Shown here piece after piece: positions 1 through 64,000 of a stretch of DNA of 64,000 nucleotides. Origin of the DNA: Chloroflexota bacterium (GTDB lineage: Bacteria; Chloroflexota; Dehalococcoidia; JACPQK01); assembly GCA_016190505.1 (NCBI GenBank), contig JACPQM010000069.1, positions 1 through 64,000 of the forward strand, read 5' to 3'. A program made the translations under genes and the position numbers. The notes beneath the pieces are model-generated. The model was not told the DNA's origin. It did no database searches and was given only the letters and a program-made list of their open reading frames with translations. Each line of letters begins with the position of its first letter. The first letter of the stretch is position 1.

Positions 1-834
1 CCAGCGCTGGCCATGATGCACTGCGAGAATGGCGGGATCTGCGAGCTACTTACGGATGAGGTGATGAAGACAGGGCGCACAGACCACCGCGCCTACAACG
101 ATGCTCGTCCCCGCTTTGCCGAGGTGGAGTTCATGAGCCGGGCGCTCTACCTGGCGCAGGCGGCGAGCTGCCCCCTGTATGTTGTCCATATCACCGTGGG
201 TGAGGGCCCGGAGCTTCTGGCCTGGGCCAAGGCCCGTGGGGTTAAAGTCATGGGGGAGACCTGTCCCCAGTACCTGACCCATTCTAGCGAGGATGCAGTG
301 CCCCTGCTACAGGACAACCCGGTGCTCACCAAGGTAAACCCACCCTTGAGGGACAAATGGAGCAACGAAAAGCTGTGGGAGGGCATCAAGCTGGGCCTGA
401 TCGAGAGCATCGGCGCCGACCACTCCCCGCGCAAGGTGGCCGAGAAGGAAGGCACGGTGTGGCAGTCCCGGCCCGGCCTGGGCAACACGACTGAGATGAT
501 CCTGCCTGTCATGCTCTCGGAGGGGTATCACAAGAGAGGCATCCCGCTGACGAAGGTAGTGGAGCTGTGCTCCTACAACCCGGCCCGTTTCTTTGGGGTG
601 TATCCCCGCAAGGGCAGCCTGGCGCCGGGCAGCGACGCCGACCTGGTAGTCGTGGACCTGGACAAGGATGTCAAGGTGTCGGCAGCTAACCTGCACTCCC
701 GCTGCGACTACAACATTTATGATGGCTGGGAGTGCCGGGGCTGGCCGGTGATGACCCTGCTGCGGGGCCAGATCGTCACGGAGAACGGCGTGATCACGGG
801 CAAGCCTGGCATAGGCCAGTATATCGCCCGCTAG
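1..834 (+). CDS. Dihydropyrimidinase/hydantoinase/allantoinase-family amidohydrolase, 5' truncated by window edge
   Basis: Open frame from the window start; motifs GETCPQYL, GADHSP, YNPARFFGVYPRKGSLAPGSDADLVVVD typical of cyclic amidohydrolases. Confidence 0.88.
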   Translation, partial: PALAMMHCENGGICELLTDEVMKTGRTDHRAYNDARPRFAEVEFMSRALYLAQAASCPLYVVHITVGEGPELLAWAKARGVKVMGETCPQYLTHSSEDAVPLLQDNPVLTKVNPPLRDKWSNEKLWEGIKLGLIESIGADHSPRKVAEKEGTVWQSRPGLGNTTEMILPVMLSEGYHKRGIPLTKVVELCSYNPARFFGVYPRKGSLAPGSDADLVVVDLDKDVKVSAANLHSRCDYNIYDGWECRGWPVMTLLRGQIVTENGVITGKPGIGQYIAR

Positions 835-843
835 GAGGTCCCC

Positions 844-1782
844 ATGCCCATTCCCGAGGCATACCGTCGCTACGAGACCCGCGTGAAGCTGGCCTGTGTC
901 ACCTTTCACGCCGCCTGGGGTGATAAGGCGACCAACCTGGCCAGAATGGAGGCCTCTACGGAGGAGGCGGCCCAGGCTGGCAACCAGTTCATCGTCTTTC
1001 CGGAGCTATGCGTCACCGGGTTCGAGTGCCCGGAGCCCTGCGCCATGCACGGTGAACAGGCTGAGCCAGTGCCTGGCCCCACGACAGAAAGGGTGCATAG
1101 CTGGGCAGCCCGCCACGACGTCTACATCGCGTTCAGCCTGCCCGAGCGGGACACAGCACAGCCGGCCAAGCTCTATATCTCGTCAATCCTGGTAGGGCCG
1201 GAGGGCCTCGTGGGAGTGTACCGTAAGCTTAGCTTCGCCTCCCGGTCAGCGCGGTGTTTCAGCGCGGGCGATGCGGTACCGGTCTTTGACACCCGGTACG
1301 GGCCGGTGGGCCTCCAGGTCTGCTCGAACTTTTCCATGTTCCCGGAGATCAGCCGCATCCAGGCCCTCAAGGGGGCGCGCCTGATCATCAATACTACGGC
1401 CAGCCTCTCCGGTCCCGGCCAGCCCTATTTCCTCCTTCAGCAGACCGGGGCGCGCAGTACGGAAAACGCCGTGTACTGCGCCAGTGCCAACCTGACGGGG
1501 ACGGACATTACCATGTCCTATTACGGCCATAGCGTGATCACCGGTCCCGACCCGCCCAGAGCGGTCGAGGTGCTGGCCCGAGGCGACGAGAAGGAAGGTA
1601 TCATCAGCGCCGAACTGGACTTCGAGAGCCTGCACCAGGCCCGCACCCGACATACCTACCCCTACGGCTTCCCCATGGACGTATTCTTGCGGGAATACCA
1701 GGCCGTAGCTAAGTGCCAGGACCTGCGGCAAATCTTCCCTGCCTCACCCGTATTGGTGCAGGCAGCCCCGGCGAAGAGGTGA
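844..1782 (+). CDS. Carbon-nitrogen hydrolase (nitrilase/N-carbamoyl amidase family)
   Basis: FPELCVTGFE, YRKLSF, GLQVCSNFSMFPE: Glu-Lys-Cys catalytic motifs of the CN-hydrolase family. Confidence 0.85.
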   Translation: MPIPEAYRRYETRVKLACVTFHAAWGDKATNLARMEASTEEAAQAGNQFIVFPELCVTGFECPEPCAMHGEQAEPVPGPTTERVHSWAARHDVYIAFSLPERDTAQPAKLYISSILVGPEGLVGVYRKLSFASRSARCFSAGDAVPVFDTRYGPVGLQVCSNFSMFPEISRIQALKGARLIINTTASLSGPGQPYFLLQQTGARSTENAVYCASANLTGTDITMSYYGHSVITGPDPPRAVEVLARGDEKEGIISAELDFESLHQARTRHTYPYGFPMDVFLREYQAVAKCQDLRQIFPASPVLVQAAPAKR

Positions 1783-1783
1783 T

Positions 1784-4114
1784 ATGGCTGCCCCAGAGCG
1801 GGAGCATCTCAGCGTAGTCGGCCAGCGAGTTCCCCGGCTCGATGCCCTTGACAAGGCGACGGGCCGGGTGACCTATGGGGTGGACTTCCAACTCCCCCAC
1901 ATGCTCCACGCCAAGATGCTGCGGTCGCCCTATGCTCACGCCCGCATCCAGCGCGTGGATACGGCTCGGGCTCGGGCTATCCCCGGAGTCAAAGCTGTGC
2001 TCACGGGGCGGGACGTCCCCCAGCGCCAGATCGGGTTCATCCTCAAGGACCAGGATGTGCTGGCCCGGGACAGGGTCCGCTATATTGGCGAGCCCGTAGC
2101 TCTGGTGGCTGCGGTAGATGAGGCGACTGCCGAGCGAGCCCTGGATGCCATCGAGGCGGAATACGAGGAGCTACCAGCGGTCTTCAACGTGGAGGATGCC
2201 CTGGGTCAGGATGCTCCTCTGCTCCACGATGAGCACACTGTCCTCCAGCCCGGGCCTATGAGCGCGCATTTCACCATCCGCCCCGTGCCCGGCACCAACA
2301 TCTGCAATTATCTAACGGTGACCAAGGGAAATGCAGATGAGGCTTTTGCTCAGGCAGACCTGGTACTTGAAGACACCTATCACACCCACGTGGTACAGCA
2401 CTGCCACCTGGAGCCGCACGCCATGGCGGCCCGGTGCGCCCCTTCGGGGGACATCACCGTGTGGACCAACGCCCAGCGCATCTTTGGCGTCCGGACTTAC
2501 CTGTCGGACGTCTTCGGCTTGCCCATAAGCCGGTTTCGGGTCATCGGCACCGAGGTAGGCGGTGGCTTCGGCGGCAAGGTGCGGCCTAACTTCGAGCGCT
2601 ACGTGGTGCTGCTAGCCCAGAGGACAGGCAAACCAGTCAAGCTGGTGCTGACCCGGGAGGAGGAGTTCACCACCGCCTACCGCAGCGTGCCTGGCCTGAT
2701 TACCGTCAAGACTGGCGTGCAGCGGGATGGGAAGATAGTGGCCAGGGCGGTGACCGTCAAGTGGGACACTGGAGCGTACGCTGAGGGCGGCCCGCCTGTC
2801 CTGGCTGCCCTCAACTGTGGGGTTGGTCCCTATGACATACCCAACGTAAAGATCGAGTCCATGATGGTCTACACCAACAAAGTGCCGGGGACGTCCTATC
2901 GCGGGGTGGGCGTGCCTGAGTTGACCTTCGCCACAGAGTCCCAGATGGATGTCATCGCGAAGAGGTTGGGCATGGACCCGGTGGAGTTCCGCCTCAAGAA
3001 CATCCTTAAGGATGGAGACACGACAGTTTCGGGGGCGGTCCTGCGCAGCGTCGGTCTTCGGGAGTGCCTGGAGAAAGTCCGGGATGCCATTGGCTGGGGG
3101 CAGGCTGTAGCCCCCAACCGGGCCAGGGCAGTGGTCTGTTTCCACAAGTTCCCCCACCCCTCCACCAGCTCATGCGCCTGCGTCATGCTCGCCGAGGACG
3201 GCACAGTCACCCTGCTCACTGGGGCTACCGAGATAGGCCAGGGGGCTAGGACTGTCCTGGCGCAGATCTGCGCTGAGGAGCTGGGCGTAAAGCTGGAGGC
3301 CGTGACGGTCACTATGGCCGATACGGGCGCCACACCCTTCGACCACGGCACGTTCTCCAGCCGCGTGACCTATCACACCGGCAACGCCGTCCGCTTGGCG
3401 GCGCAGGATGCCCGGCGTCAGGTCCTTGACCGGGCATCGCGGGAGCTACGGGTCCCGGCGAATGACCTGACCATTGAGGACGGCAAGGTATTCGCCAAGG
3501 GCGCCCCAGAGATCAACGTGCCATTGAGCGGCCTGGCCCGGGCCAGCCACACATCGAGTCCCGGACCAGTCCAAGGCACAGGCTCCTACTACGGGGGCCA
3601 GGTCATGGAGTCTGTCCTCGCGGGGCAAGTAGGCCAGGAAGAGACTAGCTGGAAGTTCGGCGCTACCGGCATCGAAATACAGGTGGACCAAGAGACCGGC
3701 CAGTTCCAGGTGACCAAACTCGTATCCGCCCACGATTGCGGCTATGCCATCAACCCCATGAACGTGGAGGGCCAGATCGAGGGCGCCGCCGTCATGGGCC
3801 TGGCCAACGTCACTCTGGAAGAGGTCCTGTTCGACGGGGGAAAGGTGGTCAACCCAAACTTCATGGACTACCGTATCCCCACCGCTGCCGACTGCCCCGA
3901 TGTAACCCCAATCATCGTGGAAGAGCCGACCCCCACAGGGCCTTTTGGGGCCAAAGGTGTTGGAGAGCTGGCTAATATCGGCATGGGGGCAGCCATGGCC
4001 AATGCGCTGGACAACCTGGTGGGCATCCGGGTCACGAGTACGCCTATCTCTGCGGAGAAGGTGCTAAGGGCACTGCGAGACAAGGTGCGCGGCTCCAGGG
4101 CGACTGGGATATAG
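1784..4114 (+). CDS. Xanthine dehydrogenase/aldehyde oxidase family molybdopterin-binding subunit
   Basis: RLDALDKATGRVTYGVDF, GGGFGGK, TGATEIGQGARTVLAQI, FGAKGVGE: CoxL/XdhA-type motifs. Confidence 0.93.
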   Translation: MAAPEREHLSVVGQRVPRLDALDKATGRVTYGVDFQLPHMLHAKMLRSPYAHARIQRVDTARARAIPGVKAVLTGRDVPQRQIGFILKDQDVLARDRVRYIGEPVALVAAVDEATAERALDAIEAEYEELPAVFNVEDALGQDAPLLHDEHTVLQPGPMSAHFTIRPVPGTNICNYLTVTKGNADEAFAQADLVLEDTYHTHVVQHCHLEPHAMAARCAPSGDITVWTNAQRIFGVRTYLSDVFGLPISRFRVIGTEVGGGFGGKVRPNFERYVVLLAQRTGKPVKLVLTREEEFTTAYRSVPGLITVKTGVQRDGKIVARAVTVKWDTGAYAEGGPPVLAALNCGVGPYDIPNVKIESMMVYTNKVPGTSYRGVGVPELTFATESQMDVIAKRLGMDPVEFRLKNILKDGDTTVSGAVLRSVGLRECLEKVRDAIGWGQAVAPNRARAVVCFHKFPHPSTSSCACVMLAEDGTVTLLTGATEIGQGARTVLAQICAEELGVKLEAVTVTMADTGATPFDHGTFSSRVTYHTGNAVRLAAQDARRQVLDRASRELRVPANDLTIEDGKVFAKGAPEINVPLSGLARASHTSSPGPVQGTGSYYGGQVMESVLAGQVGQEETSWKFGATGIEIQVDQETGQFQVTKLVSAHDCGYAINPMNVEGQIEGAAVMGLANVTLEEVLFDGGKVVNPNFMDYRIPTAADCPDVTPIIVEEPTPTGPFGAKGVGELANIGMGAAMANALDNLVGIRVTSTPISAEKVLRALRDKVRGSRATGI

Positions 4115-4214
4115 GGCGGCCAACTTGACAACGCATGGGTCAGCACGTATGCTCACCACTGACAGGCCGAGCTAGGTATTTCGGTCAATATCCTGCCACC
4201 CGGGGGAAGCTCTA

Positions 4215-5360
4215 ATGAACTTTGTCCTCACTTCCGAACAGAAGATGTTGCTACAAACCGTAAGGGACATTGCCCGACGTGAGCTTGCTCCCAGGGCAGC
4301 CCAAATAGACCGGGAAGCGCGGTTCCCACGAGACGGGATCCAGGAGTTGGCTCGGGCGGGGGTAATGGGACTTATGCTCCCTCCGGCTATCGGTGGTGGC
4401 GGTGGCGACAGCCAGTCATTTGTACTGGCCACGGAAGAAATAGCCAAGGCCTGTGCCTCCACAGCCCTGGTGTTCGTCACCCATGCTGTGGCAAGCCTCG
4501 GAATACTCATTGGCGGGCAGGACCCATTGAAGCGCAAGTACCTGCCTCTGCTTGCCAAAGGGGAGGCGATAGCCGCGTTCGCGGCCACAGAGCCGGAGTC
4601 CGGGGGCAATCCCGCCGCCATCCAGTCTTCGGCGAAGAAACATGATGGGTACTACACTGTCAATGGCTCCAAGGTGTTCATTACTAGCGGTGGAGAAGCG
4701 GACCTGTACTTGACCGTGGTCAGGACCGGAGACGGGCCGGGCCCCATGGGCCTGTCCTGCCTGGCCATAGACAAGAACGCCACAGGCCTTTCGATGGGCC
4801 GAAAAGACGAACGAATGGGGCTGAACGGCTCTTCTCCGCGAGAGTTGGTCTTCGAGGACTGCCGGGTGCCGCAGGAGAACCTTGTGGGCAGCGAAGGCGC
4901 CTATATGCCACTTGGTATGGTGATGGGTGGATTGGGCGCTTTAGGTGCAGCGGCCATAGCCTTGGGCCTGTCACAGGCGGCGCTGGAGGCTTCGATTGCG
5001 CACGGAAAGGGGCGCCTCATCCTCAAGCAGCCCATAGGGCTCTATCAGGGGGTCCAGTTCCTGGTGAGCGAGATGGCCGCAACAGTGGACGCAATGCGGG
5101 CCCAGGTTGGCTGGGTGGCCCACGTCAGGGACACTACCCCACCTCCACACCTGGACGTTTTCAAGGCCAAACTCTTCGCCACCGAGATGGCTCTGGAGGT
5201 GATAAGCAAGGGTCTACAGGTTCACGGGGGCCAGGGCTATACCAAGGACTTCCCACTGGAACGGTTCTACCGCGATGCCCGTGGGCTGACCCTGCATTTT
5301 GGGCCATCTGAGATGCTCAAAGAGACCATAGGGAAGTTCCTCATGGGGCTCATGCCCTAG
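4215..5360 (+). CDS. Acyl-CoA dehydrogenase family protein
   Basis: FAATEPESGGNPAAIQSSAKK, GLQVHGGQGYTKDFPLERFYRDAR, typical ACAD length of 381 aa. Confidence 0.95.
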   Translation: MNFVLTSEQKMLLQTVRDIARRELAPRAAQIDREARFPRDGIQELARAGVMGLMLPPAIGGGGGDSQSFVLATEEIAKACASTALVFVTHAVASLGILIGGQDPLKRKYLPLLAKGEAIAAFAATEPESGGNPAAIQSSAKKHDGYYTVNGSKVFITSGGEADLYLTVVRTGDGPGPMGLSCLAIDKNATGLSMGRKDERMGLNGSSPRELVFEDCRVPQENLVGSEGAYMPLGMVMGGLGALGAAAIALGLSQAALEASIAHGKGRLILKQPIGLYQGVQFLVSEMAATVDAMRAQVGWVAHVRDTTPPPHLDVFKAKLFATEMALEVISKGLQVHGGQGYTKDFPLERFYRDARGLTLHFGPSEMLKETIGKFLMGLMP

Positions 5361-5467
5361 CGGGCCGTCCGCACAAAGCGACACCAAAACGGAAATAGGC
5401 CAGTCCCAGGAGCAAGCCTGACAATCAAGGGCCGTTTTGACAAAGGCAGCCGGCCCTGGCGAAACTG

Positions 5468-5515
5468 TGGCGTCCCTGGTGGGATTCGAACCCACGGCCC
5501 GCTGCTTAGAAGGCA
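5468..5515. repeat. attL-like 48-bp direct repeat (tRNA-Arg 3' end duplicate)
   Basis: tggcgtccctggtgggattcgaacccacggcccgctgcttagaaggca, identical to 14099-14146. Confidence 0.93.
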
Positions 5516-6582
5516 CAGGCCCCGGCACTCCTATCTACCGGGACACCCCCCTAATCCAGGGGGGGCGGCTGCTTTTACCAAATCAGCCCCCAATCGTCAT
5601 GGACGGGGCGCACCACCAGCGCCTACACTGTCGCCAGCAGGAGCCGCTGGTGACAACACTCGCCGAAGGATTAACCGCCTATCGAATATGCGCCCAGGCC
5701 GAGGGCAAGAGCCCCCAGACTATCCGCTGGGTAACCCAGGGGGTGGGCTACTTCAGGGACTTCTTGGGCGGCAACCCGGCTATTGGGGACATTACCGGGC
5801 AGGACCTGCGGCGCTTCATCCTGGCCTGCCAGGGCAGCACCAAGTACGCCAGGCATCCCACCACCAAGCCGCAGGCTGTGAAGCTCTCCCCCCAGTCCGT
5901 GGAGACCTACGCCAGGGCGATCCGGGCCTTCTTCAGCTACCTGAACCGGGAAGAGCTGATTGGCGATAACCCCATGCAGAAGGTCAAGATGCCCAAGGTG
6001 CCCAAGAAGGTGGTGCCCATCCTGGACGCGAAAGGGCTGGAGAAGCTCCTGGCCCAGCCGGACCAGAAGACAGCCACCGGCTTCCGGGATTACACGCTCA
6101 TGCTGGCGTATGTGGACACCGGGGCCCGGCTAAATGAGCTGGTCAACCTGGACGAGGGCGATGTGGACCTGGACAACGGGGTGTTCCGGGTGATGGGCAA
6201 AGGCGCCCGGGAACGCCTTCTCCCCTTCGGGCTGAAGTTGACCAAGGCCCTCCTGAAGTACCGGGTCCGTTTCCGGCCCCAGCCCTTGGCCAACGGCCGC
6301 TTCTTTGTGAGCCACGACGGCAGGCCCCTAACCGGCCGGAGAGTGGAGCGCATTATCTCCGGCTACGCCCAAAAAGCGGGCCTGAAAGGGCGTGTTTACC
6401 CCCACTTGCTGCGCCATACGTCAAGCGTGCTCTACCTGCGCAACGGGGGGGACCCCTTCTCGCTTCAGAAAAAGCTGGGGCACTCCTCGTTGGCCATGAC
6501 GAGACACTATTCAGAACTGGCCGACGGCGACGTGCGGGCGGCCCACCTGAAGTTTGGTGTGGTGGACCGGCTGGGAATCTAG
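5470..6582 (+). CDS. Tyrosine recombinase/integrase; open through the att core. No good start codon inside the integrated copy (TTG 5437 or internal ATG 5599)
   Basis: N-terminal SAM-like domain EGLTAYRICAQAEGKSPQTIRW; catalytic motifs DTGARLNELVNL, HLLRHTSSVLYL, LGHSSLAMTRHYSEL. Confidence 0.92.
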   Translation, partial: ASLVGFEPTARCLEGTGPGTPIYRDTPLIQGGRLLLPNQPPIVMDGAHHQRLHCRQQEPLVTTLAEGLTAYRICAQAEGKSPQTIRWVTQGVGYFRDFLGGNPAIGDITGQDLRRFILACQGSTKYARHPTTKPQAVKLSPQSVETYARAIRAFFSYLNREELIGDNPMQKVKMPKVPKKVVPILDAKGLEKLLAQPDQKTATGFRDYTLMLAYVDTGARLNELVNLDEGDVDLDNGVFRVMGKGARERLLPFGLKLTKALLKYRVRFRPQPLANGRFFVSHDGRPLTGRRVERIISGYAQKAGLKGRVYPHLLRHTSSVLYLRNGGDPFSLQKKLGHSSLAMTRHYSELADGDVRAAHLKFGVVDRLGI

Positions 6583-6986
6583 CTGGCCCAGTGTGCCCGG
6601 ACCACGGCGCCGGATAGCTCGGCCCACATCACCACGGTCACATGGGGCGGGCCATCGGGCGACTGCCGCTGGGTGAGCTGGCCCACATACACCCGCGCAC
6701 TAACTACACCCGACACCAGCTCGACACTGACACCCTGCGTCCCCCTGGGCGCCACGTAGCGCCCCGGCTCGTCGCTCAGCGCCCCCTGGTAGCCTGGTAG
6801 TGCCCCTGTGACCAGGATGTCCCCGTCTACGTACTCGATGCCCAGCACGTGCTCCCCGCGCAGCACGCCATCATACAGACGCCGCGCGCTCTTGAACCGG
6901 GCGCCGCCCTCGACGCCCTCCAGGGCCTCGAGGGCCTGCCACAGGCCGCCGTTTTTGACGAAAGTGCTCAAAATCGTCATGGACAC
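6579..6986 (-). CDS. Hypothetical protein (135 aa), element cargo
   Basis: Complete ORF divergent from 7045; no family recognised. Confidence 0.5.
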   Translation of the reverse strand: MSMTILSTFVKNGGLWQALEALEGVEGGARFKSARRLYDGVLRGEHVLGIEYVDGDILVTGALPGYQGALSDEPGRYVAPRGTQGVSVELVSGVVSARVYVGQLTQRQSPDGPPHVTVVMWAELSGAVVRAHWAS

Positions 6987-7044
6987 CAGTCTAGGAGCGT
7001 GCCTAGTCTATTGTCAAGACGTGCTCAGAAAGGAGGCCCTAGCG

Positions 7045-7242
7045 ATGCCAGTCGTGTTCAAGCGGCGGCTAATGACCATGGGCGCCGGCTCTCTAGTCAT
7101 CACCGTCCCCAAGTGCTGGGCCGAGTTCTATCAACTACGGGCCGGCGATTCCGTGCAAGTGATCGTGGCGGACGATCTGCGGGTACTCCCTGCGCCCCGG
7201 GGGACCCGGCCCGCCGAATCCGAGCCAGCCCCAGCGGCCTAG
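7045..7242 (+). CDS. AbrB/SpoVT-like small DNA-binding protein (65 aa)
   Basis: RRLMTMGAGSLVITVPKCWAEFYQLRAGDSVQVIVADD swapped-hairpin pattern; AGGAGG 14 nt upstream of ATG. Confidence 0.7.
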   Translation: MPVVFKRRLMTMGAGSLVITVPKCWAEFYQLRAGDSVQVIVADDLRVLPAPRGTRPAESEPAPAA

Positions 7243-7298
7243 CCAAAAACATAGGCCCCGGGGGCCGGCGAGCTCCCGGGGCCAGAGAGGAGACGATC

Positions 7299-8183
7299 AT
7301 GCCGTCCCCCGGATACATACAGTCTATCACAGACCCGCCCTGCCTGGCGGCGGCCGAGAGCTACGTCGCCAGGGGCTGGAGCGTGGTCCCCATTATCCCC
7401 GGCCTGAAGTTCCCCCCTATCGCCTGGACGCCCTACCGGACACGTCAGCCGACTGACCGGGAGATCCGTTTCTGGTGGCGTAGCTGGCCCGGCGCCAACA
7501 TCGCCGTGGTCACCGGTATGCTATCTGGCGTCATGGTTCTGGACTGCGACCGCAAGTCTGGCGGCCCAGCCAGTCTGGATGCGCTGTTCGCGGAGGGAAA
7601 GCGCCTCCCCCTGGGGCCAGTCGTACGCACCGCAAGGGGCGGCAGCCATTTCTATTTTGCCGCGAGGCCAGGGGTCGGGTCTCGGGCGGGCATCCTGAAT
7701 GATCGGGGGCTGCCTGGTCTGGATTTCAGGGGCGACCCTGGTCTGGCTGTGCTGCCGCCCAGCCGGACGCCCGCGGGCTACTACCAGTGGCTGGTCACGC
7801 CCGACGAGGAGCCCCTGCCCGAGATTCCCGCCTGGCTCCTTGAGGTGGCGCGCCCCGTGTCCAAAGCACGCCCGGCCTACGCCGGCCCCCCGTCGCCGTG
7901 GTTGCGCCCTGTGTTCATCGCCCTGGTGGACTGGCTGGAGGTCCATGGCTATCGGCCGCGCCAGGGCAACGCCGGGAATTGGGTTGCGTGGTGCCCGCTG
8001 TGCACCGTCCCGGAGAGAGGGCCGTCCTTGAGCTTACACGCGGACCGTGGCTTTATGTGTTTTTGCGGCTGCGGGTCGGGCGGGCTGGTGGCCCTGGCCC
8101 GCAAGCTGGGCATCGCCGTCCCCGGCAGGGTGAGATGGCGCCACGGCCATCCCATCCTACCCACTATCGAGGTGGGGCCATGA
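7299..8183 (+). CDS. Bifunctional DNA primase/polymerase (prim-pol) domain protein
   Basis: AAAESYVARGWSVVPIIPGLKFPPIAW, ANIAVVTGMLSGVMVLDCD, GGSHFYFAARPG, GLDFRGDPGLAVLPPS: prim-pol hallmarks; AGAGAGGAGA upstream. Confidence 0.87.
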   Translation: MPSPGYIQSITDPPCLAAAESYVARGWSVVPIIPGLKFPPIAWTPYRTRQPTDREIRFWWRSWPGANIAVVTGMLSGVMVLDCDRKSGGPASLDALFAEGKRLPLGPVVRTARGGSHFYFAARPGVGSRAGILNDRGLPGLDFRGDPGLAVLPPSRTPAGYYQWLVTPDEEPLPEIPAWLLEVARPVSKARPAYAGPPSPWLRPVFIALVDWLEVHGYRPRQGNAGNWVAWCPLCTVPERGPSLSLHADRGFMCFCGCGSGGLVALARKLGIAVPGRVRWRHGHPILPTIEVGP

Positions 8184-10354
8184 TCCTGCGGGCGATCGGA
8201 TTCGTCCCGAACGGCCGCAGCGACCTGGTTGGCACGATTGTCGTCTGCTCGGATCAGGGGACATCCCTTGGCGTCGAGCGCACGGGCAACTACTCGCGCG
8301 ACGCCTACGACGAGCTCGCGCGGATAGCACGACGCAAAGGGCTGGATATGGAGGTGCTCGACGCCAAGTTTTGGGATCTCATGGCCCAGCTCCGGGCCGG
8401 GGCCGACCAGGCCATAGCCGCCGGCGCCCCCCAGCGGGAGCACACGCGCCCCGTGGTCCAGGTGGCCGACCGCCCCCTGCGGGACATCGAGGACGAGAGC
8501 TGGGCGCTGATCGGGGCGGCGAATACCCTGGACCCACGATACTTTCTCTTCGGCGATGCGCTGACCGATATAGACAGCGCGGTGGACCCCATCCGCCCAC
8601 GTCTCTTGTCGCTGCCGTCGCTGCGCCACCACCTGGACCGGTTGGGTGACTACCTGGTCCGCCGGGGGGACGACGACCGGCCGGTCGCGCCGCCGAAAGA
8701 TGTGGTCGAGATGATGCTGTCTGTGGTGCCGGGGACACTGCCCCACCTGGTGGGCGTGGTGGCCACCCCCTACGTCGCGCCCGACGGCGACATCGTGTCC
8801 GCGCCCGGCTACTGCGCCGCCACAGGACTCTACCAGGCGACGAGTGACCTCAGCATGCCCCCCGTGCCCGCTGCGCCCACGGCCGGCGACATGGCTGAGG
8901 CCAGGAGGTTGTTGTTGGACGAATTGCTCGGCGATTTCCCGTTTGCGGGGCAATCGGACCGGGCCCACGCATTAGCCGCTCTATTAAACCCAATAGTGAG
9001 GCCTTTGGTGTCCGGGCCCACGCCGCTGATGATGATCGAAGCCCCGATCGAAGGATCGGGCAAGGGCTTGCTCGCCGCCTTGGTTGCCATCATCGCCACC
9101 GGCGGCCCGCCGGCCGTGTTGGCCGAGGGCTCGAATGGGGAAGAGTGGCGCAAGCGACTGACTTCGGCGTTGGTGGCGTCGCCCGTGGTCATCCTGTTGG
9201 ACAACATCAAGGCCAAGCTGGACAGCGGTGCGCTGTCGTCGGCACTCACCGCGGTGACCTGGTGCGACCGCCCCATGGGCCTTTCCCGCCTGGTGTCCGT
9301 CCCCGTACGGTGCACCTGGATGGCCACGGCGAACAATCCGAGTTATTCCGGCGAGATCGCCCGCCGCGTGGTGCGCATTCGTCTGGATTCGGGCGCCGAG
9401 CGCCCCTGGGAGCGGACTGGCTGGCGCCACGAACTGCCCCAGTGGGCTCTGGAGGAGCGGCCCAGGCTGCTCTGGGGACTCCTGACGCTGGCGCGCCACT
9501 GGGTGGCCGCCGGCAGGCCCCCGGGCAGAGAGATCATGGGCAGCTATGAGACCTGGGCCGCGGTCATCGGGGGTATCCTGGGCGCGGCGGGTGTGCCTGG
9601 CCTGCTCGGCAATCGAGTCGAGGTGTACGCCCAGGCGGAGAACGATCTCGAGGCCTGGCGCGAGCTGGTTGAGCTGTGGTGGCGCACCTACAGCGCCAGG
9701 CCCGTAGGGATAGCCCAGCTATTCGACCTGGCCGCCTCCCGAAAGCTACTCACCGACCTGCGCGGCGACCGCAGCGACCGGGGGGCGCGGACCGCCTTGG
9801 GGGCAGAGCTGGCCCGCGTGCGGGGCAGAGTGATCGGCCAGTGGAGAATCCTGGACGCCGGGGTGGACGCGCATACCCACGTGGCCCGGTACGCGCTCCA
9901 GCGCCTGGAGCCGCCACACTCCCCGGATCTCCCCGTGTGCGGGACGCCTGGCGAGACCTCGTGCGAGCCCCCGGATCCCCCCGTGTGCGAAATGCCTTCC
10001 GGCGCGGTGTCCGATCAGGTCTCAGGTCTCGCCAGGTCTCGCACCCAAAGCTGCGCTGAATCTGGCGAGACCTTCAAAGGTCTCGCACAAGGTCTCGCAC
10101 AAGGTCTCGCAGATTCAGCGCAAAGCTACCAGGACCCCGATTGCGAGACCTTGCGAGACCTGAGACCCGATCTTATGCGCGGGGAAAACGAAGATCACAC
10201 ACACCCCGACGCGGGGCATCGCGGGGCCGGCGACCGCTGCCTGAAGCGCCCCGGCTCACGGTGCTCCCTGCCAGGGGTGTTCGGTGTCTGCCACTTCGAC
10301 GACGCCGACTGTGGTTTTAGACAGGAGGACATCTATGGCGATCCTGATAGCTGA
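8180..10354 (+). CDS. Large ATPase/helicase-like replication protein
   Basis: Start overlaps prim-pol stop (ATGA); Walker A-like EAPIEGSGKGLLA, Walker B-like VVILLDNI, WMATANNPSYSGEIARRVVRIRLD; low-complexity C-terminal tail encoded by the repeat cluster. Confidence 0.8.
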   Translation: MILRAIGFVPNGRSDLVGTIVVCSDQGTSLGVERTGNYSRDAYDELARIARRKGLDMEVLDAKFWDLMAQLRAGADQAIAAGAPQREHTRPVVQVADRPLRDIEDESWALIGAANTLDPRYFLFGDALTDIDSAVDPIRPRLLSLPSLRHHLDRLGDYLVRRGDDDRPVAPPKDVVEMMLSVVPGTLPHLVGVVATPYVAPDGDIVSAPGYCAATGLYQATSDLSMPPVPAAPTAGDMAEARRLLLDELLGDFPFAGQSDRAHALAALLNPIVRPLVSGPTPLMMIEAPIEGSGKGLLAALVAIIATGGPPAVLAEGSNGEEWRKRLTSALVASPVVILLDNIKAKLDSGALSSALTAVTWCDRPMGLSRLVSVPVRCTWMATANNPSYSGEIARRVVRIRLDSGAERPWERTGWRHELPQWALEERPRLLWGLLTLARHWVAAGRPPGREIMGSYETWAAVIGGILGAAGVPGLLGNRVEVYAQAENDLEAWRELVELWWRTYSARPVGIAQLFDLAASRKLLTDLRGDRSDRGARTALGAELARVRGRVIGQWRILDAGVDAHTHVARYALQRLEPPHSPDLPVCGTPGETSCEPPDPPVCEMPSGAVSDQVSGLARSRTQSCAESGETFKGLAQGLAQGLADSAQSYQDPDCETLRDLRPDLMRGENEDHTHPDAGHRGAGDRCLKRPGSRCSLPGVFGVCHFDDADCGFRQEDIYGDPDS
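9951..10172. repeat. Iteron-like cluster: nine GGTCTCGC octamers (5 forward, 4 reverse) in nested inverted repeats
   Basis: Forward at 10025, 10035, 10079, 10091, 10103; reverse at 9951, 10065, 10143, 10153. Outer arms 10013-10042/10143-10172 (about 28/30 matches); inner arms 10053-10074/10101-10121. Confidence 0.9.
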
Positions 10355-10613
10355 GCGGGGGCGCTGGTATTCTGGCGCTATCGCCCGAATGGGGCCGAAA
10401 TTTGGCTTCGTATCTACTTTCGAAGGGGATGCTTACTTGCTACGCTCGGCGTGCTGGCGCTCTGGGATTTCTTGGGACAACTTAGCTGAAGGCGACGAGC
10501 TACTTTTTTTGGGGATCCCGGGCACCGACCGAGTTTACGAGTTTCGGCGGCTGAGGCCGCTTGCCGAGCGCGTGGTAAGTCTGGACAGGCAAAAGCGGGG
10601 CAAAGGCACTTGA
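10335..10613 (+). CDS. Small OB-fold/cold-shock-like protein (tentative)
   Basis: AGGAGG before ATG; WYSGAIARMGPKFGFVSTFEGDAYLLRSACWRSGISWDNLAEGDELLF resembles the CSD layout GxVxxxxxxxGFGFI..GDxFxH...LxxGxxVxF. Confidence 0.5.
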   Translation: MAILIAERGRWYSGAIARMGPKFGFVSTFEGDAYLLRSACWRSGISWDNLAEGDELLFLGIPGTDRVYEFRRLRPLAERVVSLDRQKRGKGT

Positions 10614-10861
10614 CTTTTTTTCACGAGGGCACCAATGATTTAGACGTGGTGCTAGGATTGGTGCGGTTGGCGGTCCGCCTCAATATCATACGCGAGGCAG
10701 TCGAGACGGCTTTCGGCTTGCCCCGCCCCCCGGCGAGGCAAGCCGACTCGGCACGCCCTCGCCTCCCGGTGCCGGTGAGAGACTTCCTCCCCAGTTTACA
10801 CATCTCTGAGGGGGCCCCCGAAAGCCCTATCCGTAAGGCCCCCACCAGGAGGCCCAAATGA
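10610..10861 (+). CDS. Hypothetical protein (83 aa), TTG start overlapping upstream stop
   Basis: TTGA overlap with the preceding CDS. Confidence 0.35.
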   Translation: MTFFHEGTNDLDVVLGLVRLAVRLNIIREAVETAFGLPRPPARQADSARPRLPVPVRDFLPSLHISEGAPESPIRKAPTRRPK

Positions 10862-11194
10862 AACTGTGGCGTTCCGCTTATCCTTGGGGCCGCCTCTCGG
10901 CGCCAACCGAGATGTGTGGTCCTGGGGGTGTGCTAGCTGGCCGTGCAGGGGTGTTCGGCGGTCGATCCGGGCATCTGCCCACGTCAAGGGCACAGACGGC
11001 CCTCACCCGGCCGACGCTGCCTGCGGTCTCCCCTGGTCTTGGCGGATTGGAGAGAAGACCCTGCGAGTTGCCTGTCATAGCTTACAGGCGGGCGGCGGAA
11101 CGCCTTGCCTTGCTCGCGCTTTGCATGGTGGTGAGTTCTCCAGAAATCGTATCTGTATACCGGCTCCTCGGCTAGTGCAACGAAGGAGTGCATT

Positions 11195-12385
11195 GTGAGC
11201 AGGGGCAAAAGGATTGACGACGCTACCCGGCGCAGGGCCAAGGACCTGCGGGCCGCGGGGCAGACGGTAGTTGACACGGCAAGGGAGCTGCGGATCAGCC
11301 CCAGGAGCGTTAAGTCTTTCTCCAGGGCGCCCCGACCCCCAGGCGCACCGGACCCGCCGGGCGACGGCGCTGAAGACGAGCTGTGCCAGGACCTGGCGCC
11401 CGGCGTCGAAACTGAGGATGGCCCTGTGGTCGAGGCGCCTTCAGAGTACGAGCTCCCGCCCCTGCCCACGCGGCCGCTGCCTCCAGCCTTGCCTGAGTTG
11501 ACCAAGGCCAGGCCCGATGCCCGCCTGGAGTCGGCCTTGTCCGCGCGGGCTGCTGCCCATGCGGAACAGGATGTTGAGGAATTAGACGATTACCGGCGCG
11601 AGAAGTTGAGGATTGAGCGCTTGCGTGCCGAAGCAGAGCTGGCCCGAGAGAAGCGGCAGGTTTTAGAGGGTGAGCTCGCGGTCCTTAGAGGACAACTGCT
11701 AGTCCGACAGTCCGACAGTCCGCAAGAGCCGGCGGATGACGGGCTGGGCCAGGCGCTTGTGACTGAAGTCAACCAGCTGCGGGAACAGTTGCGGAGCAAG
11801 GAGCTCGAGGTCCTCGAAGGCAAATTCAACGCCCAGGTGTCCGAGCTTCGGGCGGCGCAGAATCCCGCGGGCCGGACTGAGTGGGACATCATGGCCCTGG
11901 GCATAACCCGCCTGTCCGACCTGGTGGGCGAGCTCGGGCGGGACCTGCGGGCTTACGCCTTGGGCCAAATGGCCAAGCAGGACCTGGCGCCGGGCCACCG
12001 GACTACGGAAGAACGCGATCTCCTGGGCCGGCAGCTCGTCGGGCGACTGGAAGGCAAGCCCCAAGTCACGCCCATGGTCCTGCGGGCATCTCGTACGACT
12101 GTCACATGCCAGAGCTGTGCATCAAGCTTCGCGGTTGATGTGGCTGCTCTGAAGCTTGAAGCAGCCGGCGGCAGTGGCTACCTCAAATGCCCCGCGTGCT
12201 CGTTTTTGTTGGACGCCTTTCCCCTGCTCGGCCAAGCCGGGAGTGCCCAAAAGGGCAACGGTCAGGATGATCAAAAGGCGTGGGCCGCTTGTCCGGACTA
12301 CAGCCCACGCGCGGTAGAGTTCGGGTGTAATCCCAGTGGCTACCCGGAGCCTAAGTGCGCTTCATGCCCGGCGTTCAAGGCCTAG
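11195..12385 (+). CDS. HTH + coiled-coil + zinc-ribbon protein, unknown function
   Basis: GTG start with AAGGAG; DDATRRRAKDLRAAGQTVVDTARELRISPRSVKSF (HTH-like), Glu/Arg-rich coiled coil, two CxxC pairs (TCQSCASS...LKCPACS), Cys-rich C-terminus. Confidence 0.65.
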   Translation: MSRGKRIDDATRRRAKDLRAAGQTVVDTARELRISPRSVKSFSRAPRPPGAPDPPGDGAEDELCQDLAPGVETEDGPVVEAPSEYELPPLPTRPLPPALPELTKARPDARLESALSARAAAHAEQDVEELDDYRREKLRIERLRAEAELAREKRQVLEGELAVLRGQLLVRQSDSPQEPADDGLGQALVTEVNQLREQLRSKELEVLEGKFNAQVSELRAAQNPAGRTEWDIMALGITRLSDLVGELGRDLRAYALGQMAKQDLAPGHRTTEERDLLGRQLVGRLEGKPQVTPMVLRASRTTVTCQSCASSFAVDVAALKLEAAGGSGYLKCPACSFLLDAFPLLGQAGSAQKGNGQDDQKAWAACPDYSPRAVEFGCNPSGYPEPKCASCPAFKA

Positions 12386-12386
12386 T

Positions 12387-12566
12387 ATGGCATTCGTCAG
12401 GCTGAAACAGCGCAAAGGGCGGACCTACGCTTACTGGTGCGAGTCGTACAGGGACCCAGCTTCTGGCCAGCCCCGCCAACGAGTTTTGCGCTACCTGGGC
12501 GTAGTGCCCACTGGACGGGCGCCCCTGGCGGCCGCCGGGCCACATTCGAGCGCACGGGTCCTGTAG
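12387..12566 (+). CDS. Small protein (59 aa) resembling the N-terminal arm of some transposases
   Basis: MAFVRLKQRKGRTYAYWCESYRDPASGQPRQRVLRYLG. Confidence 0.45.
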   Translation: MAFVRLKQRKGRTYAYWCESYRDPASGQPRQRVLRYLGVVPTGRAPLAAAGPHSSARVL

Positions 12567-12617
12567 TGCCCATTCCGGGCGCCCCCAAAGCTGAGTGAGC
12601 CAACAAAAGGAGAGATT

Positions 12618-13091
12618 GTGTATTCCGCCTTACCACTTCTCGACGGCTGGAGCCGGCATTTTTACACGAAGTTTTTTACCCAGACTATCCCGCGTGGGGC
12701 GTCCCTGGCCCTGCTTGAAGAGCGACAGCCCGGCTGGTGGATCGCGCTCGGGGGGCTGGTAGATCGCAACGATGCCGTTATCGTGGTGGAGATGGATGGC
12801 CGGCTGGCGTTGCAAGCCTCGGTTTCCGACCTCAACACAGCTTCCTGGACCTTGTGGAGCGCGGGCTTTCCCTATCTAGAGCAATATGACGTGGCCAACA
12901 GTCTCTACACGATTGGGTTTGCGCCCGCCGCGCCGATGCCTTTTCGGACCTTGAAGGTCTCTCTCAACAACCCGGCAACGAGTGACCTGCGACTGCTCTC
13001 TGTGATCGGGATGGCTGCGGTTATCGAGAATCCGGACGCGCTCCGGGCCTCTTACTCGACGCTACTCCGGGCGGACCAGGGGGCTAGCTAG
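12618..13091 (+). CDS. Hypothetical protein (157 aa), GTG start
   Basis: AAAGGAGA 6-12 nt before GTG; complete ORF. Confidence 0.5.
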   Translation: MYSALPLLDGWSRHFYTKFFTQTIPRGASLALLEERQPGWWIALGGLVDRNDAVIVVEMDGRLALQASVSDLNTASWTLWSAGFPYLEQYDVANSLYTIGFAPAAPMPFRTLKVSLNNPATSDLRLLSVIGMAAVIENPDALRASYSTLLRADQGAS

Positions 13092-13386
13092 CGCCCTCAC
13101 AAGCGCGCGGATGGCCCGCGCAGGGCTTCCTAGCGCCGACCACGCGGTTAGCCTGCAAGAGATCGGTGACCCTGGGCTGGCTGCAGCCCAGGCGTTGCAT
13201 AACCTCATCCACGCCAAGAGTTATAGTAGCTTTCGCATTATAACTAGCCATGCGGCGAGTGTAGCACGAAGAGTTATAGTTTACAAGCTAACAACACTCC
13301 TCGATGCGCAGGTTATTCCGCCAAGGGCGCTAGAGGCTGAGGACAGCCCGGGTGACCGCAACTTGTGGTCAGTGTGTACATTCACG

Positions 13387-13409
13387 ATACTGACCAATGT
13401 GGTCAGTAT
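13387..13409. promoter_or_regulatory. Putative operator: perfect 9-bp inverted repeat ATACTGACC-aatgt-GGTCAGTAT
   Basis: Further half-sites at 13367-13373 (GGTCAGT) and 13424-13430 (ACTGACC), the latter abutting the HTH start codon. Confidence 0.7.
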
Positions 13410-13431
13410 AACAGCTAGAGAGGACTGACCA

Positions 13432-13773
13432 ATGTTCATTGAAAGAACCTGTTCCATCCTGGCCAAGCGCCGCGAGCAGCGCCTGGCCACCGCCTGGAAG
13501 CTCTCCGCCCTGGGCTGGACCCAGGCAGAGATAGGGCAGATGGTCGGCACATCTCAGGACAGCATCTCCCTGGATTTACGAAAAACTTCAGACCTGAAGA
13601 AACTCGTAAATTCGGCCCTATCCTCTGGCCTGCCGGTGAGCGAAGTGGCCAAGCGCTTCAATCTGCCGCCCCTGCTGGTGCTGGCAGCATCCCTGGAGGC
13701 GAAGGGTGATCCGGCGCGGGCCTACAGCCCTAAGGCGGGCGGGCTTCAACATATAGTCCCCATAGCCATCTGA
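13432..13773 (+). CDS. HTH-type regulator (113 aa)
   Basis: RLATAWKLSALGWTQAEIGQMVGTSQDSISLDLRK HTH, preceded by palindromic operators. Confidence 0.65.
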   Translation: MFIERTCSILAKRREQRLATAWKLSALGWTQAEIGQMVGTSQDSISLDLRKTSDLKKLVNSALSSGLPVSEVAKRFNLPPLLVLAASLEAKGDPARAYSPKAGGLQHIVPIAI

Positions 13774-14022
13774 ATGAATCAGACAGAGGATAAATGGATA
13801 TATTCGACAGCGTGCACAACATGATAAATTGTGGTATCTTCGAGGTGTTCGACATACGAGCTTTGGCATTCAAGCCATTCGGACTAGCTTTGGCGAAAAG
13901 ATGGGGAGAAGGCCGAGACAGCCTCACGAAGGCCCTGGCGCCCGAAGGGGGCTGGTGTGCCCGGCGGGCGGTCCAGGCGGCATAAGCGGTAAGGACCCGA
14001 GAGCACCCACAAGGGGAAAACG

Positions 14023-14163
14023 ATGGCCAATAAGAGGGCGGCTGCTTTCACTGATTCAGATGTGCTTGCCCAGCTGGCAGAGCTGGTCCAAGCCAAGCTG
14101 GCGTCCCTGGTGGGATTCGAACCCACGGCCCGCTGCTTAGAAGGCAGCCGCTCTGTCCGCTGA
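14023..14163 (+). CDS. Short leader ORF reading into attR; predicted 5' exon-like part of the integrase in the excised circle
   Basis: AAGGGG upstream of ATG; MANKRAAAFTDSDVLAQLAELVQAKL-ASLVGFEPTARCLEG... in the same att frame as the integrase ORF at 5470. Confidence 0.6.
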   Translation: MANKRAAAFTDSDVLAQLAELVQAKLASLVGFEPTARCLEGSRSVR

Positions 14164-14174
14164 GCTACAGGGAC
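14099..14174 (-). tRNA. tRNA-Arg (anticodon TCT), CCA encoded
   Basis: Reverse complement GTCCCTGTAGCTCAGCGGACAGAGCGGCTGCCTTCTAAGCAGCGGGCCGTGGGTTCGAATCCCACCAGGGACGCCA folds as a cloverleaf; loop CTTCTAA. Confidence 0.95.
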
Positions 14175-14354
14175 TCTAAGCTAAAATATAGGCCCCGCCT
14201 GCAGCCTGGTCAACAGGGTGAGACCGGGCTACGGGCTACAGGCTACAGGGTTCCCCGCTCTCCCTTTGGGAAGGAGGCTGTAGGGGCGCACGGCGTGCGC
14301 CCCAGATATGTGCCCCGGAGCCTGTAGTCCGAAAGCCCGAACCGTGAAGTCCGG

Positions 14355-17144
14355 TCAGTCCGTGCGGCGGACGTCTACCCGCGTGCCCCGGTCGCTGGCC
14401 CCGGGCTGGGCGTGGTAGCCGCTGCGCGGCCGGATGTGGTAGTAGCCGCCGGCCAGCTCGATGGGGTTGATGGGCGAAGGCGCCAGGCTCTTGCAGTGCC
14501 GCTTGCCCGCGAACTGGAAGTTCTCCCAGCCATGGTAGATGACCGCCTGCCCCGGCCTGACCGCCGGCGTTACGTGGGCCAGCAGGCGGCAGGAGGCCAC
14601 ATCGTTGAACGCCTCCACGTAGTCACCGTCCCGGATGCCCCGGGACCGGGCGTCCTCGGCGCTCATGAAGATGACCGGCTCGCCGCGCTGCAGGCGCAGC
14701 GTGAGCGGGGCATCGGTCCACAGGCTGTGGATGCTCCACCGGGCGTGCCCGCTGGTCAGTTGCAGCGGATAATCTCCACCCATGGCGGGTATCTCCTTGT
14801 GGGTGGGGAATGCTTCGCCCAGCTCCAGGAACCAGTCGTGGTCAATGTAGAACTGCATGCGCCGGGTGTAGGTAGGGTAAATCTGTCTGTCATGCACGTG
14901 GTAGGTCAGGGGGACGAGAGGCTCTCCGGGCGTGATGTCGCAGGCGCTGTCGGGCATGAAGCGCCCCACCGCGGTGAAGGCGGCGAAGCCCTTTTCCTTG
15001 AAGTCCTCCCACTCCATCTTTTCCAGATTCGCTGCATTGAGGAAGTAGTCGCGGGTGACCGCCTCCTCGTCGTCATCCGTGTAGAGGCCGTGGGTGGTCA
15101 TCTGGTCGTAGAGGTTGTCCAGGCGGCGCTCCCGCCCGTTCCTGTCCTTGAAGGAGAGGATACCCCTGGCCAACGCCCTTTCCTGTAGCTTCGCGGCCAG
15201 CAGGCAGGCGATCTCCCACTCCGACTTGGCCTCGCCCAGGGGCTCGACAACTTTGTTCTGGAGGTGGACGTAGGGGACGTTCTGGACCCCCACCGCGATG
15301 CAGTGTTTCTCGTAGTAGCCAGCCACGGGGAGGACGAAGTCAGAGTACATCGCGGTGGCCCCCAGGCGCGGGTCCAGGGTGATGAGCAGCTTGAGCTTGG
15401 GCAGCAAGTTCTCGATCAGCGTGTTGGTGGCCCGGCAGCGCCGGACGAAGCTGCCCCCGCCCTCGATAACGATGCTGGGTGGCTTTTCAGGACCCGGGAT
15501 GGCGTACTGCCAGCCCCGGGCCAGCGCCTCGTTGACATAATCCGACACCGGCCGTTTCAGGTAAGGGTCCCAGCGGCTGTGCTTCTCGTTGATGTCCGCC
15601 ATGCCGCCGTGGAAGTAGAAGAGGAGGGCCATGTTGAACTGGTTGCCCTGGGCCATTGCCTGGGTCATGTACTCGTGCTGGATCATCTCGTCGGTGTAGC
15701 CGTCCTGGCGCCACTGGGCGAAGCGGGGGTCGCCGGACTCGGCGCTGAGCAGCGCCTCCGCGCCCCGCCGCTGGAGGGAGGCGACGCCGGTATCGGTCAT
15801 AAGCATGGGGTAAGGGTTGTAGCCCGCGCCCTTGCGGCCAAACTGGCCGCACAGCGCCCAGAGCAGTATCTGCGCCCGCTGGACCAGGTCCCCGTGGTAG
15901 TGTTTGCCCCAGCCGGCGCTGGTGACATCGGAGATGGCCCGGGCTGAGGCGAACTCCACCGCCAGTTGCTCGATGAGGCGAGGCGACACGCCGGTGACCT
16001 GGCCCGCCGCCTCCGGCGTGTAGTCTTTCAGGTGCTCTTTGAGGAGATCGAACACGGGGCGGACCTTGACCTTGCCCTGAAGGGTGTCCACCTCGTACTC
16101 GCCCTCCAGCGCCGGCACGATGCCGTCCAGGGCCAGCGTCTTCCAGGGGGCGGTCACCACGCGGCCACTGGCCTCGTCGAAGACGTAGAAGATGTTGTCG
16201 CGCCCGCCCCGCAACATGTCTTTCTGGGTCAGGAACTTGTGGCTGTCAATCCGCACCAGGAGGGGCAGGTCGGTCTGCTCCCGCACGAAGTCCGCCTGGT
16301 ACAGCTTGCGGGAGATGATGACCTGGGCCATAGCCAGGGCCAGGGCGGCATCGGTGCCCGTCCTGATGGGCACCCAGAGGTCGGCGAAGGGGGCTGAGGC
16401 GTTGTAGTCCGGGGTGATGGCGATGACCTTTGTCCCGTGGTAGCGGGCCTCGGACATGAAGTGGAAGTTGGCGATCTGGGTAAAGCCCGGGTTGCAGCCC
16501 CAGACCAGCAGCAAGTCGGCGTAGAACCAGTTGTCCAGGGAGCTGGCGATGGCCACCTTGCCCCAGGTCAGGGCGGCGCCCGGCGCCTCGTCGCCGTCGT
16601 CCACCGTGATGTTGGCGAAGGGCAAGCCGAGCAGGTTGTCCAGGTTATAGAGTCCCGTCATGGCGCTGGCCCCAGCCTGGGTGCCCGACAGGCGCAGTAT
16701 GGCGTCGTTGCCCTCGCTGGCCAGTACATCCAGGAACGCATCGCTGATCTCGGTCAGCGCCTGGTCCCAGGTCACCCGCTGCCACTGTCCATCGCCGCGA
16801 GCGCCGGCCCGTTTGAGGGGGAATCTCACCCGGCCCGGGTGGTACATCTGGTGGGCGTAGCACAGGCCCTTCTGGCAACCCCGGGGGTTGAAGTCGGGGA
16901 CGTCGGGGTCGTTGAACGGGGGATAGACCCCGGCCTGCTCCTCGCGCAGCACGACGCCGTCCTTCTGGTAGATGTTCAGGGCGCAGGCGCGGGCATACCA
17001 GCAGTTGGCGTGGTGTGTTCCGCGCGTCACCTGGTCCCAGTCCCAGGCCCGCTCCCGGAGGGCGGCCAGCCCGTAGGCTGGCTCGTCCCCACCCCCGGGG
17101 TTGCGGTGGCGGAGACCGTGAAGGCCAAGGTCAAGTCTGTTCAT
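14355..17144 (-). CDS. Molybdopterin oxidoreductase, large catalytic subunit (resembles NarG/ethylbenzene dehydrogenase-type, DMSO reductase family)
   Basis: THHANCWYARACALNIYQKDGVVLREEQAG...CQKGLCYAHQMYHPGRVRFPLKR; 929 aa. Confidence 0.88.
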   Translation of the reverse strand: MNRLDLGLHGLRHRNPGGGDEPAYGLAALRERAWDWDQVTRGTHHANCWYARACALNIYQKDGVVLREEQAGVYPPFNDPDVPDFNPRGCQKGLCYAHQMYHPGRVRFPLKRAGARGDGQWQRVTWDQALTEISDAFLDVLASEGNDAILRLSGTQAGASAMTGLYNLDNLLGLPFANITVDDGDEAPGAALTWGKVAIASSLDNWFYADLLLVWGCNPGFTQIANFHFMSEARYHGTKVIAITPDYNASAPFADLWVPIRTGTDAALALAMAQVIISRKLYQADFVREQTDLPLLVRIDSHKFLTQKDMLRGGRDNIFYVFDEASGRVVTAPWKTLALDGIVPALEGEYEVDTLQGKVKVRPVFDLLKEHLKDYTPEAAGQVTGVSPRLIEQLAVEFASARAISDVTSAGWGKHYHGDLVQRAQILLWALCGQFGRKGAGYNPYPMLMTDTGVASLQRRGAEALLSAESGDPRFAQWRQDGYTDEMIQHEYMTQAMAQGNQFNMALLFYFHGGMADINEKHSRWDPYLKRPVSDYVNEALARGWQYAIPGPEKPPSIVIEGGGSFVRRCRATNTLIENLLPKLKLLITLDPRLGATAMYSDFVLPVAGYYEKHCIAVGVQNVPYVHLQNKVVEPLGEAKSEWEIACLLAAKLQERALARGILSFKDRNGRERRLDNLYDQMTTHGLYTDDDEEAVTRDYFLNAANLEKMEWEDFKEKGFAAFTAVGRFMPDSACDITPGEPLVPLTYHVHDRQIYPTYTRRMQFYIDHDWFLELGEAFPTHKEIPAMGGDYPLQLTSGHARWSIHSLWTDAPLTLRLQRGEPVIFMSAEDARSRGIRDGDYVEAFNDVASCRLLAHVTPAVRPGQAVIYHGWENFQFAGKRHCKSLAPSPINPIELAGGYYHIRPRSGYHAQPGASDRGTRVDVRRTD

Positions 17145-17256
17145 GGGTCGCTCCTACGTGCGCAACGGGGTATGTAGCCACTGCAATGACAACTCAATGC
17201 GGCTCAGACAAAGGGCCGGCTTTGCCGTCTCAGGCGAATCACTCAGGCGGTGTGCT

Positions 17257-17709
17257 CTAGCCGCTGTTCTTGATGCCTGGGGCAAACCGCAGGACCAACT
17301 CGCGAAGCTGGCGGACTCTGAATTGAATAGCATCCGCACGTTCATTCCAGGGTTGGCCCATATCATAGTCTGCCTTCTCCCTCAGGCGGAGTAGCCAGAT
17401 CCATTCGCCAGACCACGCAACCCTGGCCCTGGCGCCGAACTCGTCGGGGGCGCCCGAGGTTCCACGAAGAAAGCGCTGTACCAGGCTGTGTATACTTTCC
17501 CGCCCCGCCAAAGGCTGTGCAACAGCTTGCCTAAAGCGTTGATTGTTAACGTTATTGCGAAGATAGAGCATCAGCGCGTAATAATAGCGCGACGCTGCAC
17601 TTCTTTCGTGTGCCTCCGTGCGGTCTGAAGCATCAATGAGGGCCTCGGCCAGATCATAGAAGCTAAGAGGGTCCACTCTCGGCACTCGATTCCACGACGA
17701 AGCTGACAC
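17257..17709 (-). CDS. HEPN-like domain protein (tentative)
   Basis: ERSAASRYYYALMLYLR and LRLREKADYDMG resemble HEPN A(S)RxYYA and RxxADY patterns. Confidence 0.45.
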   Translation of the reverse strand: MSASSWNRVPRVDPLSFYDLAEALIDASDRTEAHERSAASRYYYALMLYLRNNVNNQRFRQAVAQPLAGRESIHSLVQRFLRGTSGAPDEFGARARVAWSGEWIWLLRLREKADYDMGQPWNERADAIQFRVRQLRELVLRFAPGIKNSG

Positions 17710-18031
17710 GGCTCCACTTGGGGTTGAGCCAAAGTCCGCTGCCGGACTCCAGTAACTCGGTTAGCTGACGTCCAGTTTGCAGGCTAAGTTCGATCACCTG
17801 TTGTACAGGCAGTGATAGGCGCCTGACCACGAGTATCATCCAAGATTCGGGGTCATCATGCGGTTCGAGCAGCTCGATGGACGAGTCCGTTATCCACCGT
17901 CCCACGTTTTTGTCTACCAGCCTTCCCATCTTCGTGACCAGTTCACCAAGTTCAGGATCCTCGCGGATCCTTTGGAGAGCTGCCGAGGTTAGCTTTGGCG
18001 CGCGCGGGGGTTTGGTCACGGTCTGCTTCAT
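17663..18031 (-). CDS. Hypothetical partner of the HEPN-like gene (122 aa)
   Basis: Overlaps the downstream ORF; same orientation; compact two-gene arrangement. Confidence 0.5.
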   Translation of the reverse strand: MKQTVTKPPRAPKLTSAALQRIREDPELGELVTKMGRLVDKNVGRWITDSSIELLEPHDDPESWMILVVRRLSLPVQQVIELSLQTGRQLTELLESGSGLWLNPKWSRVSFVVESSAESGPS

Positions 18032-18104
18032 GCCTGTCCCTCTTCTTTGTTTGTTGCGTGTGCCGGGCGTAGCCTATCTCAAACAAGAGTCTACCTGCTT
18101 TTCA

Positions 18105-18248
18105 CTAGAGAGTAAACAAGTGTGGTGGGTCTCGGGTGACCCCGTCCCAGGCGCGCTCCCGGAGGGCGGCCAGACCGTATGCGGGCTCGTCGCCGCCCCC
18201 GGGGTTGCGGTGGCGCAGGCCATGCAGGGCCAGCTTCAAGCTGTTCAT
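18105..18248 (-). pseudogene. Duplicated 5' fragment of the molybdopterin oxidoreductase gene
   Basis: MNSLKLALHGLRHRNPGGGDEPAYGLAALRERAWDGVTR versus MNRLDLGLHGLRHRNPGGGDEPAYGLAALRERAWDWDQVTR at 17144. Confidence 0.85.
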
Positions 18249-18278
18249 TATTCACTCTCCAATGCCGTTGTTCCCCAC

Positions 18279-18307
18279 TGAGGGGCACGGCGCGCCATGC
18301 CCCTACG
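18279..18307. repeat. REP-like palindrome copy 1, contains the RAYT stop codon
   Basis: tgaggggcacggcgcgccatgcccctacg. Confidence 0.8.
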
Positions 18308-18752
18308 GAGCCGCCGATGGGTTCTCGGGGTCCTGTGCCCATTGAGCGGGATTGGTGGCGACGTACTCCCGAATGGCATACAGGTCCTCGTCGCCACGGA
18401 CGACGCGTTCGTAATAGTTGCGCTGCCACACCGGGGCGCCAAGCGTGCCGCGCAACTTATTGATGCGCCTGGACGTCGCAGACTTGAAGGCCCCCACGAT
18501 GGTTGCTAATGAACCCGCTATGGGCCTGCTAAACGTAGGGGCATGGCGCGCCATGCCCCTACGGTCTGTCAACCAGATGACGGCGTGGACATGGTTGGGC
18601 ATGACGATGAAGGCGTCCAGGGTCACGTTTTCCCGGCCCCGCCCGGTCCGCTCCCATTCCTCGTGCACGATGAGGCCCGCCGCGTTCACGCGCATTTCCG
18701 CGTTTATCACGTCGCCGAATATGCACGCCTTTTGGTGAACGCATATGGTCAC
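18303..18752 (-). CDS. REP-associated tyrosine transposase (RAYT/IS200-like); homology extends in frame to 18815, after an in-frame TAG
   Basis: HHHRRSIRLPGYDYTQPGAYFVTICVHQKACIFG...FIVMPNHVHAVIWL...WQRNYYERVVRGDEDLYAIREYVATNPAQW. Confidence 0.87.
   Translation of the reverse strand: MTICVHQKACIFGDVINAEMRVNAAGLIVHEEWERTGRGRENVTLDAFIVMPNHVHAVIWLTDRRGMARHAPTFSRPIAGSLATIVGAFKSATSRRINKLRGTLGAPVWQRNYYERVVRGDEDLYAIREYVATNPAQWAQDPENPSAAP
18534..18563. repeat. REP-like palindrome copy 2 (perfect, 30 nt), inside the RAYT ORF
   Basis: cgtaggggcatggcgcgccatgcccctacg; encodes RGMARHAPT in frame. Confidence 0.92.
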
Positions 18753-18902
18753 GAAATAGGCGCCCGGCTGGGTGTAGTCATAGCCCGGCAGACGAATTGA
18801 GCGACGGTGGTGGTGCTATGGGTCAAAGGGCACGGACGGATCTCCTGGCCGGAACCCGCTGACTGACGTGGTGACCAAGTACGGGCACAGGGGGGTGGCA
18901 AA

Positions 18903-18932
18903 CGCAGGGGCATGGCGCGCCATGCCCCTACG
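18903..18932. repeat. REP-like palindrome copy 3, contains the hyuB-like stop codon
   Basis: cgcaggggcatggcgcgccatgcccctacg. Confidence 0.9.
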
Positions 18933-21117
18933 GGGCCAACCACCCAGCCAGGGCGTCGGTCGCTACCGAATCGTACATGGTGGGGCCTTTCTTGCGGCGG
19001 GGCTGGACGTCCAGCAGGTGGCCGCAGTGGGGGCAGGCGAACTGGCGCAGGACGAACGTGTCCCAGGCAAAGCGGTTCCACGGGCTGTAGGTGTCCAGGC
19101 CCACCTCGAGGACGGCCGCATGGCGGCGGAAGTCCTGCCGGCCGCTGCCTAGCGTTTGGCCGCAGCGCTGGCAGGCCCACACAGTCCCATCCGCCCCAGC
19201 CAGCAGCGTTACGGCGTCGCCCAGTCGTAGGGGCGACCGGCCGGTCGCCCCTACAGCGCTGGGATCGGTATGCTGGCCTGGCCGGCCTACCTGGCCCAAC
19301 AAGCGCTCCTGGCGCAGCCGCTGCCTCAGGGCCTGCGTCTCACCCGCAAGCACGGCCTTGTTGTGGACGTCCAGGGCAACGCCGTAGACCTGCCGGCACA
19401 CCTCCAGGGAGCAGGCGCCGTTCAGGTAGTCGGCCAGCACGCGCTCAGGGTCGCGCTCCAGGGGGTCGCCGTAGCCGGCGCCACCGGCCTGGACGGAGAC
19501 ATACACGTCGCCCCGCCGCAGCTTGACCACCACGCGGGACTTCAGCACCTGGGTGCTTCGGGCAGCAAGCTCGTCGTAGCCCCCCTGAGTCCGGCCCCGG
19601 GCCATGGCCTCCAAGGCGTCGGTGCCTCGGAGCAAGAACGTGGGCTGGGCCGGCGTGGGTAACCCGCCGTACAGTCCCCGGCCCTCGGGGTGGAACGCGC
19701 ACCCCGCCAAGTTGAGAAGCTGCACCGGCGCCGGACTCTTGTGGGGTGTGAGGGCCACCTCGGTGCCCAGGCCACCCCGGTACTTGCCCGGCCCGCCGGT
19801 GTCCTGGGCGTGCTTGCGGTACAGGTAAAGCACAGGGTAGAGCCGCTCGTAGACTTCGACGTTGCCCATGGCCATCATGGGCGCGCCAGCCAGGTGCACG
19901 GTATCGGGGCCGTCGCGGTAGCTCAGGGCGCCGCCGCCACCGGCCTGGTCAATGAGGGTTATGGCATACACCTCGCCGCGGCGGTTGAGGCCGGACACCA
20001 CCGGGCGCTTGGTGGAGGGGACCCAGTTGGCCTGCGACTCGTGCCGGTACTTGTCCGAGGCGGCGAACATCTTGTCCAGCGCCGTGGACACCAGGCACTG
20101 CGCGAGGTAGGCGGCAGCCGTCCCCCCCTGCCCCACGCCCGCCGGATGCCTGGCATGGACCAGCGTGCCCTCGGTGGTGAGCACTTCCAGGTTGCGCTTG
20201 AAGGCGCCGGGCGCCCAGGGCATGTCGTAGCACAGCTCGACCAGGATGGTGGCCATCACCGAGCCTTCCAGCAGGTGCTGTGTCGCATTGACCATGGCCG
20301 GGGCCTGCGGGCTGCTGTCCCGCAAGTCCAGGACCAGCCTGTCTCCGGCCTTGGTGGCCACTAGCCTCACCCTGTAGAGGCGGTCGTAGTCCAGGAAGCC
20401 CTCCTGGCGCCAGGTGCCGTCAGGCAGCTCCCGAAGGCGGCGGGCCATGGCCTGCTGGGCCACGTCCAGGATGCGCTGCTGGGCCTCGATGAACGTCTCC
20501 ACGCCGTAGCGCCGGATGGTCTCGTGAATGCGCGCGCGCGCCCGGACAATGGCGGCCAGACGCCCGCGCATGTCCAGGGCATTGAAGGCGGGCGTCCGGC
20601 TGTTGCGCAGGACTACCGCCTCGATGTCCTCCCGGACGCTGCCCGCCTCCACGATCTTGACGGGGGGAATGAGGGGCGCCTCGCCATAGACGTCCCTGGC
20701 CTGGGCGCCATAGCCTCCGGCCAGGGGGCCACCGACGTCCATCTCGTGGAGGGAGACCCCAGCCCAGGCCACCAGCTCCCCATCCCAGAAGATGGGGGCT
20801 ACCATGACGGTGTCGTTCTGGTGTCCAGCGCCCGCCCAGGGGTCGTTGGTGTAGAACATGTCGCCGTCGCGGATGCCTGGGTTCAGAGCATACCGGCCCA
20901 GGATGTGCTTCACCGTGGTGTCGAAGCCCAGAGACAGCCGGAGCACGTAGTTCCCGATGCACAGGGCGTCCCCCGACGGGGTGAGCACCGCAGAGTTGGC
21001 GTCGTAGGCCTCGTACACCGTGGGCGAGCCCGTGGTGCGCACCGTCACCTGAATCAGCTCGTCGTTGATGGCCTGGAGCCGGTGGCGGAGCACCTCGAGA
21101 GTGACCGGGTCAACCAT
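18928..21117 (-). CDS. Hydantoinase B/oxoprolinase family protein
   Basis: MVDPVTLEVLRHRLQAINDELIQVTVRTTGSPTVYEAYDANSAVLTPSGD; FYTNDPWAGAGHQNDTVMVAP. Confidence 0.93.
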   Translation of the reverse strand: MVDPVTLEVLRHRLQAINDELIQVTVRTTGSPTVYEAYDANSAVLTPSGDALCIGNYVLRLSLGFDTTVKHILGRYALNPGIRDGDMFYTNDPWAGAGHQNDTVMVAPIFWDGELVAWAGVSLHEMDVGGPLAGGYGAQARDVYGEAPLIPPVKIVEAGSVREDIEAVVLRNSRTPAFNALDMRGRLAAIVRARARIHETIRRYGVETFIEAQQRILDVAQQAMARRLRELPDGTWRQEGFLDYDRLYRVRLVATKAGDRLVLDLRDSSPQAPAMVNATQHLLEGSVMATILVELCYDMPWAPGAFKRNLEVLTTEGTLVHARHPAGVGQGGTAAAYLAQCLVSTALDKMFAASDKYRHESQANWVPSTKRPVVSGLNRRGEVYAITLIDQAGGGGALSYRDGPDTVHLAGAPMMAMGNVEVYERLYPVLYLYRKHAQDTGGPGKYRGGLGTEVALTPHKSPAPVQLLNLAGCAFHPEGRGLYGGLPTPAQPTFLLRGTDALEAMARGRTQGGYDELAARSTQVLKSRVVVKLRRGDVYVSVQAGGAGYGDPLERDPERVLADYLNGACSLEVCRQVYGVALDVHNKAVLAGETQALRQRLRQERLLGQVGRPGQHTDPSAVGATGRSPLRLGDAVTLLAGADGTVWACQRCGQTLGSGRQDFRRHAAVLEVGLDTYSPWNRFAWDTFVLRQFACPHCGHLLDVQPRRKKGPTMYDSVATDALAGWLAP
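19227..19254. repeat. Perfect 28-nt palindrome inserted in frame in the hydantoinase B gene
   Basis: gtaggggcgaccggccggtcgcccctac; encodes VGATGRSPLR. Confidence 0.92.
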
Positions 21118-21170
21118 TAGTGTGCCTCCCGAATGTTAGTCCCAAGTCCAAGACCTAGCAGACCCCTTGC

Positions 21171-22313
21171 CTAGCCCTGCCCTTCGGCCTCCACAGAGAA
21201 GTCTGGCTCGATATCGAGAAGAATATGCTCTCCATCGCGCTTGACACCGCGCACTATCACCGGGCGGTTCATGAGAGGACCAACAACGTCATCATATAGC
21301 TCGTGTTCAATCTTCCAACGCAGACGATCGCCAGTGCCGACGCCGATGTCTATCCAGAGGAGGTCAAGATGAGCTCCCCGCAGCACCCCCCTGAACTCGA
21401 CGCTCTCGCCAGTGCCAGGATAATGCACCGCGGAGAGACTGTGCTTGATCCGGTCCATGACGCCCGAATAAAACACCACTCGCTGCAACCCCGCTGTAGT
21501 CATCTTGGCGAATTCCACGCTCGTTACCCTTCTGCCATCCGGGATCATATTGCGAAGAAGTTTCAAGATCACGTCGCGGTAGTCTTGTCGGGGTATCACG
21601 TCTTCAATTGCAGCATTCCGGAAATCGCCTCGCTCCACCGTCCCGAGCGCTGCTGCGATATTGAGCATGCTATCGGCTATGTCACGAGGTTTGACGGAGC
21701 GGGGGATGAGCTCAAGTTGGAGAGGCTCCTCGAAATAGACGCCAAATCTATAGCTGCCGGCCATTGGCTGGGTCACGTAGGGCTTGCACACCATTTGGAC
21801 CGCCTTTGGTGCTGGTCCCCGGAACCTCAGGGCGAAACCGCCCAGCCATTCAACGATTCGTAGGCTAAGGCTTTGAACTCCCTGGAACCTGTCGATGATG
21901 AGGTCAACAGGTGCTAACCCTTGTCTCACTTCCTTGCCGCGAAGGACAACCTCCACCATCTTCCCTTCAGTGTCTGCTGCAGCCTTGCCGATTCGCCGGT
22001 TCTCCCAAATCACTTGCAGCAACTCTTCGATTTGCGACCTGGCGAATTCCGGCAGAGTAGGGTCAGGCAGCAATTGGCAAGCGACCAATTCCGCCTCCCG
22101 CTCCAGCTCTGCCTTGTAGTAGCATGACACAGCACTGACGGCCAAGATCCCTTTCGTACGCGGGTTCTCCGGTGCCACGTACTTCAGAGCTTCCACCTCG
22201 GACCTGGCAGCGAGGGCGTAGTGCCTGCGCGCCTCATCCCTGCGTCCCTCGCGCATGGCCAGGTCCGCAGATTCGAGGGCTTCCTCAGCCAAACGGTGGT
22301 GTTGGTTAACCAT
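21171..22313 (-). CDS. Unknown protein (about 380 aa), second gene of the cassette between hydantoinase A and B genes
   Basis: ORF 21171-22367; probable start MVNQHHRLAEEALESADLAMREGRRDEARRHYALAAR (TPR/MIT-like N-terminus), overlapping the upstream stop. Confidence 0.6.
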   Translation of the reverse strand: MVNQHHRLAEEALESADLAMREGRRDEARRHYALAARSEVEALKYVAPENPRTKGILAVSAVSCYYKAELEREAELVACQLLPDPTLPEFARSQIEELLQVIWENRRIGKAAADTEGKMVEVVLRGKEVRQGLAPVDLIIDRFQGVQSLSLRIVEWLGGFALRFRGPAPKAVQMVCKPYVTQPMAGSYRFGVYFEEPLQLELIPRSVKPRDIADSMLNIAAALGTVERGDFRNAAIEDVIPRQDYRDVILKLLRNMIPDGRRVTSVEFAKMTTAGLQRVVFYSGVMDRIKHSLSAVHYPGTGESVEFRGVLRGAHLDLLWIDIGVGTGDRLRWKIEHELYDDVVGPLMNRPVIVRGVKRDGEHILLDIEPDFSVEAEGQG

Positions 22314-22872
22314 ACCGCCCCACAGCCTCTTCCAATAGCACCAAACGCTCCTTAAATCCAACCACACAGGCGATTGCCGGTAGATTCGGCGGACGACTGA
22401 CTACCTGTCTGACCTTCTCAGTCAGTCGCCTTCGGATCTCTCCCTGGTCGCCTCGATTCACGCCGGAGACCTCCAACTTGCTAGCAGCTTCAAAGTCGTC
22501 GGAGGAAGTTCCTAGGGGCGCACAGTACCAGTCAGCTCCGGTCCTTGATTCAGCCCGGCTCACCGCCAGCAGTCCAAGTTCCCCTTCCACTACTGATAGC
22601 GCAACAGAGTAAGCACCGTCCCGCGTCCTGTCTTCTTCGTTGTTCATAGAAGGCAAGGCCCCATGCGTAGGCTCCGGGTAAGCCAGCGTCCACCTCGACG
22701 TTCGTGGGCCTCGCTCCACCAGTATATCTACCGGCGGCTGGTGGTGCTCTCGGAAGCATAGCACCGCTGCATCAGCATAGACCTCACAGAGCGGCTGGTA
22801 AAGCCCTGGATGGCGTTGGTGGAGTAAGTGCAATGCAGGCAGTTGGCCTCGGAAAATAGAGCCATCGCCCAT
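22306..22872 (-). CDS. Unknown protein (188 aa), first gene of the cassette
   Basis: Good SD (TAAGGAGGTACACTTATG); GADWYCAPLGTSSDDFEAASKLEVSG. Confidence 0.6.
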   Translation of the reverse strand: MGDGSIFRGQLPALHLLHQRHPGLYQPLCEVYADAAVLCFREHHQPPVDILVERGPRTSRWTLAYPEPTHGALPSMNNEEDRTRDGAYSVALSVVEGELGLLAVSRAESRTGADWYCAPLGTSSDDFEAASKLEVSGVNRGDQGEIRRRLTEKVRQVVSRPPNLPAIACVVGFKERLVLLEEAVGRYG

Positions 22873-22884
22873 AAGTGTACCTCC

Positions 22885-24993
22885 TTACACCTCCAGCCGG
22901 ACGGTGCCGTACTCGTCCACGTAGCCCCTGACGCCAGGCGGGAGCACGATGGTGTCCCCCATGCGCTCCACAATGCAGGGGCCTTCAAGCACGTTACCGT
23001 AGCGTAGGCGCCCGCCATCGTAGGTCTTGACGGGCACGAAACGGCCCAGGGAGGGGAAGTATGCCTCTCGCGTTCCCTTCAGCGCCGGGCTGGGGTCGGG
23101 CTGGGGACGGTGGGCCGCCTCGGCCAGTGGCGGTGACGGCGGCGACGCCATGCCATCAACCCGCAGCTTGACCACCTCGATGCCCACCTGCCGGTAGCCG
23201 GTGCCTGTGCCATAGACCTGCTCGTAGCGGCCCTCGAAGTCCTGGGCCAGTCCCGACATGTCGGGATTCCCCAGATCGCCCACGGGTATGGCCAGCTCGT
23301 GGACCTGCAAGCGGTACTTCATATTCAGGTAGCGGGTGAGCTTTACCTGCTCTCGGGGCCAGCCCTCGGACTGGAACTGGGCCAGTACCCGGCCCTCCAG
23401 CTCACCGAACAGGGTGACGATGGCAGCCGCGTCCTTGTCCGCCAGGGGAAGGATGGCCAGGAACGAGTGCTCCACGGTGTGAATGATATCCCCCCGCACC
23501 ATGCCCAGGGCTGAGAACACGCTGGACGCTTCCGGCAAGTAGACTGCCTTCACCCCAAGCTCCTGGGCCAGGAAGGGCAGGTGGGTGCCGCTGGCGCCAC
23601 CATAGGCCAGCAGGGCGAACTCGCGGGGGTCGTGGCCGCTTTCGATGGTGAGCTTGTTGACCATGTCGGCCATGCGCGCGTTTACAATGGTAAACGCACC
23701 GACGGCCAGCTCGCGGCAGTCCATGCCCAAACCAGCCGCCACGCGGGTCAGGGACTCCTCGGCCCTCGCTCGGCTCAGCGTCTGCCTTCCGCCCAGGAAA
23801 TAGTCCGGGTTGATGTAGCCCAGCACCAGGTCCACGTCGGTGACGGTCGGCTCGGTGCCGCCGGCATCGTAGCATGCTGGGCCCGGGCAAGCGCCGGCGC
23901 TTTCGGGTCCTACTTTCGGCATGCCGGTCACGTCCACCGACACGATGCTCCCCCCGCCGGCGCCGATGGAGTGGACGGCCACCTTCGGGCAGTAGAAGCT
24001 GTACTGGTCAACTATAGGTAAGGTCTCTAGTGGCGTGTCGCCGTCCATGACCAGGCTCACGTCGAACGAGGTCCCGCCCATGTCGGCGCAGATTACCTTG
24101 TCCAGCCCGTAGGTCCTGGAGAAGAGCTTTCCGCCGATAGCCCCACCCACAGGGCCCGAGTCCAGGGTGAGCAGCGGGTGCTGGCTGGCGTCGGCCACGC
24201 TGGTCAGCCCGCCCCGGCAGGTCATCATGAGCAGCTCGCGTGACAGGCCCTCGTCCTGTAGCCGCCACTCCAGGCCGTGCAGATAGCTCGACACCCTGGG
24301 CCCCAGGTAGGCGGTGAGCACTGTGCTCACCGTGCGCTCGTACTCCCCGAGCACCGGGGCCACCTCGTGCGAGGCGGATACATAGACGTCCGGGTACTGG
24401 ACCGACAGCATCTCCTGGATTCTACGCTCGTGCTCCGGCCTCAGGAACGACCACAGGAAGCAGATGGCCACTGCCTCGGCGCCCTGCTCGTCTATCAGCT
24501 CAGCCAGCGCCCGGCGCACCTCGTCCTCGTTCAAGGGGCAGAGGACGTCGCCTTCGGCGTCAATCCGCTCGGAGATGCCCCGGATGAGGGCAAGGGGCAC
24601 CACCGGCGGCTCGGCCTTGTGTAGCCGGGACTGGTGGGCGATCTCCTGGGGCGACAGGCCAGCCCGCTTCTGCATCACCCGGCCGATGAAGATAGTGTCC
24701 TCGAAGCCGCGGGTGGTGACCAGGGCCGCCCGGGCCCCCTTGCGCTCCAGGAGGGCGTTGGTGGCTACGGTGCAACCGTGCACCAGGCCGCCGATATGGG
24801 CCAGCAGGTCCGGCAGCGCCATGCCCAGGCACTGGGCGGCCAGGGACAGGGCCTCGATGACTCCCAGGGACTGGTCGCCCGGCGTGGTGGCGCTCTTGGC
24901 CATGGCCGCCAACCGGCCGGCGCCGTCCACCACCACGCAATCGGTGAAGGTGCCGCCTATGTCAACGCCGATGCGATATGTGCTGCGGGGCAT
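22885..24993 (-). CDS. Hydantoinase A/oxoprolinase family protein
   Basis: YRIGVDIGGTFTDCVVVD; GLVHGCTVATNALLERKGARAALVTTRGFED. Confidence 0.95.
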   Translation of the reverse strand: MPRSTYRIGVDIGGTFTDCVVVDGAGRLAAMAKSATTPGDQSLGVIEALSLAAQCLGMALPDLLAHIGGLVHGCTVATNALLERKGARAALVTTRGFEDTIFIGRVMQKRAGLSPQEIAHQSRLHKAEPPVVPLALIRGISERIDAEGDVLCPLNEDEVRRALAELIDEQGAEAVAICFLWSFLRPEHERRIQEMLSVQYPDVYVSASHEVAPVLGEYERTVSTVLTAYLGPRVSSYLHGLEWRLQDEGLSRELLMMTCRGGLTSVADASQHPLLTLDSGPVGGAIGGKLFSRTYGLDKVICADMGGTSFDVSLVMDGDTPLETLPIVDQYSFYCPKVAVHSIGAGGGSIVSVDVTGMPKVGPESAGACPGPACYDAGGTEPTVTDVDLVLGYINPDYFLGGRQTLSRARAEESLTRVAAGLGMDCRELAVGAFTIVNARMADMVNKLTIESGHDPREFALLAYGGASGTHLPFLAQELGVKAVYLPEASSVFSALGMVRGDIIHTVEHSFLAILPLADKDAAAIVTLFGELEGRVLAQFQSEGWPREQVKLTRYLNMKYRLQVHELAIPVGDLGNPDMSGLAQDFEGRYEQVYGTGTGYRQVGIEVVKLRVDGMASPPSPPLAEAAHRPQPDPSPALKGTREAYFPSLGRFVPVKTYDGGRLRYGNVLEGPCIVERMGDTIVLPPGVRGYVDEYGTVRLEV

Positions 24994-25005
24994 GCTAGGA
25001 TTCTA

Positions 25006-25048
25006 CACCCCCTATGGTCTCCCTTGGCAAGGGGGGCTACAGGGGGTG
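25006..25048. repeat. Imperfect palindrome (family 2 copy A), contains the typA stop codon
   Basis: caccccctatggtctcccttggcaaggggggctacagggggtg. Confidence 0.8.
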
Positions 25049-26884
25049 CACGGCCGCGCGGACCTTGGCCCGCCCCATCCGGTAGCGCTGGTCGTTGGAA
25101 AGGACCTTCTTGCGCAGGCGCAGGTTCTTGGGGGTCACCTCGAGAAGCTCGTTGTCAGCGACAAAGTCCAGGCACTCCTCCAGGCTCATCTTGATCGGAG
25201 GCGTCAACTGTATCGAGAAGTCAGCGGTGGAAGCCCGCATGTTGGTCAGCTTCTTCTCCTTGCACACGTTGATCTCGATGTCGCTGTCCCGAGGGTGCAT
25301 GCCCACGACCATGCCTTCGTATACCGGAGTGCCCGGGTCTACAAAGGTCATGCCCCGGCCCTGAGCGTTGTTCAGCCCATAGGTGACGGCGATACCGGCC
25401 TCCGCCGACACCAGCACACCGCTGCGCGCTGACTTGACCTCGCCGCGCAGAGGCTCATGGCTCAGGAACTGGCTGTTCATGACCCCATTACCCCGGGTGA
25501 CCCTCAGGAAGAAGCTGCGGAAGCCGATTAGCCCCCGGGTGGGCAGCTTGAACTCCAGGTGCACGTTGCCCTGTCCGTCCGAGCGCATGTCCGTCATCTG
25601 GGCCAGGCGGGTGGCCAGGTTCTCAGTGAGCGGTCCAATGAACTCGTCCCGGGTATCGAGCAGTAGCAGTTCGTAAGGTTCCAGGGTCTGGCCATTCACC
25701 ACCTTGGTCACCGCCTCCGGGCGCGACAACTGGAACTCGTATCCCTCGCGGCGCATGGTCTCGATCAGGATGGACAGGTGGAGCTCGCCCCGTCCCGATA
25801 TCAGGAACTCGTCGGGGCTGTCGGTGTCCTCTACGCGCAGGCTCACGTTGGTCTGAAGCTCGCGCATCAGCCGGTCGTGAAGCTGGCGCGACGTGCAGTA
25901 GATGCCATCCTGACCGGCAAAAGGTGAGGAGTTAACGCTCAGGGTCATCTTGACGGTAGGCTCATCAATGTCAATGGTGGGCAGTGCCTGTGGGTACTCT
26001 GCTGAGGAAATCGTGTCCCCAATGGAGACCTGCTCCACCCCAGCCACGGCCACGATCTCCCCGGCCTCGGCCAGGGGCACCTCCCTACGCTCCAGGCCCT
26101 GGAAGACGAAGACCCGTACCACCTTATAAGCTGCCGAAGTCCCTTGCCGTCCCAAGCGGAGGACGGGATCACCCGGGGCGACGCGGCCGCGGGAGATGCG
26201 GCCGATGGCGATCTGTCTCAGGTGGTTGTCGTAGTCCAGCGCGGCGACCAGGAGCTGCAGCGGGCCGGCGGCATCAGCCGCAGGCGGCGGCACGTATTTC
26301 AGGATGGCCTCGAACAGAGGCTCCATGCTCACGCGCTCGTCCTTCATGTCGGCTACGGCGTAGCCCTGCCGGGCCGAGGCGTAGAGGATGGGGAAATCGA
26401 GCTGGTCCTCGTGGGTGGCCAGCTCCAGGAACAGGTCCTGGACCAGGCTCACCACTTCCTTGACGCGGGCGTTGGGGCTGTCCAGCTTGTTTACGACGAC
26501 GACTGGCTTCAGGCCCTTCAGCAACGCCTTGGTCAGCACATAGCGCGTCTGGGGCATGGGCCCGTCCACCGCGTCAACCACGAGGAGGCAGCCGTCGGCC
26601 ATGTTGATGACGCGCTCCACCTCACCGCTGAAGTCGGCGTGGCCCGGGGTATCAATGATATTGATCTTGACGCCCTTGAAGGTGACGGCGGTATTCTTGG
26701 CCAGGATGGTGATGCCCCGTTCGCGCTCCAGGGGGTTGCTGTCCATGATGAGCTCGCCCACCTGCTGATTGTCACGGAAGACGTGGCTCTGCTTGAGCAA
26801 AGCGTCCACCAGGGTCGTCTTGCCGTGGTCCACGTGGGCGATGATGGCCACGTTGCGGATCTGATGCTGCGTTTGGCTTTCCAT
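25037..26884 (-). CDS. typA: Translational GTPase TypA/BipA
   Basis: [55 protein letters not shown]. Confidence 0.97.
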
Positions 26885-26977
26885 GTCCCTTCAACAAAAC
26901 TGTCCCGATTGCATCGGGACATGTCATGACAACCAACACATCATGATAGCATAACGTGCGCTGGGGGGACCGGGCAC

Positions 26978-27047
26978 GTAGGGGCAACCCTCGTGGTTGC
27001 CCGTCGGTCTGGGGATACCTGTAAGGGCGAGGTGACCTCGCCCCTAC
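26978..27047. repeat. Two adjacent GTAGGGGC-type palindromes
   Basis: gtaggggcaaccctcgtggttgccc and gtaagggcgaggtgacctcgcccctac; the second contains the kinase stop codon. Confidence 0.8.
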
Positions 27048-29209
27048 GTTGGGCCGCCAGGTCCCCTGCGGCGGAGGACCACCTCGATGCGGGCTAGCAG
27101 CTCCGAGGGTGAGAACGGCTTGACGATGTAGTCATCGGCCCCTGCCTTCAGCGCCCGGGCGGCGTTGTCGCCTTCGTCGCTGCCGGTAAGGAAGACCACC
27201 GGCACCTCGGAGAACTCGCGAATACGCTTGAGCAGATCGAGCCCGGTCACGTCAGGGAACCTGAAGTCCATCAACACCACATCGGGCTGCTCTTGCTGCA
27301 CGAGATTAGTGCAGACCGAAGGGTCGCTAGCCACTATGGCCTCATAGCCGCCGTCTTCCAACGTGCGGCGGACATAGCGCAATACCTGGAAGTCGTCGTC
27401 CACCGCCAGCACGCGGGCAAGCTTCCGGGCGCCCGCAGAGACAGGAGCCTCGGCAACGGCCGTGGCAGCGGCGGGTGTCTCTACAGCCACGGGCAGGGTA
27501 AAGGTGATGGTGGTCCCACGCCCCTCGCCGGCGCTCTCCGCCCAGATGCGGCCGGCATGGGCTTGGACGATGCCTTTGCAGATGGCCAGGCCCAGGCCCG
27601 TTCCCGACACCGGCTCGCCAGAGCCGTCATGAAGCTGCGAGTACTTCCTGAACAGGTGAGGCAGCCCGTCGGGCGGTATGCCCCGCCCCTGGTCACGGAC
27701 CCGGAACTTGATATGGGCGTTGTCCTGTTCCACCTCCAGGTTGATGGGCGTCGCGGGTGGCGAGAACTTCGCGGCGTTGCTGAGCAGGTTGGTCAACACC
27801 TGGATGATCCGGCGTGAATCAGCCCGAACGGGAGGCAGCCCAACGGCCAAATCGAGCCTCACAACCCTGCTTTTGAATGCGTGGGAAAAGACGGCCAGGG
27901 CCTCGTTTAATGTGTTACGTATGTCGGTGGCCTGAGGGTTGATGGTGAAGGCGCCGGCCTCGATGCGGGTTATGTCGGTGAGATTGGACACCAGATCGCG
28001 CAGCCGGTCTGCCTGCTGGTCAATGATCCTGAGCAACTCGCGGCTCTCTGTATAGTCAACGGTGGGACTACCGAGTGCGGTGGCCGCTGCCCCTTTGATG
28101 GCGGTGAGGGGGGAGCGGAGCTCATGGCTAACCACGCCCAGGAACTCGTTGCGGCGCTTCTCCGTATCATCCAGCCGGCTGATGTCCTGGATGACAACGA
28201 TAGCCCCGGTAGTCTCGCCCTCGGACGAGGAGATGGGTGTAACACTGACCAGCGTGGTCACGGCCCGCCCGCCGGCGAACTCGTACCTGATCTCCTCCAG
28301 ATAGACCCTCTCACCGGTGCGCAGTGCCCGGTGGATGGGAAGCTCGTCAGCTTTGTAAGGGCTGCCATCAGGCCGGAGACGGACGGCGGCGGCTACATAC
28401 CGGCTTAGGTCGCGTTCCAGGCGAGGAAATCCGAAGACGCGCAGGGCCTCACGGTTGGCCAGCACAATGTCGCCGCTGGTGTCCGTGACGAACATACCTA
28501 CGGGTGAGGTATCCACCAGTGCTTTTAGCCGGTTTCGCTCCTGCTCAGCCTGTGCCAGGAGCTCGCGGGACCTTGTCTCGCTCTGGGCCAGGGCCTCTTT
28601 GGCGCGCTTGTAAGTGGCAGTCTCGATGAGGTCCCACCTCCCTTCCCTCCGGGCAAGGGCGAACTCGTGGTTGCGTACCACGTCCAGCACCTCGCCGCCA
28701 CCACACTTATCGAGGGAGTAGGAGCACAGCGCCAGGATCCGGTAGCTGCCGATAACGCCGTCCACCGCGGCTTCGTAGTCCGCGAAGCTCCTCCAGTCCT
28801 GCTTCTCCAGCCAGAAGGTGTTCCCGGTCAGGCGCAGCCCGCCATAGCCTCGCTTCAGGGCCTGTTCGAGCTTGTCCACCCAACCGGCCAGCACACGGTC
28901 GCTATCGAAGTGACCGCCCAGGGTGTACCACTGATCGTACGGGATTATCTCGATCTGGCCCTGTTCTACATACCGGGCAAAGCCGGGCACGGCTGACGCC
29001 ATGGCCCGCTCAACCTCTGGTTTGCCCAGAGGGTCCGCGGTCACCCATATGCAGAACTCGTTGCCCTCCAGGCCAGCCCTGAAATAGGGCACCAGCACGT
29101 CGAGCAGGTCTTCTTTGGTCTGGAAAAAGTGGCAGAAGTGGGTGCCCCAGGGAACATCGCCAATGACGTCAATACCGCTGTGGAGGAGTTTTTTCTCCAT
29201 TCTCGGCAC
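27044..29209 (-). CDS. Hybrid sensor histidine kinase: MEDS-PAS-HisKA-HATPase-REC
   Basis: PWGTHFCHFFQTKEDLLDVLVPYF (MEDS); SHELRSPLTAIKGAA; GTGLGLAICKGIV; REC VDDDFQVLRYV...DVVLMDFRFPD. Confidence 0.92.
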   Translation of the reverse strand: MPRMEKKLLHSGIDVIGDVPWGTHFCHFFQTKEDLLDVLVPYFRAGLEGNEFCIWVTADPLGKPEVERAMASAVPGFARYVEQGQIEIIPYDQWYTLGGHFDSDRVLAGWVDKLEQALKRGYGGLRLTGNTFWLEKQDWRSFADYEAAVDGVIGSYRILALCSYSLDKCGGGEVLDVVRNHEFALARREGRWDLIETATYKRAKEALAQSETRSRELLAQAEQERNRLKALVDTSPVGMFVTDTSGDIVLANREALRVFGFPRLERDLSRYVAAAVRLRPDGSPYKADELPIHRALRTGERVYLEEIRYEFAGGRAVTTLVSVTPISSSEGETTGAIVVIQDISRLDDTEKRRNEFLGVVSHELRSPLTAIKGAAATALGSPTVDYTESRELLRIIDQQADRLRDLVSNLTDITRIEAGAFTINPQATDIRNTLNEALAVFSHAFKSRVVRLDLAVGLPPVRADSRRIIQVLTNLLSNAAKFSPPATPINLEVEQDNAHIKFRVRDQGRGIPPDGLPHLFRKYSQLHDGSGEPVSGTGLGLAICKGIVQAHAGRIWAESAGEGRGTTITFTLPVAVETPAAATAVAEAPVSAGARKLARVLAVDDDFQVLRYVRRTLEDGGYEAIVASDPSVCTNLVQQEQPDVVLMDFRFPDVTGLDLLKRIREFSEVPVVFLTGSDEGDNAARALKAGADDYIVKPFSPSELLARIEVVLRRRGPGGPT

Positions 29210-29406
29210 CCCTTCAATACACGACGGTAAAGTTTCTCAGACCGGGAACGCGTAGAGTGCATTATAGCACAAGCGGCCAACGGTGGCTGTGAGGGCCGCA
29301 GTCCGTGGATCAAGAATTCCCTTTTTGACCCCCCGGCCCTTAATGAGATACACTATCTGTGTGCTGGCTCTGGGCACGTGGATGCTGGGCCGGTTTAAGG
29401 AGAAGA

Positions 29407-29721
29407 ATGGTAACGGTTACCCAAAGTGCACGGGAGGAGCTCAAGCGGATCAGGGAGACCAACGGGTTCGAGCCCCAGCAGTGCCTCAGGCTGGCCATGG
29501 TAGCCCCGCAGACGTTGGGACTGGTGTTGGACGAAGCCAGCGAGCAGGACCAGGTCGAGGACGTGGAAGGGACTCGAGTGCTGCTCATCGGTCCCGACGT
29601 GGGCGAGGCCCTGGAGGGGGCAACCATAGACCTCCAGGATGAGGGGGAAGGCCATCGCTTCCAGATCATCCCGCCGGCAGGCCAGTGTGGGGAAGAGGGC
29701 TGCCAGGAGTGCCACCACTAG
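29407..29721 (+). CDS. HesB/IscA-like Fe-S biogenesis-related protein
   Basis: MVTVTQSAREELKRIRETNGFEPQQCLRLAMV...PPAGQCGEEGCQECHH. Confidence 0.6.
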   Translation: MVTVTQSAREELKRIRETNGFEPQQCLRLAMVAPQTLGLVLDEASEQDQVEDVEGTRVLLIGPDVGEALEGATIDLQDEGEGHRFQIIPPAGQCGEEGCQECHH

Positions 29722-29859
29722 ACCACAAGGATCGCGTGCCCTCACCCTGACCTCTCCCAGAGGGAGAGGGGAGGCCCTGTAGCCCGAAGCCTGAAGGCTG
29801 CCTTCCGGCGGGTTTGACCTGAGGACTTTGTGTGGCTAGAATTAGGTATATCATCTCCG

Positions 29860-30417
29860 ATGCGTAATAGCCCGTTAGACTATCCGGTACTGGTCTTGAA
29901 CCAGAACTACGAGCCGCTGCACGTGTGCCACGGGCGGCGCGCCGTTGTGTTACTACAAAGAGGCAAAGCCGAGATCCTCGAAGATGGGCGGGGGGTACTA
30001 CATACCTCCCGCCTCTCTTTCTTGTTGCCCTCGGTAATACGGATGGCCTACCTCATCCGCCGGCCCATCCCGCACCCCCGCCTCACCCGGAGAAGCCTGT
30101 TCCTGCGGGACAACCATGCCTGTCAGTACTGCGGCCGGCCGGCCCGAGAGCTTACCATAGACCACGTCATCCCCCGCCGCCAGGGTGGGCAGCACACCTG
30201 GGACAATGTGGTCACCGCTTGTATCCCCTGCAACCGGCGCAAGGCCGGGCGCACTCCGGCCGAGGCCAGGATGCTGTTGCTCCGTGATCCCCGGCCGCCC
30301 ACTCCGGGCAATCTACCCTTTGTTCCCCGGCCCCCCTGGCCCGCTCCCTGGGACAAGTTCATTACCCCCTGGCAACGGCGCCCGACCTTCCTTCGGCAGC
30401 CTCAGGACGGCGTCTAG
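29860..30417 (+). CDS. HNH endonuclease family protein
   Basis: CQYCGRPARELTIDHVIPRRQGGQHTWDNVVTACIPCNRRKAGRTP. Confidence 0.92.
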   Translation: MRNSPLDYPVLVLNQNYEPLHVCHGRRAVVLLQRGKAEILEDGRGVLHTSRLSFLLPSVIRMAYLIRRPIPHPRLTRRSLFLRDNHACQYCGRPARELTIDHVIPRRQGGQHTWDNVVTACIPCNRRKAGRTPAEARMLLLRDPRPPTPGNLPFVPRPPWPAPWDKFITPWQRRPTFLRQPQDGV

Positions 30418-31215
30418 GGGCGGCACCACCACTTGGTCCAGAGGGAACTCGACCAGGGCCTCGCTCTCCAGACGCACGGTCACCGTCTGCTTCAAAGCAT
30501 TTCCGCCGACCACCACACCTGGCCCTGTAGGGGTGGCCACCCGCTGCCCCGAACGGGGCAGGTTCACCTTGAGCTGTTTGTACTGGGCGTGCTCGAAAGT
30601 CAGGCAGCACATCAGCCGCCCGCACAGCCCCGATATCTTGGCCGGGTTGAGCGGAAGGTCCTGGTCCTTCGCCATGCGGATGGAGACCGGGCAGAACTCG
30701 TTGAGGACGTGGCTACAACATAGTGGCCGGCCGCAGGGGCCCAGGCCGCCGGTGAGTTTCGCCTCGTCCCGGGCGCCCAGTTGGCGCAGCTCGACCCTGG
30801 TGTGCAAGCTGGCGCTAAGCTGGCGCAATAGCTCGCGGAAGTCAACCCGCCCCTCGGCGGAGAAGTGTATGGTGAGCCGGCTGCCATCCAGGTTATACTC
30901 CGCATCCAGGACCTTCATGGGCAGCTCCAATTGTCTCACCATCTCGCGACAGCGCTGCCGGGCCTCCAGTTCCCTCTCCCGGAACTGGGCCTGCTGCTGC
31001 AAGTCTTCCTCAGTGGCACGCCGCAACACGGGCTTGAGGGGCTCCGTCAGCTCGTTCTCGACCACCTGGTGCGGCGCGATGACTACCAGGGCGAGCTCCA
31101 GTCCCCTCGCCGTCTCGACCACTATCTGGTCGTTCACTTTCAGGGGAAGGCCTGCCGGGTCGAAATAATAGACGCGGCCGCCCCGGCGAAAACGTACTCC
31201 AGCGACATCAGGCAT
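30313..31215 (-). CDS. PSP1 domain protein (RicT/YaaT-like)
   Basis: VEFRELLRQLSASLHTRVELRQLGARDEAKLTGGLGPCGRPLCCSHVL...GLCGRLMCCLTFE. Confidence 0.9.
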   Translation of the reverse strand: MPDVAGVRFRRGGRVYYFDPAGLPLKVNDQIVVETARGLELALVVIAPHQVVENELTEPLKPVLRRATEEDLQQQAQFRERELEARQRCREMVRQLELPMKVLDAEYNLDGSRLTIHFSAEGRVDFRELLRQLSASLHTRVELRQLGARDEAKLTGGLGPCGRPLCCSHVLNEFCPVSIRMAKDQDLPLNPAKISGLCGRLMCCLTFEHAQYKQLKVNLPRSGQRVATPTGPGVVVGGNALKQTVTVRLESEALVEFPLDQVVVPPLDAVLRLPKEGRAPLPGGNELVPGSGPGGPGNKG

Positions 31216-31218
31216 ATC

Positions 31219-32220
31219 TTATGCTACCTCTTCAAAATGCGGCAGGTGCAGCATCAGCGTCTCCAAGGCCAGCCTGGGGTTGGCATTGACCTCCAGTGCC
31301 CAGCGCGTGTGCCGCAGGTCTCTCAGGAAGTCCGCTATGGCTTTCAGGCTCAGACCCTGGGCCTGTTGCTGCAATTGCTCAGAATAGTCCCAGTTGGTTG
31401 TGAATCCAGCGCAACCGCTTCGGGCTAGCAGAAGGTCGCGCCACCAGTCTTGCCACAAGTCCATCTCCTCCAGCGCCTGCTCCCGGCGCCGCGAGAAGTG
31501 CGTGGCCCACTCCGCCGCCAGGTCAAAGCGGTCGCTGAAACTCGCGCCCGGAATGGCCGCCAGGCGCTCGGTCACCTGCGATCGCCGGCGCCACACCTCC
31601 GACGACTCCTGGACGGCCAGCATAGCCCATCCCACACGGCCCCGGGACAGGCGGGCTACCAGAGCGGCGTGCTGGTGCTCGACGCCCCGCTTGCCCAGCA
31701 CCTGCTCCATTTGCTCCCGGGGCATGGGCCGCAGCGCCAGGCGCTGGCACCGGGAGCGCACCGTGGGCAGGAGACGGGCCTCCCGGCTGGTAAGAAGCAG
31801 GAAAAGGGCCCGGGGGGCAGGCTCCTCTAGCGTCTTTAGCAGGCAGTTGGCTGCCTCCGCCGACATCTCCTCCGCCCCGTCCAGGATGAACACCAGCCAG
31901 CGCCCCTCCGTGGGCTTGAGGCTGGCCCGGTGCTGCACTTCCCTGACCTGGTCAATGCTGATCTCAGTACGGCTCTCTTCGCGGCGGATGGTCAACACGT
32001 CGGCGTGCTTGCCTGCGGCGATGCGGCGGCAGGGCCGGCACTCACCACAGGGTAGCGGGCTTCCAGCCTCGCAGTTCACCGCCTGTGCCAGATCCAGGGC
32101 CAGGGTCCCCTTGCCAGTGTGCTTGGGACCGACCAGCAGGTAGGCGTGTGCCAAGCGGCCCGCGGCCAGGCCGTGCTCCAGCCCGCGAATGGTCTGGTCC
32201 TGTCCTAGCGTCTGCCACAT
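31219..32220 (-). CDS. holB: DNA polymerase III delta' subunit
   Basis: AHAYLLVGPKHTGKGTLALDLAQAVNC; CRRIAAGKHADV; EEMSAEAANCLLKTLEEP. Confidence 0.85.
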   Translation of the reverse strand: MWQTLGQDQTIRGLEHGLAAGRLAHAYLLVGPKHTGKGTLALDLAQAVNCEAGSPLPCGECRPCRRIAAGKHADVLTIRREESRTEISIDQVREVQHRASLKPTEGRWLVFILDGAEEMSAEAANCLLKTLEEPAPRALFLLLTSREARLLPTVRSRCQRLALRPMPREQMEQVLGKRGVEHQHAALVARLSRGRVGWAMLAVQESSEVWRRRSQVTERLAAIPGASFSDRFDLAAEWATHFSRRREQALEEMDLWQDWWRDLLLARSGCAGFTTNWDYSEQLQQQAQGLSLKAIADFLRDLRHTRWALEVNANPRLALETLMLHLPHFEEVA

Positions 32221-32223
32221 ATC

Positions 32224-33537
32224 TCAGCCCAGGTCACAGTTCATCAGGTCTTCGAAGGTCTCACGGCGGCGTATCAGACGGGCTTCACCTGCCGTTACCA
32301 TGGCGACAGCCGGGCGCAGGCTGGCGTTGTAGTTGCTGGCCATGGCCAACTGGTAGGCCCCCGCCGCAGGCATGGCGATGAGGTCGCCTGCTTTGAGCGG
32401 CGGCAGAGAGACGTCCTTGATAAGTATGTCCCCAGACTCGCAAAAGCGCCCACACAGCGTGACCACCTCCGGCTGCCCTTCAGCGCGGCGGTTGGCGACC
32501 ACCGCCTCGTAGCGTGAGCCGTAGAGGGCAGGCCGGATATTGTCCCCCATCCCGCCGTCCAGGGACACATACTTGCGCACGCCTGGGATGTCCTTGATGG
32601 CCCCCACGCTGTACAGGGCCACCCCGGCCCGGCCCACCATGGCCCGGCCCGGCTCGACCACCAGACGGGGCAGGCCCAGACCCAGCCGGGAGCAGTGTTC
32701 ACCCAGTGCGGCCGCTATGGCGCCGGCGTACTCCGAAAGCGGGGGCAACTGCGTGCTGGACGTGTATGCCACCGGGAATCCTCCCCCGGGGCTTAGCTCC
32801 CGAAGGGATAGGCCGTACTTCTCGGTCATTCCGGCGGCGAAGGGCAGCACCCGCTCAAGGGCCTCCAGGTACGGCTTCACCTCGGTGATAGGCGAACCCA
32901 GGTGGAAGTGAAGGCCGAGCACGTCTAGGTGCGGGCTGGCCAGGGCGTGGGCCAGCGCCCGTTCGGCCTGGCCGGTGACCAGGGGCAGGCCGAACTTGCT
33001 GTCCACCAGCCCGGTGGTGGTGTACTGGTGGGTATGGGGGTCCACCCCGGGTGAGATGCGCAGCAGGATGGCCTGCCGCCGGCCCCGCCCTTGGGCCACG
33101 GACTCCAGCAGGCCGAGCTCGTGCTCGTTGTCCACCACAACGCGGCCTACGCCCCAGTCCAGGGCCAGCTCCAACTCCTCGCGCAGCTTGTTGTTGCCGT
33201 GAAAGTATACCCGCTCCATGGGGAAACCCGCGGACCTGGCGATGGCAACCTCGCCTGCCGAGACTGCGTCCAGCCCCAGGCCCTCCTCGCCGAAAACCCG
33301 GGCCAGCGCCTTGCAGATAAACGCCTTGCTGGCGTAGAGCACCTGGGCGTCCTGGTGGTGGCGCTGGAACTCGCCGATGAAGCTGCGGCACTGTTCCCGC
33401 AACGTGGCCTCGTCGAATATGTAGAGGGGAGTGCCGAAGCGCTGGGCGAGCTCCACCGTGTCGCAGCCGCCAATGACCAGGTGCCCCTGTCCGTGCACCT
33501 GGGATCCCGCGGGAAAAAGGTCGAGTGCGGATGGCAT
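32224..33537 (-). CDS. lysA: Diaminopimelate decarboxylase
   Basis: YASKAFICKALARVFGEEGLGLDAVSAGE; HFHLGSPI; VVEPGRAMV; CESGDIL. Confidence 0.94.
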   Translation of the reverse strand: MPSALDLFPAGSQVHGQGHLVIGGCDTVELAQRFGTPLYIFDEATLREQCRSFIGEFQRHHQDAQVLYASKAFICKALARVFGEEGLGLDAVSAGEVAIARSAGFPMERVYFHGNNKLREELELALDWGVGRVVVDNEHELGLLESVAQGRGRRQAILLRISPGVDPHTHQYTTTGLVDSKFGLPLVTGQAERALAHALASPHLDVLGLHFHLGSPITEVKPYLEALERVLPFAAGMTEKYGLSLRELSPGGGFPVAYTSSTQLPPLSEYAGAIAAALGEHCSRLGLGLPRLVVEPGRAMVGRAGVALYSVGAIKDIPGVRKYVSLDGGMGDNIRPALYGSRYEAVVANRRAEGQPEVVTLCGRFCESGDILIKDVSLPPLKAGDLIAMPAAGAYQLAMASNYNASLRPAVAMVTAGEARLIRRRETFEDLMNCDLG

Positions 33538-33548
33538 AGTTTCCCCCG

Positions 33549-34367
33549 TCAGGACAGAGAGTAGCGCCCATCCCGGGCCACCACCTTGCCCTCCTGTTCG
33601 AGCTTCGCTAGATGAGAACCGAGCTGGCCCCGGGCCATGTCCACCAGCCGCGGCTCCAGCTCAGGGTAGACCTCCGGCAGCAAGTCCTCCACAGTGGTCA
33701 CGCCCCGGCCCACCAGCGCCAGCACCTGCTGCTCTCGTGCCCGGCGGTGCTCGATGAGCTCTTGGAGCTTGCGCCGCGGCTGGTGGATGGGTGGGCCGTG
33801 AGCCGGAAGGACTATGCTGATGTCCAGGGTGAGGAGGCGCTCCAGGGAGGCGATGTGCTGGGCCATGTTGCCGCGGACGGGCTCGATGGCCGTGGTGCCC
33901 ACACCCAGCACCTGGTCCCCGGAAAAGAGGATGCCTCTCTCCTGGACCAGAACGCAAAGGTGCCCGGGGCTATGTCCGGGCATGTGCAAGAGCTTCAAGT
34001 GCAGGTTACCCAGGTCGAGGACGGGCTCGTCCTCTATCCACGTGTCGGCGGGTATGGGGGTCGAGTCATCCCGGGAAAGTCCCTTCTCGAGCACATGGGC
34101 CAGCACTTGCGCGCCCGTGGCCGAGCGCAGTGCCTCGGCGCCGGCCCTGTGGTCTGTGTGATGGTGCGTGATGATGATGAAGGCCGCCCGGGTCACCCCG
34201 AGGTCGGCCAGTTGCTGGCGGCGAACAGATAGGGCGGCCTCGTCCCCGTAGCCAGTGTCAACTATGGCTACCCGTTCCCCTTTGACCAAATACACGTTGG
34301 GGGGATAGGTGCCCATGAAAGCGCCGGTATCCACCGGGAGCGAATAAACGTCGGGGAGGACTTCCAC
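33549..34367 (-). CDS. MBL-fold metallo-hydrolase
   Basis: ITHHHTDHRAGAEAL; MPGHSPGHLCVLVQERGILFSGDQVLG. Confidence 0.92.
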   Translation of the reverse strand: MEVLPDVYSLPVDTGAFMGTYPPNVYLVKGERVAIVDTGYGDEAALSVRRQQLADLGVTRAAFIIITHHHTDHRAGAEALRSATGAQVLAHVLEKGLSRDDSTPIPADTWIEDEPVLDLGNLHLKLLHMPGHSPGHLCVLVQERGILFSGDQVLGVGTTAIEPVRGNMAQHIASLERLLTLDISIVLPAHGPPIHQPRRKLQELIEHRRAREQQVLALVGRGVTTVEDLLPEVYPELEPRLVDMARGQLGSHLAKLEQEGKVVARDGRYSLS

Positions 34368-34410
34368 TGTTGGGTATGGTATCAGCCGCCCCCAGATGCG
34401 TCAAGGCGGG

Positions 34411-34490
34411 CTTCGGGCTACAGGCTACAGGCTGCGGGCTAGGGGCAACACGCTGTGGGCTCCGGGCAACAGGCTACGGGCTACGGGGGC
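34411..34490. repeat. Degenerate GGCTACAGG-type short repeats
   Basis: cttcgggctacaggctacaggctgcgggctaggggcaacacgctgtgggctccgggcaacaggctacgggctacggggg. Confidence 0.65.
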
Positions 34491-34694
34491 ACCACTACCG
34501 CCACACCCCTAAGGGCGGGGTCAGAAGAACCGGCGTGTGGCCACCGGGACCGGTGGCTAGCCGTTGACTTCGTCTGAGTGCTCCTGTGTTCTATCAGTGG
34601 ACCATGAGAGCCTCAGCGGCTCAAGAGAGAAGCTATGTCCAAGGCGCACTTGTAGCCCGTAGCCGGAAGTCAGTCGCCTGAAGTCCACCCCGAG

Positions 34695-35252
34695 CTACCT
34701 ACCCGTAATGCCCCTTAGCGAGGCGGACGGCGCTTCCAGGTCCACCTTCAGCGCCACCAGGACCCGGGCCACCATACCCCAATAGCCCACACACAGCGTG
34801 AGGTCCAGGACCGCCGGTTCGTCCAGGTGATGTCGCAACGCGGCGAACGTGTCGTCGGCCACCCGCACGCGTTCTGTCATTTCGCCCGTGTAGGCCAGCA
34901 CCGCCCGCTCCACGTCGTCGAAGGCCTTGGAGCGAGGCCAATAGACCAGGCTGTCAACCTGTTCCTGTTGCACCCCGGCCTCCAGGGCGATGGGCACATG
35001 CTGCCCCCACTCATAGCGGCTGTCCGTCAACTGCGCCACCCGCAGTATGGCCAGCTCCCGCAGTTTCGGTGGCAGCTTGGTGCTGGTAAGCAGCCGGTTC
35101 CCCAGCCGCATGAAGGCGCGCATGGCTGCCGGGTCATGCGCCAGCACCTTGTACAGGTTCAGCACTTTCGCCCCACCCGACTCCAGGCGCTGGTACAGGT
35201 CCTGGACTTCGGCGGGGGCCTGGTCCTTTTCCAAGTAGCTAATACGGGCCAT
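34695..35252 (-). CDS. Carboxymuconolactone decarboxylase family protein
   Basis: LPPKLRELAILRVAQLTDSRYEWGQHVPIALEAGV. Confidence 0.88.
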   Translation of the reverse strand: MARISYLEKDQAPAEVQDLYQRLESGGAKVLNLYKVLAHDPAAMRAFMRLGNRLLTSTKLPPKLRELAILRVAQLTDSRYEWGQHVPIALEAGVQQEQVDSLVYWPRSKAFDDVERAVLAYTGEMTERVRVADDTFAALRHHLDEPAVLDLTLCVGYWGMVARVLVALKVDLEAPSASLRGITGR

Positions 35253-35265
35253 TTCTCTCCTTCCA

Positions 35266-35979
35266 CTAGACAACCTTCAGCGCTTGCAGCACGCCAACCA
35301 CAGTGACCACGAAGTTGTAGAAGCTGTGCAGGGCGATGGCGGCCAGGAAAAAGGCCCAGTTGGAACGCCGGAACCCGCCGCTGCCCGTCAGGGGCGCCAG
35401 GACCTGCCGGTTGATGCCCAGCCCGAAAACGAAGCTGGCAGCGGCGTGCAAGGCGACTGGCACGGTGAAACGGAAGAGGAGCTGGGCCTGCGTGTGCTCT
35501 GGAAAATAGACAAACATGTACATCGTGCTCTCCACCAGGGCAAAGGCCACCCCTGAGATGGCGCAGAGCATGGCGGTGTACGCCCGGTTCTTGAGCGCCA
35601 GAGGCCATTTGATGAGCATGATGTACACGCCCACGGGTTTCATCATCTCTTCCGCCACTGGGCCCCACACGTAGGGCGCCAGAAGAAATGCGGGCAGCTC
35701 TGCCTGGATGGCTCCCACGATGCCGAAGAACCCGCCGCTGATAGCCAGCAATACCGCAAACAGCGTGGAAGGCCTGGGGAGGTCGCGCTCCAATGCAGGT
35801 GCGGCGGGTTGCGCCTCGATCGCTGGCGGCTGTGGGGAAACGGCTGGAGGGGCAGGCAGGACAGGCTCGGTGCCGTACAGCCTGGCCCCGCAACTCATGC
35901 AGAGCACCGCCCGCCTTTTGACGATGGCGCGGCAGCTCCAGCAGTATTGTTCGTCGGGGCCGGGCCTTGGTCCTGCCAA
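35266..35979 (-). CDS. PrsW-family intramembrane protease-like protein with N-terminal zinc ribbon
   Basis: YCWSCRAIVKRRAVLCMSCGARL; APYVWGPVAEEMMKPVGVY; HSFYNFVV. Confidence 0.7.
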   Translation of the reverse strand: MAGPRPGPDEQYCWSCRAIVKRRAVLCMSCGARLYGTEPVLPAPPAVSPQPPAIEAQPAAPALERDLPRPSTLFAVLLAISGGFFGIVGAIQAELPAFLLAPYVWGPVAEEMMKPVGVYIMLIKWPLALKNRAYTAMLCAISGVAFALVESTMYMFVYFPEHTQAQLLFRFTVPVALHAAASFVFGLGINRQVLAPLTGSGGFRRSNWAFFLAAIALHSFYNFVVTVVGVLQALKVV

Positions 35980-36022
35980 CCCAGCCCCCTAGTGCCAACG
36001 GGGGGAATCGGGAAGGGGCACG

Positions 36023-36550
36023 CTATTGGTTGTACTTCCGCAGTGGCATGCCCCTGGAGTCCTTCCAATTACCGCCGGCGATGATGATGATCCCTTCGAC
36101 GAACCCCCAAAGGCTGCCGATGCCCAGGGTGATGATGCTGACCACAATCTGCAAAATGCCGATGCCGATGTTGCCCAGATAGATGCGGTGGACCCCGATG
36201 CCACCCAGAAGTATGCCCAGGATGCCAGCGGTAAGCCGCGACTTGTCCGAAAACGTGGTGGCCGGTGCCGGGGGCGCGGCCGGTGGCCCCACCACCCTCA
36301 CACCGCATCTCATGCAGATCTCGGCGCGCCGCTTGATGATGGCGCCACAGCTTGAGCAGTATATCTCGTCCGGGCCAGGCGCGGTGGCCTCAGTGACCTG
36401 CGGAGCACCGGCCGGGGCACCGACTGCAGCGGGAGCCGGCACCACAGCCACCTTTACGCCGCACTTGGAACAGAACTCCGACTGCCGCTTGATGATGACG
36501 CCACAGTTCGAGCAGTAAACCTCATCCACGCCCGGTCTGACCACTGCCAT
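36023..36550 (-). CDS. TM2 domain protein with two zinc ribbons
   Basis: YCSNCGVIIKRQSEFCSKCGVK; YCSSCGAIIKRRAEICMRCGVR; LTAGILGILLGGIGVHRIYLGNIGIGILQI. Confidence 0.88.
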   Translation of the reverse strand: MAVVRPGVDEVYCSNCGVIIKRQSEFCSKCGVKVAVVPAPAAVGAPAGAPQVTEATAPGPDEIYCSSCGAIIKRRAEICMRCGVRVVGPPAAPPAPATTFSDKSRLTAGILGILLGGIGVHRIYLGNIGIGILQIVVSIITLGIGSLWGFVEGIIIIAGGNWKDSRGMPLRKYNQ

Positions 36551-36636
36551 GGCGCACCTCCTCGTCGCGCATTATAAGTGAACGTGTTGCCGTTGGGCAA
36601 CTTGACATACACCAGCCCTGCGCTATTATTCGGGCT

Positions 36637-37464
36637 GTGGCCCAATCAGGCAAGCGCGGTACCTTTGAACACCCGTTGGTAGACACTCACGCCCACCTGG
36701 ACGAAGTACAGGACGTAGGCGCCGCCCTGGAGAGGTCCCGCGCCGCCGGGGTGGCGGTCGTAGTCGCGGTAGGGTCAGACTTCGGTTCAAACCAGAAAGC
36801 GCTGGAGCTGGCACAGGAGTTCCCGCGCGGGGTCTACCCCGCCCTGGGACTGCATCCCGGTCAGATGGGGGAGATGGGGCGCGACGGCGTGCAACGCACG
36901 CTGGAGCAGATCGAGGCCAGCTTGCCGGGGGCAGTGGCCCTGGGCGAGGTAGGGCTGGACTACCACAAGCGGGTGCGGGCCAGCGCCGACAAGGAATGGC
37001 AGCAGGCCGTCCTGCGCCGGCTGCTGGAGCTTGCCCGGCGTCATGACAAGCCGGCACTGGTCCACAGCCGCTACGCCTGGGCCGATGCCCTGGCCCTGGC
37101 CCTCCAATCGGGCCTGGACAAGGCAGTATTCCACTGGTTCACCGGGCCGTCCTCCGTGCTTCGTGCCGTCATCGAAGCGGGGTACTACATCTCGGCCACG
37201 CCCGCCGTGGAGTACCATGAAGAGCACCGCCGGGCGGTGAGCCGGGTCCCCCTGGAGCGCCTGCTGCTGGAGACAGACTCGCCTGTGTCCTATGCCCAGG
37301 CCAATAGCCCCGAGCGCTACCAGGCGCAGCCCGCGGATGTGGCCCGGGTGCTGCGTGCGGTGGCAACCCTGCGCGGTCTACCCGAGGACGCAGTGGCCTG
37401 GGAGACCACCGCCAACGCCTGCCGTCTTTTCGGACTGCAACCACTGGGCTCGTCCCAGGGGTAG
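36637..37464 (+). CDS. TatD family hydrolase
   Basis: LVDTHAHLDEVQD; GLHPGQM; ALGEVGLDYHKR; LLLETDSP. Confidence 0.92.
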   Translation: MAQSGKRGTFEHPLVDTHAHLDEVQDVGAALERSRAAGVAVVVAVGSDFGSNQKALELAQEFPRGVYPALGLHPGQMGEMGRDGVQRTLEQIEASLPGAVALGEVGLDYHKRVRASADKEWQQAVLRRLLELARRHDKPALVHSRYAWADALALALQSGLDKAVFHWFTGPSSVLRAVIEAGYYISATPAVEYHEEHRRAVSRVPLERLLLETDSPVSYAQANSPERYQAQPADVARVLRAVATLRGLPEDAVAWETTANACRLFGLQPLGSSQG

Positions 37465-37486
37465 CCAGCACAGAAAGGAGACAACC

Positions 37487-38080
37487 ATGGAGGTCATGGA
37501 TGCCATCAAAGGGCGCCGGGCCATCCGCCGTTACCTTCCCGACCCGGTCAGTCCCGAGGCCCTGTCCATTCTGCTGGAGGCAGCCCGCTGGGCGCCCTCC
37601 TGGGGCAACAGCCAGTGCTGGCGCCTGTTGGTGGTCCGCGACCGGGGGGTCAAAGGCAGGCTGGCTGAGGCCATGGGCTCAACTGCCGGCAGGCGGGAGA
37701 ACCGTTCCGCCCAAGCGGTGCGGGAGGCGCCGGTGGTAATCGTTGGCTGCGCCCAATTGGGCTTGTCTGGCATGTTCCGGGGCGGCCAGCGCAAGGGCCA
37801 GGCCGCCACGGACAAGGGGCCTTACTGGTATATGTTCGACCTGGCGCTGGCCATGCAGAACCTTACCCTGGCTGCACACTCGCTGGGGCTGGGCACGGTC
37901 CACGTGGGTATGTTCGACTCGGCGCAGGTGGCCCAAGTTCTCAATGTGCCCGATGACGTGTCTGTGGTGGAGATCATGCCTTTAGGCTATCCCGCCGAGA
38001 ACCCCGAGACACGCCCCCGCCAACCGGTGGCGGAGTTCGTGTTCTACGACGGCTACGGCGAACCCCGATCCCAGTTATGA
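37487..38080 (+). CDS. Nitroreductase family protein
   Basis: MEVMDAIKGRRAIRRYLPDPVSPEALSILLEAARWAPSWGNSQCWRLLVV; AGAAAGGAG SD. Confidence 0.94.
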   Translation: MEVMDAIKGRRAIRRYLPDPVSPEALSILLEAARWAPSWGNSQCWRLLVVRDRGVKGRLAEAMGSTAGRRENRSAQAVREAPVVIVGCAQLGLSGMFRGGQRKGQAATDKGPYWYMFDLALAMQNLTLAAHSLGLGTVHVGMFDSAQVAQVLNVPDDVSVVEIMPLGYPAENPETRPRQPVAEFVFYDGYGEPRSQL

Positions 38081-38089
38081 CGGGGCGGT

Positions 38090-38614
38090 CTAGCCCCCGC
38101 CCAGACCCGCCACGCTGGCCAAAACTATAAGGAGCACAAGCTGGATAGCCCAGCCTATGCCGACCACGGCCACTGCCCGCCAGGTGCTGGTGTAGTCCAG
38201 GGCCTGGCGCACGGCGATAACCATAGCTACCAGCATCCAGATGGACGCGACGACGTTGACCACAGCGAACAGTGCGGGCACCAGGCCCAGGACGCGGATG
38301 ACCCCCGGGGAGCTGGAAAAGCCAATAGTGCGCAGCAACTGGCCATAGCTGGCTTCAGTATGCGGGCCAGGGAGGACCCGGGTGCCCAGGAAAAAAGTGA
38401 CAAAAGACCATATGAGCCACGTGACTAGCGCCCCGGCAGCGCCGATCACCAGTCCACCGGCACCTGCCCCCGTGATACTGGCGACGCCGGCGGCGACACT
38501 GGAGATGACCACGACAGCCAGCGCCTGGGGAGTGGCCCCAGCGTCGTGCTCCACCTCCTCATAAAGGCCCGGCTCCAGCCGGGCAGCCCTGAGCATACGC
38601 CCAAACATTGCCAC
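38090..38614 (-). CDS. Yip1-like membrane protein
   Basis: Multi-TM; VTWLIWSFVTFFLGTRVL...SYGQLLRTIGFSSSPGVIRVLG. Confidence 0.7.
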   Translation of the reverse strand: MAMFGRMLRAARLEPGLYEEVEHDAGATPQALAVVVISSVAAGVASITGAGAGGLVIGAAGALVTWLIWSFVTFFLGTRVLPGPHTEASYGQLLRTIGFSSSPGVIRVLGLVPALFAVVNVVASIWMLVAMVIAVRQALDYTSTWRAVAVVGIGWAIQLVLLIVLASVAGLGGG

Positions 38615-38634
38615 CTCCTACTATGAACTACCAC

Positions 38635-39570
38635 CTACCGCACGTTCACGTTGGCCACACCCACCTGGATGACGATTTCCAGGCGGTCCGTGGCCTGGTC
38701 GTAGTCCTGGGTCACATAGAACCCGCCCGCGGACGTGAAGCGGTCGAGGTCCACCTTCACCCGGCTCAGGCCGGAGTCCACGGCAACGCGCGCGGCCACC
38801 TTGGGGGGTACAATCAGGTCAATATCGGCAGCGCCCGCCTTGACCACGGCGCGGGCCGTCCCGGCAGGCTTGGGCAGGAACACGTTGGCCTTGCTCGCTC
38901 CCAGGTCCAGTTGCAGGTTGGAGATGCGGAGGTCAGTCAGGTCCAGGCGAGCGCTGCTGGCGCCGGCAGTCACCGCCAGGTCCATGGGCACCTCCGGCGC
39001 CAGCCGTAGCTCACCGTTGCTGTTGAAACCATTCCTGAACCAGGAGAAGCTGCCCTTCGTGCCCGACTCGATCCGCAGCTCTGCCGTGTTGTCGCGCGTT
39101 CGTAGCTCTCGTACCACCCGTTGTCCCCCACCACGCCCCTCGAACTCACCTTCAACCAGACGGTCCGTCCCAGCAGGGAGGCTGGTGATCGTCAGATCAC
39201 CAGCCCCGAAGTTCACATCAACCTTCGCCCTGGTAACGCCACTCAGGGGCTCCCAGAACGTCTCCGGCGTGGACCTTCCCAAAGGAATGGTGCCAGCCAG
39301 CGCAGCCACGCCGATGGCAGCGACGATGATCACTCCCATGGCGATGGCGGTGGCCATGGGCCGTGCCCTGCCCCATAGCAGATAGACGCCGGCCAGCACC
39401 AGCAGCACGGGCCACAACTGCATCAGGCTACTCCACCACCCCCAAGGCAACACGCCCAGCGTGTTAAGGAGGAACAGGACACCCAGCAGCACAAGTATCA
39501 CACCGCCCCACGGGAAACGCCCGCTGCCACCTCCAACTCCCCCAGCGCGCCCTCTTCTGCCTTTGCTCAT
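38635..39570 (-). CDS. Membrane protein with DUF5668/toast-rack-like C-terminal domain
   Basis: VILVLLGVLFLLNTLGVLPWGWWSSLMQLWPVLLVLAGVYLL; beta-rich C-terminus DVNFGAGDLTITSLPAG. Confidence 0.75.
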   Translation of the reverse strand: MSKGRRGRAGGVGGGSGRFPWGGVILVLLGVLFLLNTLGVLPWGWWSSLMQLWPVLLVLAGVYLLWGRARPMATAIAMGVIIVAAIGVAALAGTIPLGRSTPETFWEPLSGVTRAKVDVNFGAGDLTITSLPAGTDRLVEGEFEGRGGGQRVVRELRTRDNTAELRIESGTKGSFSWFRNGFNSNGELRLAPEVPMDLAVTAGASSARLDLTDLRISNLQLDLGASKANVFLPKPAGTARAVVKAGAADIDLIVPPKVAARVAVDSGLSRVKVDLDRFTSAGGFYVTQDYDQATDRLEIVIQVGVANVNVR

Positions 39571-39572
39571 AT

Positions 39573-40010
39573 CTACCTCGCGCCCCGGGCCCAGATTATG
39601 GCCAGCCCGACGCCGATCAAAGCGAGGGGCCACAACCGGCCCCAGCTCAGCCACCAGAACAGCCCGAAGTTGCCCATGAGGAATAGCAGTCCCACGATAA
39701 CCAGCACCACACCTACAAGGTAGCGGTGCCTGCCGCGCACGTCTGTGGCAACCTGGATGTCGAGTCCCCCCTCGCCTGGGGGAGGCTGCGCGGGTGGTGT
39801 CTCGACGCCCTGCTGGGTTTCCGGTTCTCTGGGAGTGGCCAGGGCCAGTACGAGATATGCGATTACCCCGATGCCGTTGGCGAAAACGAGGAGCACGAAG
39901 GCCACCCGGATGAAGGCGGGGTCCAGATCGAAGTAGTCCCCCAGACCACCACAGACCCCCCAAATCGCTTTATTGGTCCGGCTGCGGTAGAGCCTCTTCT
40001 TTGCGCTCAT
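39573..40010 (-). CDS. PspC domain protein
   Basis: KKRLYRSRTNKAIWGVCGGLGDYFDLDPAFIRVAFVLL. Confidence 0.93.
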   Translation of the reverse strand: MSAKKRLYRSRTNKAIWGVCGGLGDYFDLDPAFIRVAFVLLVFANGIGVIAYLVLALATPREPETQQGVETPPAQPPPGEGGLDIQVATDVRGRHRYLVGVVLVIVGLLFLMGNFGLFWWLSWGRLWPLALIGVGLAIIWARGAR

Positions 40011-40276
40011 GGCCTCCTCAAATACAGCCCCGCTTCAACGTTGGCCCCAGTCTAGCCCCAAAGGGGAGGCAGGTCAAGGCGCGCTCACGGGATGGGACAG
40101 AGGCGCCCCGTGCTGAGGCATCAGGGACATGTCGGGCCGCGTCCGGGGTGCCCCGCAAGCTCTTCAAGCCGAGGTTAACCGCCTCCATCGGGTCTCGCCA
40201 GTAGTGCTACGGCTCCGCTAAGAAGGGAAGGGACGAAAGTGCACATTTTGGGCAGATAACTGCCCTTTTGCTACCC

Positions 40277-40304
40277 TTGACTTTTTGTGGGAAAATGGTA
40301 TAAG
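40277..40304 (+). promoter_or_regulatory. Sigma70-type promoter for the tRNA-Lys/tRNA-Leu pair
   Basis: TTGACT - 16 nt - TATAAG, about 30 nt upstream of tRNA-Lys. Confidence 0.75.
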
Positions 40305-40335
40305 CTTGCTCAAACTTTGGGGAAGCCCGGTTGAA

Positions 40336-40408
40336 GGGCCGCTAGCTCAACTGGCAGAGCAGCTGACTCTTAATCAGCAGGTTGCAGGTTCGAGTCCTGT
40401 GCGGCTCA
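40336..40408 (+). tRNA. tRNA-Lys (anticodon CTT)
   Basis: GGGCCGCTAGCTCAACTGGCAGAGCAGCTGACTCTTAATCAGCAGGTTGCAGGTTCGAGTCCTGTGCGGCTCA. Confidence 0.95.
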
Positions 40409-40423
40409 TTTTTTGTACATGGA

Positions 40424-40505
40424 GGGGAAGTGTCGGAACTGGCAGACGAGCATGACTTAGGCTCATGTGCCGAAAGGCGTGGGGGTTCGAGTCCCCCCTT
40501 CCCCA
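40424..40505 (+). tRNA. tRNA-Leu (anticodon TAG)
   Basis: GGGGAAGTGTCGGAACTGGCAGACGAGCATGACTTAGGCTCATGTGCCGAAAGGCGTGGGGGTTCGAGTCCCCCCTTCCCCA; long variable arm. Confidence 0.93.
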
Positions 40506-40571
40506 CGTTTTCTCTTTGTCCGCCCTGTCCTTATTTAGGCTTAAGTCTCAGGGGTCATCACAGGCAGAGAG

Positions 40572-41573
40572 GTGAAATGGGTGACAACACTACTTCAGAT
40601 TAAGGACCTAAGGACCTTCTTCTACACCCCGGAGGGGGTGGTCCGGGCGGTGGACGGCATCTCTTACGATGTCAAGGAGGGGGAGACAGTCGGCATTGTG
40701 GGCGAGAGCGGTTGCGGCAAGAGCGTCAGCTCCCTCACCATGATGCGGCTTATTCCTCAGCCCCCTGGCAAAGTGCTCAGTGGGCAGGTCCTCTTCGAAG
40801 GGTCGGACCTGCTCAAGGTGGACGAGGAAGAGATCCGGCGCATCCGAGGGCACAAGATCGCCATGGTGTTCCAGGAGCCGATGACCTCCCTCAACCCCGT
40901 GCTGACCCTGGGGGACCAGTTGAGTGAGGCCATGGTGCTCCACCTGAACATGTCCAAGCAGGCGGCCTGGCAGCGCGCTGCGGAGCTGCTGGACATGGTG
41001 GGCATACCCGACGCGGGACGCCGGGTCCAGGACTATCCCCACCAGTTCAGCGGCGGCATGCGGCAGCGGGCCATGATCGCGATGGCGCTGAGCTGCAACC
41101 CCAAGCTTCTGATTGCAGACGAACCCACCACAGCCGTGGACGTCACCATCCAGGCCCAGCTTCTGGAGCTCATCGCCCGTTTGAGCAAGGAGTCCAAGAC
41201 GGCGGTCATTATCATCACCCACAACCTGGGTGTGGTGGCCCGCTACGCCGACTGGGTCAACGTGATGTACGCCGGGCGGATTATTGAGGCGGCCTCGGCG
41301 CGCGACGTGTACGGTGACCCCCAACACCCATACACGGTGGGCCTGTTGCTGTCGGTGCCCCGGCTGGACGAACCCCGCAAGGTCAAGCTTCTGCCCATCG
41401 AGGGATCGCCTCCAGACCTGGTGGCCCCGCCACCCGGCTGCTATTTCCATCCCAGGTGTCGCTTCCGTGTGGACGTATGCTTCAGAGAGTATCCCCCGCT
41501 GGAACTGGTCGCCAATAACCACTGGTCAGCTTGCTGGGTGGCAAAGGAGGCACCATGGAAGACCGCATCCTAG
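40572..41573 (+). CDS. Oligopeptide/dipeptide ABC transporter ATP-binding protein (DppD/OppD-like)
   Basis: [39 protein letters not shown]. Confidence 0.95.
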
Positions 41574-42535
41574 TAGACATAAAGGGCCTCAAAATGTACT
41601 TCCCGGTCACCTCCGGGATTGTCTGGCAGCACAAGGTTGCTGACGTCAAGGCCGTGGACGGGGTCAGCTTCTTTGTGCGACGGGGCGAGACTCTGGGCCT
41701 CGTGGGGGAGAGTGGCTCGGGCAAGACCACTACCGGCCGCTGCATTCTTCAGCTTTACCGCCCCACCGCAGGCCAGGTCTTTTTCGAGGGCAAGGACCTG
41801 TGCACCATGAAGTCGGGGGAGCTGCGGCACATGCGGCGGAAGATGCAGATCATCTTCCAGGACCCGTACTCTTCTTTGAACCCACGCATGAGCTGTGGGG
41901 CCATCGTGGGAGAACCTATCAAGATCCATAAGCTGGCCAAGACCAATACTGAGTACCGGGACAGGGTGAAGGAACTCCTGGAGACTGTAGGCCTGAACGC
42001 CTACATGGCGGACCGCTACCCCCACGAGTTTAGCGGAGGCCAGCGCCAGCGTATTGGCGTGGCCCGGGCACTGGCGGGCGACCCCGATTTCATCGTGTGC
42101 GACGAGCCTGTGTCCGCTCTGGACGTGTCAATCCAGGCCCAGATCATAAACTTGCTGGAAGAGCTCCAGGCCAAGTTCCACCTGACTTACCTGTTCATTG
42201 CCCACGACCTGGCGGTGGTGCGCCACATCAGCAACCGCGTGGCGGTGATGTATCTGGGCAAGCTCCACGAAGTTGCTGACCGGGACGAGATCTATGCTCG
42301 TCCGTTGCACCCATATACCAAGGCCCTGATCTCGGCGGCGCCTATCCCCGACCCCAAGGTCGAGGCCACTCGAGAGCGCATCATACTGGTGGGTGACATC
42401 CCGAGCCCATTGCGGCCGCCTCCGGCCTGCAACTTCCACACCCGCTGTCCCATCGCCATCCAGGTCTGCCGGGAGAAGGAGCCGCCGCTCGAGCAGAAGG
42501 CCACCGACCATTGGGTGGCCTGCTGGCGGGCATAG
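41555..42535 (+). CDS. Oligopeptide/dipeptide ABC transporter ATP-binding protein (DppF/OppF-like)
   Basis: [41 protein letters not shown]. Confidence 0.95.
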
Positions 42536-42576
42536 TAGGGGCAAGGCGGCGCCTTGCCCTTGCCAAGGTGAATTCA

Positions 42577-42616
42577 CCCCCTATAGTCCCCCTTGCCAAG
42601 GGGGACTATAGGGGGT
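42577..42616. repeat. Near-perfect palindrome (family 2 copy B) between convergent genes; possible bidirectional terminator
   Basis: accccctatagtcccccttgccaaggggactatagggggt. Confidence 0.82.
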
Positions 42617-43371
42617 TAGTGCATGAACATGCCGCCGGAGACGCAGAGACACTGGCCGGTCACGCTCTGGTTCTCGTCGGAGACCAGCCACAGGGTGGCG
42701 GTGGCAATGTCCTGGGGTGTCTGGGCGCGCTTCAGAGGCACGCTCTCTTCCAGCTTCTTAAGGGCTTCTGCGGGGTATATGCGGGCCAGGAAGGGATTGG
42801 GTACGAAACCCGGCGCCACTGCGTTGACCAGGATGTCGTACTTGGCTACCTCGTTGGCCACACCACGGGTGAAGCCCAGGATGCCAGCCTTGGCAGCCGA
42901 GTAGTGAGTACCCCCCTCCTCCTCGGGGGCGAGGCCAGCCACCGAAGAGATGCTCACGATACGGCCACTGCGCTGCTTGATCATGCCCGGCAGCACTGCT
43001 CGTGTGCACATGAAGGTGCCCTTCAGGTTGACGTTTATCACCAGGTCCCAGGTCTCGTCATCCATCTCCCATACCGGGGCCAGCTTGTTGATTCCCGCAT
43101 TGTTCACCAGGATGTCAATGCGGCCGAACCTGGCGATGACCTGCTTCACCATGTCATCCACCTGCTGATGGTTGGTGACGTCAACCTGGAGGCCCAGGGC
43201 TTCCCGCCCCGTGGTCTTGCTAATGTCCCCGGCCACCTCGATGCAGCGACGCGGGTGCACGTCGGTCACCACCACATTGGCGCCCTCCTGGGCCAAAGTG
43301 CGAGCGATCGCCTGGCCAATGCCGGCCCCAGCGGCCGCGGTCACAATGGCTACCCTGTCTTTGACGCGCAT
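42616..43371 (-). CDS. SDR family oxidoreductase (FabG-like)
   Basis: VAIVTAAAGAGIGQAIA; ILVNNAGINK; YSAAKAGILGFTRGVANE. Confidence 0.93.
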   Translation of the reverse strand: MRVKDRVAIVTAAAGAGIGQAIARTLAQEGANVVVTDVHPRRCIEVAGDISKTTGREALGLQVDVTNHQQVDDMVKQVIARFGRIDILVNNAGINKLAPVWEMDDETWDLVINVNLKGTFMCTRAVLPGMIKQRSGRIVSISSVAGLAPEEEGGTHYSAAKAGILGFTRGVANEVAKYDILVNAVAPGFVPNPFLARIYPAEALKKLEESVPLKRAQTPQDIATATLWLVSDENQSVTGQCLCVSGGMFMH

Positions 43372-43544
43372 TTATGCCTCCTCCTGGCGCTAGAATATTG
43401 CTCCCCCAGTCATGGAAACCATTGCTAATGTAATGGGGGCTGTCGCGCCAGTCAAGGTGCATCGCCCTCGACACCTTTGGGGCTCTGCCATATAATCTGA
43501 GACGAGTCTGGCTGGCCTTGCCAGGCCTGGAGAGCTGAGCAGTC

Positions 43545-44804
43545 ATGGGCATGACCCTAGCCGAGAAGATACTGGCCGCGCACTGCAACCGGCGCCAGGT
43601 GCAGCCTGGCGAGCTGGTAAACGTCCGCGTGGACCTGGTGCTGGCCAACGACATCACTGCTCCGCTGGCCATCAAGGAGTTCGGTCGTGTGGGGGTGGAC
43701 AGGGTGTTCGACCCCAAGCGAGTGGTCCTGGTGGCTGACCACTTCGCTCCGGCCAAGGACATACCCTCCGCGGGGCAGATCAAGATGATGCGGGACTTCG
43801 CCCGTGCCCAGTCCACCCTGTTCTTCGACGGTGGCGAGGGTATCGAGCACGTCCTTCTGCCGGAGCAGGGCCTGGTGGTGCCTGGTGACGTGGCTATCGG
43901 CGCCGACTCCCACACCTGCACCTACGGTGCCCTGGGCGCTTTCGCCACCGGCATGGGCTCCACGGACATCGCTTGCGCCATGGCCACGGGCGACATCTGG
44001 ATGAAAGTGCCTCCCAGCATCAAGCTGGTGTACCGTGGCCAGCTTCGCCCCTGGGTGGGCGGAAAGGACCTGATCCTCCACACCATAGGCCGCATTGGGG
44101 TGGACGGCGCCCTGTACGCCGCCATGGAGTTCACCGGCCAGGCCGTGGCGGCGTTGTCCCTGGAGGGGCGCTTCACCATGGCCAACATGGCCATCGAGGC
44201 CGGGGCCAAGGCCGGCCTGTTTGCGGTGGACCGGACGGCCCTCACCTACGTCAAAGGGCGGGCGCAGCGCCCCTATACCGTGTACAGCTCGTCTGCGGAT
44301 GCGCGCTACCAGGCGGTCGAGGAGTTCGACGCCTCGGCCATCGAGCCTCAGGTGGCCCTGCCCCATATTCCGAGCAACAGCGTGCCGGTGAGCCAGGCCC
44401 GGGGCATGCCCATAGACCAGGTGGTCATCGGGAGTTGCACCAACGGGCGCTTGGAGGACCTGGTGACTGCTGGCCGCTTGATGGCCGGGCGAAAGGTGCA
44501 CGAGAAGGTGCGCTGCATCGTTATTCCGGGCTCCCGGCAAGTCTATCTGGAAGCCTTGCGGCAGGGCCTGGTCCAGGCCTTCGTGGAGTCTGGGGCTGCC
44601 GTGAGCACTCCTACGTGTGGCCCGTGCCTTGGCGGCTACATGGGTGTGCTGGCCGAAGGGGAGCGCTGCCTGTCCACCACCAACCGCAACTTCGTGGGCC
44701 GCATGGGTAGTCCCAAGTCGGAGGTCTGCCTGGCTGGGCCGGCAGTGGCCGCTGCCAGCGCCGTGTTGGGGCGTATCGCTAGCCCTGAGGAGCTAGAGGC
44801 GTGA
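43545..44804 (+). CDS. leuC: 3-isopropylmalate dehydratase/homoaconitase large subunit
   Basis: ADSHTCTYGALGAFATGMGSTDIA; IGSCTNGRLEDL; CGPCLGGYMG. Confidence 0.92.
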   Translation: MGMTLAEKILAAHCNRRQVQPGELVNVRVDLVLANDITAPLAIKEFGRVGVDRVFDPKRVVLVADHFAPAKDIPSAGQIKMMRDFARAQSTLFFDGGEGIEHVLLPEQGLVVPGDVAIGADSHTCTYGALGAFATGMGSTDIACAMATGDIWMKVPPSIKLVYRGQLRPWVGGKDLILHTIGRIGVDGALYAAMEFTGQAVAALSLEGRFTMANMAIEAGAKAGLFAVDRTALTYVKGRAQRPYTVYSSSADARYQAVEEFDASAIEPQVALPHIPSNSVPVSQARGMPIDQVVIGSCTNGRLEDLVTAGRLMAGRKVHEKVRCIVIPGSRQVYLEALRQGLVQAFVESGAAVSTPTCGPCLGGYMGVLAEGERCLSTTNRNFVGRMGSPKSEVCLAGPAVAAASAVLGRIASPEELEA

Positions 44805-45307
44805 AGCTCAAAGGCCGAGTGCACCTTTATGGGGCCAATGTGGACACCGATGCCATCATCCCGGCCCGTTACCTGAACACCTCGGACCCCGCAGAGCTGG
44901 CCAAGCACTGCCTGGAGGACTTTGACCCCGCCTTCGTGGGCCGGGTGCAGCCGGGAGATTCCATCGTGGCTACGTCCAACTTCGGGTGTGGCTCCTCTCG
45001 GGAGCATGCTCCTGTAGCCATCAAGGCTTGCGGGGTAGGGGTGGTGGTCGCGGGCAGCTTCGCCCGCATCTTCTACCGCAATGCCATCAACATTGGCCTG
45101 CCCATCCTGGAATGCCTGCCCGCCGCCCAGGAGGCGCAGCCCGGCGACACCATAGAGGCCGACCTGGCCAGTGGCGAGATAACCAACGTCACACAGGGCC
45201 GCACCTATCACGCCCAACCCTATCCCGAGTTCATGCTGGAGCTGGTGAGGGCCGGCGGTCTGGTGGAGTACACCAGGAGGCGGTTGGCTGGGCAGGGACG
45301 CCGCTAG
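44801..45307 (+). CDS. leuD: 3-isopropylmalate dehydratase small subunit
   Basis: GANVDTDAIIPARYL; NFGCGSSREHAPVAIKACGV; overlaps leuC stop. Confidence 0.93.
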   Translation: MKLKGRVHLYGANVDTDAIIPARYLNTSDPAELAKHCLEDFDPAFVGRVQPGDSIVATSNFGCGSSREHAPVAIKACGVGVVVAGSFARIFYRNAINIGLPILECLPAAQEAQPGDTIEADLASGEITNVTQGRTYHAQPYPEFMLELVRAGGLVEYTRRRLAGQGRR

Positions 45308-45392
45308 TAGAGCGAACTCGTTCTGTGAGAAAGGCAAAGATCCCCGGTGACCGTGGTATCATAGCTATGCACTGAGGGGATGGAGGGCGAAC

Positions 45393-45638
45393 ATGCTCGA
45401 AAAGGAATTGCGATACTACGAGGTTCACCGCGAGGAGCTCCTGCGGGAACATGAAGGCAAGTTTGTCCTTATCAAAGAAGAGTCACTGGTGGGAGTCTTC
45501 ACCACTGAAAAGGAAGCCTACGCCGATGGCATACGGCATTTCGGGGACCAGCCTTTTCTGATCAAGAGGGTTACAAAGCAGGAAGAAGTGGTGTACTTGC
45601 CGGCCCTGTTTTCGGGCCTGATAGATGCCCGTCTATAA
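45393..45638 (+). CDS. Small protein (81 aa), DUF5678-like
   Basis: YYEVHREELLREHEGKFVLIKEESLVGVFTTEKEAYADGIRHFGDQPFLIKRV. Confidence 0.6.
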   Translation: MLEKELRYYEVHREELLREHEGKFVLIKEESLVGVFTTEKEAYADGIRHFGDQPFLIKRVTKQEEVVYLPALFSGLIDARL

Positions 45639-46107
45639 CTTCGGGTTTTCTCGAACTGTTCAGGCCCCAATGCCTGGTGCTTTGGTTGAGGTTGGTGCCG
45701 TGCTCCCAGTTCGTATCGAGATGCCTACTGACCTGCGTCAGCTCCGCACTTCCCAGAAAAGGCCCATTCCGGAACCGGTTTCCGGACTTGCCCTCATAGA
45801 CACGGGAGCCACCAAAAGCGCTGCGGACATGCAAGTGATGACTAGGCTACAGGTGAATCAAATGGGCACAGTCGAACTTGGAACTGCCGCCGGGCGGAGG
45901 CCCGCTCCACTGTACCCCGCGCGGTTCATAGTAGCACCTGGTACACCGGGACAAATAGAAATAGACTTTGGTTCCGTTGCAGGGATTGACCTTGCCGGCC
46001 TAACAGTGGGCGGGCAAGGCATCATTGCGCTTATCGGCCGAGATGTGCTCGCTTCGTGTATCTTCGTCTACAATGGCCCAGCGGGCACCTTTTCTGTGGC
46101 CTTGTAA
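45625..46107 (+). CDS. Retropepsin-like aspartic protease family protein
   Basis: GLALIDTGATKSAADMQV and ALIGRDVLASCIFVYNG (DTGA and IGRD motifs). Confidence 0.7.
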   Translation: MPVYNFGFSRTVQAPMPGALVEVGAVLPVRIEMPTDLRQLRTSQKRPIPEPVSGLALIDTGATKSAADMQVMTRLQVNQMGTVELGTAAGRRPAPLYPARFIVAPGTPGQIEIDFGSVAGIDLAGLTVGGQGIIALIGRDVLASCIFVYNGPAGTFSVAL

Positions 46108-46162
46108 GAGAGAAGGGAGGAGCACGTGTGCTCGGCTGATGGTTCCCACAAGGAGGTAACAT

Positions 46163-46642
46163 TTGTCCACTCCATTCGATGACTTCAGGGCGCACCACAA
46201 GGGCATCGCCGCTGAGCTAGAGGCGATGGAGCAGACCGTAGAGGCGCTTACTCCGCGTAACATGAAGTCCAAGGCCGGGGACCTGGGACATATCGTGCAC
46301 TTCTTGCTGGACGATCTCACCCCCCACGCCCAGGCGGAGGAGGGCGTACTCTATCCGCCCGCCGAAGGACTCATCAAGCAACATGGCAAAGCCATCGCGC
46401 CGTTGGAGTTGGAGCACCGCACGCTGGAGGCGCTCATCTCCCAGTTCCACGATCTGGCTGAGTCCCTGCCCATCGGGGACGCGGAGACACTGCACAGCCT
46501 CCAGCAGGTAGCCCACCATATAAGCTTCCTGGTGCGCCTGCACATTGAGAAAGAGGAAAAGCTCGTGCTGCCACTGTTGGAGGAACATCTCTCCCCAGCC
46601 GAGCAGCAGGGCATCATGCACCGGATGCACGGGCATGGCTAG
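46163..46642 (+). CDS. Hemerythrin domain protein
   Basis: [50 protein letters not shown]. Confidence 0.88.
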
Positions 46643-47723
46643 CTTCCATATCACCGTATTACCCGGCGATGGCATCGGCCCGGAGGTAGTGGCCGCTGGC
46701 GTCCAGGTGCTGGAGGCCGTGGGCCGGCGGTACGGCCATCAGTTCGCCCTCACCTACGACGACATCGGTGGCATCGCCATAGACAAACATGGCACCGCGC
46801 TGCGCCCGGAGACCATCAAGGCCTGCAAGCAGAGCGATGCCGTGCTCCTGGGAGCTGTGGGCGGCCCCAAGTGGGACGACCCTCAAGCCAAGGTCCGGCC
46901 AGAGGACGGACTGCTGGCTATCAGGAAGGGCCTCGGTCTCTACGCCAACCTGAGGCCGGTCCAGGTCTTTCCTTTCCTGGCCAATAGCACCAGCCTCAAG
47001 CCAGAGACGGTCCGGGGCGTTGATCTGATTGTGGTGCGCGAGCTGACGGGCGGACTGTATTTCGGCCGGCCCAAGCGGCGGTGGACTACCACGCGGGGCC
47101 GTCGGGCCGTGGACACCATGGCTTACTCTGAACAAGAGATTGCCCGCATTGTGCGCGTGGGCTTCGAGCTGGCCCGGCGGCGCCGCAAGGTGCTGACTTC
47201 GGTGGACAAGGCCAACGTGCTGGAGACATCCCGCCTGTGGCGGCAGGTGGTCATGGAGATCGCGCCTGAGTACCCGGACGTCCAGCTCTGGCACGTGCTG
47301 GTAGACAACTGCTCCATGCAGCTCGTCCGCAACCCCAAGGAGTTCGACGTCATAGTGACCGAGAACACCTTCGGGGACATACTGACTGACGAGGCGTCTA
47401 CTCTGGCTGGCTCTATGGGCATGCTGGCCTCGGCTAGTCTGGCCGGACTGCCTGCCGATGGCCGTGCCCTGGGCCTGTACGAGCCTATCCACGGCAGCGC
47501 CCCGCGCCGGGCCGGCCAAAATCTGGCCAACCCCATCGCCACCGTCATGAGCTTGCCCATGATGCTGCGCTATTCCCTGGGGCTGGAAAAGGAGGCCCAG
47601 GCGGTGGAGAAGGCCGTGCTGCACACCCTGGATCAGGGCTACCGCACCTACGACATCATGTCCGAGGGCATGAAGAAGGTGGGCACCCGGGAGATGGGCG
47701 AGGCTATCGCCCGCAACGTGTAA
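46635..47723 (+). CDS. leuB: 3-isopropylmalate dehydrogenase
   Basis: [60 protein letters not shown]. Confidence 0.95.
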
Positions 47724-47782
47724 TAGATTGCCCCTCTCCCCCTGGGAGAGGGCACGGGTGAGGGCAGCGCTCTGCCTAGGTG

Positions 47783-48310
47783 TTACTTCAGCTCAAACGT
47801 CAGGTTCTGCACCAGCACGTCCTGGAGCCAGACCCGGATAACGTAGTCGCCGGAATCCTTCGGCCTGTCCAGCGTTGTGTCGTACACGCCTGGCCCAGTG
47901 ACCAGCGAGGCCAAAGAGACGATTTCCTCGCCCTCGCCTCTGAAGGCCCTTTTGTCCACCCGATAGGTCACTTTCCAGCCCGGGACGAAGTCTGGCGTCG
48001 CTTCGATGTGCAGGCCCAGCTTGGCGTCGTTCAGGGTAAAGGACTCGGAGGGAGTGGACTTGTCCTGGGCGGTGGCCTCCCGGCCCGCCGGCACCGTCCA
48101 CAGGTGCAGGGCCTTGAAGTACTTTGCGAGGGCTTGTTCGTTCTTCGTCAGACCCGGCTGGGGTGTGGTGCCGAAGGCGGGCGAGTCTGTCGGCGGTGGT
48201 GCTGGGGACGTGGGCGTGGCCTTGCCCCCGGCGCACGCCGCCAGTGCTAGTCCAAGAAGAAAGGAAACAGCCACAAGTCCAAGGACCGCGCGAGTTGCGC
48301 AACGTATCAT
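47783..48310 (-). CDS. Putative secreted lipoprotein
   Basis: Signal/lipobox LLGLALAACAGG followed by a Pro/Thr/Ser-rich linker. Confidence 0.7.
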   Translation of the reverse strand: MIRCATRAVLGLVAVSFLLGLALAACAGGKATPTSPAPPPTDSPAFGTTPQPGLTKNEQALAKYFKALHLWTVPAGREATAQDKSTPSESFTLNDAKLGLHIEATPDFVPGWKVTYRVDKRAFRGEGEEIVSLASLVTGPGVYDTTLDRPKDSGDYVIRVWLQDVLVQNLTFELK

Positions 48311-48450
48311 CTGGCCTCCTAGTGGGCAACTGTTGTGCGCATTCTATCACATGACCGCTGGTGGTGGCTTGCTCCCGCTGCGGTGTTGATGGACAGGCGC
48401 CCACGGGCTATACTCTAGGCAATATCAATTGCCTGTGAGGAGACGCTGGG

Positions 48451-50025
48451 ATGGGTCCCGTTGCGCTGTACGATACCACCCTCCGGGATGGCGCTCAGAT
48501 GGAGGGCATTTCTTTTTCGGTCGAGGACAAGCTCAAGCTCGTCCAGAAGCTGGACGAGCTGGGCATGCACTACATCGAGGGCGGCTGGCCCGGCTCTAAC
48601 CCCAAGGACGCTGAGTTCTTCAACCGGGCCAAATCCTTGCGGCTCTCCCATAGCCAGCTCGCCGCCTTCGGTTCTACCCGCCGTCCCAACACCCCGGTGG
48701 CGTCAGACGGCAACTTGCAGGCCCTGGTGGAGGCGGGCACCCCTGTGGTGTGCATTGTGGGCAAGGCCTCGCGGCTCCAGGTTACCCAGGTGCTGGGCAC
48801 CTCTCTGGAAGAGAACCTGTCCATGATCACGGACTCCGTCCGCTTCCTCAAGGGCAAAGGGCTGGTCGTCTTCTTGGACGCCGAGCACTTCTTCGACGGG
48901 TTCAAGGTGGACTCGGAGTACTCGGTCGCTTGCCTGCGGGCGGCGGCTGAGGCCGGGGCCGACGCCCTGGTACTGTGCGACACCAACGGCGGCAGCCTGC
49001 CCGACCGCATCGTGGCTGGGGTGCGGGCCGCCCTCGAGGTGTTGCCCTCGGTGGGCATCCATACCCACAACGACGCCGAGCTGGCGGTGGCCAACTCGCT
49101 GGTAGCGGTCGAGGCCGGCGCTACCCAGGTCCAGGGTACCATAAACGGCTATGGAGAGCGCTGCGGCAATGCTAACCTGTGCTCCATCATCCCCGACCTT
49201 CAGTTGAAGATGGGGGTTGCCTGTTTCACCCAGGAGCAGCTTGCCCGCCTGTCAGAGGTCTCTCGCTTCGTGAGTGAGCTGGCCAACCTGGCCCCTAACC
49301 CCCATCTGCCCTACGTGGGCTCCAGCGCCTTCACACACAAGGGCGGGCTGCACGTCTCCGCTATGGCCAAGTGGGAAGACAGCTATCAACATGCTTCCCC
49401 GGAGGCAGTGGGCAACCGCAAGCGGGTGGTGGTCTCGGAGCTGTCTGGTCGGAGCAACGTGCTGTACAAGGCCAGGGAATTAGGGTTGGAAGTAGACGAG
49501 TCCAGCCCAGCGGTGGCCCAGGTGTTGGACAGCATCAAGCAGATGGAGAACCAGGGCTTTCAGTACGACGGCGCCGAGGCCTCCTTTGAGCTGTTGCTGA
49601 GGCGCGCTAGCCGGAACTACGAGTCCCCGTTCCAGTTGGTGGACTTTTTGGTGCTGGTAAAGAAAGGCCACCACGCGGCCCGTGACGGAGCGAACACCCT
49701 TTCCCTGGCCCATGTCGAGGTACAGGTAGGAGACAAGGTAGAGCACGCCGTTGGCGAGGGCAACGGCCCAGTAAATGCGCTGGACCAGGCCCTGCGCGAT
49801 GCTCTGTTGCGCCACTACCCGGCTCTGTCGCGGGTGAAGCTGGTGGACTACAAGGTCCGTATCCTGGATGAGACGGCGGGCACGGCGGCAGACGTCCGGG
49901 TGCTCATCGAGTCGTCCGACGGTGGGCGCCAGTGGCGTACTGTGGGCAGCTCTACCAATATTATTGACGCAAGCTGGATAGCCCTGGCCGATAGCCTGGA
50001 GTACTGGCTGCTACGGCAGCGGTAG
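48451..50025 (+). CDS. cimA: (R)-citramalate synthase
   Basis: LYDTTLRDGAQMEGISFSVEDKLKLVQKLDELGMHYIEGGWPGSNPKD; length 524 aa. Confidence 0.94.
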   Translation: MGPVALYDTTLRDGAQMEGISFSVEDKLKLVQKLDELGMHYIEGGWPGSNPKDAEFFNRAKSLRLSHSQLAAFGSTRRPNTPVASDGNLQALVEAGTPVVCIVGKASRLQVTQVLGTSLEENLSMITDSVRFLKGKGLVVFLDAEHFFDGFKVDSEYSVACLRAAAEAGADALVLCDTNGGSLPDRIVAGVRAALEVLPSVGIHTHNDAELAVANSLVAVEAGATQVQGTINGYGERCGNANLCSIIPDLQLKMGVACFTQEQLARLSEVSRFVSELANLAPNPHLPYVGSSAFTHKGGLHVSAMAKWEDSYQHASPEAVGNRKRVVVSELSGRSNVLYKARELGLEVDESSPAVAQVLDSIKQMENQGFQYDGAEASFELLLRRASRNYESPFQLVDFLVLVKKGHHAARDGANTLSLAHVEVQVGDKVEHAVGEGNGPVNALDQALRDALLRHYPALSRVKLVDYKVRILDETAGTAADVRVLIESSDGGRQWRTVGSSTNIIDASWIALADSLEYWLLRQR

Positions 50026-50033
50026 CCTGGCGC

Positions 50034-50381
50034 CTATAGCTCGAGCAACACCCGAAGCCGGTCCTCGACCTCGGCCAGCGTGCGCTCGCCGACGGCGCCC
50101 CACCGCTGCGTCAGGCGTCCCCTGGAGACCGAGCGGATGTCTTCGCACTTGACGAAGCTTGGCTCTCGCGGCCCCCCTTCTGGCGGTGTCACGGCCACGT
50201 GCAGTGGTATCTCGCGGGCCCTGGTGGTCAGCGGGACCACAACTATAAGTCCCGCTGGCCCGTGGTTGAACAGGTCTGCCGACACTACCAGCGCTGGTCG
50301 AACGCCCGCTTGTTCGTGGCCGCGGGTGGGGCTAAGGTCAACAAGCCAGACTTCACCGCGAGACGGCTGTGCCGCTCTCAC
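50034..50381 (-). CDS. MazF/PemK-type toxin
   Basis: SRGEVWLVDLSPTRGHEQAGVRPALVVSADLFN...VVPLTTR; GTG start overlaps antitoxin stop. Confidence 0.9.
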   Translation of the reverse strand: MRAAQPSRGEVWLVDLSPTRGHEQAGVRPALVVSADLFNHGPAGLIVVVPLTTRAREIPLHVAVTPPEGGPREPSFVKCEDIRSVSRGRLTQRWGAVGERTLAEVEDRLRVLLEL

Positions 50382-50629
50382 TCCTCGATCCCGTCCTGCA
50401 GGGTGGCTTCCCAGGCGCGGCGCTCGTCTTGCTCGGCTTGCCAGGCTTGGGGATCGGAGCGCAGCGTCGCGTAAGCTGCGTTGGCCTTCGCTAGAATGCG
50501 CTGACGCCGGTAGACCTCCACGGCCCGGGCCAGTACCCGCTGCATTGGTTCGCCGGCCTCTTGTGCCAGCTTGCGCAGGGTTTCCAATGTCTCTTGATTG
50601 ATACGGACAGTCGAGGTGTTCATGGCCAC
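50378..50629 (-). CDS. Ribbon-helix-helix antitoxin
   Basis: STVRINQETLETLRKLAQEAGEPMQRVLARAVEVYRR; coupled to the MazF-like gene. Confidence 0.85.
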   Translation of the reverse strand: MAMNTSTVRINQETLETLRKLAQEAGEPMQRVLARAVEVYRRQRILAKANAAYATLRSDPQAWQAEQDERRAWEATLQDGIEE

Positions 50630-50730
50630 GATTCAATCTACAAGAACGTAGACCAGAATGCAACCGGGCCGTCGTTCGGAATAGAAATACATAACGCCGC
50701 TCGGCGTGGTAGGTGCCGGCGTTGAAGGGA

Positions 50731-51141
50731 CTAGGGACCGTCTGGGACGACGGCAAGTTCCTCGTCGAAGGCCTTGCCCTCAGATACGCGGAAAGCCTTC
50801 ATGACCGGGCGCTCCAGGTCCAGCAATGAGACTACGATGTATACGGCTTGGGTCCAGAACGCCAGCTTCAGGTCCGTGTCCGAGAAGTAGGCGCCGGCCC
50901 GGGGATGGGAGTGGTAGATGCCGACGACTTCCCAACTAGCGGCGTCCAGGTCCTTGTAGATGCGGTAAAGGTCTTTGGGGTCCAGGGAGTAGCGATAGGG
51001 GCTGTGCTCGGCATTGGTGCCCCGGTAGAGCCGGAGCACATGGCCCTCTTTCCCACCCAGGATGCCCACGCACTCGTTGGGGGCATCGTCTCGGGCGTGG
51101 GCGATGATTTCGGAGGCGAAACGCTGCTCCAACGTGAACAT
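50731..51141 (-). CDS. JAMM/JAB (M67) domain metallopeptidase
   Basis: NECVGILGG ... GIYHSHPRAGAYFSDTDLKLA (HxHPx7Sx2D). Confidence 0.92.
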   Translation of the reverse strand: MFTLEQRFASEIIAHARDDAPNECVGILGGKEGHVLRLYRGTNAEHSPYRYSLDPKDLYRIYKDLDAASWEVVGIYHSHPRAGAYFSDTDLKLAFWTQAVYIVVSLLDLERPVMKAFRVSEGKAFDEELAVVPDGP

Positions 51142-51146
51142 ACGCC

Positions 51147-52196
51147 TCAGGGCAGGACGCGTATCCGGCAGGACGGGTCGCTGGTGACCTCGCCCACAAC
51201 GACTCCAGCTACGCCCTCATCGGCCAGCGCGCTCTGTAGCTCCCCGGTGTGGTATGAGGGCACGGCGAGCAGCAGACCTCCCGAGGTCTGGGGATCGGCC
51301 AGCAGGTTCTGGGCTTCGGGGGAGATCCCGTGGTGCCAGTCCACGCATTCCTTAACGAACTCCAGGTTGCGCTCCGTGCCCCCGGGGATGAGCCCTTTCT
51401 CCACCAGATCCCACGCCTCGGGCAGGATAGGGACCTGCGACACGAACAACGTGGCCCCCGCGCCGCTGGCATCCAGCATGTTCTTCAGGTGCCCTATCAG
51501 GCCGAAGCCGGTGATGTCAGTGCAAGCGTTCACTCCCACCCTCAGCATCACCTCGGAAGCGGCCCTGTTGAGCGCTTTCATGCTCTGAGTGGCTCGAGCT
51601 ATGGCTTGGGGTGAGGCCGCCTCGGCTTTGAGAGCGGTGGTGATGACACCTACGCCCACGGGTTTGGTGAGCACAAGCTCGTCGCCCACCTGGGCGTTAG
51701 CGATAGTGATTGCGGGGTGGCCCTGGAGCACACCGGTCACGGCCAGCCCGTACTTGGGCTCTTCATCCACAATGGAGTGGCCGCCCACGATGAGGAGGTT
51801 AGCCTCCGCAGCCTTGTCTATGCCGCCCCGCAGGATCTGGGCCAGCACGTCCAGCGGCAGTCCGTTGCGCGGGAAGGCCACGATGTTGAGGGCGAGCAAA
51901 GGCTTGCCGCCCATGGCGTAGATGTCGCTCACCGCGTTAGCTACGGCGATGGCGCCATAGTCATAGGGGTCATCCACGATGGGCGGGAAGAAGTCCACCG
52001 TCTGCACGAGGGATATCTCCTCGCTCAGCCGGTAGATGGCAGCATCATCTGGCGTCCGCAGCCCCACGATGAGGTTGGGATCGTTGATCGCTGGCAACTG
52101 GCGCAGCACCTGCGCCAGGTCCTTAGGACTTATTTTGGCCGCTCAGCCAGCGCAGCGGGCCAACCGGGTAAGCCGGATGGCTTCCCCTTGGCTCAT
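51147..52196 (-). CDS. selD: Selenide, water dikinase with UGA-encoded selenocysteine at codon 18
   Basis: Reading through TGA at 52145-52143 gives MSQGEAIRLTRLARCAGUAAKISPKDLAQVLRQLPA continuous with the SelD body (TPDDAAIYRL, TVDFFPPIVDDPYDYG, GGHSIVDEEPKYGLAVTG); start overlaps cysteine synthase stop (ATGA). Confidence 0.92.
52098..52118 (-). promoter_or_regulatory. Putative bacterial SECIS hairpin
   Basis: ctggcgca-ggtgc-tgcgccag: 8-bp perfect stem, GG at loop start, beginning 24 nt after the UGA. Confidence 0.75.
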
Positions 52197-53137
52197 GTTT
52201 TCACCTCGGAAGGTATGCTCATGGCCAGATAGCGTTCTCCGACATCGGGGAGAAAGGTTACTACGGTCCTCCCCGCGCCCAGCTCGCGGGCCACCTGGAG
52301 CGCCGCGAACACGTTGGCCCCGGAGGATGGCCCCACCAAGAGCCCCTCCTGCCTGGCCAGGCGGTTCGTGGTGACCAGGGCCGCTTCGTCGCTAACGGTG
52401 ACGATGCGGTCTATCAGGGACCGGTCGAGGACGGGCGGGACAAAGCTGGCGCCCAGCCCGGGAATAGCGTGGGCGCCTGCCCGTCCCTTGCTCAACACCG
52501 GCGAGCCGGAGGGCTCAACTGCCACCACCAGGAGGGACGGCTTGCGGGATTTCAGCTCTCTACCCGTGCCGGTGAGGCTGCCGCCGGTGCCTACGCCCAC
52601 CACCAGGGCATCCACTCGACCATCGGTGGCGCTCCAGACCTCCTGGGCGGTGGTCTCCTGGTGGGCAGAGGGGTTGGCTGGGTTCTCGAACGCGTTGGGG
52701 CGGAAGTACTCCGGGCCTTGTTGGGCCAGGGTGTGGGCTGCTGCCTCGGCGCCGGCCATGCCCTCGGCGGCGGAGGTGAGCACCAGCTCGGCGCCGAAGC
52801 GAGACAGCAGCCGGCGCCGCTCGGGTGAAACATCCTCCGGGATGGCCAGGACGATCCGGTAGCCTTTGGCCGCCGCCACCATGGCCAGCGAGACGCCGGT
52901 GTTGCCCGCGCTGGCCTCCACGATGATGGAGTGCGGGTGGAGTCTGCCGTTGGCCTCCGCCCTCTCGATCATGGCTAACGCGATACGGTCCTTTATGCTA
53001 CCGCCAGGGTTGCGCGCCTCCAGCTTGGCCAGCACCTCGGCGGATCCCCTCTCGGTCAGCTTGCGTAGCCGGACCAGGGGGGTGTTGCCAATAAGCTGGA
53101 GGACGCTATCCACGATGGGCGAGACGGACGAGACCAT
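52193..53137 (-). CDS. Cysteine synthase (CysK/CysM family)
   Basis: VLQLIGNTPLVRLRKL; KLEARNPGGSIKDRIALAMI; VEASAGNTGVSLAMVAAAKGY; VGVGTGGSLTGTGR. Confidence 0.94.
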   Translation of the reverse strand: MVSSVSPIVDSVLQLIGNTPLVRLRKLTERGSAEVLAKLEARNPGGSIKDRIALAMIERAEANGRLHPHSIIVEASAGNTGVSLAMVAAAKGYRIVLAIPEDVSPERRRLLSRFGAELVLTSAAEGMAGAEAAAHTLAQQGPEYFRPNAFENPANPSAHQETTAQEVWSATDGRVDALVVGVGTGGSLTGTGRELKSRKPSLLVVAVEPSGSPVLSKGRAGAHAIPGLGASFVPPVLDRSLIDRIVTVSDEAALVTTNRLARQEGLLVGPSSGANVFAALQVARELGAGRTVVTFLPDVGERYLAMSIPSEVKT

Positions 53138-53168
53138 TGCATTCTGTGTAACATACCTGGGCGCTGGC

Positions 53169-53300
53169 GTCAAGGTTAGGGAGGAATTCTGGAAGCCATT
53201 GGCGGTCAGCCAGTACCGCCTGGCCAAGGACATTAACGTGGACCCCAGACGCATCAACGAGATTGTGCTTGGGAAACGGGCTATCACCGCTGACCCGTGA
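53169..53300 (+). pseudogene. Remnant of HigA-type antitoxin (HTH)
   Basis: VKVREEFWKPLAVSQYRLAKDINVDPRRINEIVLGKRAITADP then stop; family normally continues. Confidence 0.7.
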
Positions 53301-53361
53301 ATACGGACCCTTGCATGTCATATGTATAAAGGCCATAATATATGCGTATGGAGGTGGCCCC

Positions 53362-53556
53362 GTGAAGGTCAGGAAGAACTACTGGCTGGACGCCGAGCTG
53401 CTAGAGCACGCGCGCTCGCTATTGGAGACGAGGACAGAGACGGAGACTGTAGCTGAGGCGCTTCGCCGGGTGGTGGAGGGAGAGGAACTGGCGCGGGCGC
53501 TCGCGAAAGGTCGAGCCGGGTTTCCCGACTGGGCCGATCCCTACCACGTAGAGTGA
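53362..53556 (+). CDS. VapB-like antitoxin
   Basis: VKVRKNYWLDAELLEHARSLLETRTETETVAEALRRVVE; coupled to PIN toxin (GTGA overlap). Confidence 0.75.
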   Translation: MKVRKNYWLDAELLEHARSLLETRTETETVAEALRRVVEGEELARALAKGRAGFPDWADPYHVE

Positions 53557-53975
53557 AGCGGCTCATCTTCGATACTAGCGTGTACGTCCACTATTTGCGA
53601 CGGGGCGATCTGGCTTCGGTCGTCGAGAGCATCACGGCCCGTGGCGTGGTGCACTTATCGGCAGTAGTAGCCGAGGAATTGCTGGTCGGAGCGCCGTCGG
53701 ACAGGGCAGTGCACTTTCTCTTGGCGCTTGTGAATCGTTTCTCGTCCGTCGGTCGGCTCGAAGTGCCGGAGCGGGAGGATTGGCTGAGAGCCGGGCAAGC
53801 TATCCGCCGCCTGGGACGCGAGCGTGGCTACGAGTTGGTGCGCCGTGCCAGGCTGACCAACGACGCGCTGATTGCGGCCGCAGCCTTCCGCACAGGAGCG
53901 ACGATTATCACTCGCAACGCCGAGGACTTTGCCCTGCTGCGACCTTATTTGCCGGTGGCCGTGGTCCCGATGTAG
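53553..53975 (+). CDS. PIN domain (VapC-type) toxin
   Basis: LIFDTSVYVHYLRRGD; VVAEELLVGA; LTNDALIAAAAFRTGATIITRNAEDFALL. Confidence 0.88.
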   Translation: MKRLIFDTSVYVHYLRRGDLASVVESITARGVVHLSAVVAEELLVGAPSDRAVHFLLALVNRFSSVGRLEVPEREDWLRAGQAIRRLGRERGYELVRRARLTNDALIAAAAFRTGATIITRNAEDFALLRPYLPVAVVPM

Positions 53976-54077
53976 GACAACCGGCGGGAGCAGGTTTGTC
54001 CCGACGAGTCGGGGATAGGTTCGAAACCTGAACCCGCATGGTAGGACGCTGGCTCGCGTGTTAGGGGCGCATACGCT

Positions 54078-54147
54078 GTAGGGGCGAAGCATCCGGCCGG
54101 TTACAAGGCCGTTCGCTGATCGGATGCTCCGGATGCTTCGCCCCTAC
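54078..54147. repeat. Inverted repeat with perfect 19-bp arms
   Basis: gtaggggcgaagcatccgg (54078-54096) and ccggatgcttcgcccctac (54129-54147). Confidence 0.92.
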
Positions 54148-54226
54148 GGTTGGACTTCTCTAAGAGCGGGGTGTTGACAACGCTGCCCCGCCGTAGCATC
54201 CTACGTGCATCACCCGCGGGAGGGAT

Positions 54227-56827
54227 ATGGTCATGGCCGGTGTCAAGGACGATGTCTGGCTGCATAGCGCTTGTTCGAGCTGCGTCAATAGCGACTGCCC
54301 CATCATAGTCCACCGCGTGGACGGGGTCATCGAGAAGATCGAGGGCGACCCCGATAACCCCCACAACTTCGGCAAGATCTGCTCCAAGGGCCACTCCGCC
54401 ATCATGTCCCTCTACGACCCATACCGGGTGCTCCATCCCCTGAAGCGCACCAACCCGCAGAAGGGCATCGGGGTGGACCCCCAGTGGCAGCAGATCTCCT
54501 GGGAGGAGGCCCTGACCACGGTCGCTGCCAAACTCAAGGAGGTGCGGGCTAAGGACCCCCGCCGCCTGTTCATGGGCTCCTTCGACCACATCGTGATGCA
54601 CCAGACCATGTACCCCTGGGCCCAGGCCTTCGGCACGCCGAACCTGCTGCTGGTGGGCGGCGCGTGGTACTGCGGCCCCGCCCTCCATACGGCGCTGTAT
54701 CTCACCGACGCCCAGTTCCACTCGGAGATTGATGCCGACTACTGCAAGTACGCCATACTCTTCGGCAACCAGATGGGCGGCAATGCAGGCTCGCTGTCCA
54801 CCACCATGGGCAAGAAGATGGCCGACGCCCGCCTCCGGGGCATGAAGCTGGTGGTGGTGGACCCCATCCTGACCAACATTGCGGCCAAGGCCGACGAGTG
54901 GCTGCCCATCCGCCCGGGCACGGACGGCGCCCTGGCCCTGGGCATGCTCAACGTGCTGCTCAACGAGTGCGGCATCCACGATGCGCCCTTCCTGAAGAAC
55001 CAGACCAATGCCCCCTACCTGGTGGGACCCGATGGCCTCTACGTGCGGGACTCTGAGACCAACAAGCCCCTGGTGTGGGACGCCGCCCGGGGCCGGGCTA
55101 TGCCTTTCGATGGCTCGCCTGAGGACCCCGCCCTGGAGGGCGACTACGAGGTGGGTGGCGTGCTGGCCCAGCCCGCATTCCAGCTCTTCCGGGAGAACGT
55201 CCGAAAGTACACGCCGGAGGCGGTGGCCGAGATCACGACCATCCCCGCCGAGGCTGTCCGCCGCATCGCCAAAGAGTATGGCGAGGCGGCGATGGTGGGC
55301 GCCAAGATTGTCTTCGAGGGGCAGGAGCTGCCCTACCGGCCGGTGGCCGTGAACCAGAACCGGGGGGCCAATGCCCACAAGCATGGCACCGTGACGGCCC
55401 TGGCCATCCAGTTGTTGAGCATTGTGGTGGGTGCGCTCTACGTCCCCGGCTCCCACATGGGCCTCAACGTGGTAGGTCCCGCCAAGTACGACTGGTCCTG
55501 GGAGCCCGAGGCCGACCCCGACGGCATGGTCCTGACCCCCGTCTCCAAAGCCTTCAGCCTCTACGACCACAGCTACCTCTACAACTTCGAGGACCGCATC
55601 CTGGAGCCGCCCTACTTCGCGGGCCAGGTGAAGTGGCCGCCGGACTCGCCCTACTTCAAAGAGCTTTATCCCCTGGGACTGGGCGCGGCGCCGGTCCTGG
55701 AAGTTGTGCTCTCCCAGCCCGAGAAGTACAATCCCCCCTATGTGCCCGAGATGATGGTGCTCTCCCGGTGTAACCTGATGATGGGCCGGGTGAACCCAGA
55801 GATCATGGCCGGCATCCTCAAGCGCGTGCCGTTCATCGTGGTCTTCGCCCAGCAGCTCGACGAGTCCGCTGAGTTCGCCGACATCGTGCTGCCCGACGCC
55901 CACGTCCTGGAGCGGCTGGACTTCTGCTCCCAGATGATGCACATCACCGAGAGTCCAGCCACCGGCCACTGGTACTTCGGCGTGCGCCAGCCCGTGGTGC
56001 CGCCCGCCGGGGAGTCGCGGCCCTGGCGAGAGGTGCTGCTGGACCTGGCCAGGCGCATCGGCATGCTGCCCGAGCTGAACACGTTGATGAACTTCCGCTA
56101 CGAGCTAAAGGAGCCCCACAAGCTCGACCCGGACCAGGAGTACGCCTGGGAGGAAATCTGCGACCGCTGGGGCAAGTCGCTCTTTGGCCCGGAATACGGT
56201 ATCGAGTGGTTCAAGCAGAACGGCTACCTGGTGTTCAAGCGCACGCCGCAGGAGATGTACCCCGGGCCGTTCCTCAAGCCCAAGTGGCCCATCTACTTCG
56301 AGAACTTCAAGCGGGCGGGGGTGGCCCTCCAGCCCCTGGTGGAGAAGTCGGGGCTGCCGGTGGACACCTCCGACTACGAGGGGTTGCTGGACTGGCGTCC
56401 CTGCCCGTCGTACGAGCACCGGCATGGCGAGTACGACCTGTATGCGGTGAACTACAAGCTGCCCATGCACTTCTTCTCCCATAGCCCGCAGAATGCCTGG
56501 CTCAATGAGATGGGCGAGCGCCACCCCTATGGCTATGACATCATGGTGCATACCGATGCCGCCCGGCGCCGGGGCATCAGCGATGGCGACTCCATCCGGG
56601 TGGAGTCCATCGCGGGGAAGGTCCAGGGCCGGGCCAAGCTCACCGAGGCCATTCACCCGGAGTGCGTGGGCATTGCGGGCAACTTCGGCGGCTGGTCGCG
56701 GGGCAAGCCCCTGGCCAAGGGCAAGGGTGTCCACTGGAATACACTCGTACCGCTGGGCATCGAGTACGTGGACGGCATCTCCAGCAACCTGGACGCCTGC
56801 CCAAGGGTGAAAGTGTACAAGGCATGA
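54227..56827 (+). CDS. Molybdopterin oxidoreductase catalytic subunit (Psr/Phs-like CISM)
   Basis: WLHSACSSCVNSDCPIIVHRVDGVIEKIEGDPDNPHNFGKICSKGHSAI; followed by PsrB- and NrfD-like subunits. Confidence 0.93.
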   Translation: MVMAGVKDDVWLHSACSSCVNSDCPIIVHRVDGVIEKIEGDPDNPHNFGKICSKGHSAIMSLYDPYRVLHPLKRTNPQKGIGVDPQWQQISWEEALTTVAAKLKEVRAKDPRRLFMGSFDHIVMHQTMYPWAQAFGTPNLLLVGGAWYCGPALHTALYLTDAQFHSEIDADYCKYAILFGNQMGGNAGSLSTTMGKKMADARLRGMKLVVVDPILTNIAAKADEWLPIRPGTDGALALGMLNVLLNECGIHDAPFLKNQTNAPYLVGPDGLYVRDSETNKPLVWDAARGRAMPFDGSPEDPALEGDYEVGGVLAQPAFQLFRENVRKYTPEAVAEITTIPAEAVRRIAKEYGEAAMVGAKIVFEGQELPYRPVAVNQNRGANAHKHGTVTALAIQLLSIVVGALYVPGSHMGLNVVGPAKYDWSWEPEADPDGMVLTPVSKAFSLYDHSYLYNFEDRILEPPYFAGQVKWPPDSPYFKELYPLGLGAAPVLEVVLSQPEKYNPPYVPEMMVLSRCNLMMGRVNPEIMAGILKRVPFIVVFAQQLDESAEFADIVLPDAHVLERLDFCSQMMHITESPATGHWYFGVRQPVVPPAGESRPWREVLLDLARRIGMLPELNTLMNFRYELKEPHKLDPDQEYAWEEICDRWGKSLFGPEYGIEWFKQNGYLVFKRTPQEMYPGPFLKPKWPIYFENFKRAGVALQPLVEKSGLPVDTSDYEGLLDWRPCPSYEHRHGEYDLYAVNYKLPMHFFSHSPQNAWLNEMGERHPYGYDIMVHTDAARRRGISDGDSIRVESIAGKVQGRAKLTEAIHPECVGIAGNFGGWSRGKPLAKGKGVHWNTLVPLGIEYVDGISSNLDACPRVKVYKA

Positions 56828-57600
56828 CCAACCTGTTGGCAACACTACGACGCAAGGAACAGCGGGGTTCCCGTGCTCGGTGTGTACTGTTGACGGACGG
56901 AACACCACAACAGGTGGCCAGTCGTCTGACCGCGCTGGTCGCCCCACATGGGACTGTCGAACCGGATCGCCACTCCTGGGCACCGCGTGGCTTTGTTGAT
57001 CCTGCCGAGGCCAAGCTGGGCCAGACGGCTGCTTTTCTACCTCCAGAACAGCGGGAGATGCTCCTTAACTGGTGGCTGGCTGTGCGCCATGGGAGACCTA
57101 ACATACCGAACTGGGACATCGTGAGCCTGGCCACCATTCACGGGCAGCAAGGCGTAATTCTGGTCGAGGCGAAGGCCCACAGCTCTGAACTGAGCGAAAA
57201 CGGGAAAACGCCGGGCAACGCGGACAACGACAAGGGCATACGCGCTGCGATCTTGCAGGCCAGCGAGGGCCTGAACAAAGTCGAATCTGGTTGGAACCTG
57301 ACGGCCGCCTCCTACTACCAGTTCTGCAATCGGTTCGCGTGGAGCTGGAAAATCGCCACTCTCGGTGTGCCGGTAGTTCTACTCTACCTCGGTTTTCTGA
57401 GGGCCCAAGAGATGCCCGATCCCTTTGAGTGCCACAACGAGTGGGAGTGCCTGGTTAAGTCCCACAGTGCAAAGTTGGTCCCCGAGGTGGTCTGGGGCCA
57501 GCCGTTGGACGTCGGTGGCGTTCCTCTCATCCCATTGGTCCGCAGTTTGGAATTGCCCTTGCATGGGGTGACCGCTGATGGTTCGACAAGCTCACCATGA
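56824..57600 (+). CDS. Putative PD-(D/E)xK nuclease-like protein (258 aa)
   Basis: ATG overlaps upstream stop (ATGA); NWWLAVRHGRPNIPNWDIVSLATIHGQQGVILVEAKAHSSEL matches D...ExK layout. Confidence 0.6.
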   Translation: MTNLLATLRRKEQRGSRARCVLLTDGTPQQVASRLTALVAPHGTVEPDRHSWAPRGFVDPAEAKLGQTAAFLPPEQREMLLNWWLAVRHGRPNIPNWDIVSLATIHGQQGVILVEAKAHSSELSENGKTPGNADNDKGIRAAILQASEGLNKVESGWNLTAASYYQFCNRFAWSWKIATLGVPVVLLYLGFLRAQEMPDPFECHNEWECLVKSHSAKLVPEVVWGQPLDVGGVPLIPLVRSLELPLHGVTADGSTSSP

Positions 57601-57636
57601 GAGGTTTGTGGTTCCGCTCACCCTGAGCCTGTCGAA
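57582..57636. repeat. TTCGACAAGCTCA...TGAGCCTGTCGAA inverted repeat
   Basis: Arms 57582-57594 and 57624-57636 with one mismatch; nuclease-like ORF stop lies between the arms. Confidence 0.85.
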
Positions 57637-57678
57637 GGGCGAGCGGCGTTTGCTGGACTCGGCATAGAGGGATTGCAT

Positions 57679-58281
57679 ATGGCACGGCTAGGCATGGTGA
57701 TTGATCTGAAACGGTGTATCGGCTGCTACTCGTGTGTGGCGGCCTGCAAGGCGGAGAACGGCACGCCCCCGGGCGTCTTCTGGGGGCGCGTCCTGGAGAA
57801 GGAGGAGGGTAAGTTCCCCGCCACCAAGCGGACGTTCTTGCCCGTGCTGTGCAACCACTGCCAGGAGCCGGCCTGCCTGCGGGTGTGCCCCACCGGCGCC
57901 ACCTCCCAGCGGCCCGATGGCATCGTGCTCATTGACTACAAGAAGTGCATCGGCTGCCGGGCGTGCATGGCGGCCTGCCCCTACCAGACGCGCTACTACC
58001 TTAATAGCATCCAGCCCTATTACCCGCTGGGCTTCACCCCCTTCGAGGAGCGCAAGTACCAGAAGTTCCAGCGGGGCGTGGTCACCAAGTGCACCTTCTG
58101 CCCGGAGCGGCTGGACCAGGGGCTGGAGCCTGCCTGCGTACAGACCTGCATCACCGGCGCCCGCTACTTCGGCGACCTGGCGGACCCCGCCAGCCAGGTC
58201 TCCCGGCTGTTGCGCGAGCGCTACGCCTTCCGCCTCCTCCCCGAAGCCGGCACCGAGCCTTCGGTCTATTATTTGGCGTGA
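57679..58281 (+). CDS. 4Fe-4S ferredoxin-type electron transfer subunit (PsrB/NrfC-like)
   Basis: DLKRCIGCYSCVAACKAENGTPPG; CNHCQEPACLRVCPTGA; CIGCRACMAACPYQTR. Confidence 0.95.
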   Translation: MARLGMVIDLKRCIGCYSCVAACKAENGTPPGVFWGRVLEKEEGKFPATKRTFLPVLCNHCQEPACLRVCPTGATSQRPDGIVLIDYKKCIGCRACMAACPYQTRYYLNSIQPYYPLGFTPFEERKYQKFQRGVVTKCTFCPERLDQGLEPACVQTCITGARYFGDLADPASQVSRLLRERYAFRLLPEAGTEPSVYYLA

Positions 58282-58409
58282 GGCGATAGCGATGACCAGG
58301 CCAAAAGGAGCGTTTGACCCCTGTGATGCTCCGGTATTGGTTATTGAGCAAATACGATGATTTTGCATGTCATTGGCTCTCAGAATGACACGTTGGTGAG
58401 GCGACAGCC

Positions 58410-59276
58410 ATGACGACAGTGACAGCGGACAAGTGGGTGGTGGGCTACCGCACTCAGCGGGAGTGGGCCTGGCTTATCAGCATCGCCTTCTTCCTGGGCG
58501 GAATAGGAGCGGGCCTGTTTATCCTGTCCACGTTCTTGGACTTCATCGTAGGGGCTGTGGTAGGCCTCTTGGTCGTGGCGGTGGGCAAAGGCACGGCGCA
58601 CCTGCTGTACCTGGGCCACCCCGAGCGGGCGTGGCGTGCTCTGATGCGCCCCCAGACGTCGTGGATCAGCCGGGGCCTTATCCTGGTGGTGGTGTTCGTG
58701 GTCTTCGGCACTCTCTCCCTGGTGGCTGGGGACAGCGCCGTGGGCGACGTGTTTGCGGGCGTCGCGGTGGCCGCGGCCCTGGGGGTGGCCGTGTACTCGG
58801 GGTTTGTGCTGGCCTACTCGCCGGCCATCTCCTTCTGGAACACGGCGCTGCTGCCGTTGCTTTTCCTGCTCTACAGCTTCCTGGGTGGCATCGCCCTGAC
58901 CTTTGTGCTCTACCCCTGGCACAACCAGGCCGTGGCTGGCGCCCGCGAGGTCCTGGAGACCGCCGAGGTGGGCCTGGTGCTGACGGCGCTGCTGTTCGTC
59001 GTGGTCTACCTGGCCACCATGTTCTACGGCGCCCTGCCTAGCCGGCAAGCCGTGCGGAATCTGGTAAGGGGCAGGCTTGCCACGCTCTTCCTTCTAGGCG
59101 TGGTTGGCGTCGGCCTTCTGATGCCTCTAGCCGTTGCGCTGGCCGTGCGCTTCGGGGGAGTGGAGGCGGCTACCGGCGCCTGGCTGCTGGTGGGGTCCGG
59201 CCTGCTGGAGCTTTGCGGTGGCCTGCTCTTCCGCTACTGCCTGCTGCGTGGCGGGGTGTTCTTCCCGCTGATCTGA
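58410..59276 (+). CDS. NrfD/PsrC-like membrane subunit
   Basis: Multi-TM; GHPERAWRALMRPQTSWISRG. Confidence 0.9.
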   Translation: MTTVTADKWVVGYRTQREWAWLISIAFFLGGIGAGLFILSTFLDFIVGAVVGLLVVAVGKGTAHLLYLGHPERAWRALMRPQTSWISRGLILVVVFVVFGTLSLVAGDSAVGDVFAGVAVAAALGVAVYSGFVLAYSPAISFWNTALLPLLFLLYSFLGGIALTFVLYPWHNQAVAGAREVLETAEVGLVLTALLFVVVYLATMFYGALPSRQAVRNLVRGRLATLFLLGVVGVGLLMPLAVALAVRFGGVEAATGAWLLVGSGLLELCGGLLFRYCLLRGGVFFPLI

Positions 59277-59829
59277 GGCTCGAGCAACGCTTCCTGGAAT
59301 TCTCGAAAAGTGCGGACCGCCGCGGCGATCCTTCGAGGATCAGATGCTGCGGCCAGCCGTGGCGGGTCGGTTGTCTTGTTGTACTCCTTGCCGTTTCGGC
59401 GGAAGATGTCACCCAGAAGCTTAGCGGGACGGCAATTGTTCTCAGGGTTGGACAGGTGGGGGACTCGCGCGTCCCCGCCGAGCACTTGGCGGAGCGCTTC
59501 GTTGTCGGCCATTAACCAGCCCTCGATGCTGTGGTCAACAACCACGTAGCTGATACTTAGCGTGGGAAGGCAGCCCTAAGTTGGGCTTGAACGGGCAATA
59601 CAGAGGCTCTAGTCTTCTCGATGTCCGTGCATTCCGAATCAATGCAAATGAGTACTTTGCTCAGCTGCTGGTGCAAGGAACGTGCAGCCTTGATTTGATT
59701 CACCAGTTCCTTGGTCTTCAGCATGTCTCCTTTGCGGACGAACCGGGCCTGTGGTGCAGAAGAACGAGGGACCGTCTTTCTGGCTAGGCCAATAATGGCA
59801 TCCCTACCACCCTTCTGGTCTTCCACCAC
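59234..59829 (-). pseudogene. DUF4276/TOPRIM-like protein, frame-disrupted near 59570
   Basis: VVEDQKGGRDAIIGLARK...KVLICIDSECTD (59557-59829) and YVVVDHSIEGWLMADNEALRQVLGGDARVPHLSNPEN (59234-59545) look like halves of one protein in different frames. Confidence 0.65.
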
Positions 59830-59837
59830 GAGTAGGA

Positions 59838-60938
59838 TCAGGGCACTGCTCCCAGATGTCCGGCATAGTAGAGTTCGCCCAGCCCCAGTTCTTTTAACGC
59901 CTTTCGGATACCGCGAATACTCGCCACCGGCTTCACCTTGGTTTCCCCATTCTCCTTCCAGACGATGAGCACGCTTTCCGGGGGCACATGATCAAGTAAA
60001 TATGGCGAGTGCGTGGTGATGATGACCTGGGAGTGGCGGCTGCCAGCCTTGAGTATCTCCGCCAGGTACTCCATCTGGTGGGAGTGCAGATGTGTATCGG
60101 GGTTCTCGAAAGCTACCAGGGGCGGAGGCTCTGGGACCAGCAGGGCAAGCAGAGTGGCCACCAAACGCACGCTGCCCTCGGACATGTTCCACGCCGGAAT
60201 GCGGCCCGGGATGCCCTTCTCCCGCCAGGCGACGTAGGTCTTGCCGTCTTCTGTAAGCGGCGAAAGCAGCTTCTCCACCTCTGGAATTGCCGCCTTCAGG
60301 TGCTCTTCGACTTCGGAGAAGACCTCGCTTTGCTCGCTGAATATCCAATGGAGGAGAGTGGCGACGTTGCCGCCATCGGGCGTGAGGCGAGTCTGCTTGG
60401 CTACTGGCTGCGGCTGGCGCATGACGTGGGCCAGGAAATCATAGAACGTCCAGCTTGACATGAGTCTCCTGGCTGCCGTTCTGCCGCTATTTCCAGGTGG
60501 GACAAGGAGGCTCTCTTGAGGCCCAACTGGGAATTCAGTTTTGTCGCCATGTACCAGACCGTCCTCACCTCTCAGAAAACCAGTTTCGCCACCAGAAAGG
60601 GCCTCCTTCTTGACCTTGACGTCCCTTTCAAATGTCGGTCCTTGCACTTCGAGTGCATATTCGAAAACATTACTGTCACGGTGCGGTGGCTGCCATAGCA
60701 CATGCAGCGAGATTAGGCGTTCTTGGTCGCCTCCCCACGCAACCTCTTTGAAGCCGTGCCGTCTTTCAAATGGCAGGTCCGTCCGACCTGTCGTTGCTAC
60801 TTCCGAGAGGAAGCGCAGGCAGTCCAGGATGTTGCTCTTGCCTGCGGCGTTGGGGCCTACTAGCACCGTCAGCGGCTTTAGCGGGATCTCGATGTCCTTG
60901 AGGCTCTTGTAGTTCTGGACCCGCAAGGTCTCTATCAT
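59838..60938 (-). CDS. AAA family ATPase (OLD/RecF-like)
   Basis: MIETLRVQNYKSLKDIEIPLKPLTVLVGPNAAGKSNILDCLRFL; VAFENPDTHLHSHQMEYLAEIL; VIITTHSPYLLDHVPPESVL. Confidence 0.92.
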   Translation of the reverse strand: MIETLRVQNYKSLKDIEIPLKPLTVLVGPNAAGKSNILDCLRFLSEVATTGRTDLPFERRHGFKEVAWGGDQERLISLHVLWQPPHRDSNVFEYALEVQGPTFERDVKVKKEALSGGETGFLRGEDGLVHGDKTEFPVGPQESLLVPPGNSGRTAARRLMSSWTFYDFLAHVMRQPQPVAKQTRLTPDGGNVATLLHWIFSEQSEVFSEVEEHLKAAIPEVEKLLSPLTEDGKTYVAWREKGIPGRIPAWNMSEGSVRLVATLLALLVPEPPPLVAFENPDTHLHSHQMEYLAEILKAGSRHSQVIITTHSPYLLDHVPPESVLIVWKENGETKVKPVASIRGIRKALKELGLGELYYAGHLGAVP

Positions 60939-61020
60939 CGCGCCCATTCTAGCACTTTCTTGGCGCTGGCTCATTGACACGGCCTGGCCTCGGTCTACAA
61001 TAGGGTTATAGGAGCGAGTC

Positions 61021-61209
61021 ATGGTGGCCTGCGCTTTTTGCAAAGAGCCTGTGGATGACAAGGAAGCTGTGACCCAGGGCGGGAAGCTCTACTGCTGCGA
61101 GGCCTGCGCCTTTCAGGGCAGCCTCAAGAAGGGGAGCATCTGCGGCTCGCAGTCCAGTGTGGAAGCCGGCATGGCGTACAACCGCCGCCAGGCGCAGAGC
61201 ACTGAATAG
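61021..61209 (+). CDS. Small cysteine-rich metal-binding protein (metallothionein-like)
   Basis: CAFCKEPVDDKEAVTQGGKLYCCEACAFQGSLKKGSICGS. Confidence 0.6.
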   Translation: MVACAFCKEPVDDKEAVTQGGKLYCCEACAFQGSLKKGSICGSQSSVEAGMAYNRRQAQSTE

Positions 61210-61316
61210 GTGCTACGCGGGGCGCGCGCCCCGTCGTGGGGTGTCGCCTGCGGCGGACCGCTCTCCTGGTGTTGGGGGGTTGGCTTGATGGGTGAACGGT
61301 GTATAATCGCCCCTGT

Positions 61317-62252
61317 ATGGCATCGAAGGTGCTGGTTACCGGCGGGGCTGGTTTCATCGGGTCCCACGTAGTGGACGCCTGTGTGGACAACGGCTACGAC
61401 GTGGCTGTGGTGGACGACCTGTCCACTGGCCGGCTCGAGAACGTGCACCCACGGGCGCGTTTCTACCAGGTGGACCTGAACGAGCCATCTCTCGCCGAGG
61501 TGCTGGAGACGGAGCGCCCCCAGGTGGTCGTCCATCACGCCGCGCAGATCAGCGTCAAGGTCTCCATGCAGGACCCATATCGGGATGCCCAGGTCAATGT
61601 CCTGGGTAGCTTGCGCCTGTTCCAGCTCTGTCACCAGTCTGGGGTGCGAAAGGTCGTCTTCGCCTCCAGCGGTGGCGCAATCTACGGCGATCCCCAGCGC
61701 CTTCCCTGCGACGAGGACCAGCCCACCCTACCTCTAAGTCCCTACGGCATTGCCAAGATGACCGTGGAGCATTATCTACGGGTGATGTGCCCCATATGGG
61801 GACTGGACTATACCATCTTGCGCTACGGCAACGTGTACGGGCCGCGGCAGGACCCTCAGGGGGAAGCGGGTGTAGTGGCCATCTTCACCGGCCGCATGCT
61901 CAGAGGCGAGCCTGTGACCATCAACGGCGACGGAGAACAGACCCGGGACTACGTATACGTGGGCGACCTGACGAGCGCCAACCTGCTAGCTCTGGACAAG
62001 GGATCAAGCGAAGCGTGTAATATCGGCTCCGGTGCGCCGGCGTCAGTCAACGAGGTCTTTGCACACCTGGCCCGTCTCACGGGCTACACGCTATCCCCAC
62101 ACCATGGCGCCCCGCTTTCCGGTGAGGTCAGGCACATCTATCTGAGTGTGGACAGGGCTTGGCGGGTGCTGGGCTGGCAGCCCACCATCAGGCTTGGCGG
62201 GGGCCTGGCACGTACTGTGGACTTCTTCCGCAGTGCTGCGCCGGCCCGGTAA
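61317..62252 (+). CDS. NAD-dependent epimerase/dehydratase (UDP-glucose 4-epimerase-like)
   Basis: VLVTGGAGFIGSHVVDACVDNGYDVAVVDDLSTG; SSGGAIYG; SPYGIAKMTVEHYL. Confidence 0.93.
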   Translation: MASKVLVTGGAGFIGSHVVDACVDNGYDVAVVDDLSTGRLENVHPRARFYQVDLNEPSLAEVLETERPQVVVHHAAQISVKVSMQDPYRDAQVNVLGSLRLFQLCHQSGVRKVVFASSGGAIYGDPQRLPCDEDQPTLPLSPYGIAKMTVEHYLRVMCPIWGLDYTILRYGNVYGPRQDPQGEAGVVAIFTGRMLRGEPVTINGDGEQTRDYVYVGDLTSANLLALDKGSSEACNIGSGAPASVNEVFAHLARLTGYTLSPHHGAPLSGEVRHIYLSVDRAWRVLGWQPTIRLGGGLARTVDFFRSAAPAR

Positions 62253-62298
62253 CCCCGTGCTGCGGCTTGGAACACCGGGTAGCCGCCACCAGCCAACG

Positions 62299-63075
62299 TC
62301 ACAGCGATGCCAGCCGCCGCCGTATGCGCAGCAGGTCTCGCAGGACCTGGTAGGCCAGGGGCCAAAGCCGCAGCTTGCTTTGCCTGCGGTTGGTCCAGGT
62401 CACCGGCATCTCCACGACGGAGTGCCCGAAATGCTGGGCCAGGCCCAACAGCTCTACGTCAAACAAGAAGCCGTCAGTGGTAAGCAGGGGAAACAGCTTC
62501 TGGGCGACGGCGCTGCGAAAGAACTTGAAGCCGCACTGGCTGTCGCGGACTCCCTTCAGGCCCACCAGTGAGTTCGCCGCCAGGCGAAAGTTACGGGAGA
62601 CCAGCCGCCGGTACCAGGGCTGGGGCACCAGTATGTGAGCGCCCCGCACCCGCCGGGAGGCGATGACGACGTCCGCTCCCTGCCCCAGGTGGGAGAGTGC
62701 GCCGACGACGGCCGAGAGGTCGGTGGACAGGTCCGCGTCCATGAACCCCGCATAGCGGCCTCTGGCCGCCAACATCCCTGTCTTCACGGCACAGCCCTTG
62801 CCCCGGTTCACTTCGTGGCGTATGACGCGGAAACGCGGGTCCCCCTGGGTGGCGCCAGCCGCCGCAGCCGAGGTATCATCCCCGCTCCCATCGTCCACGA
62901 CGATGACCTCCCAGCTTCGGGGGCCACGGTACGTTTCCAGGTAGTCCCGCAACCGGAGAAGGGCGTCGCGTATCCCCTGGCCCTCGTGATAGGCCGGCAC
63001 CACGATGGAGAGCTCTATGTCCTCTGAGTCGGAGGGCATGCGATTCTTGGGTATTATAGCAGGGTATCTGGGCAA
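62299..63075 (-). CDS. Glycosyltransferase family 2 (dolichyl-phosphate glucosyltransferase-like)
   Basis: LSIVVPAYHEGQGIRDALLRLRDYL; VVDDGSGDDT; NRGKGCAVKTGMLAARGRYAGFMDADLSTD. Confidence 0.92.
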   Translation of the reverse strand: MPRYPAIIPKNRMPSDSEDIELSIVVPAYHEGQGIRDALLRLRDYLETYRGPRSWEVIVVDDGSGDDTSAAAAGATQGDPRFRVIRHEVNRGKGCAVKTGMLAARGRYAGFMDADLSTDLSAVVGALSHLGQGADVVIASRRVRGAHILVPQPWYRRLVSRNFRLAANSLVGLKGVRDSQCGFKFFRSAVAQKLFPLLTTDGFLFDVELLGLAQHFGHSVVEMPVTWTNRRQSKLRLWPLAYQVLRDLLRIRRRLASL

Positions 63076-63104
63076 ACGGGGCTGTGATATAATCGGGGCG
63101 CCTG

Positions 63105-63857
63105 GTGGTCAACATAGACTCCAACTACCTTGTACAGCTTCTGTCCGGCGTGCGCAGTGGAGAGTTGCCAGTAGACGAGGCTCTCTCCCGATTGCGTACC
63201 CTTCCCTATCAGGACCTTGGTTTTGCCAGGGTGGACCATCATCGTTCCCTGCGCCTGGGGTTTCCCGAGGTTGTCCTGGGCCTGGGCAAAACCGCCGAGC
63301 AGATCGCGTCCATAGTGGACTCGCTGGCCTCCCGGAACGGCCGGGTGCTGGTCACCCGGGCCAGCCCTGAGGCCTATGCCCTGGTCAAACAGAAGCATGA
63401 CGTCGCGCTATACCACGAGGCGGCCCGGGCCATCACCGTCGGGCAGCCGGAGTCACCGCTGCGGCCGGGTGTGGCCGTGGTCTGTGCGGGCACGGCCGAC
63501 CTGTCCGTGGCAGAGGAGGCTTGCGTCACCGCCACCATCATGGGCAACGAGGTAGAGCGCCACTACGATGTGGGTGTGGCCGGGGTTCACCGCTTGCTGG
63601 ACATTGTGCCGCGACTCCAAGGGTCCCGGGCCATTGTGGTGGTGGCCGGTATGGAGGGTGCATTGCCCAGCCTGGTGGGTGGCCTGGCCGGGACTCCGGT
63701 GATTGCTGTCCCCACCAGCGTGGGATATGGGGCCAGCTTCGGGGGATTGGCCCCGTTGCTGGCCATGCTCAACTCCTGCGCACCGGGTGTAGCCGTGGTG
63801 AACATAGACAACGGTTTTGGGGCGGGGTATCTGGCCGCCCTGATCAACAGGGGTTAG
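63105..63857 (+). CDS. larB: Nickel pincer cofactor biosynthesis protein LarB
   Basis: GFPEVVLGLGKTAEQI; VVCAGTADLSVAEEA; YDVGVAGVHRLL; VVVAGMEGALPSLVGGL. Confidence 0.92.
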   Translation: MVNIDSNYLVQLLSGVRSGELPVDEALSRLRTLPYQDLGFARVDHHRSLRLGFPEVVLGLGKTAEQIASIVDSLASRNGRVLVTRASPEAYALVKQKHDVALYHEAARAITVGQPESPLRPGVAVVCAGTADLSVAEEACVTATIMGNEVERHYDVGVAGVHRLLDIVPRLQGSRAIVVVAGMEGALPSLVGGLAGTPVIAVPTSVGYGASFGGLAPLLAMLNSCAPGVAVVNIDNGFGAGYLAALINRG

Positions 63858-63859
63858 AC

Positions 63860-64000
63860 ATGGCGGGTATTGAGGCTCAGGTCTTAGAGTTCATCCGCAC
63901 GGTATATGACGTGGTGGGTTGGCCTGGCGTGGTCTTGATGATGGCCATTGAGAGCGCCTGCGTCCCGCTGCCCAGCGAGATCATCATGCCCCTCAGCGGG
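63860..64000 (+). CDS. DedA family membrane protein, 3' truncated by window edge
   Basis: VVGWPGVVLMMAIESACVPLPSEIIMPLSG. Confidence 0.85.
   Translation, partial: MAGIEAQVLEFIRTVYDVVGWPGVVLMMAIESACVPLPSEIIMPLSG

Follow-up and report, generated by a model that had tools for sequence, protein, structure and literature searches.

A tRNA-targeting integrative element of Dehalococcoidia with an integrase gene predicted to be longer in the circular than in the integrated state

In this study we describe what appears to be a state-dependent bacterial integrase: the circular form of the element would be the only one to encode a long form of the enzyme, while a short form would be encoded in the circular and the integrated state alike. 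We put the probability of this reading at roughly three in four. The element lies in a 64,000-nucleotide stretch of a Dehalococcoidia genome (the window), and we compared it with 11 relatives from other Dehalococcoidia, most of which carry an integrase 53-67% identical to that of the window; together these are the 12 members referred to below. Relatives with named records come from Chloroflexi/Dehalococcoidia MAGs, the class to which the genome of the window belongs as well. The fused reading frame, its conservation and both start codons can be read directly in the DNA, whereas the two proteins and their roles are predictions.

The element measures 8.7 kb (about 5468-14146) and is flanked by an exact 48-bp direct repeat (att). 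This repeat coincides with the 3' half of a minus-strand tRNA-Arg(TCT) gene, from the anticodon arm to the CCA (ARAGORN). At the right junction an intact tRNA is restored, its 5' half being chromosomal and its 3' half supplied by the element, as in tRNA-targeting integrative elements. As part of the same overall reading, the element probably integrates through its own tyrosine integrase at the anticodon region of this gene. The left junction, too, was scored as a tRNA-Arg by ARAGORN (5468-5544, minus strand); a stretch of the element's leader that resembles a tRNA 5' half (GTCCCGGTAGATAGGAG), perhaps a remnant or a mimic, pairs there with most acceptor positions. The other genes of the element include one for a Prim-Pol primase and one for a large protein with matches to phage primase/polymerase families. 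A coiled-coil protein with Cys pairs (11195-12385) is weakly similar (BLASTP 4e-4) to one in the element of relative G044, which is only 2.9 kb long (L007:9865-12737) against 8.7 kb in the window. The sequence AATCGTCATGGAC occurs in the integrase leader (5590-5604) and again (6970-6984) over the start of a convergent ORF (6579-6986, minus strand), possibly as a shared operator. The features are collected in the table.

Table. Coordinates of the features of the element in the window
Feature	Position	Strand	Basis
attL copy of the 48-bp att	5468..5515	-	Exact match to 14099-14146; antisense to int
Leader, from att to the internal int start	5516..5649	+	int frame open; would encode roughly residues 42-86 of the long form
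Direct-repeat copy GGGCGGCTGCTTTTACCAAATCAG, candidate integrase-binding (core-like/arm-type) site	5563..5586	+	Repeat search; resembles tRNA anticodon-stem half-site
Shine-Dalgarno AGGAG of the short-form start	5639..5643	+	Sequence; Shine-Dalgarno kept in most relatives
Predicted integrase short form, int(C) of the split gene, GTG start, 310 aa	5650..6582	+	PF00589 4e-30; 58-68% identity to Dehalococcoidia relatives aligned at the same start; AF2 model
Shine-Dalgarno AAGGGG of the predicted long-form start	14011..14016	+	Sequence; same place in 5/5 other attR-side ends
int(N): ATG + 26 codons (MANKRAAAFTDSDVLAQLAELVQAKL) + att	14023..14163	+	Sequence; homologous peptide in G044, G012 and G412
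Second candidate binding-site copy, opposite side of the att core	14036..14059	+	83% repeat; tRNA anticodon-stem half-site 11/12
attR copy of the 48-bp att	14099..14146	-	Exact repeat of 5468-5515
Reconstituted intact tRNA-Arg(TCT)	14099..14174	-	ARAGORN; acceptor stem GTCCCTG/CAGGGAC paired

The initial annotation had noted that both copies of att are open in one and the same frame, and that the right copy is preceded by a Shine-Dalgarno sequence, an ATG and 26 codons. We found both points confirmed in the sequence. In the integrated state these codons form int(N), an ORF of 46 amino acids that closes with TGA; in the circle they are joined to the integrase gene (int). A simulated circle junction (14023-14146 joined to 5516-6582) gives a single ORF of 396 amino acids with the frame unshifted, in agreement with the length of about 396 that had been predicted. 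Its codons encode MANKRAAAFTDSDVLAQLAELVQAKL, then the translation of att, ASLVGFEPTARCLEG, then the leader and then the integrase, and the predicted long form is the short form plus 86 extra N-terminal residues. In our proposed mechanism attP would sit inside int, towards its 5' end. Translation of the circle from ATG 14023 would run through the 48-bp att and the 134-nt leader into int, and the product would consist of a 26-residue N-terminal peptide, a linker of about 60 residues encoded by att and leader, and an Xer-like integrase. On integration the first 26 codons and any signals that drive their expression would come to lie at the far end of the element, as the 46-aa stub. The catalytic gene would remain at the near end, where GTG 5650 would still give a complete short form. 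Hence the circle would make the long integrase and possibly the short one also, and the integrated element the short one only.

Because 40% of shuffles of the window's leader are open as well, the relatives are needed to judge the fusion. The attR-side end was found in five of them, and in all five a small ORF with a Shine-Dalgarno sequence reads through att in frame with the relative's own int. This brings the in-frame ends to 6/6 with the window included; for the five non-window ends alone, chance would give about 1/3 each and 0.4% jointly. The proposal that excision rebuilds a longer int with its own Shine-Dalgarno sequence and start is thereby upheld. In G044 (L007), where the att of 54 bp belongs to a tRNA-Lys(TTT), the Shine-Dalgarno sequence AGGGAGG, an ATG and MAKRLPALSKSQVLDQIADLLLSKLGEREKQ (MAKRLPALSKSQVLDQIADLLLSKL) precede the attR-side copy in frame. 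The corresponding in-frame stretches are MKKRAIALTNPQVVDQLCEAIISKLRSSD (MKKRAIALTNPQVVDQLCEAIISKL) in G012, whose 50-bp att at a tRNA-Arg has its two copies on different contigs, MEERVPDYHNSTSFQQLWDALGSKLIEAAQGS (MEERVPDYHNSTSFQQLWDALGSKL) in G412 at a tRNA-Lys, and MKSIGHDATAKRRPTAFGENSQEL in G212, where the tRNA is antisense as in the window. In G393 the in-frame ORF starts with TTG, and the two att copies differ by two bases. The att partners lie on separate contigs in G012, G212, G393 and G412. The bin of G412 holds six exact tRNA-Lys(TTT) 3' halves on six contigs (L087-L092), which suggests several elements sharing one target. On the 3.4-kb contig of G212 that carries int (L049, G212:C290) a CRISPR-like array with at least 10 repeats (GTTTCAATCCACGCCCCCGCGC) lies within about 3 kb of int.

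It might be argued that the arrangement is a coincidence, in which an antisense tRNA is open, as is often the case, an unrelated small ORF happens to lie in frame and int simply begins at GTG 5650. Some tRNA frames are indeed naturally open, and the window by itself is unremarkable. However, the six in-frame ends with their Shine-Dalgarno sequences occur across different tRNAs, both orientations and differing tRNA reading frames, and the fusion is open regardless. Across the 12 members, the 476 codons separating att from the int start are interrupted by a stop only once in the int frame, whereas the two alternative frames contain 36 and 26 stops. The leaders of 11 of the 12 members are open in the int frame, for which dinucleotide shuffles give P(>=11/12) = 2.6e-9, a figure that ignores kinship, so that the true one is weaker. 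The twelfth leader, that of G407, is closed by an in-frame stop, which would suit a coincidence, and its int frame is stopped in the tRNA half too. The fusion is thus not universal in the family; since the sister of G407, G036, is open, the closed frame resembles a loss. Taken together we consider a coincidence very improbable. As to orientation, the window and G212 have the tRNA antisense to int and the other close relatives (L007-L012) have it in the sense direction; despite these differences the crossover near the anticodon loop keeps a similar distance from int.

Leader sequences differ strongly between members, and their length ranges from 82 to 164 nt. Conservation of the leader as a protein was considered and rejected: its differences by codon position are nearly flat (212/165/205), and for this reason it resembles an open linker over DNA sites, not a domain. 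Among the N-terminal peptides of the window, G044 and G012, codon positions 1/2/3 show 31/16/45 differences, as is typical of a protein under selection; in the body of int they show 92/67/167. The N-terminal peptides of the window, G044, G012 and G412 align significantly, whereas any likeness of the G212 and G393 peptides to the others is marginal at most. These comparisons bear on the possibility that the small ORF is a regulatory leader, acting by translational coupling or anti-termination, and that only the short form ever serves as the active enzyme. Such a leader would agree with the fully conserved internal start, with the leader peptide sequence not being conserved, with the two of six N-terminal peptides without clear alignment and with a short form that is, as modelled, already a complete Xer-like enzyme. 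Yet coupling usually stops near the next start and needs no frame open into int, whereas the int frame is open in nearly all members, with 62 stops in the other two frames, and the N-terminal peptide is constrained as a protein in three members. We therefore regard a purely regulatory leader as unlikely.

The initial annotation had seen no convincing start before the catalytic body of int and had concluded that the integrated state is locked. Our analysis contradicts the first point and does not support the second. GTG 5650 follows AGGAG with a spacing of 6 nt and immediately precedes the first conserved residues. At this position all 12 members have exclusively ATG, GTG or TTG (shifted one codon on in G036); every valine is GTG and every leucine TTG, a choice that protein constraint does not require. 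GAGG or AGGAG is found upstream in most members and is absent in G044. The short form comprises a SAM-like core-binding domain and a tyrosine recombinase catalytic domain (PF00589, 4e-30, Pfam), with R160, H252, R255, H278 and Y287 invariant among the aligned members, as befits a tyrosine recombinase. Its 310 residues align over their full length with other members, and it is Xer-like by sequence (aligned along XerA/XerD) and by fold. Its AlphaFold2 model, of moderate confidence with a mean pLDDT of 75, opens with the core-binding helices, the first of which (helix 1) spans residues 4-17. GTG 5650 can thus open a complete two-domain integrase that could be translated in the integrated element, which probably retains a usable integrase. 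Because this complete enzyme has its own start, the core enzyme would lose nothing known to be needed upon integration. That integration removes the start and N-terminus holds for the long form, whose 26 codons are displaced, but an internal start remains.

These observations also bear on a suicidal lock as in SSV-type elements, in which integration would leave int with neither start nor promoter and would be irreversible without an outside integrase. Such a lock has archaeal precedent (PMC8371274), and once integrated the start, the Shine-Dalgarno sequence and the first 26 codons do lie at the opposite end. Consensus scans of the window on either side found no sigma-70-like site beside int, which in the integrated state would favour the lock, nor beside int(N). 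The scan of G044 gave no match, and the matches at G212 and G012, the only ones, are indistinguishable from chance. However, an internal start kept in all members, mostly with a Shine-Dalgarno sequence and right before a complete two-domain recombinase, is at odds with full inactivation. Moreover, int lies directly downstream of the tRNA in the sense-oriented relatives and could be transcribed from it; in the window this route is closed because the tRNA is antisense. We hold a lock to be improbable. Transcription from the tRNA has been suggested for int(C) of pTN3 (PMC8371274), and int transcription from an upstream tRNA was reported for ICEKp1-like elements (PMC13023037).

Returning to the state-dependent integrase, we infer production of both forms and an effect of the N-terminal peptide on the behaviour of the enzyme. 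The sequence GGGCGGCTGCTTT is present on either side of the att core (5563 and 14036), and relatives carry similar motifs at equivalent places, each akin to the half-site in the anticodon stem of the tRNA that the relative targets. The motif is mostly CTGCTT where the tRNA stem reads CTGCC (tRNA-Arg members and the tRNA-Lys of G044), and CTGATT where it reads CTGAC (tRNA-Lys of G412 and G081); single cases are weak, their score being reached by 0 to 100% of shuffles. We take these repeats as candidate integrase-binding sites. A tentative extension, which we think rather doubtful, is a switch of direction: the long form, made by the circle only, might favour integration, for example via the repeats flanking attP, and the short form might be poised for excision. 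If so, the recombination event would determine which form is produced, and a separate directionality factor would not be needed.

A possible trace of the circle was seen in G212. Two of its contigs, C342 (chromosome, att and leader) and C290 (att, leader and int), share an overlap of exactly 127 nt, and the first base of C290 is the point where the attL and the N-terminal-side sequences part. De Bruijn assemblers break a contig where a second sequence precedes a shared stretch. The break therefore fits an attP junction in the reads, since a second sequence preceding att and leader would break the assembly. However, the attR-side contig C60 is unbroken at att, unlike what would be expected for a well-covered circle, and a tandem copy would explain the break equally well, so that the trace is suggestive only. 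Searches of IMG/VR, plasmids and phages gave no close relative, and hence there was no unintegrated copy to read. Viral contigs scanned with a DNA motif yielded three matches, all without integrase context.

Self-gene-disrupting integrases of the SSV type (SSV1, pTN3, pT26-2) have been termed exclusively archaeal in a review (PMC8371274). The element described here resembles them in that attP lies at a tRNA 3' half and inside a tyrosine integrase gene, near the 5' end of that gene, and in that integration parts int(N) and int(C) to opposite ends of the element; the 396-aa ORF of the window is split in this way, and so are the fused frames of the five relatives. It differs in its bacterial host and in its integrase family, being Xer-like: a Pfam scan returned PF00589 and the SAM-like domain only, with no match to PF16795 (Phage_integr_3) at E <= 0.01. 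It also differs in an internal start with a conserved Shine-Dalgarno sequence that opens a complete two-domain enzyme, and in a tRNA that is sense or antisense to int among members. The resemblance to SSV-type integrases that had been proposed thus extends to the way of working, as far as the sequence tells, and not to family membership. We found no bacterial report of such integrases in the open-access literature, a search whose coverage leaves out most subscription papers.

Related principles are known from bacteria and their phages. In the mycobacteriophages BPs and Brujita attP lies inside a coding gene and integration alters the protein (integration-dependent immunity). There the repressor is changed and loses its 3' end, whereas in the window element it would be the integrase, which would lose its 5' end. 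Within the same bacterial class, the ssrA islands of Dehalococcoides with the serine integrase DsiB also have an att that overlaps an integrase frame open across the site, but with a serine instead of a tyrosine recombinase, with att at the 3' end of the gene rather than in its 5' part and with a tmRNA as target instead of a tRNA (PMC3146451). In ICEKp1-type elements, too, int lies at the tRNA-adjacent end, and excision there links the other end to int and alters its expression (PMC13023037); ICEclc has an outward-facing promoter, Pcirc (PMC9286271). In those two elements the switch is a promoter, whereas here the coding sequence itself appears to be changed, with a longer protein from the circle only.

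Self-splitting may extend to more distant integrases. Those of L050-L058 and L060 (39-49% identity) form tandem pairs about 2 kb apart, and in L051, L054-L056 and L058 the first of the pair lies beside an antisense tRNA into which the int frame is open. No int(N) was found for these tandem integrases, and no usable second tRNA copy (attR-side end) for the distant integrases linked to tRNA-Val. The N-terminal peptide showed no significant homology to the contiguous N-termini of L051-L053, L056 and L060.

In conclusion, the dead end and the two-enzyme switch, between which the choice has long been an open question, become testable here because the internal start is conserved as well. If this layout is indeed kept in a bacterial family whose integrase is of another lineage, the strategy would have arisen more than once in evolution.
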